This document shows, piece by piece, positions 1 to 49,531 of a stretch of 49,531 bases of DNA. The translations under genes and the position numbers were made by a program. Position 1 is the first letter of the stretch. Every line of letters starts with the position of its first letter. Source of the DNA: Pseudomonadota bacterium (GTDB taxonomy: Bacteria; Pseudomonadota; Gammaproteobacteria; Burkholderiales; Thiobacillaceae). The DNA lies in contig JAJZRE010000013.1 of assembly GCA_021802945.1 (NCBI GenBank), positions 1-49,531 on the forward strand, read 5' to 3'. The notes under the pieces were generated by a model that ran no database searches, was not told the DNA's origin, and saw nothing but the letters and a program-made list of their open reading frames with translations.

Positions 1-3
1 CCC

Positions 4-1239
4 TCAGCCGTCATTTTCCACCTGCAATTCGGGGACGTGGCTGAAGGCGATGCGCATCGGCGCGGCGCCGCGGCCGCTGTGGGCGCCGCCGAAGTACAGG
101 GTGTTGGGGCCGTAGCGCTGGTTGATCCGGTCGAGCACGCTGTTGAGGGGGGCGTGCCGGTCGTCGGGGTCGAACAGGTCGCGTGTGACCTGGCTGTGCT
201 CGACGAGGTCGGTCAGGGTGACGCCGACCTTGAGGAGGGGGCCGGGATCGGGCGGGCGGCGCTGCCACAGTTCGGCCAGCACGGGATTGAACTTGAGGGT
301 GTCGGCGTGCGGCGAGAAGCGCGCCTGGTCGACCCAGTGGGCGCGACCGGCATTAGTCTTCAGGTAATGCAGGTGCAGGCTCAGGGTGCCGGCGCAGTAG
401 CCGTAATGGCGCAGCCGCATCGCCGCCTTGTGCAGCAGGCGCTTGAGCACGGCGAGGGCGGAGGTTGGATCGCGCAGCTCGGGGGCGAGCACGTGCGAAT
501 GGCCGATGCTGGCCCGCTGGGTGGGGGCGGACGCCGTCACCTCGCCGCGCAGCCTGGCGTGGAAGCGTTCGCCTTCGATGCCGCCCCAGGCATGGCGCAG
601 GGTCTCCTTGCTGGCGGTGCAGAGTTGCTCGACGGTGCGGATGCCGAGCTGGTTGAGGCGTTGCTCCATGGCGCGGCCGATGCCGGTCAGCGCGCCGAGC
701 CTGAGGCCGTACAGCCGCCCGGGCAGTTCGTCCTGGCGGATCACGACGAGGCCGTCCGGCTTCTGCATGTTGGACGCGGTCTTGGCGAGGAAGCGGTTGG
801 GCGCGATGCCGACCGAGCTGTGCAGCACCTCGCCGACCTGGTCGTAGATCGCCTGCTTGATCTGCTGGCCCAGCCGGACGGCGTTGGCTTCCTCGCGCTC
901 GCTGCCCATCAGCTCGCAGGCCATCTCGTCGATGGAGAGCACGTCGCTGACCGGCGTGCAGGATTCCACCGCGGCAACGATGCGATGGTGGATTTCCACG
1001 TAGGTCGAAGGCCGCGCCTGCACGAACACGATGTCCCTGCAGAGCTTGCGGGCCTGCCACACCGCGGTGCCGGTCCTGATGCCGAAGCGCTTGGCGTCGA
1101 TGCTGGCGGCGATGCAGCAGGTGGTGTCGGCCATCACCGGCAGCACGCCGACCGGCCGGCCGCGCAGTTCGGGACGCAGCTGCTGCTCGACCGAGGCGAA
1201 AAAGGAATTGAGATCGACGTAAAGCGAATGCAGGGACAT
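4..1239 (-). CDS. Y-family DNA polymerase (DinB/UmuC-like)
   Basis: A 411-residue translesion DNA polymerase of the ImpB/MucB/SamB (Y) family, expected to copy past damaged bases. The N-terminus has the family metal site: YVDLNSFFASVEQ, with D9 and a likely steric-gate F14, then SIDE with D104 and E105. The segment SVGIAPNRFLAKTASNMQKPDG is the usual palm/fingers signature, and GIGRAMEQRLNQLGI is a helix-hairpin-helix thumb. The second metal-site position reads LN instead of the usual MD. The open frame runs 32 codons further upstream, but the alignment of the catalytic N-terminus favours the ATG at 1239. A LexA-like palindrome lies about 70 bp upstream. No RecA-like ImuA or umuD partner is visible in the window. 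Family certain; exact subfamily (Pol IV or ImuB-like) not resolved. Confidence 0.88.
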   Translation of the reverse strand: MSLHSLYVDLNSFFASVEQQLRPELRGRPVGVLPVMADTTCCIAASIDAKRFGIRTGTAVWQARKLCRDIVFVQARPSTYVEIHHRIVAAVESCTPVSDVLSIDEMACELMGSEREEANAVRLGQQIKQAIYDQVGEVLHSSVGIAPNRFLAKTASNMQKPDGLVVIRQDELPGRLYGLRLGALTGIGRAMEQRLNQLGIRTVEQLCTASKETLRHAWGGIEGERFHARLRGEVTASAPTQRASIGHSHVLAPELRDPTSALAVLKRLLHKAAMRLRHYGYCAGTLSLHLHYLKTNAGRAHWVDQARFSPHADTLKFNPVLAELWQRRPPDPGPLLKVGVTLTDLVEHSQVTRDLFDPDDRHAPLNSVLDRINQRYGPNTLYFGGAHSGRGAAPMRIAFSHVPELQVENDG

Positions 1240-1306
1240 GGCGGACTGCGATATCCGGCTTCCCCGGAGGAGGGGGCAAGGCTGGGCCGGGGTTGAGGTC
1301 GGAATA

Positions 1307-1322
1307 GTGTATATCCATACAC
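1307..1322. promoter_or_regulatory. LexA-like operator upstream of Y-family polymerase
   Basis: GTGTATATCCATACAC is a perfect 6-bp inverted repeat (GTGTAT/ATACAC) around ATCC. It has the size and AT-rich core of an SOS box (CTGT-N8-ACAG), with one changed base per half site (GTGT and ACAC). It sits 68-83 bp upstream of the chosen start of the damage polymerase, where an SOS operator would be expected. LexA binding is inference. Confidence 0.45.
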
Positions 1323-1336
1323 CATTCCTGATCAAT

Positions 1337-2632
1337 TCAGCCCGGGCTCGCCAGGTTCATCCGCTCCAGCCGCTGGCACAGGGTGTCGATGATGCGGCGC
1401 GACAGCGGGGCGGAATGGCGCATCAGTTCTTCCATGATGTGCGGCGGCAGCGCCAGCACGGTGATCTCGCCGTCGGCGACGACCGAGGCGGTGCGTTTCT
1501 CGTTCAGCAGGTAGGCCATTTCGCCGAACAGCTGGCCTTCGTAGAGTTCGCCGAGGGGGCGGCGCCCGCCGTCGGTGTTCTTGTAGACGCGCGCCCGGCC
1601 GGCGTAGAGGAAGTAGGCGGTGCGCGAGTCGTCGCCTTCCTCGATCAGGGTATGGCCGGCGGGGTGGATCTGGCCGTATTTTTCCAGCAGGCGGTGGGCG
1701 TCGCCGAAGACGTAGCCTTCGAGCTTGCTCGCGCCTTCGCCGCTGCCGCCGAGGAACAGCTTTTCCAGCGCGGTGATGTCGGCCTTGCCCCAGGCGTACA
1801 GCGCCTGCGCCCACAGGTACAGCAGCAGGAAGGCGAAATAGCCGCCGATCAGCACGAACACCACGCCGCCGAGGGCGCCGTACAGGCTGTGGTAGCTCTC
1901 CAGCTTGAAGAAGGCGCCGAACAGCGCGAGCAGCAGGCCCAGGCTCACCGTCGCGGCCAGTGCGAACACGGCGGCGTCGCGCGCGCGCGGATGCCGGCGC
2001 GGCAATCGCCAGTAGGCGGCGAACAGCAGCGCCCATACCATGGCGAAGCCGAACAGCGAGTTGAGCGCCTGCAGCACCAGCGCGTTGCCGGTGCCGATGA
2101 ATTCGTTCTGCGCCAGGAAACTCAGCGTCACCTGGGCCAGCGCAGCCAGCCCCATCAGCAGGAACAGCACCGGCAGGATGATCAGCGGCAGCACCCACGA
2201 CACGATCGCATTGCGCCTGGTCTGGTCGGGGAAAATGATGCCGAACGTGCCCTGCATCGTGTTCACCAGCCCGCGCGACGACAGCAGCAGGGTGACGAGG
2301 CCGACGCCGCCGGCGGCGAGCTGGGTCTGGCGCGGAATGAAGCCGAGCGCGGTGAGCTGTTCCAGCTGCAGCTGATTGTAGAGCGCGGCCATCAGGATGG
2401 TGGCGGGCACCGAGTTCTCGGCGATGTGGCCCAGCAGCCGCAGGGCGTAGCTCAGCAGCAGCAGCAGCGGGGTGGCCGACAGGAGGAAATAGAATGCGGT
2501 CGCCGCGGCGTGGTTCTGCAGGCCGTTCTGCTTGAACAGGCGCCAGGTGGTGTAGGCAAGCTGAAGCAGCCAGCCGAGCATGCCCTTCGGGACATAACGC
2601 CCAAGGGTGGGGGGCGGGGCGGGGGTGCGCAT
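1337..2632 (-). CDS. YihY/BrkB-family membrane protein with C-terminal cyclic-nucleotide-binding domain
   Basis: A 431-residue two-part protein. Residues about 25-300 are a YihY/BrkB (formerly RNase BN) multi-helix membrane domain, with the early AAATAFYFLLSATPLLLLL segment and a later SLYGALGGVVFVLIGGYFAFL segment. Residues about 305-425 form a cNMP-binding beta barrel. The phosphate-binding cassette LFGEMAYLLNEKRTAS keeps the Gly-Glu and the Arg expected of a working nucleotide site. Plain YihY proteins are about 290-300 residues, so the sensor domain is an extension. The start at 2632 (ATG) gives a short Pro-rich cytoplasmic leader; Met18 is an alternative. It ends about 100 bp before the polymerase gene, on the same strand. 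YihY proteins have no settled biochemical function; ligand-gated activity is inference. Confidence 0.85.
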   Translation of the reverse strand: MRTPAPPPTLGRYVPKGMLGWLLQLAYTTWRLFKQNGLQNHAAATAFYFLLSATPLLLLLSYALRLLGHIAENSVPATILMAALYNQLQLEQLTALGFIPRQTQLAAGGVGLVTLLLSSRGLVNTMQGTFGIIFPDQTRRNAIVSWVLPLIILPVLFLLMGLAALAQVTLSFLAQNEFIGTGNALVLQALNSLFGFAMVWALLFAAYWRLPRRHPRARDAAVFALAATVSLGLLLALFGAFFKLESYHSLYGALGGVVFVLIGGYFAFLLLYLWAQALYAWGKADITALEKLFLGGSGEGASKLEGYVFGDAHRLLEKYGQIHPAGHTLIEEGDDSRTAYFLYAGRARVYKNTDGGRRPLGELYEGQLFGEMAYLLNEKRTASVVADGEITVLALPPHIMEELMRHSAPLSRRIIDTLCQRLERMNLASPG

Positions 2633-2659
2633 GGCGCTAGCCTACCCGCGCCCGGCGCG

Positions 2660-3853
2660 CTAGGCCAGCGCGGCGGCGATGCGCTTGATTGCCTTTTCCA
2701 GGTTGGCGTGCGAGGTGGCGAACGAGAGGCGGATGTAGCCCTCGGCGCCGAAGGCCGAGCCGGGAACGACGGCGACGTCGGCGGACTCCAGCAGATATTC
2801 GCAGAAGGCGATGTCGGTCGCTTCTTCGATGACGTCGCGCGCCAGCAGGGCCAGGATCGCCGGGCGCACGTAGGGGAAGGCGTAGAACGCGCCGCCGCTG
2901 TCGACGCAGCTGAATCCGGGAATGGCGTTCAGCGCGTCGACGACGAAGCGATGGCGTTCCCTGAAGGCGTCGAGCATCGGCGTGATGCAGCCCTGGTCGC
3001 CGTTGAGTGCGGCCTCGGCGGCCACCTGCGAGATCGAGGTGGGGTTGGAGGTGGACTGCGACTGCACGTTGGTCATCGCGCGCAGGATGGCTTCCGGGCC
3101 GGCCGCATAGCCGATGCGCCAGCCGGTCATCGAATAGGCCTTCGACACGCCGTTCAGCACCAGGGTGCGGTCGTAGAGGTCGGGACAGACGTTCAGGATG
3201 TTGACGAAGGGCGCGTCGTCCAGGCGGATGTGCTCGTACATGTCGTCGGAGGCGATCAGCACCTGCGGGTGCTTGCGCAGCACCTCGCCGAGCGCCGCGA
3301 GTTCGTCGCCGCTGTAGACCGCGCCGGTGGGGTTGGACGGACTGTTGATGACGACCAGCCGGGTCTTCGGCGTGATCGCCGCTTCCAGCTGCGCCGGGGT
3401 GATCTTGAAGCCCTGCTCGATGCCGGCCTCGACGATCACCGGCTTGCCGTCGGCGAGGATGACGATGTCGGGATACGACACCCAGTAGGGCGCCGGGATG
3501 ATGACCTCGTCGCCGGGATTGATCACCGCCTGCACCAGGTTGAAGAAGCTCTGCTTGCCGCCGCACGACACCAGGATCTGCCTGGGGCCGTAGTCGAGGC
3601 CGTTGTCGCGGCGGAGCTTGTCGATGATCGCCGCCTTCAGGCTGGGCGTGCCGTCGACCGCCGTGTATTTGGTGAAGCCTGCGTTGATCGCCCTGATCGC
3701 CGCGTCCTTGATGTGCTGCGGCGTGTCGAAGTCGGGCTCGCCGGCGCCGAGGCCGATGATGTCGCGGCCGCTCGCCTTGAGCGCGGCGGCGCGGGCGGTG
3801 ACGGCCAGGGTGGGCGAGGGCTTGATGGCCTGTACGCGGCGGGAGAGTTCCAC
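2660..3853 (-). CDS. aspartate aminotransferase, class I PLP enzyme
   Basis: A 397-residue fold-type I aminotransferase of the AAT I-gamma type, transferring the amino group between aspartate (and probably aromatic or other acids) and 2-oxoglutarate. Visible residues: NSPSNPTG with N174, SDDMYEH with D203/Y206, SKAYSMTGWRIGY with the PLP lysine K238 and R246, and a late YIRLSFATS segment holding the carboxylate-binding Arg. The start is GTG at 3853, preceded by GAAGGA as ribosome-binding site. Length is normal for the family. It lies 27 bp upstream of the YihY fusion gene on the same strand and is probably cotranscribed with it. Broader substrate use (prephenate, tyrosine) cannot be excluded from sequence. 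Confidence 0.9.
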   Translation of the reverse strand: MELSRRVQAIKPSPTLAVTARAAALKASGRDIIGLGAGEPDFDTPQHIKDAAIRAINAGFTKYTAVDGTPSLKAAIIDKLRRDNGLDYGPRQILVSCGGKQSFFNLVQAVINPGDEVIIPAPYWVSYPDIVILADGKPVIVEAGIEQGFKITPAQLEAAITPKTRLVVINSPSNPTGAVYSGDELAALGEVLRKHPQVLIASDDMYEHIRLDDAPFVNILNVCPDLYDRTLVLNGVSKAYSMTGWRIGYAAGPEAILRAMTNVQSQSTSNPTSISQVAAEAALNGDQGCITPMLDAFRERHRFVVDALNAIPGFSCVDSGGAFYAFPYVRPAILALLARDVIEEATDIAFCEYLLESADVAVVPGSAFGAEGYIRLSFATSHANLEKAIKRIAAALA

Positions 3854-4201
3854 TATGGTTCCTTCAGAGCATCCGCTGGAGCGGAAGTGCTACTATCGAC
3901 AAGTTTTAGCCGCGCGATTTTAACCCGAATGTTTCATAAATTCGCGTGATGATCGCGCAGGATTTTGTTTTGTAGGGGAATTTTGTGAAGGAGTGGCGTA
4001 GTGATTCATACGCCCGACTGAGCATGGTTGTTGCCGATTCATTGGCTTTACAACCATGGCCTGCCCCTTGCGGGTGGAGCAAAGTTTCCATACGAAGCAA
4101 AAGCCCCCGCAAGGGGGACGCCGGATTCGTAAGCGCCAAGGCGCAACGACTCCGCTGACCAGCGAGCGGCGCGTCCTAATTTATGAAATATCCGGGTTCC
4201 G
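3854..4201. other. intergenic region with several hairpins, divergent promoter space
   Basis: A 348-bp gap between the divergent aminotransferase and uvrB genes with no credible ORF. It holds at least three compact perfect stems: GGCGTA/TACGCC (3995-4014), CCCCC-GCAA-GGGGG with a GNRA-type tetraloop (4104-4117), and GCGC-CAAG-GCGC (4133-4144). No CTGT-N8-ACAG SOS box was found before uvrB. It may be a long structured uvrB leader or an unannotated small RNA. Confidence 0.4.
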
Positions 4202-6221
<2,020 letters not shown>

Positions 6222-6229
<8 letters not shown>

Positions 6230-6716
6230 AGTGTTGATGGTGTGCATGGGCAATATCTGTCGTTCGCCGATGGCGGAGGGCATGCTGCGCAAGGCGCTGC
6301 GGGAAGCCGGCCTCGAGCGGCACGTGGAAGTGGATTCCGCCGGCACCCACGCCTACCACGTCGGCTCGCCGCCCGACCCGCGCGCGCAGCAGGCGATCCG
6401 CCAGCGCGGCGTGGAGATCGGCCATCTGCGCGGGCGCAAGGTGGCGGACGCGGATTTCGAGCGCTTCGACTACATCCTGGTGATGGACGGCGACAATTAC
6501 GACAGGCTGATCCAGCGTGCGCCGGCCAGGCACCACGGCAAGATCCGGCGGCTGCTGTCGTTCAGCCGCAAGTATCCCAATCTCGACGTGGTCGACCCGT
6601 ATTACGGCGGCCCGCAGGGCTTCGAGGAAAACCTCGACATGATCGAGGATGCGGTGCAGGGCCTGATTCGCGACATCACCGGCGCGTCGCAGGTAAAGAT
6701 GCGTTCGGGCAACTGA
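6222..6716 (+). CDS. low-molecular-weight protein tyrosine phosphatase
   Basis: A 164-residue phosphatase of the Wzb/Etp/arsenate-reductase fold. The P-loop CMGNICRS holds nucleophile C8 and R14, and the general-acid loop is VVDPYYGG near residue 130. The ATG at 6222 is preferred over the in-frame upstream start at 6207 because GGAAGA lies just before it and the family normally begins 5-7 residues ahead of the Cys. It overlaps the end of uvrB. No exopolysaccharide or Wzc-type kinase gene is nearby, so the substrate is unknown; a housekeeping phosphatase role is inferred. Confidence 0.9.
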
Positions 6717-6733
6717 GCGTTTCGCAGGCCATG

Positions 6734-6762
6734 AAAAAGGGCCGCGTGACGCGGCCCTTTTT
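6734..6762. terminator. bidirectional intrinsic terminator between phosphatase gene and rne
   Basis: A run of five A, a perfect 8-bp stem GGGCCGCG/CGCGGCCC with loop TGA, then five T. The A-run serves as the U-tract when read leftward, so one hairpin can stop both the uvrB-phosphatase transcript and the convergent rne transcript. Confidence 0.85.
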
Positions 6763-6779
6763 CGTTGCTGCGCGAGTGC

Positions 6780-9356
6780 CTATTCCCCTCGCGTTTCCAC
6801 CTGCACCAGGGGTTCCTGGGGCGGGGCCACCTGCGGGCGCGCGCGCCGGCGGGTGGGGTGGGGGGCAGCCGGTGCGGGCGTTTCGGCGACGCTCGTCACG
6901 GGTGCCGTGGTTTCCACCTGCATCAGGCTGACCGGCTCGGCCTCGGTCCTGACCGCGGGACGACGACGGCGGCGCGGCCGGGACGGCTCGCCGCTTTCGG
7001 CCGCCGCGGCCGCGGCGGCAGCCTGGGTCTCCACCTGCAGCAGGTCGGCCTTGCTGGCAGCCAGATCCGCCAGGATGGCGGCGGGCGACGCGGTGACCGC
7101 GCCCGGCTGTGGCGCGGCAGTTGCCGGCGTGGCTTCCAGTTCCAGCGCCTGCTGGGCCGGTGCGGGGGCCGCAGCGGGGACCGCTTTGGCGGGACGCGCG
7201 ATTTCGATGATCGCGCGGTAGCCGGCGGTCTCGATGACGGCGTGCGGCGCGGCCGCGCCACCGGCCGCTGCGCCTTCCGGGCGACCTTCGCCACGACCGC
7301 GGCGGTTGCCGCGTCCACGGCGGCTGCGCGGCTCGCGCTTTTCCTCGCCGGCGGCTTCACGCGGCGCTTCGGCGGCTTCCGGCACGCGCGGTGCGGCTTC
7401 GGCCTCGGGACGCGGTTGCTTCGGCTGCCGTGGCGGACGCGGCTGTTTGGGCTGCTCGCTGCCGCGGGCCTCACGCTCCTCGCGGCCTTCTTTCTGCCGC
7501 GGCTCCTGCTGGCGTGCTTCGCCGTTGCGTGGCTCGCCCCGTCCTTCGCCGCGTCCGCGGCGCTGGCCGGGCTTGCGCTCGCGTTCGCGGCGCTCGCTCG
7601 GACGTTCGCTGCGGGTGATGGCGGCAACCGGTTCGGCAGCGGGAACGGCTTCGGCCGCGGGCGCTTCTTCCCCGCGCTTCTTGAACCAGCCGAAGATGCG
7701 CTCGAACAAGCCCCCCTCGGCCTGCGGAGCGGCCGCCGGCACCACAGGGGGCGCGGCCGGAACACGCTGGGGCGGCGCGATCGACTTGACCGCCGCCTCC
7801 TGGCGCGCCGGCGCCGCGGCTGCCGCGGTCTGGTAGACGGATTCGGTTTCGGGCACGACCGCCATCTTGTAGCTGGGTTCGGCCGCCCCGGTCAGGTTCA
7901 GCTCGTCGTGGCGCAGGCGGGTGATGGTGTAGTGCGGGGTCTCCATGTGGATGTTGGGGATCAGCACCACATTGACCTTGAGACGCGATTCGATGGTGTG
8001 GATGTCGACGCGCTTCTCGTTGAGCAGGAAGGTGGCGACGTCGACCGGCAGCTGGACGTGCACGGCGCCGGTGTTTTCCTTCATCGCCTCTTCCTGCAGG
8101 ATGCGCAGGATGTGCAGCGCCGACGATTCGGTGCCGCGGATGTGGCCGGTGCCGTGGCAGCGCGGGCAGGGCGTGTAGCTGGTCTCGCCGAGCGAGGGCT
8201 GCAGCCGCTGGCGCGACATTTCCAGCAGGCCGAAACGCGAGATCTTGCCGGTCTGCACGCGGGCGCGGTCGTGGTGCAGGGCATCGCGCAGGCGGTTCTC
8301 GACCTCGCGCTGATGCTTGGGGTTTTCCATGTCGATGAAGTCGATCACGATCAGGCCGCCCAGATCGCGCAGGCGCATCTGGCGGGCGACTTCGTCGGCC
8401 GCTTCGAGGTTGGTGTTGTAGGCGGTCTGCTCGACGTCGCTGCCCTTGGTGGCGCGCGCCGAGTTGACGTCGACCGACACCAGCGCCTCCGTGTGGTCGA
8501 TCACGATCGCGCCGCCGGACGGCAGGTTGACCTGGCGCGAGAACGCCGACTCGATCTGGTGCTCGATCTGGAAGCGCGAGAACAGCGGCACGTCGTCGCG
8601 GTAGAGCTTGACCTTGTTGACGTTGGCCGGCATCACGTGCGCCATGAACTGCTGCGCCTGCTCGTAGATGTCCTCGGTGTCGATCAGGATCTCGCCGATG
8701 TCGGCCGAGAAATAGTCGCGGATGGCGCGGATGACGAGGCTGCCTTCCTGGTAGATCAGGAAGGCGCCTTTCTGCGAGGTGGAGGCGCCGTCGATGGCCT
8801 TCCACAGGCTCAGCAGGTAGTTCAGGTCCCACTGGAATTCCTCGGCGCTGCGGCCGATGCCGGCGGTGCGGGCGATCAGGCTCATGCCCTCGGGGATGTC
8901 GAGCTGCGCCAGGGTGTCGCGCAGTTCGTTGCGTTCCTCGCCCTCGATCCGGCGCGAGACGCCGCCGCCGCGCGGGTTGGTCGGCATCAGCACGACGTAG
9001 CGCCCGGCCAGCGAGACGTAGGTGGTCAGCGCCGCGCCCTTGTTGCCGCGTTCGTCCTTTTCCACCTGGACCAGCAGTTCCTGGCCTTCCTTCAGGTTTT
9101 CCGGGACGCGGCCGCCGCCGGGCAGGCAGGCTCGCGAAATTTCCTTGAACGGCAGGAAGCCGTGGCGTTCGCAGCCGTAGTCGACGAACGCGGCTTCCAG
9201 GCTGGGCTCGACGCGGGTGATGACACCCTTGTAGATGTTGCCCTTGCGTTGTTCCTTGCTGGCGGACTCGATGTCAAGGTCGACGAGCTTCTGTCCGTCG
9301 ACGATGGCAACCCGGAGTTCTTCCGCCTGGGTTGCGTTGAAAAGCATGCGCTTCAT
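6780..9356 (-). CDS. rne: ribonuclease E
   Basis: The 858-residue endoribonuclease that starts mRNA decay and matures rRNA and tRNA. The N-terminal half has the S1 domain (about residues 35-120), [13 protein letters not shown] and [11 protein letters not shown], which supply the two catalytic Asp, and the zinc link [12 protein letters not shown] near residue 400 that joins dimers. From about residue 520 the protein is a low-complexity tail rich in Pro, Ala, Arg and Glu, the expected degradosome scaffold. That tail carries three xxQVET motifs at residues 772, 811 and 850, exactly 39 apart, the last at the extreme C-terminus. The gene is divergent from rluC, as in enterics, and has a 388-bp 5' gap that may hold an autoregulatory leader. 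Confidence 0.96.
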
Positions 9357-9750
9357 TGTTTACTCCCGCGCGCGTGCATACGGGACAGGCCAGACTGCCG
9401 CCTTGTGTCGGCGGCTCATGCGATCACGGGTGGGGTTGGTGAATTGGCATGGAGGCAGGTGTCCTGTTCCTGGAGAGGGTCGCCGGCCAGGCCGGAGCGG
9501 TCTTTCCGATTCCCGCTGGCAGCGAGCCGAGCGTGAATGCTGATTTCGTATGCTTCTTGTCGCGTCATTGATAACATCGCTGCTTTGCCGACTGGCGGGG
9601 CGGGTGGTTTCGACTGTTCGCGCCAACTTGAATGTGAGCTGGGCGGCAGGAATCCAGGCGGGCCGGGCAGGCGGCGGCCGGTGAGCGTTTTAACCGGCAG
9701 GGTATCCAAATAGATCAGGCAAAAATCGGCCTGAACCGGCGGTAGTGTAT
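9357..9750. other. rne-rluC divergent intergenic region
   Basis: About 390 bp without a convincing gene. On the rne side it would be a long leader. One clear stem lies at CCGCC/GGCGG around 9400-9416. In E. coli the rne leader mediates autoregulation by RNase E; a similar role here is inference. No strong -35/-10 pair was recognised for either gene. Confidence 0.4.
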
Positions 9751-10716
9751 ATGAAAATGAAGGACTTAGAGAAAGATTCGGTCAGGCGGCTGAAGATCGA
9801 CGACAGCGCGGACAGCCAGCGTCTCGACAACTTTCTGATGGCGCGGCTGAAAGGCGTGCCGAAAAGCCGCATCTACAAGCTGGTGCGGGGCGGCGAGGTG
9901 CGCATCAACGGCGGCCGCGTCGACGTCGGCTATCGCCTGAAGCTGGGCGACGAAGTGCGCATCCCGCCGGTGCGCGTGGCCACGCCGGTCATCACCCCCG
10001 CCACCCACCTGCCGCAGGGCGGCATCCGCCTGCTGCCGGGCATCCTGTATCGCGACGACGCCCTGATCGCGCTGAACAAGCCGGCCGGCATGGCGGTGCA
10101 CGGCGGCAGCGGCATTTCGCGCGGGGTGATCGAGCAGATGCGGCTGGAACTGCCGGAATGCCGCTACATGGAACTGGTGCACCGGCTCGACCGCGAGACC
10201 TCGGGCGTCCTGCTGATCGCGCTGAAGCGGCGCGCGCTGGTCGGGCTGCACGCGGCGATGCGCGACGGCAGGATCGAGAAGCGCTATTTGACGCTGGTGG
10301 CGGGGCGCTGGCCGAATCCGGTGCAGCACGTCAAGCTGCCTTTGCACAAGCGCGTCACCGACGAGGGCGAGAAGCGCGTGACGGTGCGCGACGAGGGGCA
10401 GACCGCGCACACCATCTTCCGTCGTCTGCAGGTGTTCCCTGATTTCACTCTGCTGGAAGCGGAACTGAAGACCGGTCGCACCCATCAGATTCGCGTGCAC
10501 ACCTCGCATCTCGGCTTCCCGATCGCGGGCGACGACAAATACGGGGATTTCGAACTCAACAAGCGGCTGATGAAGCAGGGGCTGAAGCGCATGTTCCTGC
10601 ACGCCGCCAAGCTGGTGTTCGAGCATCCCGTTACGGGCGAACGGCTGCTGATCGAGGCGCCGCTGCCCGGTGATTTGACCAAGTTTCTGGATAGTTTGAA
10701 TGCCCAAGCAATTTGA
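9751..10716 (+). CDS. rluC: 23S rRNA pseudouridine synthase, RluC/RluD family
   Basis: About 321 residues: an N-terminal S4 RNA-binding domain (SQRLDNFLMARLKGVPKSRI) followed by the RluA-type catalytic domain. The catalytic Asp is in VHRLDRETSGVLL, and LKTGRTHQIRVH comes later. In E. coli RluC modifies positions 955, 2504 and 2580 of 23S rRNA and is encoded divergently from rne, as here, which supports the name. The start is uncertain: GTG 9745, ATG 9751 and ATG 9757 are all in frame and none has a good Shine-Dalgarno. It overlaps the HAD phosphatase gene by 17 bp. Confidence 0.9.
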   Translation: MKMKDLEKDSVRRLKIDDSADSQRLDNFLMARLKGVPKSRIYKLVRGGEVRINGGRVDVGYRLKLGDEVRIPPVRVATPVITPATHLPQGGIRLLPGILYRDDALIALNKPAGMAVHGGSGISRGVIEQMRLELPECRYMELVHRLDRETSGVLLIALKRRALVGLHAAMRDGRIEKRYLTLVAGRWPNPVQHVKLPLHKRVTDEGEKRVTVRDEGQTAHTIFRRLQVFPDFTLLEAELKTGRTHQIRVHTSHLGFPIAGDDKYGDFELNKRLMKQGLKRMFLHAAKLVFEHPVTGERLLIEAPLPGDLTKFLDSLNAQAI

Positions 10717-11356
10717 CCTGCTGATTTTCGACTGGGACGGCACCCTGATGGATTCCGCCGGGGTGATCGTCGATTCGATCCAGCGCGCCTGCAAGGATAT
10801 CGGCCTGGCCGCGCCGAGCGCGCGCGCGTCGCGGCAGATCATCGGCCTCGGGCTGATCCAGGCGCTGCAGACGCTGCTGCCGGATCTGCCGGCCGACGAC
10901 TATCCGCGCCTGGTCGAGCGCTACCGCCACCATTATCTCGGCCGCGACGCCGACCTGCCGTTGTTCGCCGGCGTGGCCAGCGGCATCCGCGACCTGCACG
11001 GGAGCGGCTTCCAGCTGGCCGTCGCCACCGGCAAGAGCCGCATCGGCCTCGAACGCGCGCTCGCAGCCAGCGGGCTGGGGCCGTGGTTCGCCGCCACCCG
11101 CTGCGCCGACCAGACGCACTCCAAGCCGCACCCGGCGATGGTGCTGGAACTGATCGCCGAACTCGACGCCGATCCGGCCCGCACCCTGGTGATCGGCGAC
11201 ACCAGCCACGATCTCCTGATGGCGGCCAACGCCGGCGTCGCCAGCCTGGGCGTGACCTACGGCGCGCACGAGGCGGGCGACCTGCATCCGCACGCGCCGC
11301 TTGCCCTGATGGACAGTTTTGTCGAGGTGTATGCATGGCTCGCCGCGAACGCCTGA
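10700..11356 (+). CDS. HAD-superfamily phosphatase, phosphoglycolate-phosphatase-like
   Basis: A 218-residue HAD subclass IA hydrolase. Motif I is DWDGTLMDS (nucleophile D11, acid D13), motif II is the Thr in VATGKSR, motif III is the Lys in HSKPHP, and motif IV is VIGDTSHDLLMA. The cap domain between motifs I and II is helical, as in Gph and PpaX. It lies inside the rluC-HAD-Rieske-sppA run, overlapping both neighbours. The true substrate is not readable; phosphoglycolate or another small phosphate ester is the usual guess. Confidence 0.85.
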   Translation: MPKQFDLLIFDWDGTLMDSAGVIVDSIQRACKDIGLAAPSARASRQIIGLGLIQALQTLLPDLPADDYPRLVERYRHHYLGRDADLPLFAGVASGIRDLHGSGFQLAVATGKSRIGLERALAASGLGPWFAATRCADQTHSKPHPAMVLELIAELDADPARTLVIGDTSHDLLMAANAGVASLGVTYGAHEAGDLHPHAPLALMDSFVEVYAWLAANA

Positions 11357-11685
11357 TCTGCGCCGCCAGCGATCTCGCGGATCTGGGACGCGGGGTGCGT
11401 TTCGAACTGATCCGTTTCGGCCAGCCGCGGCAGGCCTTCGTGGTGCGCTACGACGGCCAGCCGCGCGCCTTCCTCAACCAGTGCGGCCACGTGCCGGTGG
11501 AACTCGACTGGCAGGAGGGCGAATTCTTCGACCACTCGCGGCTATACTTGATCTGCTCCACCCACGGCGCGCTCTACCATCCCGCAAGCGGACACTGCGT
11601 CGGCGGACGCTGTGCCGGGCGCGGCCTGATCCCGGTCCCGGTCGTCGAACGCGACGGCCATGTTTATCTGATGGAAGAACAATGA
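11335..11685 (+). CDS. small Rieske [2Fe-2S] protein
   Basis: A 116-residue single-domain Rieske ferredoxin-like protein. The cluster ligands are C50/H52 (NQCGHVP) and C74/H77 (CSTHGALYHP). There is no membrane anchor and no oxygenase domain. The ATG at 11335 lies inside the end of the HAD gene, and the stop overlaps the sppA start as ATGA, so translation is probably coupled. It could pass electrons to an unidentified redox partner; no oxygenase or reductase is nearby. Possible function remains open. Confidence 0.85.
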   Translation: MARRERLICAASDLADLGRGVRFELIRFGQPRQAFVVRYDGQPRAFLNQCGHVPVELDWQEGEFFDHSRLYLICSTHGALYHPASGHCVGGRCAGRGLIPVPVVERDGHVYLMEEQ

Positions 11686-12620
11686 GTGAACCCACCCCCA
11701 ATTGGGAACGTGAAGTCCTGGAAAAACTGGCGCTGTCGGCGATCCAGGAGCAGCGCCGCAGCCGCCACTGGAGCATCCTGTTCAAGACGCTGGGCTTCCT
11801 GTATCTCTTCATCATTCTGTTCCTCGCGGCCGGCTGGTTCGGGTCGGACGGCGTGTCCATCAAGGCCCACACCGCGCTGGTCGATCTGCAGGGCGAGATC
11901 GCGGCCGACAAGGCCAGTGCAGATACGGTGATCGCCAGCCTGCAGAGCGCCTTCGACGACAAGAAGACCAAGGGCGTGGTCCTGCGCATCAACAGTCCCG
12001 GCGGCAGCCCGGTCCAGGCCGGCCAGATCCATGACGAGATCAAGCGCCTGCGTGCCCTGCATCCGGACATTCCGCTGTACGTCGTGGTGGACGACATCTG
12101 CGCCTCGGGCGGCTATTACGTCGCCGTCGCGGCCGACAGGATTTTCGTCGACAAGGCCAGCATCGTCGGCTCCATCGGCGTGCTGATGGACGGCTTCGGC
12201 TTCACCCAGACCATGCAGAAGCTCGGCGTCGAACGCCGCCTGCTCACCGCGGGCGTCAACAAGGGCTTCCTCGATCCCTTCTCGCCGCTCGATCCCAAGC
12301 AGGAAGCCTATGCCAGGCAGATGCTGGAAGAAATCCACGGCCAGTTCATCAACGTGGTGAAGGAAGGCCGCGGCAAGCGCCTGAAGGAAACCCCCGAGAT
12401 GTTCAGCGGCCTGGTGTGGAGCGGCGAAAAGAGCATCGGGCTAGGCCTGGCCGACGGCTACGGCACCGTTGAATCGGTCGCGCGCGACGTCATCAAGGCC
12501 GAGGACATCGTCGACTTCACCCAGCACGAGGGCCTCGCCGAACGGCTCGCCGGGCGCCTGGGCGCATCGATGGCGGCGGTGCTGACGCCCTTCGAAAAAG
12601 CAGGCGTCACCCTGCGTTGA
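11682..12620 (+). CDS. sppA: signal peptide peptidase SppA, short form (S49 family)
   Basis: A 312-residue membrane serine protease that clears leftover signal peptides. A transmembrane segment spans about residues 31-52, with the catalytic domain outside the cytoplasmic membrane. Nucleophile S142 lies in CASGGYY and the general-base K194 in GVNKGFLDP. The 52-residue spacing equals that of the characterised short SppA enzymes. About half the length of E. coli SppA, as expected for the tetra/octameric short form. The start ATG overlaps the Rieske stop (ATGA), and the stop overlaps the rof start (TTGA). Confidence 0.93.
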   Translation: MSEPTPNWEREVLEKLALSAIQEQRRSRHWSILFKTLGFLYLFIILFLAAGWFGSDGVSIKAHTALVDLQGEIAADKASADTVIASLQSAFDDKKTKGVVLRINSPGGSPVQAGQIHDEIKRLRALHPDIPLYVVVDDICASGGYYVAVAADRIFVDKASIVGSIGVLMDGFGFTQTMQKLGVERRLLTAGVNKGFLDPFSPLDPKQEAYARQMLEEIHGQFINVVKEGRGKRLKETPEMFSGLVWSGEKSIGLGLADGYGTVESVARDVIKAEDIVDFTQHEGLAERLAGRLGASMAAVLTPFEKAGVTLR

Positions 12621-12826
12621 GCGATTACCGGCCGATCGCCTGCGCCGATCACGAGCGGCTGGAATTCGCTGCGCTCACGAAGCAGTGGCTCGATGTGACG
12701 GTGGACGGTGTCGCGCAACGCCTGCTGCCGCTGGATGTGTACACCCGCGACGGCGCCGAATGGCTGCAGGCGCAAACCGGAGCGGGCGACGTGGTCACGC
12801 TCAGGCTCGATGCGCTGACATTCTGA
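12617..12826 (+). CDS. rof: Rho-binding antiterminator (Rof/YaeO family)
   Basis: A 69-residue protein whose start, SDYRPIACADHERLEFAA, matches the conserved opening of Rof/YaeO, followed by the small beta-barrel pattern ending VTLRLDALTF. E. coli Rof binds Rho hexamers and blocks RNA entry, relieving Rho-dependent termination. The start is a TTG overlapping the sppA stop (TTGA, 12617-12620). It is convergent with the methyltransferase gene 10 bp away, with no clear intrinsic terminator between. The family call rests on the N-terminal signature and size. Confidence 0.75.
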   Translation: MSDYRPIACADHERLEFAALTKQWLDVTVDGVAQRLLPLDVYTRDGAEWLQAQTGAGDVVTLRLDALTF

Positions 12827-12836
12827 CGGCCGTTGT

Positions 12837-13544
12837 TTAGACAGCGATCCCGAATACGACCAGCCGGTCCTTGAGCGCATCGGCCTGCCCGCGCCAGTTC
12901 CTGGCGCTACGGGTCTGGATCAGCTGGCTCGGCAGGCTGAGATCGGCGCCAACGCTGACGAGCGTATCGGGCGACAGGGCGGCGGCGAGGGCCTCCAGCA
13001 GGGCGGCGCTGCGGTAGGGCGTTTCGATGAAGAGCTGGGTGGCGCGGTCGCGGCGCGCGGTTTTTTCGAGTTCGCGGATGGCCTGGCTGCGCTCGGGTTC
13101 CTTGGCGGGCAGGTAGCCGTGGAAGGCGAAGCGCTGTCCGCCCAGGCCCGAGGCCATCAGCGCCAGCAGGATAGCCGAGGGGCCAATCAGCGGCACCACG
13201 CGAATAGCCGCGCGATGCGCGGCCAGGACCAGCGCCGCGCCGGGGTCGGCCACCGCCGGGCAGCCCGCTTCCGACAGCAGGCCGACGTCGTGGCCGGCCT
13301 TGAGCGGGGCCAGCAGCGGGGCGATTGCGGTGGCCGGCGTGTGTTCGTTCAACTCCTCGATCCGCAGCGCCTGGATCGGCTGCGGATGGCCCATCGCCTT
13401 CAGGTGCGCACGCGCGGTCTTGGCGCGTTCGACGACGAAGTGATCGAGCCGGCGCGCGACCGCGAGCGTGTCGGGCGGCAGGCAGGCTTCCGGGCTGACG
13501 GCCCCGAGCGGGACCGGGATGAGATAGAGGGTGCCTGCCGTCAT
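12837..13544 (-). CDS. SAM-dependent methyltransferase, RsmI/tetrapyrrole-methylase fold
   Basis: A 235-residue member of the SIROHEME/tetrapyrrole methylase superfamily, closest in pattern to RsmI-type 16S rRNA 2'-O-ribose methyltransferases. It shows LYLIPVPLG at the start, LLSEAGCPAVADPGAALV (RsmI has SDAGTPxISDPG) and VPLIGPSAILLALMASGL. It is shorter than RsmI (about 280) and diverges in the SAM-binding DAG motif, where EAG replaces it, so it looks like a paralogue rather than RsmI itself. It overlaps maf by 4 bp and ends the pyc-maf operon. Substrate unknown. Confidence 0.75.
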   Translation of the reverse strand: MTAGTLYLIPVPLGAVSPEACLPPDTLAVARRLDHFVVERAKTARAHLKAMGHPQPIQALRIEELNEHTPATAIAPLLAPLKAGHDVGLLSEAGCPAVADPGAALVLAAHRAAIRVVPLIGPSAILLALMASGLGGQRFAFHGYLPAKEPERSQAIRELEKTARRDRATQLFIETPYRSAALLEALAAALSPDTLVSVGADLSLPSQLIQTRSARNWRGQADALKDRLVVFGIAV

Positions 13545-14119
13545 GCAAGGACGTCCACGCCCTCGTTGGCGAGCATCTCGGTCAGCGCCATCAGCGGCAG
13601 GCCGATCAGCGCGGTGGGGTCGGGGCTGTCCATGCGTTTCATCAGGGCGATGCCGAGCGATTCGCTCTTCGCCGAGCCCGCGCAGTCGTAGGGCTGTTCC
13701 TTGTGCAGATAGGCGGCGATCTGCGCGTCGGTCAGCGGCCGGATGTGCACGACGGTCGGCACGTCGCGCGTCTGGGTATGGCCGGTGCGGCTGTTCAGCA
13801 GCGTCAGCGCGGTGTGGAATACCATGGCCTTGCCCTGCATCTTCTTCAGCTGCGCAAAGGCCTTGTCGAAGTTGCCGGGCTTGCCGAGTTGCTCGTCGTC
13901 GAGCATCAGCACCTGGTCGGAGCCGATGATCAACGCGTCGGGATACGCGGATGCCGCAGCCTGCGCCTTCAGCACCGACAGGCGCAGCGCGGTGGCCGAA
14001 GGCGTTTCATTCGGCAGCGGGGTTTCATCGACGTCGGGCGCCAGAGTGTCGAACGGGACATGCAGACGCGACAGCAACTCGCGCCGGTAGCGCGAGGTGG
14101 AGGCAAGGACCAGCTTCAT
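13541..14119 (-). CDS. Maf-family nucleotide pyrophosphatase, YceF type
   Basis: A 192-residue Maf protein hydrolysing non-canonical or methylated NTPs. It opens with VLASTSRYRRELL, has the substrate/metal pocket DVDETPLP and GSDQVLMLD with the catalytic Asp, and GKPGNFDKA. The pattern fits the YceF (7-methyl-GTP) branch better than the YhdE (dTTP/UTP) branch. Junctions on both sides overlap by 4 bp (ATGA-type coupling), placing it in the pycA-pycB-maf-methyltransferase operon. The metabolic link with pyruvate carboxylase is not obvious. Confidence 0.88.
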   Translation of the reverse strand: MKLVLASTSRYRRELLSRLHVPFDTLAPDVDETPLPNETPSATALRLSVLKAQAAASAYPDALIIGSDQVLMLDDEQLGKPGNFDKAFAQLKKMQGKAMVFHTALTLLNSRTGHTQTRDVPTVVHIRPLTDAQIAAYLHKEQPYDCAGSAKSESLGIALMKRMDSPDPTALIGLPLMALTEMLANEGVDVLA

Positions 14120-15960
14120 TCGGGCTGAATTTCGACCAGCGCCATGTCGGGCGTCACCGCATCGCCCTTCTGCGCGAAGATGCTGATGACGATGCCGGCG
14201 ATCGGCGCCTGCACCTCGTTCTCCATCTTCATCGCCTCGATCACCAGCACGCCGTCGCCGGCCTTGACCTTCTGGCCGATCTTCACCAGCACGTCGACGA
14301 TGGTGCCGGGCATGGCGGCGGTGACGTGGCCGGGGTGGCTGGCGCGCGGCTTCTGGCCTGGCGCGGGCGCGGCGGCGGCCTTGCGCGGCGCGCTGTCGCT
14401 GCCGGCGGGCACCGCGACCTCGTTCAGCGGCTCGACCAGCACTTCTTCCGAGACGCCGTCGATCGACACGAAATAGGGGCGCTGGGTGGCGTCGGTGCGG
14501 CCGCTGCCCGACAGCTTGATGTGATAGGTCTCGCCGTGCAGCGTGATCCTGAATTCGTCGGCGGCGTAGCGCGGCGCGCTCTCTTCCCGCGACGCGCCCG
14601 GCGGCAGCAGCTGTTCAGGCTTGAGGCTGCCGGCCGCGCGTTCCTGCAGCCAGGTCTTGCCGATCTCGGGGAACATGGCGTACGTCAGCACGTCCTCGTC
14701 GGATTTGGCCACGCCCTCGATTTCGGCGCGCAGCTTGTCGAGTTCGTCGGCGATCAGGTCGGCCGGCCGGCAGGTGGTGACCTCGAGGTCGCCGATGGCG
14801 AGCTTGCGCACCTCCTCGTTGACGTGGCCCGGCGCCTTGCCATAGCGGCCCTGCAGGTAGAGCTTCACCTCGTTGGTGACCGATTTGTAGCGCTCGCCGG
14901 TGAGCACGTTCAGCGCGGCCTGGGTGCCGACGATCTGCGAGGTGGGCGTGACCAGCGGCGGGTAGCCGAGGTCCTGCCGCACCCGCGGAATTTCCTCGAG
15001 CACGGCATCCATGCGGTCGAGCGCGCCCTGTTCCTTCATCTGGTTGGCCAGGTTGGAAATCATCCCGCCCGGCACCTGGTTGATCAGCACGCGGGTGTCG
15101 GTGCCGGTGAAGGCCGATTCGAACTGCCAGTATTTCTTGCGCACCTCCTTGAAGTAGGCCGAGATTTCCTCGATCAGCGGCAGCGACAGCCCGGTGTCGT
15201 AGGCGGTGCCGGCGAGCGCGGCGACCAGACTCTGCGTGGTGGGGTGGCTGGCGCCCTCGGCAAACGCGCCGACGCTGGTGTCGATGAGGGTGGCGCCTGC
15301 TTCCACCGCCTTCAGATGCGTCATGTGCGCGAGGCCGGAGGTGGCGTGGCTGTGGGTGTGGATCGGCAGATGCGTGGCCTCGCGGATCGCGCACACCAGG
15401 TCGTACGCCGTATAGGGGGTGAGCAGGCCCGCCATGTCCTTGATCGCGATGGTGTCGCAGCCCATCTCGGTCAGTGCCTTGGCGAGCCCGACGAAATGCG
15501 GGATGTCATGCACCGGGCTGGTCGTATAGCAGACCGCGCCTTCGGCATGCTTGCCGGCGGCCTTCACCGCTTCGATCGAGACGCGCAGGTTGCGCATGTC
15601 GTTCATCGCATCGAACACGCGGAACACGTCGACGCCGTTGTCGGCCGACTTCTGCACGAAGGCCCGCACCACGTCGTCGGAATAATTGCGGTAGCCCAGG
15701 AGGTTCTGCCCGCGCAGCAGCATCTGGATGCGCGTGTTGGGCAGGGCCTTCCTGAGCTTGCGCAGGCGTTCCCACGGGTCCTCGCGCAGGAAACGCACGC
15801 AGGCATCGAAGGTGGCGCCGCCCCAGGCCTCGAGCGACCAGAAGCCGACCGAATCGAGCTTGCCGCAGATCGGCAGCATGTCTTCCGTGCGCATGCGGGT
15901 GGCGATGAGCGACTGGTGGCCGTCGCGCAGGACGAGATCGGTGATGTGTACTTGTGCCAT
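14116..15960 (-). CDS. pycB: pyruvate carboxylase subunit B (carboxyltransferase plus biotin carrier)
   Basis: A 614-residue protein with the HMGL-like carboxyltransferase barrel first (DLVLRDGHQSLIATRMRTEDM, metal-site HTHSHATSGLAHMTHL) and a biotinyl domain last. The biotin-accepting lysine is K578 in IEAMKMENE. The sequence also fits the oxaloacetate decarboxylase alpha subunit (OadA). The biotin carboxylase gene 3 bp upstream and the absence of OadB/OadG membrane partners favour the two-subunit pyruvate carboxylase, which makes oxaloacetate to replenish the TCA cycle. An Ala/Pro-rich linker around residues 520-545 joins the domains. Confidence 0.88.
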   Translation of the reverse strand: MAQVHITDLVLRDGHQSLIATRMRTEDMLPICGKLDSVGFWSLEAWGGATFDACVRFLREDPWERLRKLRKALPNTRIQMLLRGQNLLGYRNYSDDVVRAFVQKSADNGVDVFRVFDAMNDMRNLRVSIEAVKAAGKHAEGAVCYTTSPVHDIPHFVGLAKALTEMGCDTIAIKDMAGLLTPYTAYDLVCAIREATHLPIHTHSHATSGLAHMTHLKAVEAGATLIDTSVGAFAEGASHPTTQSLVAALAGTAYDTGLSLPLIEEISAYFKEVRKKYWQFESAFTGTDTRVLINQVPGGMISNLANQMKEQGALDRMDAVLEEIPRVRQDLGYPPLVTPTSQIVGTQAALNVLTGERYKSVTNEVKLYLQGRYGKAPGHVNEEVRKLAIGDLEVTTCRPADLIADELDKLRAEIEGVAKSDEDVLTYAMFPEIGKTWLQERAAGSLKPEQLLPPGASREESAPRYAADEFRITLHGETYHIKLSGSGRTDATQRPYFVSIDGVSEEVLVEPLNEVAVPAGSDSAPRKAAAAPAPGQKPRASHPGHVTAAMPGTIVDVLVKIGQKVKAGDGVLVIEAMKMENEVQAPIAGIVISIFAQKGDAVTPDMALVEIQPE

Positions 15961-15963
15961 GGA

Positions 15964-17382
15964 TTACAACCCCTGATGCGCGGCAATGGCCGCAGCAATG
16001 GCTGCTGCGATCACTTCCGGCGGTTTCTTTTCGGTGTAGCGGGTGAGTTCGGGGTGCATTTCGACGAAGCTGGTGTTGAAACGCCCACTGCGGAACTCGG
16101 GATTTTTCAGGATTTCCTGGTAATAGGGAATGGTCGTCTTCACGCCGTACACCAGCATGTCGGCGAGCGCGCGGCGGCCGCGCTCGACCGCGGATTCCCA
16201 GGTGAGGTTCCATACCGTCAGCTTGGCGCACATCGAATCGAAGTAGGGCGGGATGACATAGTCGGTGTAGATCGCCGCATCCACCCGCACCCCGGGGCCG
16301 CCCGGCGAGTAATAGCGCGTGATGCGGCCGAGGCTGGGCAGGAACTCGTTCTTCGGGTCCTCGGCGTTGACGCGGAATTCGATGGCGTAGCCGCGATGCG
16401 CGATGTCTTCCTGCTTGTACTGCAGCGGCAGGCCGGAGGCGATGCGGATCTGCTCCTGCACGATGTCGACGCCGGTGATGGTCTCGGTGATCGGGTGCTC
16501 GACCTGCAGGCGGGTGTTCATCTCCATGAAATAGAACTGGTTGTCCTGGTCGAGCAGGAATTCCACCGTGCCGGCATTGACGTAACCCACCGCCTTGGCG
16601 GCGCGCACGGCGAGCTTGCCGATGTACTGGCGCTGCGCCTCGGTCAGCTGCGGGCTCGGCGCGATCTCGATGAGTTTCTGGTTGCGCCGCTGGATCGAAC
16701 AGTCGCGCTCGAACAGGTGGATGATGTTGCCCTGCGTGTCGCCGAGGATCTGCACCTCGATGTGCTTGGGCTGGACCACGCATTTCTCGACGAAGACCTC
16801 GGGCTTGCCGAAGGCCTTGCTGGCTTCGGACACCACGCGGTCGTAGTTTTTCAGCAGCTCGTCCTCGCTGTCGCAGCGGCGGATGCCGCGCCCGCCGCCG
16901 CCGTTGGTCGCCTTGAGCATGACCGGATAGCCGATCCTGTCGGCCAGCGCACGCGCTTCCTCGACGTTCTCCAGGTTGTGGTCCGATCCCGGCACCACCG
17001 GGATGCCGGCGGCGATCATGGCGTTGCGCGCCTGGATCTTGTCGCCCATGCGGCGGATCACCTCGGGCGAGGGGCCGATGAAGCGGATGCCGCGGCGCGC
17101 GCAGATGGTGGCGAGGTCGGGGTTCTCGGAGAGGAAACCGTAGCCCGGATGCAGCGCATCGCAGCCCGACGCGGCCGCCAGGTTGACCAGGGTGTGCGCG
17201 TTCAGATAGCCGAGGATGGGGTCCTTGCCGATGTGGTAGGCCTCGTCGGCTTTCTTGACGTGAAGCGCGTAGCGGTCGGCGTCGGTATAGATGGCGACCG
17301 ACTTGATGCCCAGTTCGGCACAGGCGCGCACGATGCGGACGGCGATCTCGCCCCGGTTGGCGACCAGTATTTTCTTAAGCAT
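15964..17382 (-). CDS. pycA: pyruvate carboxylase subunit A (biotin carboxylase)
   Basis: A 472-residue ATP-grasp biotin carboxylase that carboxylates the biotin on PycB with bicarbonate and ATP. It begins with KKILVANRGEIAVRIVRA, has the Gly-rich ATP loop KATNGGGGRGIRR, and MEMNTRLQVEHPITE with the catalytic Glu/Asn/Arg. It is about 20 residues longer than typical AccC, with an extended C-terminus (KKPPEVIAAAIAAAIAAHQ) as in PycA proteins. First gene of the pycA-pycB-maf-methyltransferase operon, divergent from yceD. An AccC identity is less likely because no accB is adjacent. Confidence 0.88.
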   Translation of the reverse strand: MLKKILVANRGEIAVRIVRACAELGIKSVAIYTDADRYALHVKKADEAYHIGKDPILGYLNAHTLVNLAAASGCDALHPGYGFLSENPDLATICARRGIRFIGPSPEVIRRMGDKIQARNAMIAAGIPVVPGSDHNLENVEEARALADRIGYPVMLKATNGGGGRGIRRCDSEDELLKNYDRVVSEASKAFGKPEVFVEKCVVQPKHIEVQILGDTQGNIIHLFERDCSIQRRNQKLIEIAPSPQLTEAQRQYIGKLAVRAAKAVGYVNAGTVEFLLDQDNQFYFMEMNTRLQVEHPITETITGVDIVQEQIRIASGLPLQYKQEDIAHRGYAIEFRVNAEDPKNEFLPSLGRITRYYSPGGPGVRVDAAIYTDYVIPPYFDSMCAKLTVWNLTWESAVERGRRALADMLVYGVKTTIPYYQEILKNPEFRSGRFNTSFVEMHPELTRYTEKKPPEVIAAAIAAAIAAHQGL

Positions 17383-17416
17383 GGACTCGCCTGAAGTTGG
17401 GATGGATGGGGTTTCT

Positions 17417-17445
17417 TTGACAAAAAGAACGCGAAATCATATCAT
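17417..17445 (+). promoter_or_regulatory. sigma-70 promoter of the yceD-rpmF-plsX-fab run
   Basis: Perfect -35 TTGACA (17417-17422), a 17-bp spacer, and -10 TATCAT (17440-17445). Predicted start near 17452, about 37 bases before yceD. The strongest sigma-70 match seen in the window, fitting a highly expressed ribosomal-protein and lipid operon. Confidence 0.7.
17436..17444 (-). promoter_or_regulatory. extended -10 promoter element for pycA
   Basis: Read on the minus strand, TGATATGAT is an extended -10 (TGnTATGAT) about 54 bases before the pycA start. It overlaps the -10 box of the divergent yceD promoter, so the two are probably mutually exclusive. No good -35 was seen, which extended -10 promoters tolerate. 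Confidence 0.4.
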
Positions 17446-17488
17446 TGCGGGCTAATGTTGTTGGCCATATCAACCGGGGTGCTTCGCC

Positions 17489-17920
17489 ATGCTTCAGGCT
17501 GTTGAAGTCGATCCGTGGCGTTTTTGCAGGGATGCACAGTCGTGGGAAATCCAGTCCGATGTGGCTGCGTTTCCGCGTCTTGCCCATGAATTTACGCAAG
17601 GCACGCTGTTCTGTCGAGTCGTTGGGCGAGTGGATCGGCGTGGCAGCCTGGCCCTGCATGTGTCGATCGGCGGCGAGGTGGGGCTGACCTGCCAGCGTTG
17701 TCTGAATGGCATGCCGTATACGGTCGAGCTTGAGCGCACGCTGTATCTGGCGCGCAATGAGGCCGAGCTGGAGCGACTGGATGCGTTGCCCGACAGTGAT
17801 GCGATTCAGGCCGGCGAGCGACTGAGTCTGGTCGAACTGGTCGAGGATGAAGTGTTGTTGAGCCTGCCGCTTGCACCCAGGCACGCTGAAGGTGAATGCT
17901 CCCCGCGGGGGGCGCAGTGA
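17489..17920 (+). CDS. yceD: YceD/DUF177 family protein
   Basis: A 143-residue YceD (DUF177) protein, the usual gene directly before rpmF. It has the conserved LTCQRCLNGM cysteine pair, a central acidic region and VELVEDEVLLSLPLAP. Family members have been linked to 23S rRNA accumulation; the biochemical activity is not established. The ATG at 17489 lies about 37 bases after the predicted transcription start. It is followed after 46 bp by rpmF with a strong ribosome site. Confidence 0.88.
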   Translation: MLQAVEVDPWRFCRDAQSWEIQSDVAAFPRLAHEFTQGTLFCRVVGRVDRRGSLALHVSIGGEVGLTCQRCLNGMPYTVELERTLYLARNEAELERLDALPDSDAIQAGERLSLVELVEDEVLLSLPLAPRHAEGECSPRGAQ

Positions 17921-17966
17921 GTTTTGGGCGCCGGATTCCGGCGCCGCGATTTTTAAGGAGTAAGAA

Positions 17967-18146
17967 ATGGCAGTCCAGCAGAACAAGAAGTCCCCGTCCA
18001 AGCGTGGCATGCACCGCTCGCACGATTTCCTGACCAATCCGCCGCTGGCCGTCGAGCCGACCACGGGCGAACCCCATCTGCGCCACCATATCAGCCCCAA
18101 CGGCTTTTATCGTGGCCGCAAGGTCGTCAAGGCAAAAGGCGAATAA
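17967..18146 (+). CDS. rpmF: 50S ribosomal protein L32
   Basis: A 59-residue L32 starting [19 protein letters not shown], the family hallmark, and ending in a basic [13 protein letters not shown] tail. It lacks the zinc-binding Cys pairs found in some L32 proteins. TAAGGAG at 17954-17960 is a strong ribosome-binding site. It sits between yceD and plsX, the classic order coupling ribosome and membrane-lipid synthesis. Confidence 0.96.
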
Positions 18147-18213
18147 TTTTCTTGCGTGCGTGGCCTGATGTTCACGGCCAGGCGCGATCAACTCAGCCAA
18201 CGATTCCGGCTGT

Positions 18214-19233
18214 ATGAGAAACATCACAGTCGCCATTGATGTCATGGGGGGCGATCACGGTCCCCATGTCACGGTTCCGGCGGCGATCCGTTGCCTTGCG
18301 CGCAATCCTGATCTGAACGTGATTCTGGTCGGGCCGCAGGACGTCGTCGCGGCCGAACTCAAGGCGCGACGCGCCAGGATCGGTCCCCGTCTCATCGTGC
18401 GTCACGCCAGCCAGGTGGTGGCGATGGACGAGGCGCCCGCCCTGGCCCTGCGCGGCAAGAAGGATTCCTCGATGCGCGTGGCCATCGACCTCGTCAAGTC
18501 CGGCGAGGCCGATGCCTGCGTGTCGGCCGGCAACACCGGCGCCCTGATGGCGACCGCGCGTTTCGTCCTGAAGACCCTCCCGGGGATCGATCGCCCCGCG
18601 ATCGCCGCGGTGATGCCGACGATCAAGGGCCACGCGCTGGTGCTCGACATGGGGGCCAACGTCGACTGCTCGGCCGAGCATCTGCTGCAGTTCGGGATCA
18701 TGGGCGCGATGCTGGTGTCGGCGGTCGAGCACAAACCGACTCCCAGCGTGGGCCTGCTGAACATCGGCGAGGAAGACATCAAGGGCAATGAAATGGTGAA
18801 GCAGGCCGCCGAATTGCTGCGCGACAGCCACCTGAACTTCTACGGCAACGTCGAGGGCAACGACATCTTTCTTGGCACCACCGATGTCATCGTGTGCGAC
18901 GGCTTTGTCGGCAACGTCACCCTGAAGGCGTCCGAAGGCCTCGCCAAGATGATTTCCACCACCCTCAGGGCCGAGTTCAAGCGCAATGTCCTGACCCGCA
19001 TTGCCGGCCTGATCGCCTTGCCGGTGCTGAATGCCTTCAAGCGGCGCCTCGATCCGCGGCGCTACAACGGCGCGACGCTGCTGGGGCTCAAAGGCGTGGT
19101 GGTGAAGAGCCATGGCTCGGCCGACCGCTTTGCCTTCGAGCATGCGATCGAAACCGCCAGCGACGAAGTCCGCAACAACGTGCTGAAACGCATTACCGAT
19201 CAGATCCAACTCCTGCAACGGGTAGCCGCTTGA
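18214..19233 (+). CDS. plsX: phosphate acyltransferase
   Basis: A 339-residue PlsX, which turns acyl-ACP into acyl-phosphate for PlsY-dependent phosphatidic acid synthesis. It shows the N-terminal IAVDVMGGD-type motif (here [13 protein letters not shown]), [19 protein letters not shown] and [16 protein letters not shown]. Peripheral membrane enzyme of normal length. First of the lipid genes after rpmF. Its stop overlaps the fabH TTG start (TTGA, 19230-19233). Confidence 0.96.
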
Positions 19234-20189
19234 CCTATTCCCGCATTCTCGGCACCGGCAGTTACCTGCCGGCCCGCATCCTCACCAACGCCGATCTCGA
19301 AAAGCTGGTTGACACGAACGATCAATGGATCGTCGAGCGTACCGGCATCCGGGAGCGGCATATCGCGGCGGAGGGGGAACTCACCAGCGATCTCGCCACG
19401 CATGCCGCGCGCGCGGCGCTCGAGATCGCGGGCCTGGCGCCTGACGACATCGACCTGCTGCTGGTCGCCACCACCACGCCCGACCTGGTGTTTCCCAGCA
19501 CCGCCTGCATCGTGCAGTCCAAGCTGGGCATGACAAGCGGCAAGCCGGCATTCGACCTGCAGGCGGTGTGCAGCGGTTTCGTCTACGCCATGAGCGTCGC
19601 CGACCAGTTCATCAAGACCGGCGCGGCCCGGCACGTGCTGGTGATCGGCGCCGAAACGCTGTCCCGCATCACCGACTGGAACGACCGCGGCAACTGCATC
19701 CTGTGGGGCGACGGCGCCGGCGCCGTGGTGCTGGGCGCGTCCAGCGAACCCGGCATCATCGCCACCCACATCCATGCCGACGGCCGCCACAAGGAATTGC
19801 TGCGCACCACCACCGGCGCTTCGACCGGCCTCCACGAACCGGCGCTGATGCGGATGGAAGGCAATGCCGTGTTCAAGATGGCGGTCAACACGCTCGATCG
19901 CATCGTCGATGAAACGCTCGAAGCCAACGGCCTGGAGAAATCCGACATCGACTGGCTGGTGCCGCACCAGGCGAATATCCGCATCATTTCCGCCACCGCG
20001 AAGAAGCTCGGCATGAGCATGGACAACGTCGTCACCACCGTCGCCGGGCACGGCAATACCTCGGCGGCCTCGGTGCCGCTGGCGTTCGACGTCGCGGTGC
20101 GCGACGGCCGCATCCGGCGCGGCCAGACCGTGCTGATGGAGGCCTTCGGCGGGGGGTTCACCTGGGGCTCGGCGCTCCTCAAGTACTAG
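19230..20189 (+). CDS. fabH: beta-ketoacyl-ACP synthase III
   Basis: A 319-residue FabH, condensing acetyl-CoA with malonyl-ACP to begin fatty acid synthesis. The catalytic triad is visible: C114 in AVCSGF, His in VPHQANIRI, Asn in GHGNTSAAS. The C-terminus [13 protein letters not shown] is typical. The start is TTG at 19230 overlapping the plsX stop; the mature N-terminus [13 protein letters not shown] fits the family, and there is no nearby ATG, so the TTG start is well supported. Confidence 0.96.
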
Positions 20190-20201
20190 GAAAGACTCGT
20201 G

Positions 20202-21125
20202 ATGAAACTCGCATTCGTATTCCCCGGGCAGGGTTCGCAATCGGTCGGCATGATGCAGGGCTGGGGCGAGCGTCCGGAAGTGCGCGCGACCTTTGCCGAA
20301 GCCTCCGGCGCGCTCGGCCAGGACCTGTGGGCGCTGGTCACCGACGGCCCGGCCGACCTGCTCAACCAGACGGTGAATACCCAGCCCGCCATGCTGGCGG
20401 CCGATATCGCCGCCTGGCGCGTGTGGTTGGCAGCGGGCGGCGCCGCGCCCGCGCTGCTGGCCGGCCACAGCCTGGGCGAGTATGCGGCGCTGGTCGCGGC
20501 GGGTTCCCTGAACTTTGCCGACGCGATCAAGCTGGTGCGCTTCCGCGCCGAGGCGATGCAGGCGGCCGTACCCGAAGGCGTCGGTGCGATGGCGGCGATT
20601 CTGGGACTGGACGACGATGCCGTGCGCGCGGTCTGTGCCGACGCGGCAGCGGGCGAAGTGGTCGAGGCGGTGAATCTCAATTCCCCTGGCCAGGTGGTGA
20701 TCGCGGGCGACAAGGCCGCGGTCGAGCGTGCCATGGCACTGGCGAAGGAGAAGGGCGCCAAACGCGCGCTGCCGCTGCCGGTCAGCGTGCCGTCGCATTC
20801 CTCGCTGATGCTGCCTGCCGCCGAAAGACTGCTGGCGCACCTGCAGGGCGTGACGATTTCGGCGCCGAATATCCCCGTGCTGCACAACACCGACGTGCAA
20901 AGCCATGCCGATGCGGATTCGATCCGCGCCGCGCTGGCGAAGCAGTTGCATACCCCGGTGCGCTGGGTCGAGACCGTGCAGGCGCTGAAGGCCGCCGGTG
21001 TCGAGCGCGTGATCGAATGCGGCCCCGGCAAGGTGCTGGCCGGCCTCAACAAGCGCATCGACGACAGCCTGCCCGCCGTGGCGCTGGTGGACGAAGCCAG
21101 CCTGCAGGCTGCATTGAACAACTGA
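20202..21125 (+). CDS. fabD: malonyl-CoA:ACP transacylase
   Basis: A 307-residue FabD, loading malonyl groups from CoA onto ACP. FVFPGQGSQSVGM starts the protein, the nucleophile is S90 in GHSLGEYAAL, and the partner His is in VSVPSHSSLM. The ATG at 20202 is chosen over the GTG at 20199; AGGAAAG lies upstream. It is followed after 11 bp by fabG. Confidence 0.96.
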   Translation: MKLAFVFPGQGSQSVGMMQGWGERPEVRATFAEASGALGQDLWALVTDGPADLLNQTVNTQPAMLAADIAAWRVWLAAGGAAPALLAGHSLGEYAALVAAGSLNFADAIKLVRFRAEAMQAAVPEGVGAMAAILGLDDDAVRAVCADAAAGEVVEAVNLNSPGQVVIAGDKAAVERAMALAKEKGAKRALPLPVSVPSHSSLMLPAAERLLAHLQGVTISAPNIPVLHNTDVQSHADADSIRAALAKQLHTPVRWVETVQALKAAGVERVIECGPGKVLAGLNKRIDDSLPAVALVDEASLQAALNN

Positions 21126-21136
21126 CAGGAGACAAC

Positions 21137-21877
21137 ATGCTGCAAGGACAAATTGCACTGGTCACCGGTGCCAGTCGCGGCATCGGCCAGGCGATCGCGC
21201 TGGCGCTCGGCAAGGCCGGTGCCACCGTCGTAGGGACCGCCACCAGCGACAAGGGCGCGCAGGCGATCAGCGATTACCTCGCCGCGGCCAGCATCAAGGG
21301 CGGCGGCATGAAGCTCAACGTCACCGACGCGGCCGAGGTCGACGCCGTCATCGCGGCGATCGAGAAGGATTTCGGCGCCATCGGCATCCTGGTCAACAAC
21401 GCCGGCATCACCCGCGACAACCTGCTGATGCGGATGAAGGACGAGGAGTGGGACGACATCCTGGCGACCAACCTCACCTCCGTGTTCCGCCTGTCGCGCG
21501 CGGTGTTGCGCGCGATGATGAAGGCGCGCGCCGGCCGCATCATTTCCATCGCCTCGGTGGTGGGCGCGATGGGCAACGCCGGGCAAACCAATTACAGCGC
21601 GGCCAAGGCCGGCATCATGGGCTTCACCAAGTCGCTGGCGCGCGAGGTCGGCAGCCGCAACATCACGGTCAACTGCGTCGCGCCGGGCTTCATCGACACC
21701 GACATGACGCGTGCATTGCCGGATGCGCAGCGCCAGGCGCTGCTGGCCCATATCCCGCTGGGCCGGCTGGGTGCGGCGGAAGACATCGCGCAGGCCGTCG
21801 CCTTCCTGGCGTCGCCTGCCGCCGGCTACATTTCGGGCACCACCCTGCATGTCAACGGCGGCATGTACATGGCGTGA
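21137..21877 (+). CDS. fabG: 3-oxoacyl-ACP reductase
   Basis: A 246-residue short-chain dehydrogenase reducing 3-oxoacyl-ACP with NADPH. The nucleotide loop is TGASRGIG, NNAG is present, and the active site is Ser in SIASVVG with Y153 and K157 (YSAAK). The start ATG at 21137 is preceded by GACAGGAGA. Placement between fabD and acpP fixes the role among the many SDR enzymes. Confidence 0.96.
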   Translation: MLQGQIALVTGASRGIGQAIALALGKAGATVVGTATSDKGAQAISDYLAAASIKGGGMKLNVTDAAEVDAVIAAIEKDFGAIGILVNNAGITRDNLLMRMKDEEWDDILATNLTSVFRLSRAVLRAMMKARAGRIISIASVVGAMGNAGQTNYSAAKAGIMGFTKSLAREVGSRNITVNCVAPGFIDTDMTRALPDAQRQALLAHIPLGRLGAAEDIAQAVAFLASPAAGYISGTTLHVNGGMYMA

Positions 21878-21964
21878 CCGCCAGCGAAAGTTTGGTAAAA
21901 TCGTCCGGCTTCAATTTTCATGGCTTCAATTCGGTTGAGGCCTTATTTCAAGAGAGGATCAGTA

Positions 21965-22198
21965 ATGGATAACGTACAGCGTGTAATTAAAGTCGTCGCC
22001 GAGCAATTGGGCGTCAATGAGGCGGACATCAAGAACGAGTCCTCCTTCGTCGGCGACCTGGGCGCTGACTCGCTCGATACGGTTGAACTGGTGATGGCGC
22101 TGGAAGAAGAGTTCGGCTGCGAGATCCCCGACGAAGACGCAGAAAAGATCACCACCGTCCAGCAGGCGATCGACTACGTCAACAGCCACTCGAGCTGA
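21965..22198 (+). CDS. acpP: acyl carrier protein
   Basis: A 77-residue ACP with the phosphopantetheine-accepting S36 in [19 protein letters not shown] and the acidic helix II that FAS enzymes recognise. An in-frame upstream start exists, but the ATG at 21965 gives the canonical N-terminus and is preceded by GAGAGGA. The 87-bp gap before it and the perfect dyad after it suggest separate control from fabG and fabF, fitting the large excess of ACP that cells need. Confidence 0.98.
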
Positions 22199-22209
22199 TC
22201 GTTCACGCG

Positions 22210-22231
22210 GCTATCGAGATTTCTCGATAGC
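22210..22231. repeat. perfect 10-bp inverted repeat between acpP and fabF
   Basis: GCTATCGAGA, two T, then TCTCGATAGC: a perfect hairpin 11 bp after the acpP stop. There is no following T-run, so it is not a standard intrinsic terminator. It could protect the 3' end of the acpP message or bind a dimeric regulator. Confidence 0.6.
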
Positions 22232-22344
22232 GCGCAGGTCTCAATGTTCAATGGTCTGGCACGTGCGGCCTCGCATCGAAGCGGAAACGCAACCCGTCTT
22301 CCCGGCAAGTGCCAGCGTGCCTGATCAATAAGAAGGACTGACTT

Positions 22345-23573
<1,229 letters not shown>

Positions 23574-23577
<4 letters not shown>

Positions 23578-24929
23578 GCTTCGCGGGGGATCGCCCCATC
23601 GCAACCGATCGACCCGGCGCGCCCGAAATCCGGGAGTGGCCGCAGCGGCCTGACCTGGTCGGGCTGCAGGCATCCAATCCGCGGCGCTATCCCGGCCTCT
23701 TCATCAGCAGTGGCGATAGCGGCTGGGACGTGCTGTTTGCATTTCCTCAGGACGTCTCGCGCATCACCCCTGCCGAGGGCTTGAGCGGTTTGCAGTCGCA
23801 TCCTGCGATGCGCCTGCATCCAGTCCTGTCCCCGCAATCCGGCCATGATCTGCCGTTCACCGGCGGCTGGCTGTGCGCGTTTGCCTATGAGCTGGGCGGG
23901 CTGTTCGAGCCCAGCGCGGGGATGGCCGACGATCCCGATTTCCCGCTGGCCTGGCTGGCGCGCATCCCGGCCGCGATCCTGTACGAGCGAGACAGCGGGC
24001 GCTGCGTCCTGGTGGCGGAACCCGGCCAGTCTGCGCTGATCGGGTCCATGGCGCGCGACCTTGCGCAGACACCGCCGGCCATCCCGATCCTGCCGCCGCC
24101 GGTCGCCCTGCATGAAGACGATCCCGCTGCGTTTCTGTCTGGCGTTGAGCGCATCCAGGACTACATTCGCGCGGGCGACGTCTTCCAGGTCAACCTGTCG
24201 CGCGGCTGGCAGGCCGAGTTCGCGGCGGCGGTCGCGCCGGCATCCCTGCTGGCGCAACTGATACAGAAAAACCCCGCCCCTTTTTCCGCGTTGCTGCAGA
24301 TGGACGACTGGGCCATCGTCAGTTCGTCGCCCGAACGTCTGGTGCGCCTGCACCGCGACGGGCTTCTGGAAACCCGGCCGATCGCCGGCACGCACCCGCG
24401 CAGCGAAGACGCGGAGGAAGACGCCGCGCTGCGCGCGCGCCTGCAGGCGCACCCCAAGGAACGTGCCGAACATGTCATGCTCGTCGACCTGGAACGCAAC
24501 GATCTGGGCCGCGTGTGCAAGCCCGGCAGCGTGAAGGTGGCGGCCCTGATGGAGATCGCCAGCTATCGCCACGTGCACCACATCGAATCGACCGTGTGCG
24601 GACGGCTGCGCCAGGACATGAGCGTGTTCGACGCCTTGCGCGCCGTGTTTCCCGGCGGCACCATCACCGGCTGTCCCAAGGTGCGCACCATGCAGATCAT
24701 CCATGAACTCGAGCGGACGCCACGCCGCAGCTATACCGGCAGCGTCGGCTACATCAACCGCGACGGCAGCTTCGACTTCAACATTCTGATCCGCAGTTTC
24801 CTGCTGCGCGGGCAGACAGCGAGCTTCCGTGCCGGTGCGGGCATCGTGGCCGACTCGGTCGCTGCGCGCGAACTCGCCGAAACCCGGGCCAAGGCGCGCG
24901 GCCTGTTGCGCGCGCTGGATTTCGCATGA
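23574..24929 (+). CDS. pabB: aminodeoxychorismate synthase component I
   Basis: A 451-residue chorismate-binding enzyme making 4-amino-4-deoxychorismate for folate. The C-terminal half has the family core: [61 protein letters not shown] and [15 protein letters not shown] here, with the adjacent pabC, favours PabB over TrpE. The start is TTG at 23574 within the fabF stop; the stop overlaps the pabC ATG (ATGA). No pabA glutaminase is in this window. Confidence 0.9.
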
Positions 24930-25735
24930 TCCTCGTCAACGGCCACCCGACAGACATGGTGGACGCGCTCGATCGCGGTCTGGCCTATGGGGATGGCGTG
25001 TTCCGCACCCTGCGCACGCAGGCCGGACAACCGCTGTGGTGGCGCGATCATTACGCAAAACTGGCGGCCGACTGCGCGGCGCTGATGCTGGCGTGCCCCG
25101 GCGAAGCCGTGCTGCATGCTGAAATCTGCCGGGCCGCCGAAGCGGGGCAGGGCGTCGTGAAAATCATGTTGACGCGCGGCACCGGCGCACGCGGCTATGC
25201 GCCGCCGCCGGCTGAGTCGGTCACCCGGGTGGTGCTTTCCGCGCCCTTGCCGGCGCATGCGCAGCCTGGTGCGCCGCGCGATATCAACGCGCGCTGGTGC
25301 GACCTGCGCCTGGCGCGGCAGCCCCGGCTGGCCGGAATCAAGCACCTGAACCGGCTGGAGAACGTGCTCGCGCGGGCAGAGTGGAACGACCCGGCGATAT
25401 TCGAAGGGCTGCTGTGCGACGATCTCGGCGCCGTGATCGGCGGGGTGATGAGCAATCTGCTGATCATGAAGAACGGCGAACTGTTCACCCCGGATCTGGC
25501 CGAATGCGGCGTGGCGGGCGTGGCCAGGGCGCGCCTGTTGCGCGCCGCGCCGCGTCTGGGCATCCCGACCCATATCGGCCGCCTGCCGCCGGCGGCTATA
25601 CTCGCTGCCGACGAAGTGATGATCTGCAACAGTGTCATCGGCGTGCGCCGCGTGGCCAGGCTGGATGACGTGACCTGGCCGCCCGCGGGCTGGACGACAT
25701 CTTTGAATAACGCCTTGTATGAAGACCTGGATTAA
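24926..25735 (+). CDS. pabC: aminodeoxychorismate lyase
   Basis: A 269-residue class IV PLP enzyme removing pyruvate from aminodeoxychorismate to give p-aminobenzoate. LDRGLAYGDGVFRTL at the N-terminus and IKHLNRLENVLA with the PLP Lys are typical, followed by GVMSNLLIMKNG and VMICNSVIGVRRV. The gene order pabC-mltG-tmk-holB matches E. coli. Start coupled to pabB, and the end overlaps mltG by 17 bp. Confidence 0.93.
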   Translation: MILVNGHPTDMVDALDRGLAYGDGVFRTLRTQAGQPLWWRDHYAKLAADCAALMLACPGEAVLHAEICRAAEAGQGVVKIMLTRGTGARGYAPPPAESVTRVVLSAPLPAHAQPGAPRDINARWCDLRLARQPRLAGIKHLNRLENVLARAEWNDPAIFEGLLCDDLGAVIGGVMSNLLIMKNGELFTPDLAECGVAGVARARLLRAAPRLGIPTHIGRLPPAAILAADEVMICNSVIGVRRVARLDDVTWPPAGWTTSLNNALYEDLD

Positions 25736-26708
25736 ACGATTGATCACGCTTGCCGGCCTGGTTGCGCTGGTGGGCGCTGGCGGGCTGGCCTGGTACGGCA
25801 ACCAGCCTCTGCGGATCCAGCCGCTGCCGAAAACCTTCGACGTGGTGCCCGGCACGAACCTGCGGAGCCTGAGCGCGCTGCTCGAACGCGAAGGCGTGAT
25901 CGGCAATGCGCAGGTGTTCTGGCTGCTCGGGCGCGTGCTGGGCAAGGCCGGGACGCTCAAGGTGGGCGTGTATGTCCTCGACAGGCCGCTCACGCCGCTG
26001 GAACTGTACGCCAAGATCCAGCGCGGCGACGTCTCGCAGGCGATCGTGCAGTTCATCGAAGGCTGGAACTGGCGCGAGGTGCAGGCCGAGCTTGCCGCGC
26101 AGCCGATGCTGAAGAACGACAGCGGCGCCATGAATGAGGCCGAAATCCTGCAGGCCATCGGCGCGGAGGAAAGCCACATCGAGGGCCTGCTGTTCCCCGA
26201 TACCTATTTCTATGCCCCGCAGTCCTCCGACCTCACGGTGCTGCGCCGCGCCTACCGCCGGCAGCACGAAAAACTCATGGCGGCCTGGGCGGCCCGCGCC
26301 CCCGGGCTCCCCTACCGCACGCCGTATGAAGCGCTGATCATGGCGTCGATCGTGGAAAAGGAGACCGGTTCGGCATTCGAGCGTCCGAAGATCGCCGCCG
26401 TGTTCCTGAACCGGCTCAGGCTGGGCATGCGCCTGCAAACCGACCCGACCGTGATCTATGGCCTGGGCGAGCGCTTCGACGGCAACCTGCGCAAGGCCGA
26501 CCTGCTGCACGACACGCCGTACAACACCTATACCCGTGCCGGGCTGCCGCCTACGCCGATCGCCATGCCGAGCGAGGCGGCCATCGAGGCTGCGCTGCAT
26601 CCGGCCATAACGGATGCCCTGTATTTCGTGGCACGCGGCGACGGCACCCATGTTTTTTCCAGCAACCTCGAGGCGCACAATCGCGCGGTGAAGCGGTACC
26701 AGAAATGA
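25719..26708 (+). CDS. mltG: endolytic murein transglycosylase
   Basis: A 329-residue YceG-family inner-membrane enzyme that cuts nascent peptidoglycan glycan strands. One N-terminal membrane segment (residues about 8-26) is followed by a LysM-like region and the catalytic domain. The catalytic Glu is E213 in [33 protein letters not shown] and [14 protein letters not shown] are conserved. It overlaps pabC by 17 bp and tmk by 4 bp (ATGA). Confidence 0.94.
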
Positions 26709-27319
26709 GCATGCAGGGAAAATTCATCACGCTCGAAGGCGTCGACGGCGCCGGCAAGAGCACCCATCTGGGATTTGTCGCCGACTGGCTGCGCCGGCAG
26801 GGCCACGAGGTCATCGTCACCCGCGAACCCGGCGGCACGCCGCTGGGCGAAACCCTGCGCGAACTGCTGCTGCACCGCGACATGGATGCCGACACCGAAT
26901 TGCTGCTGATGTTTGCCGCCCGGCAGGCCCACCTGGCCGAACTGATCCTGCCTGCGCTCGCGCGCGGCGCGTGGGTGGTGTCCGACCGCTTCACCGATGC
27001 CAGCTACGCCTACCAGTGCGGCGGGCGCGGCATTCCGGTGGCGCGCATCGCCGCGCTCGAAGCCTGGGTGCAGCGCGGCTTTGCGCCCGACCTCACCCTG
27101 CTGTTCGACGTGCCGCCCGAGGTGGCGGAAGCGCGCCGCTCGGCCGCGCGCACCGCCGACCGCTTCGAGCGCGAGGCGGACAGCTTCTTCAGCCGCGTGC
27201 GCAATGCCTATCTCGATCGGGCGCGCGCCGAACCCGCGCGCATCCGGGTGCTGGATGCGCGCCACAGCATCGCCGAACTGCAGTCCGAGATCGGCGTGTT
27301 GCTGAAGGGGCTGGATTGA
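26705..27319 (+). CDS. tmk: thymidylate kinase
   Basis: A 204-residue dTMP kinase with P-loop GVDGAGKST (residues 12-20), the dTMP-binding [11 protein letters not shown] (DR/E-type) segment and [12 protein letters not shown]. The lid region [17 protein letters not shown] is of the enteric type. Coupled by overlaps to mltG upstream and holB downstream (TTGA, 27316-27319). Confidence 0.96.
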
Positions 27320-28299
27320 GCGCGCCGTATCCCTGGCTGGCCGCTCCCTGGCAGCGCCTGCTGGCGACCCGGACGCGACCCGCGCAGGCCCTGCTGCTGG
27401 CGGGCCCGCGCGGGGTGGGCAAGGGCGCGCTGGCGCGGGCGTGGTCACAGGCGCTGCTGTGCGAGGCGCCGCAGCCGGACGGCGCCCCCTGTGGCCAGTG
27501 CCCGGCCTGCCACTGGTTCGAAACGGACACGCATCCGGATTTCCGGCTGCTGACGCTGCAGGAGAAGACCGGCAAGGAAGGCGAAACCCGCATGGCCACC
27601 GCGATCGAGGTCGAGCAGGCGCGCGATGCGGTCGATTTCGTCCAGTTGTCCACCTACCGGGCGGGGTTCCGGGTGGTGCTGGTCGATCCGGCGGACAGCC
27701 TCAATCTGGCGGCCGCCAACGCGCTGTTAAAGGTGCTGGAGGAACCGCCGTTAAATACGGTGTTCGTGCTGGTTTCGGATCAGCCGCGCCGCCTGCTGCC
27801 GACCATACGCAGCCGTTGCACGCGGCTCGATATCGGCCTGCCGCCTGCCGATCAGGCGGCGCAATGGCTGGCCGGGCAGGGCGTGGACGATGCGGCGACC
27901 CTGCTGGCGCTTTCCGGCGGCACACCACTCGACGCGCAGCGCTGGGCTGAGGGCAGCGAACTGGACGAACGCCGCGGCGTGCTGGAAAGCCTGGCGCAGC
28001 CCGGCCAACTCGACCCGGTGGCCCTGGGCGAACGCTGGAAAGCGATCAGCCCGCAGACCTGGCACAACGTGGCGTACAAGTGGCTGGGCGATTTGCTGGC
28101 GGTCAGATTGCAGGGCAGCGTGCAGTTCAACCGCGACTTTGCCGACGCATTGGCGCGGCTGGGCCGCAAGGCCGATCTGGCGAAGCTGCTCGCGCTCGCC
28201 AAAGTGCAGGCGAACGAAGGCCGGACGCTGGCCCACCCGCTTAACCGGGCCTTGCAACTGGAAGCCTGGCTGATCCAGTACCGGCACGTGTTTGATTGA
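27316..28299 (+). CDS. holB: DNA polymerase III delta-prime subunit
   Basis: A 327-residue AAA+ clamp-loader subunit. A P-loop-like [11 protein letters not shown] is followed by a four-Cys zinc module ([17 protein letters not shown]), [26 protein letters not shown], and an SRC sensor (TIRSRCTRL). The start is TTG at 27316 inside the tmk stop, giving [15 protein letters not shown], the usual delta-prime opening. Followed by pilZ and tatD, as in many proteobacteria. Confidence 0.94.
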
Positions 28300-28310
28300 G
28301 AGAAACGACC

Positions 28311-28682
28311 ATGAATGCAGCAGTCAACGATATTGCGGGACAAGTGCGGCCCGGCGTGCTTTCCCTGTCGATCAAGGAAAAGTCCGCGCTGTTTGCGGCC
28401 TACATGCCCTTCATCAAGGGCGGCGGACTGTTCATCCCCACCAACAAGCAGTACAAGATGGGCGAGGAAGTGTTCATGCTGCTCACGCTGATGGACGACC
28501 CCGCCAAGCTGCCTGTATCCGGCAAGGTGGTATGGGTGACGCCCCCGGGCGCTCACGGCGGCCGAACGCAGGGCGTGGGCGTGCAGTTCGCTTTCAACGA
28601 AAGCGGCAAGGCGGCGCAAAACAAGATTGAAGGTTTGCTCGGCGGTTCGTTAAAATCGGTGCGCCCAACCCACACCATGTAG
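28311..28682 (+). CDS. pilZ: PilZ-domain protein, type IV pilus assembly type
   Basis: A 123-residue PilZ protein. GVLSLSIKEKSALFAAYMPFIKGGGLFIPT and KLPVSGKVVWVTPPG match the PilZ proteins needed for type IV pilus biogenesis. It lacks the RxxxR and D/NxSxxG residues that bind cyclic di-GMP, as in that subgroup. An upstream in-frame TTG at 28296 overlaps the holB stop, but the ATG at 28311 gives the family N-terminus. No pilus structural genes are nearby, as is common for this holB-pilZ-tatD arrangement. Confidence 0.9.
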   Translation: MNAAVNDIAGQVRPGVLSLSIKEKSALFAAYMPFIKGGGLFIPTNKQYKMGEEVFMLLTLMDDPAKLPVSGKVVWVTPPGAHGGRTQGVGVQFAFNESGKAAQNKIEGLLGGSLKSVRPTHTM

Positions 28683-28709
28683 CGCCGCCCCGCGGTGCGC
28701 CGACACCGC

Positions 28710-29483
28710 ATGTACATCGACTCCCACTGCCACATCAATTTTCCCGATCTCGCCGGCAAGCTGCCCGAGGTGTTCGACCTCATGGCGCAGAACCAGGTGA
28801 GCCACGCGCTGTGCATCAGCGTGGAACTGGAAAAGTTCCCGGAAATCCGCGCGCTGGCCGAAGCGCATCCGAATGTCTACGCGTCCGTCGGCGTGCATCC
28901 GGATCATGAAGACTGCACCGAACCGACGGTGGCCGAACTGGTCGCACTGGCCGATCATCCCAGGGTGGTGGCGATCGGCGAGACCGGGCTGGATTACTTC
29001 CGCCTGACCGGCGATCTCGAATGGCAGCGCGAGCGTTTCCGCACCCACATCCGCGCCGCGCGTGCCTGCCGCAAGCCGCTGGTGATCCATACCCGCTCCG
29101 CGGCCGACGACACCCTGCGCATCATGCGCGAGGAACACGCGGGCGAGGCCGGCGGCGTGATGCACTGCTTCACCGAAAGCCTGGCGGTGGCCGAGGCGGC
29201 GATCGAGCAGGGGTTCTACATCTCGTTTTCAGGAATCGTCACCTTCAAGAACGCCGCCGTCCTGCGCGAGGTGGCGGCGGCCATTCCGCTGGAACGCATG
29301 CTGATCGAGACCGACGCGCCGTATCTGGCACCGGTGCCGCACCGCGGGCAGACCAACCAGCCGGGCTTCGTGATGCATGTGGCGGAAGCAATCGCGCGGG
29401 TGCGCGGCATGACGGCCGAAGCGGTGGGTGACGCCACGACGCAGAATTTCTTCCGGCTGTTTGCCGCTGCCCGGCCGAACTGA
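28710..29483 (+). CDS. tatD: TatD-family metal-dependent DNase
   Basis: A 257-residue TIM-barrel hydrolase. Metal ligands are visible in IDSHCHINF, GETGLDYF, VIHTRSA, MHCFTES and ETDAPYLAPVPHRGQTN. Proteins of this group (YcfH/TatD) act as 3'-5' nucleases. The ATG at 28710 is preferred to the GTG at 28695 because metal-binding HCH then sits at the usual positions 6-8. Last gene of the yceD-to-tatD run; convergent with dnaJ. Confidence 0.92.
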   Translation: MYIDSHCHINFPDLAGKLPEVFDLMAQNQVSHALCISVELEKFPEIRALAEAHPNVYASVGVHPDHEDCTEPTVAELVALADHPRVVAIGETGLDYFRLTGDLEWQRERFRTHIRAARACRKPLVIHTRSAADDTLRIMREEHAGEAGGVMHCFTESLAVAEAAIEQGFYISFSGIVTFKNAAVLREVAAAIPLERMLIETDAPYLAPVPHRGQTNQPGFVMHVAEAIARVRGMTAEAVGDATTQNFFRLFAAARPN

Positions 29484-29492
29484 AGCAACCAG

Positions 29493-29515
29493 CAGGCCTC
29501 ATCCGCAGGCCTGCC
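29493..29515. terminator. hairpin between convergent tatD and dnaJ
   Basis: GCAGGCCT, a 7-base loop, AGGCCTGC: a perfect 8-bp stem 10 bp after tatD and 14 bp after the dnaJ stop on the other strand. No good U-tract on either side, so terminator strength is doubtful. Confidence 0.4.
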
Positions 29516-29528
29516 GCTTTGACGCGAC

Positions 29529-30641
29529 TTATTGCCCGAAGAAGGACTTCACCTTGTCCATGAACGACTGCGCGCGCGGGTTGTTGTTGCGTCCCGGGCT
29601 CAGGGCCTCGAACTCGCGCAGCAGTTCGCGCTGCCGTTCGGACAGGTTCACCGGCGTTTCCACCAGCATGTGGCACATCAGGTCGCCCGGCGCGTGGCTG
29701 CGCACGCCCTTGATGCCCTTGCCGCGCAGGCGGAACACCTTGCCCGACTGGGTCTCGGCCGGAATCCTGATCTTGGCGTGGCCGTCCAGCGTGGGGATCT
29801 CGACCTCCCCGCCGAGGGCGGCGGTGGCGAAGCTGATCGGCATTTCGCAATGCAGGTCGTCGCCGTCGCGCTTGAACACCGGGTGTTCCTTGAGGTGGAT
29901 CACCACATAGAGGTCGCCGGGCGGGCCGCCGTTGACGCCGGCCTCGCCCTCGCCGGCAAGGCGGATGCGGTCGCCGTTGTCGACGCCGGCGGGAATCTTC
30001 ACTGACAGGGTCTTGTGCTTCTTGACGCGGCCCTCGCCATGGCAGCCGGGGCAGGGGTCGGCCACCATCTTGCCGGTGCCGCCGCAGCGCGGGCAGGTCT
30101 GCTGCACGGAGAAGAAGCCCTGCTGGATGCGGACCTGGCCGTGGCCGCCGCAGGTGGTGCAGGTGGAAGGCGTGGTGCCGGGCCTGGCGCCGCTGCCGTG
30201 GCAGGTGCCGCATTCTTCCAGGGTGGGAATGCGGATCTTGGTCTCGGTGCCGCGCGCGCCTTCTTCGAGTCCGATTTCCAGGTTGTAGCGCAGGTCGGCG
30301 CCGCGATACACGCGGTCGCGGCGATTGCCGCCGCCGCCGAAAATGTCGCCGAAGATGTCCGAGAAGGCATCGGAAAACCCGCCGCCGCCGAAGCCGCCGC
30401 CCATGCCGGCCTGCTGGTCGACGCCGGCGTGGCCGAACTGGTCGTAGGCGGCGCGCTTGTCCGAGTCCGACAGGATTTCGTAGGCCTGCTTGGCTTCCTT
30501 GAATTTCTCCTCCGCACTCTTGTCGCCAGGATTGCGGTCGGGGTGGTGCTTCATGGCCAGCTTGCGGTAGGCCTTCTTGATTTCTTCGTCCGAAGCGTTC
30601 TTGGTGACGCCGAGGACTTCGTAGTAGTCGCGTTTGGACAT
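29529..30641 (-). CDS. dnaJ: chaperone protein DnaJ
   Basis: A 370-residue class I J-protein, the cochaperone that stimulates DnaK ATPase and delivers substrates. The J domain (residues 1-70) has the HPD in KHHPDRNPG, followed by a G/F stretch ([18 protein letters not shown]). The zinc domain has four CxxCxGxG repeats ([32 protein letters not shown]). The ATG at 30641 is chosen over the upstream in-frame start. Unusually it is separated from dnaK by about 3 kb and has its own RpoH-like promoter. Confidence 0.96.
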
Positions 30642-30717
30642 AGGAAAAGCCACGTGTGGAATATCGATGGGCAGGTCTCGCCCGCGCCGGCGGGCGCACC
30701 GTGCGAACCTCGGTCGA

Positions 30718-30745
30718 ATGTGGGGCCGGCCGGGTCGAAATCAAG
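30718..30745 (-). promoter_or_regulatory. RpoH (sigma-32) promoter of dnaJ
   Basis: On the minus strand: -35 CTTGATT (30739-30745), a 13-bp spacer, -10 CCCCACAT (30718-30725). The -10 box is identical to that found before dnaK. Predicted start near 30710, about 70 bases before dnaJ. The -35 differs from CTTGAAA at one or two bases. Confidence 0.6.
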
Positions 30746-30850
30746 GGGCATGCCGCTTCAGTTGTTGCCGCGGGCGCGGCCGAAGCGCCCGCGGCCGTCA
30801 AGGCCGGGCGCAAGTGTAGCGGATATCGGGCCGGGCGTCGCGCCTCAGCC

Positions 30851-31219
30851 TCAGCGCACCGATCCGAAGGATGGATCCGCGTCGTGCGGCGCCTCGGGCA
30901 GGCCGGCAAGCCGCATGCCGACGCGCACCGGACCGCCCGGGAACAGCGTGTACAGCCACTGGCCGCCGCCCTCGGCTGCGAAATGCGCTTCGAGCTTCAG
31001 CAGGATACCGCGGGCATCCTGCCGGCTGCCGCCATGGTCGATGATGTGCTCCCGCAGCCAGTCCAGCACCCGGAAGTGGTCCCCGGTGAGGTCGATGCCT
31101 TCCGCGCGGGCCAGGTCGCGCGCGATTTCATGCGACCAGTCGTCGAGTTCGACCCAGTCGCCGTAATAGTTCTGTACGAGTTGCCGGCCCTCTGCGGCGG
31201 CCAGAATGGGATGCGTCAT
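30851..31219 (-). CDS. DsrC/TusE-fold protein without any cysteine
   Basis: A 122-residue protein that aligns along its length with TusE/DsrC sulfur-relay proteins: WVELDDWSHEIARDLARAEGI, LTGDHFRVLDWLREH, and WLYTLFPGGPVR followed by AGLPEAP. TusE and DsrC carry persulfide or trisulfide on a Cys in the C-terminal arm. Here that arm ends PSFGSVR and the whole protein has no Cys, so sulfur transfer by the known route is impossible. Cys-free relatives are known in sulfur bacteria and have been proposed to be regulatory. ATG 31219 has AGGTGG five bases upstream, better than GTG 31228. It is the last gene of the hsp20 operon, 12 bp after hsp20 A. Function unknown. Confidence 0.75.
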   Translation of the reverse strand: MTHPILAAAEGRQLVQNYYGDWVELDDWSHEIARDLARAEGIDLTGDHFRVLDWLREHIIDHGGSRQDARGILLKLEAHFAAEGGGQWLYTLFPGGPVRVGMRLAGLPEAPHDADPSFGSVR

Positions 31220-31231
31220 GGCGGCCACCTT

Positions 31232-31738
31232 TCACTCGATCTTGATGCTGACCGACCGGGGCCTGCCGACGTGCTGCTTGGGCAGCTCCACCTTGAGCAC
31301 ACCGTTGCGGTAGCTGGCTACCGCTTCCTCGGCCTTGACCGCTACCGGCAGCGGCACCGCGCGGCGGAAGGCGCCGTAGGCGCATTGCATCACCCGCCAG
31401 CGCCCCTCGGTGTTTTCACTCTGGAAGCGTTTCTCTCCGGACACTATCAGGGCGTCGTCCAGCACCTGAATGTCCAGCGCCTCTTTTTCCAGTCCCGGCA
31501 CTTCCAGCCTGACCACCAGGCGCTGGTCGTCCTCGAACACGTCGCCGCCCAGCATCGACCAGCCGCGGGTGGGCAGCCAGGATACGTCGTCTACGTTGCC
31601 GGTGTCCGGCAGGTCGGTTTTTTCACTGGGCCTGAACCGGGTCAGCGCGCCGCCGGCCGACTGCAGCAGGTGCCGCCAGCCTTCGGCGAGACTGTCCCAG
31701 AATGCGCCCACGTTTTCCTTCAGGTTTTCCAGTTTCAT
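31232..31738 (-). CDS. small heat-shock protein Hsp20 (A), long N-terminal arm
   Basis: A 168-residue ATP-independent holdase. The N-terminal arm (residues about 1-60) is Trp-rich and amphipathic: AFWDSLAEGWRHLLQSAGG. The alpha-crystallin domain follows, with EVPGLEKEALDIQVLDDALIVSG, the hallmark YRNGVLKVELPK, and a C-terminal I-x-I anchor (SIKIE). Start ATG 31738 with GGGAG upstream. Third gene of the hsp20 operon; the arm differs strongly from its two neighbours, suggesting a separate substrate range or mixed oligomers. Confidence 0.92.
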   Translation of the reverse strand: MKLENLKENVGAFWDSLAEGWRHLLQSAGGALTRFRPSEKTDLPDTGNVDDVSWLPTRGWSMLGGDVFEDDQRLVVRLEVPGLEKEALDIQVLDDALIVSGEKRFQSENTEGRWRVMQCAYGAFRRAVPLPVAVKAEEAVASYRNGVLKVELPKQHVGRPRSVSIKIE

Positions 31739-31788
31739 GATGATCTCCCGGTGCAAAATCAGCCGGCCGGATCGTCGGCCGGCACGCT

Positions 31789-32160
31789 TCAGGCTGCCTG
31801 GATGGCGATCTTGCGCGCCTGCGCGTGCGCCGCCTTGGGAATGCGCAGCTTCAGCACGCCATCGCGGAACTCGGCACTCACTTTCTCGCTGTCCAGTTCC
31901 TTCGACAGGGTGAATGCCCGGCGGTAGCGGGGCAGGCCGACCTCAGCATGGCTCGCCTTCAGGTCTTCTGGCGTGTTCAGCAGCATATCGCCCTCGATGG
32001 TGAGGGTATCGGCTTCTATCTGCAGGCTGAGCTTGTCCTTCGGCACGCCGGGCAGGTCGGCGTAGAGGGTGATGCCGTTGGCATCCTCGATCACATCCAC
32101 GGGCGGCAGCAGGGCCGCATTCTCGTGCTGGGTTTCAGCAACCTGGGTCTTGTCGGTCAT
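31789..32160 (-). CDS. small heat-shock protein Hsp20 (B), minimal form
   Basis: A 123-residue Hsp20 that is almost only alpha-crystallin domain. PPVDVIEDANGITLYADLPGVPKDKL opens the domain at about residue 19, FRDGVLKLRIPK is the GVL motif, and the tail ends with I-x-I (KIAIQAA). The very short N-terminal arm limits self-assembly in most sHsps, so it may work by joining larger oligomers with its neighbours. It lies 12 bp after hsp20 C and 50 bp before hsp20 A. Confidence 0.92.
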   Translation of the reverse strand: MTDKTQVAETQHENAALLPPVDVIEDANGITLYADLPGVPKDKLSLQIEADTLTIEGDMLLNTPEDLKASHAEVGLPRYRRAFTLSKELDSEKVSAEFRDGVLKLRIPKAAHAQARKIAIQAA

Positions 32161-32172
32161 GGCTGGGCTCCT

Positions 32173-32607
32173 TCATTGAATGGTGATACGCCGGGGCCGG
32201 GAGGCCTCCCTGCGGCCCACGCTGATGGTCAGCACGCCGTCGCCGTATCGGGCGGAAGCACTGTTGGCGTCCACGTCGTCAGGCAGGGACACGACCCGGC
32301 GGAAGCGGCCGGCGAAGCGCTCGTCGGTATGCACGGCGGCCTGCTCCGGCACGTCCTCCGCCTTGCGTTCGCCGCTGATGGTGAGCACGCCTTTCTCGAT
32401 CTGCACGTCGAGGCTATCGGGCTCGATGCCTGGAACAAAGGCATAGACTTCCACCGAGCGCGGCGTGCTGCCTACGTTCATGGCCGGGAAACCGTGGGTC
32501 ATGCCGCGGATGCTGGGGGACAGATCGAGCGCCTGATGCCGCAGCGCGCGTTGCAGGCGATCCATTTCCGCGAACAGGTCGCGGGGAAACAGGGTGCGAT
32601 ACAACAT
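32173..32607 (-). CDS. small heat-shock protein Hsp20 (C), first gene of operon
   Basis: A 144-residue Hsp20. The arm begins LYRTLFPRDLFAEMDRLQRALRH, similar to IbpA/HspH-type arms, then NVGSTPRSVEVYAFVPGIEPDSLDVQIEKG, YGDGVLTISVGR and a C-terminal I-x-I (RITIQ). The ATG at 32607 is fixed by a perfect AGGAGG. A 7-bp hairpin in the leader (32636-32653) lies near the predicted transcript 5' end but does not cover the ribosome site, and no ROSE-type thermometer motif was seen. Transcribed from the RpoH-like promoter at 32662-32689. Confidence 0.92.
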   Translation of the reverse strand: MLYRTLFPRDLFAEMDRLQRALRHQALDLSPSIRGMTHGFPAMNVGSTPRSVEVYAFVPGIEPDSLDVQIEKGVLTISGERKAEDVPEQAAVHTDERFAGRFRRVVSLPDDVDANSASARYGDGVLTISVGRREASRPRRITIQ

Positions 32608-32661
32608 GTTCGAACCTCCTTTACGGTATTTGCGCGAGCGGCCCATGCCGCTCCTGCCATA

Positions 32662-32689
32662 TAAATTGGGGGGACTGGGATGATTTCAA
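32662..32689 (-). promoter_or_regulatory. RpoH (sigma-32) promoter of the hsp20-DsrC-like operon
   Basis: On the minus strand: -35 TTGAAA (32684-32689), a 12-bp spacer, -10 CCCCAATTTA (32662-32671), close to CTTGAAA-N11-16-CCCCATNTA. Predicted start near 32655, 48 bases before hsp20 C. The -35 is one arm of the palindrome TTTCAATAGCTTGAAA shared with the divergent promoter. Confidence 0.75.
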
Positions 32690-32692
32690 TAG

Positions 32693-32722
32693 CTTGAAAC
32701 GCGCATCGCCGTTTCCCATATT
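32693..32722 (+). promoter_or_regulatory. RpoH (sigma-32) promoter of the psiE-like gene
   Basis: -35 CTTGAAA (32693-32699, exact), a 14-bp spacer, -10 TCCCATATT (32714-32722), one mismatch to CCCCATNT. Predicted start near 32730, giving a leader of about 165 bases. Back to back with the hsp20 promoter. Confidence 0.65.
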
Positions 32723-32895
32723 GCAATGGCTAACCCAGGCTCGATTGTTTGGGTTGAAGCCGGAAGAAAGCGGGTTCCCGCATAGCGGGCGTGCGGCCGG
32801 GGCGCGGCGTTCTGCGGATATGCACCGATGCGCGCCCATCAGGGAGAACAGCGACACTGACGGTTTCCACGAGGCGCCACGAAGGGAGACATTAC

Positions 32896-33417
32896 ATGGC
32901 CAATCAACGCAAACGATCCGACCTGCAACGGCTCTACAAGGAATGGAGCGTGATGACTTTCTACGAACGCTTCGAGCAGGTCGTCGCACTCATTCTGTCC
33001 GCAACGATCGCCGTCATCGTAGTGGTATCCCTCGTCCAGCTCGTCCGCACGGTATTCACCCTGCTGTTCCTGGAAGCCTTCAATCCGCTCGATCACCAGG
33101 TTTTCCAGACCGTGTTCGGCATGATCATGACCCTGCTTATCGCCATGGAATTCAAGCACTCCATCATCAAGGTCGCCTTGCGCCGCGACAGCATCATCCA
33201 GGTGAAGACGGTGGTGCTCATCGCGCTCATCGCGCTCGCCCGCAAGTTCGTCATTCTCGATCCGGACAGCGGGCCGGCCAAGGTCGCCGCACTGGCGGGC
33301 GCCAGCCTGGCGCTGGGCGTGGTCTACTGGTTGCTGCTGCGGGCGCAGGACGATCACGAAGCGACAGCCAGCCGTTCCGAACCGGAGACCGCCGCAAATA
33401 CCGGCAAAACTGTCTGA
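32896..33417 (+). CDS. PsiE-family membrane protein
   Basis: A 173-residue protein of the phosphate-starvation-inducible PsiE family. Four hydrophobic segments (about residues 25-50, 65-85, 100-120, 130-150) surround the family core MEFKHSIIKVALRR and IALARKFVILD. E. coli psiE responds to phosphate and cAMP-CRP, and PsiE homologues occur in the heat-resistance island tLST; the molecular function is unknown. The ATG at 32896 with GAAGGGAG upstream is chosen over an in-frame start at 32791. It is divergent from the hsp20 operon and has an RpoH-like promoter, so here it is probably heat-shock induced. Confidence 0.8.
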   Translation: MANQRKRSDLQRLYKEWSVMTFYERFEQVVALILSATIAVIVVVSLVQLVRTVFTLLFLEAFNPLDHQVFQTVFGMIMTLLIAMEFKHSIIKVALRRDSIIQVKTVVLIALIALARKFVILDPDSGPAKVAALAGASLALGVVYWLLLRAQDDHEATASRSEPETAANTGKTV

Positions 33418-33486
33418 CGGGTGTTTCACCGGGAAAGCGTCCTCTGCCGGGAACGGGCGCATTGGCCTGGCGGTCGTCACGGGCGC

Positions 33487-33510
33487 AAAAAAGCCGGCCC
33501 GGAGGCCGGC
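33487..33510 (-). terminator. intrinsic terminator of grpE-dnaK
   Basis: Read on the minus strand: a 7-bp stem GCCGGCC/GGCCGGC with a 4-base loop, then six T. It lies 94 bp after the dnaK stop and would separate the grpE-dnaK transcript from the hsp20 region. On the plus strand, after the psiE-like gene, the same hairpin lacks a U-tract. Confidence 0.8.
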
Positions 33511-33603
33511 TGCATGACAGAAGCGGAACGGCACGACACGCCGGCCGGTTTTGTATGCTTGCAGGACCTGGCTCGGTCCTGAATACTCAGCTCGCTGCCA
33601 TCC

Positions 33604-35529
<1,926 letters not shown>

Positions 35530-35565
35530 GATGCGTTCCTTCTAAGAGAGATTGAATTGATTCGA

Positions 35566-35593
35566 ATGTGGGGGAGGTCAGACTTAATTCAAG
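35566..35593 (-). promoter_or_regulatory. RpoH (sigma-32) promoter of dnaK
   Basis: On the minus strand: -35 CTTGAAT (35587-35593), a 13-bp spacer, -10 CCCCACAT (35566-35573). It lies in the grpE-dnaK gap, with the predicted start about 30 bases before dnaK. It lets dnaK be made in excess of grpE. Confidence 0.65.
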
Positions 35594-35602
35594 ACGTTGT
35601 GC

Positions 35603-36124
35603 TCAAGCATCCTTGCCCTTGGCCACCATCACCAGCGCCGGCCGCAGCGTGCGCTCGTTCAGGCGGTAGCCCTTTTGCAGCACCGTCACCACGGTGTTGG
35701 CCGGCTGGTCGGACTCGACCATCTGGATCGCCTGGTGCTGATGCGGATCGAATTTCTCGCCCAGCGGGTCGATGTCGATGAGGTTGAACTTGCCGAACGC
35801 GGCCACCAGCTGCTTCAGGGTCAGCTCGACGCCGTCCTTCATGTTTTCAACGCTCGGCGACTCGACCGCCAGCGCGGCCTCCAGGCTGTCCTTCACCGCC
35901 AGCAGTTCGCCGGCGAAGTTCTCCACCGCAAACTTGCGCGCCTTGTCCACGTCTTCCGCCGCGCGGCGCCGCATGTTCTCGGTTTCAGCCTTGGCACGCA
36001 ACCACGCATCGTGGTGCTCGGCGGCCTGGAGTTCGGCTGCTTTCAGCAATTCCTCCAGGCTGGGCATGCTTTCCTTTTCCGGTCGGGTGGCTGAAGTCGT
36101 GTCGGTGTTCAGTTCGTCCTGCAT
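35603..36124 (-). CDS. grpE: nucleotide exchange factor GrpE
   Basis: A 173-residue DnaK cochaperone releasing ADP. The long N-terminal coiled coil (residues about 15-75: [39 protein letters not shown]) is followed by the beta domain with [14 protein letters not shown] and [23 protein letters not shown]. The ATG at 36124, preceded by GGGAG, is preferred over an in-frame TTG at 36136. First gene of the chaperone cluster. Confidence 0.96.
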
Positions 36125-36152
36125 GTGGGCTCCCAATTGGTACTGGCGGGAG

Positions 36153-36180
36153 AACTGGGGACGAACGAGCGGGATTCAAG
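36153..36180 (-). promoter_or_regulatory. RpoH (sigma-32) promoter of grpE
   Basis: On the minus strand: -35 CTTGAAT (36174-36180), a 13-bp spacer, -10 CCCCAGTT (36153-36160). Predicted start near 36146, about 22 bases before grpE. Confidence 0.65.
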
Positions 36181-36238
36181 GGGCAAACGTCATTTTTTCT
36201 GTTCCCGCGCCGCCGGGAAGCGCGTTACCCACTCCAAT

Positions 36239-36267
36239 TTGCCGCGCGCGGGGCCTTCCGGTATGAT
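36239..36267 (+). promoter_or_regulatory. sigma-70 promoter of tRNA-Ser
   Basis: -35 TTGCCG (36239-36244), a 17-bp spacer, -10 TATGAT (36262-36267), then a GC-rich discriminator (GCGCCGC) typical of stable-RNA promoters under stringent control. It starts about 8-11 bases before the tRNA. Confidence 0.65.
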
Positions 36268-36278
36268 GCGCCGCTCTC

Positions 36279-36369
36279 GGAGAGGTGGATGAGTGGTTTA
36301 AGTCGCACGCCTGGAAAGCGTGTTCAGGATAATATCCTGACGGGGGTTCGAATCCCCCCCTCTCCGCCA
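36279..36369 (+). tRNA. tRNA-Ser (anticodon GGA)
   Basis: A 91-base class II tRNA. The acceptor stem GGAGAGG pairs with CCTCTCC, followed by discriminator G and encoded CCA. The anticodon loop CTGGAAA has GGA at 36313-36315, the long variable arm is TCAGGATAATATCCTGA, and the T-arm is GGGGGTTCGAATCCCCC. GGA reads UCC and UCU serine codons. The GT2 operon begins 30 bases downstream. Confidence 0.97.
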
Positions 36370-36398
36370 CACACCTATCAACTGCCACGCTGAACACG

Positions 36399-37148
36399 AT
36401 GCCGAAACATGCCTACCACGGCAGGCTTTCCGTGGTTGTACCCGTCAAGAACGAGCAGGACAACGTCGAGCCCCTGGTGCGCGAAATCGCGGCGGCGCTG
36501 TCCGGCAACACCACGTTCGAAATCCTCTACATCGACGACGGCAGCACCGATGCGACCCAGGCACGCCTGCAGGCGCTCAAGGCCGAGTTTCCGATGCTGC
36601 GGGTGATCCGCCACCGCGCCTCGTGCGGGCAGAGCCGGGCCGTGACCACGGGCGTGAACGCGGCGCGCCACGAGTGGATCGCCACCCTCGACGGCGATGG
36701 ACAGAACGATCCGGCCGACATTCCAGCGCTGCTCGCCCAATTGACCAATCCTTCGCAGCCCGCCAATCTGGAGTTGCTGGCGGGCTGGCGCGCCAAGCGC
36801 AACGACACCTTCCTGCGCCGCGTCTCTTCAAGAATCGCCAACGGCGTGCGCTCGCGCATGCTGAGGGACAACACGCCGGACACCGGCTGCGGCCTCAAGG
36901 TCTTTGCCCGCGAGACGTTTCTGCAACTTCCCAATTTCGATCACATGCACCGTTTCCTGCCGGCGCTGGTGATGCGCAACGGCGGCGCGGTGGTGTCGGT
37001 GCCGGTGCATCACCGCGCGCGCGAACGCGGCACCTCCAAGTACGGCGTGCACAACCGCCTGTGGGTGGGGATCGTCGACCTGTTCGGCGTGGCCTGGCTG
37101 CAGCGTCGGGTGCGCCTGCCGATCGTCGAGCCCGATTCAGACGTATAG
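36399..37148 (+). CDS. glycosyltransferase family 2, polyprenyl-phosphate type
   Basis: A 249-residue GT-A enzyme like DPM1/ArnC. SVVVPVKNEQDNVEPLV starts the nucleotide-sugar domain, followed by IDDGSTDAT and the metal/acceptor motif LDGDGQNDP. A DTGCGLKVFARE segment is shared with dolichol-phosphate-mannose-type enzymes. There are no C-terminal membrane helices, so it is peripheral. It probably moves a sugar from a nucleotide donor to undecaprenyl phosphate on the cytoplasmic face. Its stop abuts the VTT gene start; with GT83 it forms a three-gene operon after tRNA-Ser. The sugar is unknown. Confidence 0.85.
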   Translation: MPKHAYHGRLSVVVPVKNEQDNVEPLVREIAAALSGNTTFEILYIDDGSTDATQARLQALKAEFPMLRVIRHRASCGQSRAVTTGVNAARHEWIATLDGDGQNDPADIPALLAQLTNPSQPANLELLAGWRAKRNDTFLRRVSSRIANGVRSRMLRDNTPDTGCGLKVFARETFLQLPNFDHMHRFLPALVMRNGGAVVSVPVHHRARERGTSKYGVHNRLWVGIVDLFGVAWLQRRVRLPIVEPDSDV

Positions 37149-37868
37149 ATGAAGGCGCGCGTCATCGTCAAAGGCCTGGCGCTGATCATCAGTTTGGCGT
37201 TGCTGGGCTACCTGTTCAAATCCAGCGATCTGGGCAGCAGCGTCAACGAGGCCTGGATCGATGCGAGGGTGCGCGGGCACGGTGTCAACGGTGCGCTGCT
37301 GTTCCTGCTCATGGGCGGGATTTTTACCGCAATCGGCCTGCCGCGCCAGATCATCGCCTTTCTCGGCGGCTATGCCTTCAGCATCGGGCTGGGCACGCTG
37401 CTCGGCGCGCTCGCCGCGTTGCTGGGCTGCATGTTGAGTTTCGGCTATGCACGCCTGTTCGGCAAAGGCCTGCTGCGTGCGCGGCTGGGCGAGCGCGCCG
37501 GGCGCTTCGACCGCTTCATACACGACCATCCCTTTTCCATGACGGTGCTGGTTCGCCTGCTGCCCGTCGGCAACAACCTGCTGACCAATCTGGCGGCGGG
37601 CATCTCCAGCATCCGTCCGATGCGCTTCCTTGCCGGCACGTTCCTTGGTTATCTGCCGCAGACACTGGTGTTCGCGCTGGTTGGCAGCGGCGTCCAGATT
37701 GCGCCGGCCCTCAAACTCGCACTTGCCATCGGCCTGTTCCTGGTCTCGGGAATACTGGGCGCCTACCTTTACCGGCATTTCCGCCACGGCCAGAGCCTCG
37801 ACGCGCAGATCGATGCGGCGCTGGATGAAACTGATAGCGAGAATCATGAACCCACAACGCACTCCTGA
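37149..37868 (+). CDS. TVP38/TMEM64 (VTT, DedA-like) membrane protein
   Basis: A 239-residue integral membrane protein with about six hydrophobic segments and the VTT-domain signature: GGIFTAIGLPRQIIAFLGGYAF, RLLPVGNNLLTNLAAGISSI and FLAGTFLGYLPQTL. VTT/DedA proteins include lipid scramblases, and some DedA members recycle undecaprenyl phosphate across the membrane. Placement between a lipid-linked-sugar synthase and a periplasmic transferase makes a carrier-flipping role plausible but unproven. It starts the base after the GT2 stop, and its end overlaps GT83 by 23 bp. Confidence 0.85.
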   Translation: MKARVIVKGLALIISLALLGYLFKSSDLGSSVNEAWIDARVRGHGVNGALLFLLMGGIFTAIGLPRQIIAFLGGYAFSIGLGTLLGALAALLGCMLSFGYARLFGKGLLRARLGERAGRFDRFIHDHPFSMTVLVRLLPVGNNLLTNLAAGISSIRPMRFLAGTFLGYLPQTLVFALVGSGVQIAPALKLALAIGLFLVSGILGAYLYRHFRHGQSLDAQIDAALDETDSENHEPTTHS

Positions 37869-39456
37869 CGCCTCCGGGCGCAACCTGCTGCTATTCAGCC
37901 TGCTGCTGCTGGCTGCGTTGACTCTGGTGGCGATCCTGACGCGCCCGCTGACCCCGATCGACGAGACGCGCTACGTCAGTGCCGCGTGGGAAATGTGGCT
38001 GCGTGGCGATTTCCTGGTGCCGTTCAAGAACGGCGCGCCCTACAGCGACAAGCCGCCTTTCCTGTTCTGGATGTTCCAGGCCGGCTGGGCGCTGTTCGGC
38101 GTCAACGACTGGTGGCCGCGCCTGGTGCTGCCGCTGTTTTCCGCCGGCGGGCTGCTGCTGACGTACGGCCTCGGCCGCCGCCTGTGGCCGCGGCATGCCG
38201 GGCTCGGCGGGCAGGCCGCACTGGTGCTGGCGAGCGCGCTGTTGTGGATCGTGTTTTCCACCTCGGTCATGTTCGACGTGTTGCTGACCTTCTGGGCGCT
38301 GCTCGGCCTGCATGGCCTGCTCGACGCCACCGACGGGAAGCGCAGCGGCTTTGCGCTGCTGGGCGTCGCGATCGGCCTTGGCGTGCTGACCAAGGGGCCG
38401 GTCATCCTGCTGCATCTGTTGCCAGTCGCCGCGCTGGCGCCATGGTGGAATCCGGGCTTGCGCTGGGGACGCTGGTTCGTCGGGATCCTGCTCGCGGTGC
38501 TGCTGGGCGCGGCGATCGCGCTGGCGTGGGCGCTGCCGGCCGGGATGGCGGGCGGAGAGGCCTATCGCAACGCGATTTTCTGGGGGCAGACCGCCAACCG
38601 CATGGTCGAGTCCTTCGCGCACCGGCGCCCGTTCTGGTGGTACGTGCCCTTGCTGCCGCTGCTGCTGTTTCCCTGGTTCGCCTGGCCGGCATGGTGGAAG
38701 GCGCTGGCACGTCACCGCCGCGCCGGCCTCGACCGCGGGTCGCGCTTTTGTCTGGCCTGGATGCTGCCGGTGTTCGTCGCCTTTTGTTTCATCAGCGGCA
38801 AGCAGCCGCATTATCTGGTGCCCTTGTTTCCCGCCTTTGCGCTGCTGACGTCACGCGTGCTGGCCGAGCGTGCCGACGCCCGTGTGGGGTTGCCGGCGCT
38901 GCTGGCGGCGGCGCTGGGCGGCGTGATGATCCTGGCCGCAAGCGGGCAGATCCAGGCGCTGCGCAGTCAGGTTGTGGCGCTGCCGCCCGTCTGGCCGGGT
39001 GCGGTCTTGATCGTGCTGGCCGGGGTCGTTTGGATGGCCGGCCGGCGCGGCGTGGCGCCGGTACCGAATCTGGCGCTGCTGGGCGCGGCCTTGATGGTCC
39101 TGGTGCAAGTGGACGCGATGCATTCGATCGAACCCAAATACGACGTCAAGCCGATGGCGCTCGCGATCAGGCAGGTGCAGGACGAAGGCCGGCCGGTTGC
39201 GAATATTGCGACCTACCACGCGCAATACCAGTTTCTCGGCAGGCTCGAAAGGCCGCTGGTGGAGGTGACGGGTGCGAGCGCGACGCAGTGGCTTGCAGCC
39301 CATCCGGAAGGCTATGCCGTGGTGTATCTGCACGGCAGCCGAAAAGTGGACGCGATTCCCGCACGCTACAAGCAGGCCTATCGCGGGGATAACGCAGTCC
39401 TGGTGGATGCGCGAACGGCGGCCAAGCTGCTGCTGGCCGCTTCTGCCGACGAATAG
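37846..39456 (+). CDS. GT83 (ArnT-like) polyprenyl-phosphate-sugar transferase
   Basis: A 536-residue membrane glycosyltransferase with about 11-12 hydrophobic segments. The first periplasmic loop carries PIDETRYVSAAWEMW, and NGAPYSDKPPFLFW is a clear ArnT/PMT-superfamily motif; GVLTKGP and SGKQPHYLVPLFP follow. ArnT moves aminoarabinose from an undecaprenyl carrier to lipid A; other GT83 enzymes add different sugars. The hydrophilic tail from about residue 430 lies outside the membrane. No arn biosynthesis genes are in the window, so the sugar and acceptor are open. The start at 37846 lies inside the VTT gene. Confidence 0.88.
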   Translation: MNPQRTPDASGRNLLLFSLLLLAALTLVAILTRPLTPIDETRYVSAAWEMWLRGDFLVPFKNGAPYSDKPPFLFWMFQAGWALFGVNDWWPRLVLPLFSAGGLLLTYGLGRRLWPRHAGLGGQAALVLASALLWIVFSTSVMFDVLLTFWALLGLHGLLDATDGKRSGFALLGVAIGLGVLTKGPVILLHLLPVAALAPWWNPGLRWGRWFVGILLAVLLGAAIALAWALPAGMAGGEAYRNAIFWGQTANRMVESFAHRRPFWWYVPLLPLLLFPWFAWPAWWKALARHRRAGLDRGSRFCLAWMLPVFVAFCFISGKQPHYLVPLFPAFALLTSRVLAERADARVGLPALLAAALGGVMILAASGQIQALRSQVVALPPVWPGAVLIVLAGVVWMAGRRGVAPVPNLALLGAALMVLVQVDAMHSIEPKYDVKPMALAIRQVQDEGRPVANIATYHAQYQFLGRLERPLVEVTGASATQWLAAHPEGYAVVYLHGSRKVDAIPARYKQAYRGDNAVLVDARTAAKLLLAASADE

Positions 39457-39462
39457 CGGAGC

Positions 39463-39705
39463 TTACGCCTCGGCGTCGCGCTGCGGCAGCACCACTTCGC
39501 GCGAGGGCGAAATGGTCGAGATGGCGTGCTTGAAGATCATCTGGGCAGCCTGATCCTGCCCCTTCAGCAGCACCACAAACTGATCGAACGATTCGATCCG
39601 TCCCATCAGCTTGATCCCGTTGACGAGAAACACCGACACCGGAATGCGCTCCTTGCGCAGGGTGTTGAGGAAAACGTCTTGCAGGTGGTTGTATTCTTTG
39701 GCCAT
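39463..39705 (-). CDS. hfq: RNA chaperone Hfq, divergent form
   Basis: An 80-residue Sm-fold protein with both Sm motifs: [40 protein letters not shown] and [14 protein letters not shown]. The family is clear. It differs from textbook Hfq at sites that touch RNA: SVFLVNG for SIYLVNG (distal face), IKLMG for IKLQG, FKHA for YKHA (proximal pore), and TLRKER for ALRRER (rim). It also has a two-residue insertion in the loop before the second motif and a very short C-tail. It is not beside miaA or hflX; it follows the parvulin gene. It could be the only Hfq or a second paralogue. Confidence 0.88.
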
Positions 39706-39728
39706 GGTCGGCTCCCTATCAGGTGAAG

Positions 39729-39747
39729 GCGAGGCGGGAAGCCTCGC
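39729..39747. repeat. hairpin in the parvulin-hfq gap
   Basis: GCGAGGC, loop GGGAA, GCCTCGC, followed on the plus strand by TTAATATTATT. On the minus strand it sits between the parvulin stop and the hfq ribosome site. It may terminate the plus-strand GT83 transcript or act as a processing or attenuating stem ahead of hfq. Confidence 0.45.
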
Positions 39748-39764
39748 TTAATATTATTAGCGGA

Positions 39765-40580
39765 TTACTCGATTTTTGCACCGGCACGCACGGCCGTGAT
39801 GGCATCGCGGATGCGCTCCTGCTGAATTTGCTTGGCGATTTCGCCCCGCACGGCATCCAGCGGCGGCAGTTTCGGCGTGCGCGTGTCGTCAAGACGGATG
39901 ATGTGGTAGCCGAACTGCGTCTTCACGGGGGTCCGGGTGGTTTCGCCTTTCTTCAGGCCGGCCAGCGCATTGGAGAACTCGGGCACGAAGGCGCGCCGGT
40001 CGGACCAGTCGAGCGCCCCGCCGTTCTTGGCCGAGCCGGGATCAATCGAATATTTCTTCGCCAGATCCTCGAACTTGGCTTTCTTGCCGAGTTCGGCGAT
40101 CAGTTTCTTCGCCTCGGCCTCGGTTTTCACCAGAATATGGTGGGCGCGGTACTCGGGCTCCATCGGCTGGGCCTTGGCCTTGTCGTACGTCGCCTGAATT
40201 TCGGCGTCGGTGACCGGATGGGCCTTGACGTAGTCCTCCAGGTAGGCCTTGGCGAGCTGATCCTTGCGGCGGATATCGAGCGCGGCAGCCAGGTTCGGCT
40301 CCTTGTCGAGGCCCTTGTCGACGGCGGCGCGCGACAGCAGTTCCAGGTTGACCAGGGATTCGCGTACGCGGGCATCCAGTTGCGGGGAATCGGGCTGGCC
40401 CTGGGCCATTTCGCGCTTGACCAGGTCGCCATACAGGGCAGGGATGGGTTTGCCGTTGACCACGGCCAGCGGCTTGTTGGCGGCGGCTGCCGGGGCGGGC
40501 GCCGCGGGGGCCGGGGTTTGTGCCTGTGCCAGCGGAGCAAGTGCCAGCAGGATCAGGGCAGGGAGAAGGGCAACGCGCAT
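39765..40580 (-). CDS. periplasmic parvulin-type peptidyl-prolyl isomerase
   Basis: A 271-residue protein with a signal peptide (residues 1-20, cleavage likely after AQA) and an Ala/Pro-rich spacer. A SurA/PpiD-like helical region follows, then one parvulin domain (about residues 130-225: YRAHHILVKTEAEAKKLIAEL, GGALDWSDRRAFVPEFSNAL, TQFGYHIIRLDD). It helps fold exported proteins, probably outer-membrane proteins. It lies 11 bp after bolA in the yciB-yciI-bolA-parvulin order common in betaproteobacteria. Confidence 0.92.
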   Translation of the reverse strand: MRVALLPALILLALAPLAQAQTPAPAAPAPAAAANKPLAVVNGKPIPALYGDLVKREMAQGQPDSPQLDARVRESLVNLELLSRAAVDKGLDKEPNLAAALDIRRKDQLAKAYLEDYVKAHPVTDAEIQATYDKAKAQPMEPEYRAHHILVKTEAEAKKLIAELGKKAKFEDLAKKYSIDPGSAKNGGALDWSDRRAFVPEFSNALAGLKKGETTRTPVKTQFGYHIIRLDDTRTPKLPPLDAVRGEIAKQIQQERIRDAITAVRAGAKIE

Positions 40581-40591
40581 TCGGATTCCTT

Positions 40592-40855
40592 TCAGAGTTC
40601 TTCCGGGGTTAAGGCGGTAATCGACAACGCATGGATTTCGCGCTGCATGAGTTCGCCCATGGCTTCATAGACCAGCCGGTGGCGGGCGAGGGTGGAGAGA
40701 TCGCGGAATTTGGGGGACACCAGCGTGAGGCGGAAGTGCCCGCCCCCCGAGGCGGCGCCGGCGTGTCCCTTGTGCTGGGCACTTTCGTCTTCCAGCGTGT
40801 AGGTTTCGGGTTCCAGCGCGGCGAGGCGCTGGCGGATCAGCTCGGCCGTGCTCAT
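40592..40855 (-). CDS. bolA: BolA-family protein
   Basis: An 87-residue BolA/IbaG-like protein. [30 protein letters not shown] carries the helix-turn and conserved HRLVY, with the C-terminal [13 protein letters not shown]. BolA proteins bind [2Fe-2S] with monothiol glutaredoxins and affect morphology and iron-sulfur trafficking. The start ATG 40855 overlaps the yciI stop by 4 bp; the further upstream frame extension is not used. Confidence 0.9.
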
Positions 40856-41154
40856 GCGGGAAAGGTTTTCCGGAAGGGCTTGACGCTGACGCCGGCATAG
40901 ACGCCGGCCGCGACATAGGGGTCGGCGTCGGCCCACGCCTGCGCGTCGGCGAGCGATTCGAATTCGGCGACGATCAGGCTGCCGGTATATCCCGCGGCGC
41001 CCGGCTCATTGCCGTCGACGGCGGGAAACGGGCCGGCCAGAAGGAGTCGTCCTGCCTGCTGCAGGGCGCGCAGACGTTCCACATGGGCGGGGCGCGTGGC
41101 TAGTCGCCGCTCGAGGCTGTCGGGCGCATCCTGCCCGACGATGGCATAGAACAT
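40852..41154 (-). CDS. yciI: YciI-family protein
   Basis: A 100-residue YciI (DUF1330-like ferredoxin-fold) protein: [40 protein letters not shown] and [20 protein letters not shown]. The family His-Asp pair (H24 in PAHVERL and D in WADADPY) is present. The enzymatic role is not established for most members. The start overlaps the yciB stop by one base (TAATG) and the end overlaps bolA, so the three are translationally coupled. Confidence 0.9.
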
Positions 41155-41771
41155 TATTTGTTTTCTTCCTTGTCCAGATATTTGGTCAGCATCATGCTCT
41201 GACCGATTACAAACACCAGCATCAGCCCCAGGCTGCCGAACAGCTTGAAATCCACCCAGGCATCGGTCGAGAAGTTGAAGGCGACAAACAGATTTGCAAC
41301 CCCCATGAAGGCGAAAAATCCGCCCCAGCTCGCATTCAACCGACCCCATGCGACGTCGGGAAGTTCCATTTGGGCGTTCATCAGGCTCCTGATGACGTTG
41401 CGGCCGAACGCGGCGGACCCGAAGATGATGGCCGCGAAAATCCAGTACAGCACGGTCGGCTTCCATTTGATGAAGCTTTCGTCGTGCAGCCACAGGGTGG
41501 CGCCGCCGAACAGCACGATGATGCCCAGGCTCACCCACATCATGGTGTCGGTCTTGTGGCCGCGCAGTTTGACCCAGGCGATCTGCCCGACGCTGGCGAC
41601 GATGGCGACCAGGGTGGCGAGATAGATGCCGGGCTTCTCGCCCGCGTGAACCGGCTGCGGCAGGCCGAGGCCGGCCATGAAGGCGCGCGTGGCGTCGGCG
41701 TTGGCGTCGCCCAGCTTGTAGGCGATGAAAAAGACGATGATGGGGAAGAGATCGAACAGCAGTTTTTTCAT
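41154..41771 (-). CDS. yciB: inner-membrane protein YciB (septation protein A)
   Basis: A 205-residue YciB/IspZ membrane protein with five hydrophobic segments. It begins [19 protein letters not shown] and has [56 protein letters not shown] and [10 protein letters not shown]. YciB is linked to envelope integrity and division. The longer reading frame starts at 41876, but ATG 41771 gives the exact family N-terminus. First gene of the yciB-yciI-bolA-parvulin-hfq series. Confidence 0.93.
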
Positions 41772-41818
41772 TAGGGTCGGGCCATGCGGCCAGCCGTAAT
41801 TCGGGTGATTGCTTATTT

Positions 41819-41827
41819 TGCTATGAT
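41819..41827 (+). promoter_or_regulatory. extended -10 promoter for the PHP-yciO-M50-trpS run
   Basis: TGCTATGAT is a TGn-TATGAT extended -10 located about 52 bases before the PHP gene, in the divergent gap with yciB. The -35 region is poor. Confidence 0.45.
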
Positions 41828-41878
41828 TCCCCCTCCTGACCAAGCGCTTTTGGCGCTGGTCGCCAGACCCGATCATCG

Positions 41879-42742
41879 ATGCTCAATATCGATCTGCATT
41901 GCCATTCCAGTGTGTCTGACGGTGTGTTGCCGCCCGCCGAAGTGGTCGCGCGCGCGGCCGCCAACGGCGTGCATGCGCTCGCGCTGACCGACCACGACGA
42001 CGTGGCGGGGATCGCCGCTGCGCGGGCCGCGGCGGACGAAGCCGGGCTGACGCTGATCCCCGGCGTCGAAATCTCGGTGAGCTGGGGCGGCCACACCGTG
42101 CACATCGTCGGTCTGCGCATCGATCCTGCGCATCCCGTGCTGGCAGCGGGCCTGTACGATATCCGTCTCGGCCGCATCGAGCGCGCCCGCCGCATGGCGG
42201 ACGACCTGGCGCAGTCCGGCATCGTCGGGGCCTACGAAGGCGCGTACGACTATGCCGCCAACAAGCAGATGGTGGGGCGCACGCATTTCGCCCGCTGGCT
42301 GGTGGCGCAGGGCCATGCACCCGACATGCGCAGCGCCTTCCGGAAGTTTCTGACGCGCGGCAATCCCGGCTACGTCGAACACGAATGGACCAGCCTGGAA
42401 AACGCCGTCGGCTGGATCCGTGCCAGCGGCGGCATGGCGGTGATCGCGCATCCGGGGCGCTACGCCTTCAATGCGCGCGAACTCCACCTGCTGCTGGATG
42501 CCTTTCGCGCGCTGGGCGGCGAGGGCATCGAGGTCATCACCGGCAGCCATCATCCTTCCGAATACGGCAAGTTTGCCGATCTGGCCCGTGCGTTCGGCCT
42601 CAAGGCATCGCGCGGGGCGGATTTTCACGCGCCGGGCGAGGGCATCGACATCGGCCGCCTGCCCGCGCTGCCGCATTACTGCCAGCCGGTCTGGCAGGAC
42701 TGGCCGGAACTTGAAGCGCATTTCTCCCTTTCACCCACCTGA
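41879..42742 (+). CDS. PHP-domain phosphoesterase (RNase AM/YciV-like)
   Basis: A 287-residue PHP hydrolase. Metal ligands are visible in NIDLHCHSSVSDG, ALTDHDDVAGI, LIPGVEIS, VIAHPGRY, GSHHPSEY and SRGADFHAPGE. E. coli YciV (RNase AM, trpH) is a 5'-3' exonuclease acting on short RNAs and 3',5'-bisphosphate nucleotides; the length and adjacent yciO match. ATG 41879 has a weak ribosome site. Followed by yciO after 6 bp. Confidence 0.88.
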   Translation: MLNIDLHCHSSVSDGVLPPAEVVARAAANGVHALALTDHDDVAGIAAARAAADEAGLTLIPGVEISVSWGGHTVHIVGLRIDPAHPVLAAGLYDIRLGRIERARRMADDLAQSGIVGAYEGAYDYAANKQMVGRTHFARWLVAQGHAPDMRSAFRKFLTRGNPGYVEHEWTSLENAVGWIRASGGMAVIAHPGRYAFNARELHLLLDAFRALGGEGIEVITGSHHPSEYGKFADLARAFGLKASRGADFHAPGEGIDIGRLPALPHYCQPVWQDWPELEAHFSLSPT

Positions 42743-42748
42743 CGATTT

Positions 42749-43372
42749 ATGGCGCAATTCTTCAACATCCATGCCGACAACCCGCAGCCCCGCCTGATCC
42801 AGCAGGCGGTCGACATCCTCAAGCGCGGGGGCGTGATCGTCTATCCCACCGATTCCTGCTATGCGCTGGGTTGCCACATCGGCGACAAGGAAGCGGCGAT
42901 GCGGCTGCTGTCGGTGCGCGGGCTCGATACCGGGCACGATCTCACGCTGATCTGCCGCGACCTGTCCGAACTCGGGCGCTACGCCCAGGTCGACAACACC
43001 CAGTTCCGTTTTCTGAAGGCGCACACGCCCGGCGCCTACACCTTCATCCTGCGCGGCACCCGCGAGGTGCCGAAGCGCCTGCTGCACAAGAAGCACGACA
43101 CCATCGGATTGCGCGTGCCGGCGCATCCCATCGTGCAGGCGCTGCTGGCCGGACTCGGCGAGCCCATCCTGTCGTCCACGCTGCTGCTGTATGGAGAAGA
43201 CGTGCCACTGACCGAACCCTGGGAAATCCGCGAACGCCTGGAGCACCTGGTCGATCTGGTCATCGATGGCGGCGCCTGCGGTCTCACGCCTACCACGGTT
43301 GTCGATCTCACGACCGACACGCCCTCCGTGCTGCGCTTCGGCAAGGGCGACACGGCGGATTTCGAGGCCTGA
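42749..43372 (+). CDS. yciO: YciO/Sua5/YrdC-family protein
   Basis: A 207-residue YrdC-like domain protein. GGVIVYPTDSCYALGC, FLKAHTPGAYTFILRGTREVPKR, TIGLRVPAHPI and ILSSTLL are typical. It keeps the YciO pattern rather than the TsaC KRP-type motif. Sua5/TsaC make threonylcarbamoyl-AMP for tRNA t6A; YciO has at most weak activity, and its role is debated. It lies between the PHP gene and the M50 protease. Confidence 0.88.
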   Translation: MAQFFNIHADNPQPRLIQQAVDILKRGGVIVYPTDSCYALGCHIGDKEAAMRLLSVRGLDTGHDLTLICRDLSELGRYAQVDNTQFRFLKAHTPGAYTFILRGTREVPKRLLHKKHDTIGLRVPAHPIVQALLAGLGEPILSSTLLLYGEDVPLTEPWEIRERLEHLVDLVIDGGACGLTPTTVVDLTTDTPSVLRFGKGDTADFEA

Positions 43373-43378
43373 TCGCGC

Positions 43379-44083
43379 ATGGAGCTCACGCTGATCCAGA
43401 AAATTGCGGTGTTCGCCCTCCCGGTGATCTTTGCGATCACCCTGCACGAAGCCGCGCACGGCTACGTGGCGCGGTTCTTCGGCGACATGACCGCGGCGGC
43501 GGCGGGACGGATCACCGCCAATCCGCTCAAGCACATCGACCCGGTCGGAACCATCCTGGTGCCGCTGGTGATCCTGCTCACCAGCAAATTGCTGGGCGGC
43601 GGGATGATCCTGTTCGGCTGGGCCAAGCCGGTTCCGGTCAACTTCGGCCGCCTGCGCCGGCCCAAGCAGGACATGCTGTGGGTGGCGGCCGCCGGCCCCG
43701 GCATGAATTTCGTGATGGCGGTGTTCTGGGCGCTGACGATCCAGCTCGGCCATGCCATGGGCAGCGGTTTTGCCAGTGCGCCGCTGATGCTGATGGGCGC
43801 GGCGGGCGTGTTCATCAATGTCATCCTGATGGCGCTCAACCTCATCCCGCTGCCGCCGCTCGACGGCGGCCGCATCGCCGTCAGCCTGCTGCCGATGAAG
43901 CTGGCCATGCAGTTCGCCCGGCTGGAGCCGTACGGCCTGTTCATCCTGCTCGGCCTCATGTTCACCGGCATTCTCGGCATCATCCTGTGGCCGCTCATCA
44001 GCGTGTTCATCGGCCTGACCGCGCTGGTCACCGGCCTCGAATCCGCCCAGCTGATCGGCCTGATCCAGCTCGTGCTGTCCTGA
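43379..44083 (+). CDS. site-2-protease-like zinc metalloprotease (M50)
   Basis: A 234-residue integral membrane protease. HEAAH at residues 23-27 supplies two zinc ligands and E24, and the third ligand is in NLIPLPPLDGGR. It has about six hydrophobic segments and no PDZ domain, the compact Rv-type S2P found next to trpS in many bacteria. The substrate is unknown. It starts 6 bp after yciO. Confidence 0.9.
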   Translation: MELTLIQKIAVFALPVIFAITLHEAAHGYVARFFGDMTAAAAGRITANPLKHIDPVGTILVPLVILLTSKLLGGGMILFGWAKPVPVNFGRLRRPKQDMLWVAAAGPGMNFVMAVFWALTIQLGHAMGSGFASAPLMLMGAAGVFINVILMALNLIPLPPLDGGRIAVSLLPMKLAMQFARLEPYGLFILLGLMFTGILGIILWPLISVFIGLTALVTGLESAQLIGLIQLVLS

Positions 44084-44123
44084 CCTCCATCGCTTACCCT
44101 TTACTGCTCGCCATTCAACAAAC

Positions 44124-45326
44124 ATGTATTCCGATCGCGTTCTCTCCGGCATGCGCCCCACCGGGCGCCTGCACCTCGGCCACTACCACGGCGTCCTGAA
44201 AAACTGGCTGCGTCTGCAGAACGAGTACCAGTGCCTGTTCTTCGTCGCCGACTGGCACGCGCTGACCACGCATTACGATACGCCGCAGGGGATCGACGAG
44301 AACGTGCGCGACATGGTGGTGGACTGGCTCGCCGCGGGTGTCGATCCTGCGCAGGCCACGCTGTTTATCCAGTCGCGCGTGATCGAGCATGCCGAGCTGC
44401 ATCTGCTGCTGTCGATGATGACGCCGCTCGGCTGGCTGGAGCGCGTGCCGACCTACAAGGACCAGCAGGAAAAACTGGCCAGCAAGGACCTCTCGACCTA
44501 CGGCTTCCTCGGCTATCCGCTGCTGATGAGCGCCGATATCCTGATCTACCGCGCCAACCGGGTGCCGGTCGGCGAAGACCAGATCCCGCACATCGAATTC
44601 ACCCGTGAACTGGCGCGCCGCTTCAACCACATGTACGGGCGCGAACCGGGCTTCGAGGACAAGGCGCGCGCGGCGGTCAAGAAGCTCGGCTCGAAGAAGG
44701 CCCGGCTGTACGAGGAGTGCCGCACCGCCTATCAGGAGAAGGGCGACGACGAGGCGCTGGAATCGGCCAAGGCGCTGCTGAACGACGCGCAGAACCTGTC
44801 GATGAACGATCGCGAGCGCCTGTTCGGCTATCTCGAGGGCTCCGGCAAGATGATTCTCGTCGAACCCGAGGCCCTGCTGACCGAAGCCTCGAAAATGCCG
44901 GGGCTGGACGGGCAGAAGATGTCCAAGTCCTACGGCAACACCATCGCGTTGCGCGAAGATCCCGAGACGGTCACCAGGAAAATCCGCACCATGCCGACCG
45001 ACCCCGCGCGCGTCCGCCGCACCGACCCGGGCAATCCGGCCAACTGCCCGGTATGGCAGTTCCATCTGGTGTATTCCGACGATGCGACCCGTCAGTGGGC
45101 CACGGCGGGGTGCACCAGCGCCGGGATCGGCTGCCTCGAATGCAAGCAGCCGGTGATCGACGCCGTGCTGGCCGAACTCGCGCCGATCAGGGAACGCGCT
45201 GCGTATTACGAAGACAACCCGGACCAGGTGCGCAACATCCTCGCCGACGGCTGCGAAAAGGCACAGGAACTGGCGCGCGACACCATGCGCGATGTGCGGG
45301 AGGCGATGGGGCTGACCTTCGGCTGA
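44124..45326 (+). CDS. trpS: tryptophanyl-tRNA synthetase
   Basis: A 400-residue class I synthetase. HLGH is at residues 17-20 (GRLHLGHYHGVLKNW), DILIYRANRVPVGEDQ binds tryptophan/ATP, and KMSKS is at 265-269 (GQKMSKSYGN). It is longer than the E. coli enzyme (334), with an insertion after KMSKS containing TDPARVRRTDPGNPANCPV and a Cys cluster (CTSAGIGCLECK), a form common in betaproteobacteria and some others. Last gene of its run. Confidence 0.96.
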   Translation: MYSDRVLSGMRPTGRLHLGHYHGVLKNWLRLQNEYQCLFFVADWHALTTHYDTPQGIDENVRDMVVDWLAAGVDPAQATLFIQSRVIEHAELHLLLSMMTPLGWLERVPTYKDQQEKLASKDLSTYGFLGYPLLMSADILIYRANRVPVGEDQIPHIEFTRELARRFNHMYGREPGFEDKARAAVKKLGSKKARLYEECRTAYQEKGDDEALESAKALLNDAQNLSMNDRERLFGYLEGSGKMILVEPEALLTEASKMPGLDGQKMSKSYGNTIALREDPETVTRKIRTMPTDPARVRRTDPGNPANCPVWQFHLVYSDDATRQWATAGCTSAGIGCLECKQPVIDAVLAELAPIRERAAYYEDNPDQVRNILADGCEKAQELARDTMRDVREAMGLTFG

Positions 45327-45344
45327 CCGCAGGGCCATGCCGAT

Positions 45345-45367
45345 CCGGCGCTTGCGTGGGGCGCCGG
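45345..45367. terminator. hairpin after trpS
   Basis: CCGGCGC, a 9-base loop, GCGCCGG, beginning 19 bp after the trpS stop. A 7-bp perfect stem, but without a U-tract; weak terminator candidate. Confidence 0.35.
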
Positions 45368-45470
45368 TTACCGGCTCACGACCACGATCCTTCTGGCCGA
45401 GACGGTGTACATCGCGGTGATGCCGGAAAATCCAGTGATCACCGTTCGTGCAGGGCCTGGCTCTGCGCCT

Positions 45471-45647
45471 TCACCGGTGACCCGCCTCACCCTTGTCGGC
45501 CTTGAGCTTTTCAATCTCCTCCACCATTTTTTCAATCAGGACCAGGGCCGCTTCCAGGACGTCTTCCGCCGCCAGGGCCTTCTTGAACACGCCCGCCTTT
45601 TTCATGACCTGATGTGCGGCGCGCAGCTTTGCGAGTTCGTCTCTCAT
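45471..45647 (-). CDS. small helical protein, 58 residues, unknown
   Basis: A short ORF on the minus strand: RDELAKLRAAHQVMKKAGVF then KKALAAEDVLEAALVLIEKM and VEEIEKLKADKGEAGHR. It has good codon use, an AGAGAGAAG ribosome-binding region just before the ATG, and an obvious heptad-like pattern predicting helices or a coiled coil, rich in Lys, Glu, Ala. No family recognised. It lies about 100 bp downstream of the hemolysin-III gene on the same strand. An opposite-strand ORF covers the same bases but looks non-biological. Confidence 0.55.
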   Translation of the reverse strand: MRDELAKLRAAHQVMKKAGVFKKALAAEDVLEAALVLIEKMVEEIEKLKADKGEAGHR

Positions 45648-45752
45648 GCTTCTCTCTATCCTATTTCACAAGACAAAAAGAGGGGTAGGGCGGGCAGGCC
45701 CTGACATCATGCTTATCCCTGCCGGCTGACGGGCGGGCGGCTGGCCAGCGGG

Positions 45753-46415
45753 TCAGGCCGCATACCCGAGCACCGCGAAGTAATGGCATGCCGTTCCCGT
45801 CATGACAAACAGGTGCCAGATCAGGTGGCCATACTTCAGGCGCGAATCGAGTGCGAAAAAAGCGACGCCAGCGGTGTAGGACACGCCGCCCGCAATCAAC
45901 CAGAGCAGGCCCGTTGTGGGCACTCTGGCAACCAGGGGATCGAGCGCTATCACGACCAGCCACCCCATCATCAGATAGTTCACGGTAGAGAGGATGGGAT
46001 GAGAGCCCTTGTTGAATACCTTGAGCGCCACGCCGACTGCGGCAAGGCCCCAGACCACGCCCAGAAGCGTCCAGCCCCATGCCCCACGCAGCACCCCCAG
46101 CGTAAACGGTGTGTAGGTACCCGCGATAAGCAGAAAGATCGCGGAATGCTCGATGATGCGAAACACACGCTTGGCCTTGCCGGTGGGTAGCGCGTGGTAG
46201 AGGGTCGACGACAGGTAAAGCAGGATCATGGTCGCCGCGAAAATGCTCGCGCCGACGACGAAACGGGCGTCGCCGTGCCGTTCTGCCTGCAGGATGAGGT
46301 AGGGCGTTCCGACGAGTGCGGCGACCAGCGCCAACCCGTGGCTGATGCTGTTTGCGATTTCTTCCCCTTGCGACTGCGGACGCCTGGGGGCTGCAGGCAA
46401 TGCATGCACAAGCAT
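45753..46415 (-). CDS. hemolysin III / PAQR-family membrane protein
   Basis: A 220-residue seven-helix membrane protein of the Hly-III/PAQR group. The family metal-site residues are present: GEEIANSISHGLALVAAL, LSSTLYHALP, IIEHSAIFLLIAGTYTPF and YGHLIWHLFVMTGTACHYFAVL. PAQR relatives act in membrane-lipid homeostasis or ceramidase-like hydrolysis; the hemolysin name is historical. It follows the cardiolipin synthase gene by about 37 bp on the same strand, which fits a membrane-lipid theme. Confidence 0.9.
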   Translation of the reverse strand: MLVHALPAAPRRPQSQGEEIANSISHGLALVAALVGTPYLILQAERHGDARFVVGASIFAATMILLYLSSTLYHALPTGKAKRVFRIIEHSAIFLLIAGTYTPFTLGVLRGAWGWTLLGVVWGLAAVGVALKVFNKGSHPILSTVNYLMMGWLVVIALDPLVARVPTTGLLWLIAGGVSYTAGVAFFALDSRLKYGHLIWHLFVMTGTACHYFAVLGYAA

Positions 46416-46452
46416 TCCTTTCGGGACTAACGCCGCCTGTTGCGGGTCCTGC

Positions 46453-47904
46453 TCATAGCAGCCGCGCCCACAAACGCGCGCCGGCTTCCTTCAGACGCGA
46501 CAGGAGGGAACGGTGTTCCCAATCGGCCCGGGTGATTTGCCGGGACGCCTGCAGGTCCTGATCGAACATGGCCTGCATGCGGCTGCCGAAGTCCTGTCCC
46601 AGAATCACGGCATCGATCTCCTGGTTGTTCAGGCGACTGCGCCAGTCCAGGTTGGTGGAGCCGACCGCGGACCACACGCCGTCTATCATCGCGGTCTTCG
46701 AATGCAGCAGGGCGTCCTGGCGTTCATAGATCCTGATTCCGCCATCCAGGAGTTCCTGGTAAAACGAACGCGAGGCATACAGCACCAGATCGGAATCCGA
46801 TTTGCCGGGCAGCAGCAGCCGCACATCCGCGCCGCGCGCCGCGGCACCCTTGAGCGCGGCCAATAGCTGCGGGTCGGGAAGGAAGTAGGCATTGGTGAGG
46901 TAGACCTGGCTTTCCGCGCTGTTGATGGCGGAGATCAGGGTGGCATACATCAGGCTGTACGGGTCGTCGGGCGAGCTGCCGATGGCGCGCACGACTTCCG
47001 GGCCCTTGGTGGCGAGTTGCGGAAAATAGTTACGGCCGCGCAGCGTACCGCCTTTCTGCCGTTCCCAGGTGGTCATGAACAGCTTCTGGAAATCGGCGGC
47101 CACCGGCCCTTCGATGCGCAGATGGGTATCGCGCCAGGTCGGACCGTCCTGCGCGTACCGGGCCTTCTTGCTGCGTGAAAACGGGCTGGCGAACGAACCG
47201 GAGGAATACACGCTGCTGATGTTGATGCCGCCGACGTAGGCTATCTTGCCGTCCACCACCAGCAGCTTGCGGTGATCGCGTTCGTTGAGCGCCCAGTCCT
47301 TGCGTGCCTTGCGCGGGTCGACCGGGTTGTATTCCAGCACATGGGCACCGGCATCCACCAGCGGCTGGAAGAATTCCCTGGGCGTGGACAGCGACCCCAC
47401 GCTGTCATAGATCAGATTGACCTGCACCCCCGTGATCTGCCTGACCAGCAACGCGTCGACGAGGCTCTGGCCGATCTCATCCGGCTCCAGGATGTAGGTT
47501 TCGAGATTGATGTTGTCCCTGGCCGCGTTGATCGCTGCAAACATCGAGGCATAGGTGGCCGGTCCATCCAGCAGCAGTTCAACCTTGTTGCCCACCACCA
47601 GCGGGCTGCCGCCCATTTCCTGCACCAGCGCCAGATGGCGTTCAAAGATATGCGTCTCATCGGCACCGAGCTTGAGCCGGGCCAGGATGGCCTTGCTCTG
47701 CTGACTGGGTAAAGGGCCGTATGCACCTTCCATCCGAACGGGGCGGGACGGATGCAGGGCGAGGTCGGGATTGATCCTCGGAAGCGAGCCACAGCCTCCC
47801 AGCAGAAGCGGCGTGATGGCAGCCAGGAGCAGGCCGCGCCGCATCAGCGCCCGCATGCGCTGACCGCAACCCTGCTGCAGTCCTGTCATACGGCATCCAT
47901 CCAA
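46453..47904 (-). CDS. cardiolipin synthase-like phospholipase D lipoprotein
   Basis: A 483-residue PLD-superfamily protein. Both HKD motifs are seen: NERDHRKLLVVDGKIAYVGG (HRKLLVVD) and LLHSKTAMIDGVWSAVGSTN (HSKTAMID). The N-terminus has a signal and lipobox (LLLGGC, Cys near residue 38), so the enzyme is probably a lipoprotein facing the periplasm, unlike the membrane-spanning ClsA. It most resembles the ClsC/YmdC branch. The TTG start at 47904 has GGAGA at good spacing; ATG 47889 is an alternative that still keeps the lipobox. Confidence 0.87.
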   Translation of the reverse strand: MDGCRMTGLQQGCGQRMRALMRRGLLLAAITPLLLGGCGSLPRINPDLALHPSRPVRMEGAYGPLPSQQSKAILARLKLGADETHIFERHLALVQEMGGSPLVVGNKVELLLDGPATYASMFAAINAARDNINLETYILEPDEIGQSLVDALLVRQITGVQVNLIYDSVGSLSTPREFFQPLVDAGAHVLEYNPVDPRKARKDWALNERDHRKLLVVDGKIAYVGGINISSVYSSGSFASPFSRSKKARYAQDGPTWRDTHLRIEGPVAADFQKLFMTTWERQKGGTLRGRNYFPQLATKGPEVVRAIGSSPDDPYSLMYATLISAINSAESQVYLTNAYFLPDPQLLAALKGAAARGADVRLLLPGKSDSDLVLYASRSFYQELLDGGIRIYERQDALLHSKTAMIDGVWSAVGSTNLDWRSRLNNQEIDAVILGQDFGSRMQAMFDQDLQASRQITRADWEHRSLLSRLKEAGARLWARLL

Positions 47905-47962
47905 GTCGTTCTCCGTTGTTCCGCGCCCGGCAATGATAGCCGGGGTCGTCTGTGCTGTTCAG

Positions 47963-48715
47963 TCAGCCGCCGGATCGGCCAAGGACGTGGAAAGGGTCGC
48001 CGTGGGGGATGTCCGCAAGCAGGCGGTCATATTCCTTTTTGACCACTGCATAGCATTCGCATACCGCCTTTTCCAGTCCCGGCCGGTCGAGCACCTCGAT
48101 GCGGCCCCGGCTGTAGCGGATCAGTCCGGCGCGCTGCAATTTCCCGGCGGCCTCGGTCACCCCTTCGCGGCGCACGCCGAGCATGTTGGCGATCAGTTCC
48201 TGCGTCATGGTCAGCGAATCCGAGGACAGGCGGTCCAGGCTCAGCAACAGCCAGCGGCACAGTTGCTGTTCGATCGAATGGTGACGGTTGCATACCGCGG
48301 TCTGCGTCATCTGCGTGATCAGCGCCTGGGTGTAGCGCAGCAGCAGGCGCAGCACCGGCCCGGCGCGGTTGAATTCCTGTTTCAGCCGTTCCGCCTTCAG
48401 GCGATAGCCGTGGCCCGCGCTCTGCACCACGGCCCGACTGGGGGTGGTGTCGCCGCCCATGAACAGCGAAATGCCGAGTATTCCCTCATTGCCGACCACT
48501 GCGATTTCGGCCGATGCGCCGTCCTCCAGCACATACAGCAGGGACACGATGGCAGTGGTGGGGAAGTAGACGTGGTGCAGCTGGGCGCCGGACTCGTACA
48601 GGACTTCGCCGAGCGGCATCGGGATCGGTTCCAGATGGGGTGACAGGCGCTCGAACTCGGCAGCGGGCAAGGCGGCGAGAAGATGGTTTTGCGTTGGGCT
48701 GGGGGGCGTGGGCAT
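47963..48715 (-). CDS. Crp/Fnr-family regulator (1)
   Basis: A 250-residue regulator with an N-terminal cNMP-like barrel (residues about 10-130; VLYESGAQLHHVYFPTTAIVSLLYVLEDG, GNEGILGISLFMGGDTTPSRAV), a dimer helix and a C-terminal winged helix (LTMTQELIANMLGVRREGVTEAAGKLQ, LIRYSRGRIEVLDRPGLEKA). There are no FNR-type N-terminal cysteines, and the cassette lacks the cAMP-binding Arg-Ser pattern, so the ligand is unknown. ATG 48715 fits the family start. A close paralogue lies upstream. Confidence 0.88.
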   Translation of the reverse strand: MPTPPSPTQNHLLAALPAAEFERLSPHLEPIPMPLGEVLYESGAQLHHVYFPTTAIVSLLYVLEDGASAEIAVVGNEGILGISLFMGGDTTPSRAVVQSAGHGYRLKAERLKQEFNRAGPVLRLLLRYTQALITQMTQTAVCNRHHSIEQQLCRWLLLSLDRLSSDSLTMTQELIANMLGVRREGVTEAAGKLQRAGLIRYSRGRIEVLDRPGLEKAVCECYAVVKKEYDRLLADIPHGDPFHVLGRSGG

Positions 48716-48914
48716 CAGCGGGCTCCAGCGTTGCGGTCGCGGCTGCGGGATTGCACGGACGGTGCCGAATGGATCGTATGGCGTCAGCTTATCACGGCTC
48801 CGAGCCATCCTGTGCGGGCTCGGTACGCTGTCGCACACACCGGTCATGGCGTCCTGCCCGGGCGCCCTGGCGAATGAAGCGCGGGAGACACCGCGCCAGG
48901 CAACGGCGATCGCA
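48716..48914. other. intergenic region between two Crp/Fnr genes
   Basis: About 200 bp with no credible gene. No FNR-box-like palindrome was recognised; presumably it holds the promoter of the downstream regulator. Confidence 0.3.
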
Positions 48915-49531
48915 TCACCCGGCAAGCTTGTAGCACGCGCACGCCGCGGCTTCCAGGCCGGGGCCATTGATGATTTCGATGTTCCCGCGGCTGTAGTCGA
49001 TCAGTTTGCGTTGCTTCAGCGCGTGCGCGGCATTGGTGACGCCGACCCGGCGCACGCCCAGCATGTGCCCGATGAATTCCTGGGTGAGACGGAAATGGTC
49101 CGAGCCGACCCGGTCGCGCGTCATCAGCAGCCAGCGCGCGAGGCGTGCCTCGACGACGTGGAATCGGTTGCACGCGGCGGTTTGCGCGACCTGAACCATC
49201 AGTTCATGGGTATAGCGATATACCTCCCGCTGCAGGGACAGGCTTTGCCGGAACTGCTTGCGAAAGGGGGCGGACTTCATTCGCATCGCCGTGCCGCCGC
49301 CCTGCACCAGGGCACGGACCGGGCTCAGGGCGATTCCCAGCGCGAACGAAACGCCGACCATGCCTTCGCGGCCGACCATTCCCACCTCGAGGGCGAGTTG
49401 ACGATCAGCGAGGGTAATCAGGGAGACGAGCGAGTCGTTGGGGAAGTAGACGTGCCGTATCGCATCCCCCGGTTCGTACAGTATTTCGCCGAACGCCAGC
49501 GTGACCGGCTCGAGGCTCGCCAGCAGGCGTC
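48915..49531 (-). CDS. Crp/Fnr-family regulator (2), N-terminus beyond the window
   Basis: Partial: at least 205 residues, reading from the right edge with RLLASLEPVTLAFGEILYEP into VYFPNDSLVSLITLADRQ. It shares the layout and most motifs with regulator 1: FGEILYEPG, VYFPND, GMVGREGMVGVSFALG, CNRFHVVEARLARWLL and a winged helix LTQEFIGHMLGVRRVGVTNA ending NIEIINGPGLEAAACACYKL. The start codon lies beyond 49531. Tandem duplication followed by divergence is the likely origin. Confidence 0.85.
   Translation of the reverse strand, partial: RLLASLEPVTLAFGEILYEPGDAIRHVYFPNDSLVSLITLADRQLALEVGMVGREGMVGVSFALGIALSPVRALVQGGGTAMRMKSAPFRKQFRQSLSLQREVYRYTHELMVQVAQTAACNRFHVVEARLARWLLMTRDRVGSDHFRLTQEFIGHMLGVRRVGVTNAAHALKQRKLIDYSRGNIEIINGPGLEAAACACYKLAG

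What the first reader, a model, noticed from the sequence alone, without database searches (positions are those of the whole stretch)
30851..33417. Hsp20-DsrC-PsiE stress module between dnaK and dnaJ
Bacteria usually keep grpE-dnaK-dnaJ together. Here about 3 kb separates dnaK from dnaJ: three dissimilar Hsp20 genes, a Cys-free DsrC/TusE-like gene and a divergent PsiE-like gene. sHsp plus PsiE is also part of the transmissible locus of stress tolerance (tLST), which in addition has ClpK/ClpG, YfdX, HdeD, thioredoxin, KefB and DegP, none of which are here. It may be a chromosomal relative or precursor of that island, or a separate module centred on protein holding and sulfur-linked control.
Basis: partly seen in the sequence, partly recalled or inferred. 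Interest (0 to 1): 0.75.

Follow-up and report, generated by a model that had tools for sequence, protein, structure and literature searches.

The report
Stress-gene cassette splitting dnaK from dnaJ
In this Thiobacillus genome a compact set of heat-stress genes sits between the usually adjacent chaperone genes dnaK and dnaJ; it looks like a shortened chromosomal relative of a mobile heat-tolerance island, with an unusual cysteine-free DsrC-like partner.

Summary
In a Thiobacillus MAG, 2,953 bp with three dissimilar Hsp20 genes (C-B-A), a Cys-free DsrC-like gene and a divergent psiE separate dnaK from dnaJ. Of 42 congeneric genomes with both genes on one contig (G000 included), the other 41 have 80-343 bp. 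Relatives (G048, G098, G315; dnaJ side of G023) hold a larger island in the same slot: CbpA-CbpM-HtpX-FtsH-Trx-(KefB)-(PsiE)-DegP opposite the Hsp20-DsrC operon. PsiE is tLST-type (about 69% identical to plasmid PsiE beside HtpX/clpK); the Hsp20s are not. So this is a reduced or recombined chromosomal relative of tLST, not a tLST. Of 54 gene upstreams, only grpE, dnaK, hsp20C and dnaJ have strong sigma32-like sites; another site points at psiE. DsrC directly follows Hsp20A in 9 of 10 loci and is Cys-free in 10 of 10, against canonical sulfur relay. Most likely a heat-shock holding/refolding cassette plugged into the DnaK system; the DsrC role is a guess. Origin by deletion is likely but unproven: its PsiE does not group with that of G048.

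The parts
29529..30653 (-). dnaJ (ATG probably 30641), displaced 2953 bp from dnaK
   Evidence: (PRK10767 1.2e-183)
30718..30745 (-). sigma32-like site before dnaJ (CTTGAT..CCCCACAT, 11 of 13)
   Evidence: consensus recalled, not a promoter test
30851..31219 (-). Cys-free DsrC-like gene, 122 aa, tail DPSFGSVR
31232..31738 (-). Hsp20A, partner directly upstream of DsrC
31789..32160 (-). Hsp20B
32173..32607 (-). Hsp20C, first gene of the Hsp20-DsrC operon
32663..32721 (.). back-to-back sigma32-like sites (- towards Hsp20C, 32690-32663; + towards PsiE, 32693-32721) around TTTCAATAGCTTGAAA; same 16 bases in G048 between Hsp20C and CbpA
32896..33417 (+). psiE of the tLST type (GTG at 32791 possible)
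33492..33511 (-). terminator-like hairpin after dnaK
   Evidence: 5 such sites found in 30600-36200, 5.0 expected in shuffles
33604..35529 (-). dnaK
35603..36136 (-). grpE

Best explanation
[quoted passage not shown] Shown: the linkage, the short slot in the other congeners, fuller islands in the same slot in relatives, and the tLST affinity of PsiE. Inferred: on heat or protein damage, sigma32 freed from DnaK/DnaJ transcribes grpE, dnaK, the Hsp20-DsrC operon, psiE and a separately promoted dnaJ; the three sHsps hold different unfolding clients for DnaK-DnaJ-GrpE to refold. The DsrC-like protein most likely acts as a small non-catalytic binding partner or adaptor of Hsp20A rather than a sulfur carrier (weakest step). 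PsiE is a membrane protein of unknown action, now under the promoter that elsewhere serves cbpA. The window probably lost CbpA, CbpM, HtpX, FtsH, Trx and DegP.
For: Slot: 41 other gaps are 80-343 bp, G000 is 2953. G048: dnaJ-DsrC-A-B-C|CbpA-CbpM-HtpX-ftsH on one contig and ftsH-Trx-PsiE-DegP-dnaK on another, each contig ending inside ftsH (families). G098 and G315: the island lies between dnaK and dnaJ (KefB-like and DegP of G315 by Pfam). Window 30631-30870 (DsrC end, intergenic, dnaJ start) aligns with G048 (65.5% over 264 columns, 5e-17), and the Hsp20C upstream region aligns through the shared boxes. The pattern TTTCAA-N(0-8)-TTGAAA lies in the divergent region of 5 of 5 islands of the dnaK-dnaJ slot and in 0 of 12 other regions scanned (pattern chosen after seeing the window). 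Ten cassette DsrCs form one clade (99/99), window with G048 (100/100); Hsp20A gives the same pair (100/96). DsrC directly follows Hsp20A in 9 of 10 loci, and the full C-B-A-DsrC order holds in 6 of 10. PsiE: about 69% identity to PsiE beside HtpX/clpK on plasmids. Of 54 gene upstreams (200 bp), only grpE, dnaK, Hsp20C and dnaJ score 11 or more. The dnaJ site scores 10-12 in 5 of 5 occupied slots and 7-10 in 14 other genomes.
Against: Window PsiE is not sister to G048 PsiE: G048 groups with G023 and G003, and the window is unresolved. The right half of the G048 island is itself like G023 (CbpA, HtpX, FtsH, Trx, PsiE 93-95%) while its DsrC and Hsp20A pair with the window, so a simple deletion from today's G048 island is excluded and the path is uncertain. 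G866 shows PsiE beside C-B-A-DsrC and groESL without FtsH in the stretch read, so PsiE may have joined without a full island. No remnant of lost genes. Sigma32 sites are consensus matches only, from a recalled consensus with a threshold chosen by me; the psiE site lies 203 bp before its ATG, so it missed the 200-bp test; in G048 the site towards Hsp20C scores only 7, and over the 17 divergent regions scanned scores run 7-12 and 7-11, where 8-9 is usual background. The dnaJ scores of the two groups touch at 10. Nothing shows what DsrC or PsiE does. MAG assemblies; G048's island spans two contigs.
Confidence: 0.72

Rival explanations
1. The cassette assembled independently: an Hsp20C-B-A-DsrC unit moved between chaperone operons (dnaK-dnaJ, groESL) and picked up tLST genes piecemeal; the window never held a full island.
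For: Hsp20A occurs in 23 tabulated loci with varying partners within 10 kb: FtsH (G822, G823), FtsH plus a ClpG-like gene at 43-44% (G824, G825b), HtpX (G031, G041), CbpA/CbpM (G826, G345, G046) or the full set. C-B-A-DsrC lies beside groESL in G866 and G825, and C-B-A without DsrC beside groESL in G023. PsiE is not sister to G048 PsiE.
Against: Same slot and orientation, homologous DsrC-to-dnaJ stretch and shared divergent boxes with G048; island in the same slot in genus g10; TTTCAA..TTGAAA in 5 of 5 slot islands and 0 of 12 other regions.
Confidence: 0.3
2. The DsrC-like protein links stress to sulfur metabolism as a sulfur carrier or redox sensor.
For: DsrC family by sequence and fold; host genus is sulfur-oxidising (recalled).
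Against: No Cys in 10 of 10 cassette DsrCs; both C-terminal Cys positions are replaced and the tail is (D/N)PS(F/Y)G. Sulfur binding and strong DsrEFH interaction need the penultimate Cys (PMC3397948, passages).
Confidence: 0.04
3. The DsrC-like protein is a DNA-binding regulator of the locus.
For: DNA binding by A. vinosum DsrC is recalled only; co-transcription order fits.
Against: No call here tested DNA binding; the cassette already has sigma32-like sites; the model has low-confidence ends.
Confidence: 0.12
4. Ordinary neighbourhood without functional meaning: neutral accumulation of stress genes at a permissive site.
For: Most congeners do without it.
Against: Order A-DsrC conserved across two families; sigma32-like sites track the chaperone genes; 19 of 23 Hsp20A loci have a CbpA/CbpM or tLST-type gene within 10 kb.
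Confidence: 0.08

Closest known systems
[quoted passage not shown] LHR, TLPQC)
   Same: tLST-type PsiE; relatives in the same slot also have FtsH, HtpX, Trx, DegP and (G315) a KefB-like gene; sHsps present; truncated tLSTs are known (PMC8290217, passages).
   Different: No ClpG/ClpK in the window slot; Hsp20s are of other clades; CbpA/CbpM and Cys-free DsrC of the relatives are not named in the tLST texts I searched (PMC8290217, PMC7685784, PMC5347186: words CbpA and DsrC absent); a chromosomal chaperone operon as site; sigma32-like sites, whereas clpG-GI is reported sigma32-independent (PMC7685784, passage).
Archetypal tLST in Thiobacillus G053 (L024), beside phage-like genes judged by eye
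   Same: Its PsiE is 69% identical to the window's; its FtsH is 84% identical to that of the G003 island; HtpX and DegP related.
   Different: Has ClpG, cardiolipin synthase-like and GGDEF-EAL genes; no DsrC and no CbpA in the stretch read.
DsrC/TusE family
   Same: Pfam DsrC domain; predicted fold matches A. vinosum DsrC 1yx3 (Foldseek 4e-5, the only match at 0.001 or better).
   Different: No Cys; PSFG tail; clade separate from E. coli TusE and a two-Cys copy of the same genome.
cbpA-cbpM
   Same: Relatives carry a CbpA/CbpM-like pair opposite the Hsp20 operon (DnaJ and MerR_2 domains; names mine).
   Different: Absent from the window slot.

Membership tests
tLST | core dna-hsp20-clpG | tested here: not met
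   no ClpG in 28500-36500; not searched elsewhere in G000; dna not searched
tLST | tLST-type PsiE (orf14) | tested here: met
   about 69% identity to plasmid copies beside HtpX/clpK; phmmer 1.3e-68 to 2e-71 against nine tLST-like PsiEs, 5e-14 or weaker against three others
tLST | tLST-type sHsp20 | tested here: not met
   plasmid and G053 tLST sHsp20 fall outside clades A, B and C, next to A with 80/79 support
tLST | FtsH, HtpX, Trx, DegP | tested here: not met
   absent in the window slot, present in the same slot in G048, G098 and G315
tLST | YfdX, HdeD, KefB | not tested
   no dedicated search in the window
tLST | flanked by mobile elements | tested here: inconclusive
   flanks are dnaK and dnaJ; no transposase noticed by eye among window ORFs, no dedicated search
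DsrC/TusE sulfur carriers | DsrC domain | tested here: met
DsrC/TusE sulfur carriers | penultimate Cys | tested here: not met
   0 of 10 cassette members
sigma32 regulon | sigma32-like promoter | tested here: met
   (sequence only, recalled consensus)
sigma32 regulon | heat induction | not testable with these tools
   needs RNA data

The most novel reading that the evidence does not exclude
Hsp20A and the Cys-free DsrC form a previously undescribed two-part chaperone device: a DsrC fold stripped of its sulfur chemistry and reused as a dedicated sHsp adaptor. The family keeps a chromosomal, sigma32-wired pool of tLST-like parts that shuffle between the dnaK and groESL operons, a possible environmental source of the mobile heat-tolerance island.
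Probability: 0.25. Interest if true: 0.78.

Novelty: new variant of a known kind. Interest (0 to 1): 0.6.

Why it matters
[quoted passage not shown] A chromosomal family of related islands with intermediate states, empty sites and two chaperone-operon slots gives material to study how it assembled. It also points to a testable new sHsp partner, and to a way a genome can split dnaK from dnaJ while keeping a heat-shock-like promoter for each.

Tried and rejected
Looked for remnants of lost island genes in 28500-36500: none convincing. One 65-bp, 71% match of 32774-32837 to the cbpM region of L064 (2.6e-4) was judged possible chance after reading frames by eye. Compared empty sites with the window by eye for shared intergenic sequence or a target duplication: none seen (nine of ten sites printed, that of G003 not). 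Plasmid search for the DsrC-like protein gave only distant family members, 30-33% identity, in 14 records, TusE where a gene was named. A class sample (369 genomes) gave no strong cassette DsrC beyond G000 (3 weak hits). The PsiE tree is poorly resolved with very long branches, and the Hsp20 tree carries long-branch warnings and an unsettled bootstrap, so for PsiE I lean on identity and E-values. Papers: for searches I saw listings only. DsrC with small heat shock: 0 papers; TusE with small heat shock protein: 12, all listed, none on this by title; tLST/Thiobacillus/ClpK/DsrC terms: 83 papers, 20 listed; PsiE/Hsp20/HtpX/FtsH terms: 11; CbpA/CbpM/ClpK terms: 4; Thiobacillus/ClpG/FtsH terms: 12; DsrC paralog terms: 49, 20 listed; DsrC/heterodisulfide terms: 10. 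No listed title or abstract start describes this locus. The library lacks most subscription journals. The name RspA for Cys-free DsrC is recalled; its search gave one unrelated paper.
Full report
What is there. The window is contig C8 of a Thiobacillus-group MAG (G000, 87.6% complete). The genus name comes from the named record L014, 'Thiobacillus sp. isolate W96', whose 10,222-base contig has the length and gene layout of G048:C146, a genome of the same genus code. On the minus strand run grpE, dnaK, then Hsp20C-Hsp20B-Hsp20A-DsrC, then dnaJ; psiE lies on the plus strand between dnaK and Hsp20C. The Hsp20-DsrC genes are tightly spaced (12, 50 and 12 bases between stop and the likely next ATG), as in an operon (coordinates).

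Is the layout unusual? DnaK was searched in 56 genomes of the genus at E 1e-250 (45 hit) and DnaJ at 1e-100 (52 hit). In 42, G000 included, both lie on one contig in the same direction: 41 gaps are 80-343 bp, G000 is 2953 bp. The seven genomes with 98% identical DnaK have 85-127 bp. So the insertion is rare and absent from close relatives.

Same slot elsewhere. The cassette DsrC was sought with an alignment of four members: 8 of 117 genomes of the family, 6 of 399 in an order sample, one of them weak at 3e-29, 2 of 10 in another family, and in a class sample of 369 only G000 plus three weak hits; these samples overlap. That makes 10 genomes with a strong hit. Five have it in the dnaK-dnaJ slot: the window, G048 (both sides, on two contigs that each end inside ftsH), G023 (dnaJ side), G098 and G315. 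Two have it beside groESL (G866, G825; groES and groEL tested by Pfam in G866 only) and three elsewhere (G003, G105, G150). G003 has an ordinary 118-bp dnaK-dnaJ gap and its island on another contig. In G048 the order is dnaJ, DsrC, A, B, C, then divergent CbpA, CbpM, HtpX, FtsH, Trx, PsiE, DegP, dnaK; the families rest. G315 has CbpA to DegP with a KefB-like gene and no PsiE; G098 likewise, its KefB region being broken in my gene calls and named by eye.

Relation to tLST. The window PsiE is about 69% identical to PsiE next to HtpX and clpK on plasmids (1,329 plasmid records match, 1,272 of them at 60-80%; two layouts read). In my ORF set phmmer separates nine tLST-like PsiEs (1.3e-68 to 2e-71) from three others (5e-14 to 9e-9). 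The PsiE tree is weak: the window sits in an open fork with the tLST-like copies, into which the two long-branched chromosomal copies also fall, and is not beside the G048 copy. Hsp20 A, B and C are three clades (99-100% bootstrap); the two tLST sHsp20s lie outside them, next to A with 80/79 support; the tree carries long-branch warnings. G053 holds an archetypal tLST with ClpG, Cls-like, FtsH, a GGDEF-EAL gene, PsiE, HtpX and DegP, with phage-like genes by eye. tLST-type FtsH (69% or more) occurs in 8 of 56 congeners (G039 and G048 partial, G058 with one stop inside); G000 has only a copy at 48%.

The DsrC partner. DsrC directly follows Hsp20A in 9 of 10 loci; in G023 it sits with another Hsp20 while A lies at groESL. 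The ten form one clade (99/99), all without Cys, with a conserved DPSFG-like tail. Other members of the same PSFG-tailed subgroup exist in the genus and beyond; some keep one or two Cys. The predicted fold (pLDDT 77.5, low-confidence ends) matches A. vinosum DsrC. Because sulfur binding is restricted to the penultimate Cys there (PMC3397948, passages), a sulfur-carrier role is unlikely. Hsp20A is wider than its partner: 23 of 117 family genomes at 1e-35, 20 strong (1e-85 or better) and 3 weak. I tabulated 23 strong loci (21 in the family, counting two in G825, plus G105 and G150; the three weak ones were not fetched): 19 of 23 have a CbpA/CbpM or tLST-type gene within 10 kb at identity cut-offs that I set, 16 of 23 without counting CbpA/CbpM, and 9 have DsrC. 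The four without are G023 (groESL), G055, G831 (3.4-kb contig) and G059 (8.4-kb contig).

Wiring. I scored a recalled sigma32 consensus. Among 54 predicted gene starts (200 bp each) only grpE, dnaK (12), Hsp20C and dnaJ (11) reach 11 or more of 13. Scanning the whole window on both strands, 8 distinct sites reach 11, five of them at these genes and towards psiE; of 790 windows of 250 bp, which include these sites, 15 reach 11. The psiE site is 203 bp before its ATG. The 16-base core TTTCAATAGCTTGAAA is identical between Hsp20C and CbpA in G048, and the homology runs from Hsp20C up to it, so psiE appears to use what is the cbpA promoter elsewhere. The looser pattern TTTCAA-N(0-8)-TTGAAA is in all five islands of the dnaK-dnaJ slot and in none of the 12 other regions scanned (chosen after the fact). 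Against this, the sites in other loci are uneven: 7-12 to the right and 7-11 towards the Hsp20 side over 17 regions, G048 scoring only 7 towards Hsp20C. dnaJ has its own site (10-12) in 5 of 5 occupied slots, against 7-10 in 14 other genomes, of which G022, G026, G041 and G045 had no dnaK hit, so that their slot is not known to be empty. A terminator-like hairpin follows dnaK (number no higher than in shuffles).

Reading. Most likely a sigma32-run holding/refolding cassette inside the DnaK operon, derived from a tLST-like chromosomal island by loss and recombination. Shown: layout, rarity, relatives, clades. Inferred: heat induction, holding function, DsrC as adaptor, loss as the route. Against a simple loss: G048's island is chimeric (its CbpA, HtpX, FtsH, Trx and PsiE resemble G023 at 93-95%, while its DsrC and Hsp20A pair with the window), and G866 shows PsiE near the cassette and groESL with no FtsH in the stretch read.

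Novelty. Truncated and variable tLSTs are known (PMC8290217: abstract, section 11 and passages seen). The words CbpA and DsrC do not occur in the held main texts of PMC8290217, PMC7685784 and PMC5347186 (passages seen), and no title or abstract start listed describes this locus or the dnaK-dnaJ slot; most listed papers were not opened. I file it as a new variant of a known kind.

Noticed in passing
L097, L104, L105, L108, L096, L102: Hsp20A without DsrC sits divergently beside a tLST-type FtsH or HtpX gene in other family members, in two cases with a ClpG-like gene at 43-44%.
   Followed up: partly
L023, L075, L076: A second slot: Hsp20C-B-A beside groES-groEL with an unknown 212-239 aa protein (no Pfam hit for the L075 copy).
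   Followed up: partly
L015 with L031 against L017 and L016: The G048 island is a chimera: Hsp20A/DsrC side pairs with the window, CbpA-to-PsiE side like G023.
   Followed up: partly
window 31232-31738: Hsp20A keeps one invariant Cys (C119, QCAYG) in 10 of 10 aligned copies, while its DsrC partner has none.
   Followed up: no
L018-L021, L081: A PSFG-tailed DsrC paralog lacking both C-terminal Cys but with one internal Cys is seen in four congeners, in some beside genes resembling alr and dnaB by eye.
   Followed up: no
L024: Archetypal tLST (Hsp20-ClpG-Cls-FtsH-GGDEF/EAL-PsiE-HtpX-DegP) in a Thiobacillus genome, next to phage-like genes by eye.
   Followed up: partly
window 31762-31783: Terminator-like hairpin between Hsp20B and Hsp20A; possible attenuation, no better than chance by count.
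   Followed up: no
L063 3408-4193: An ISXO2-like transposase gene lies between trx and ftsH inside the G098 island.
   Followed up: no
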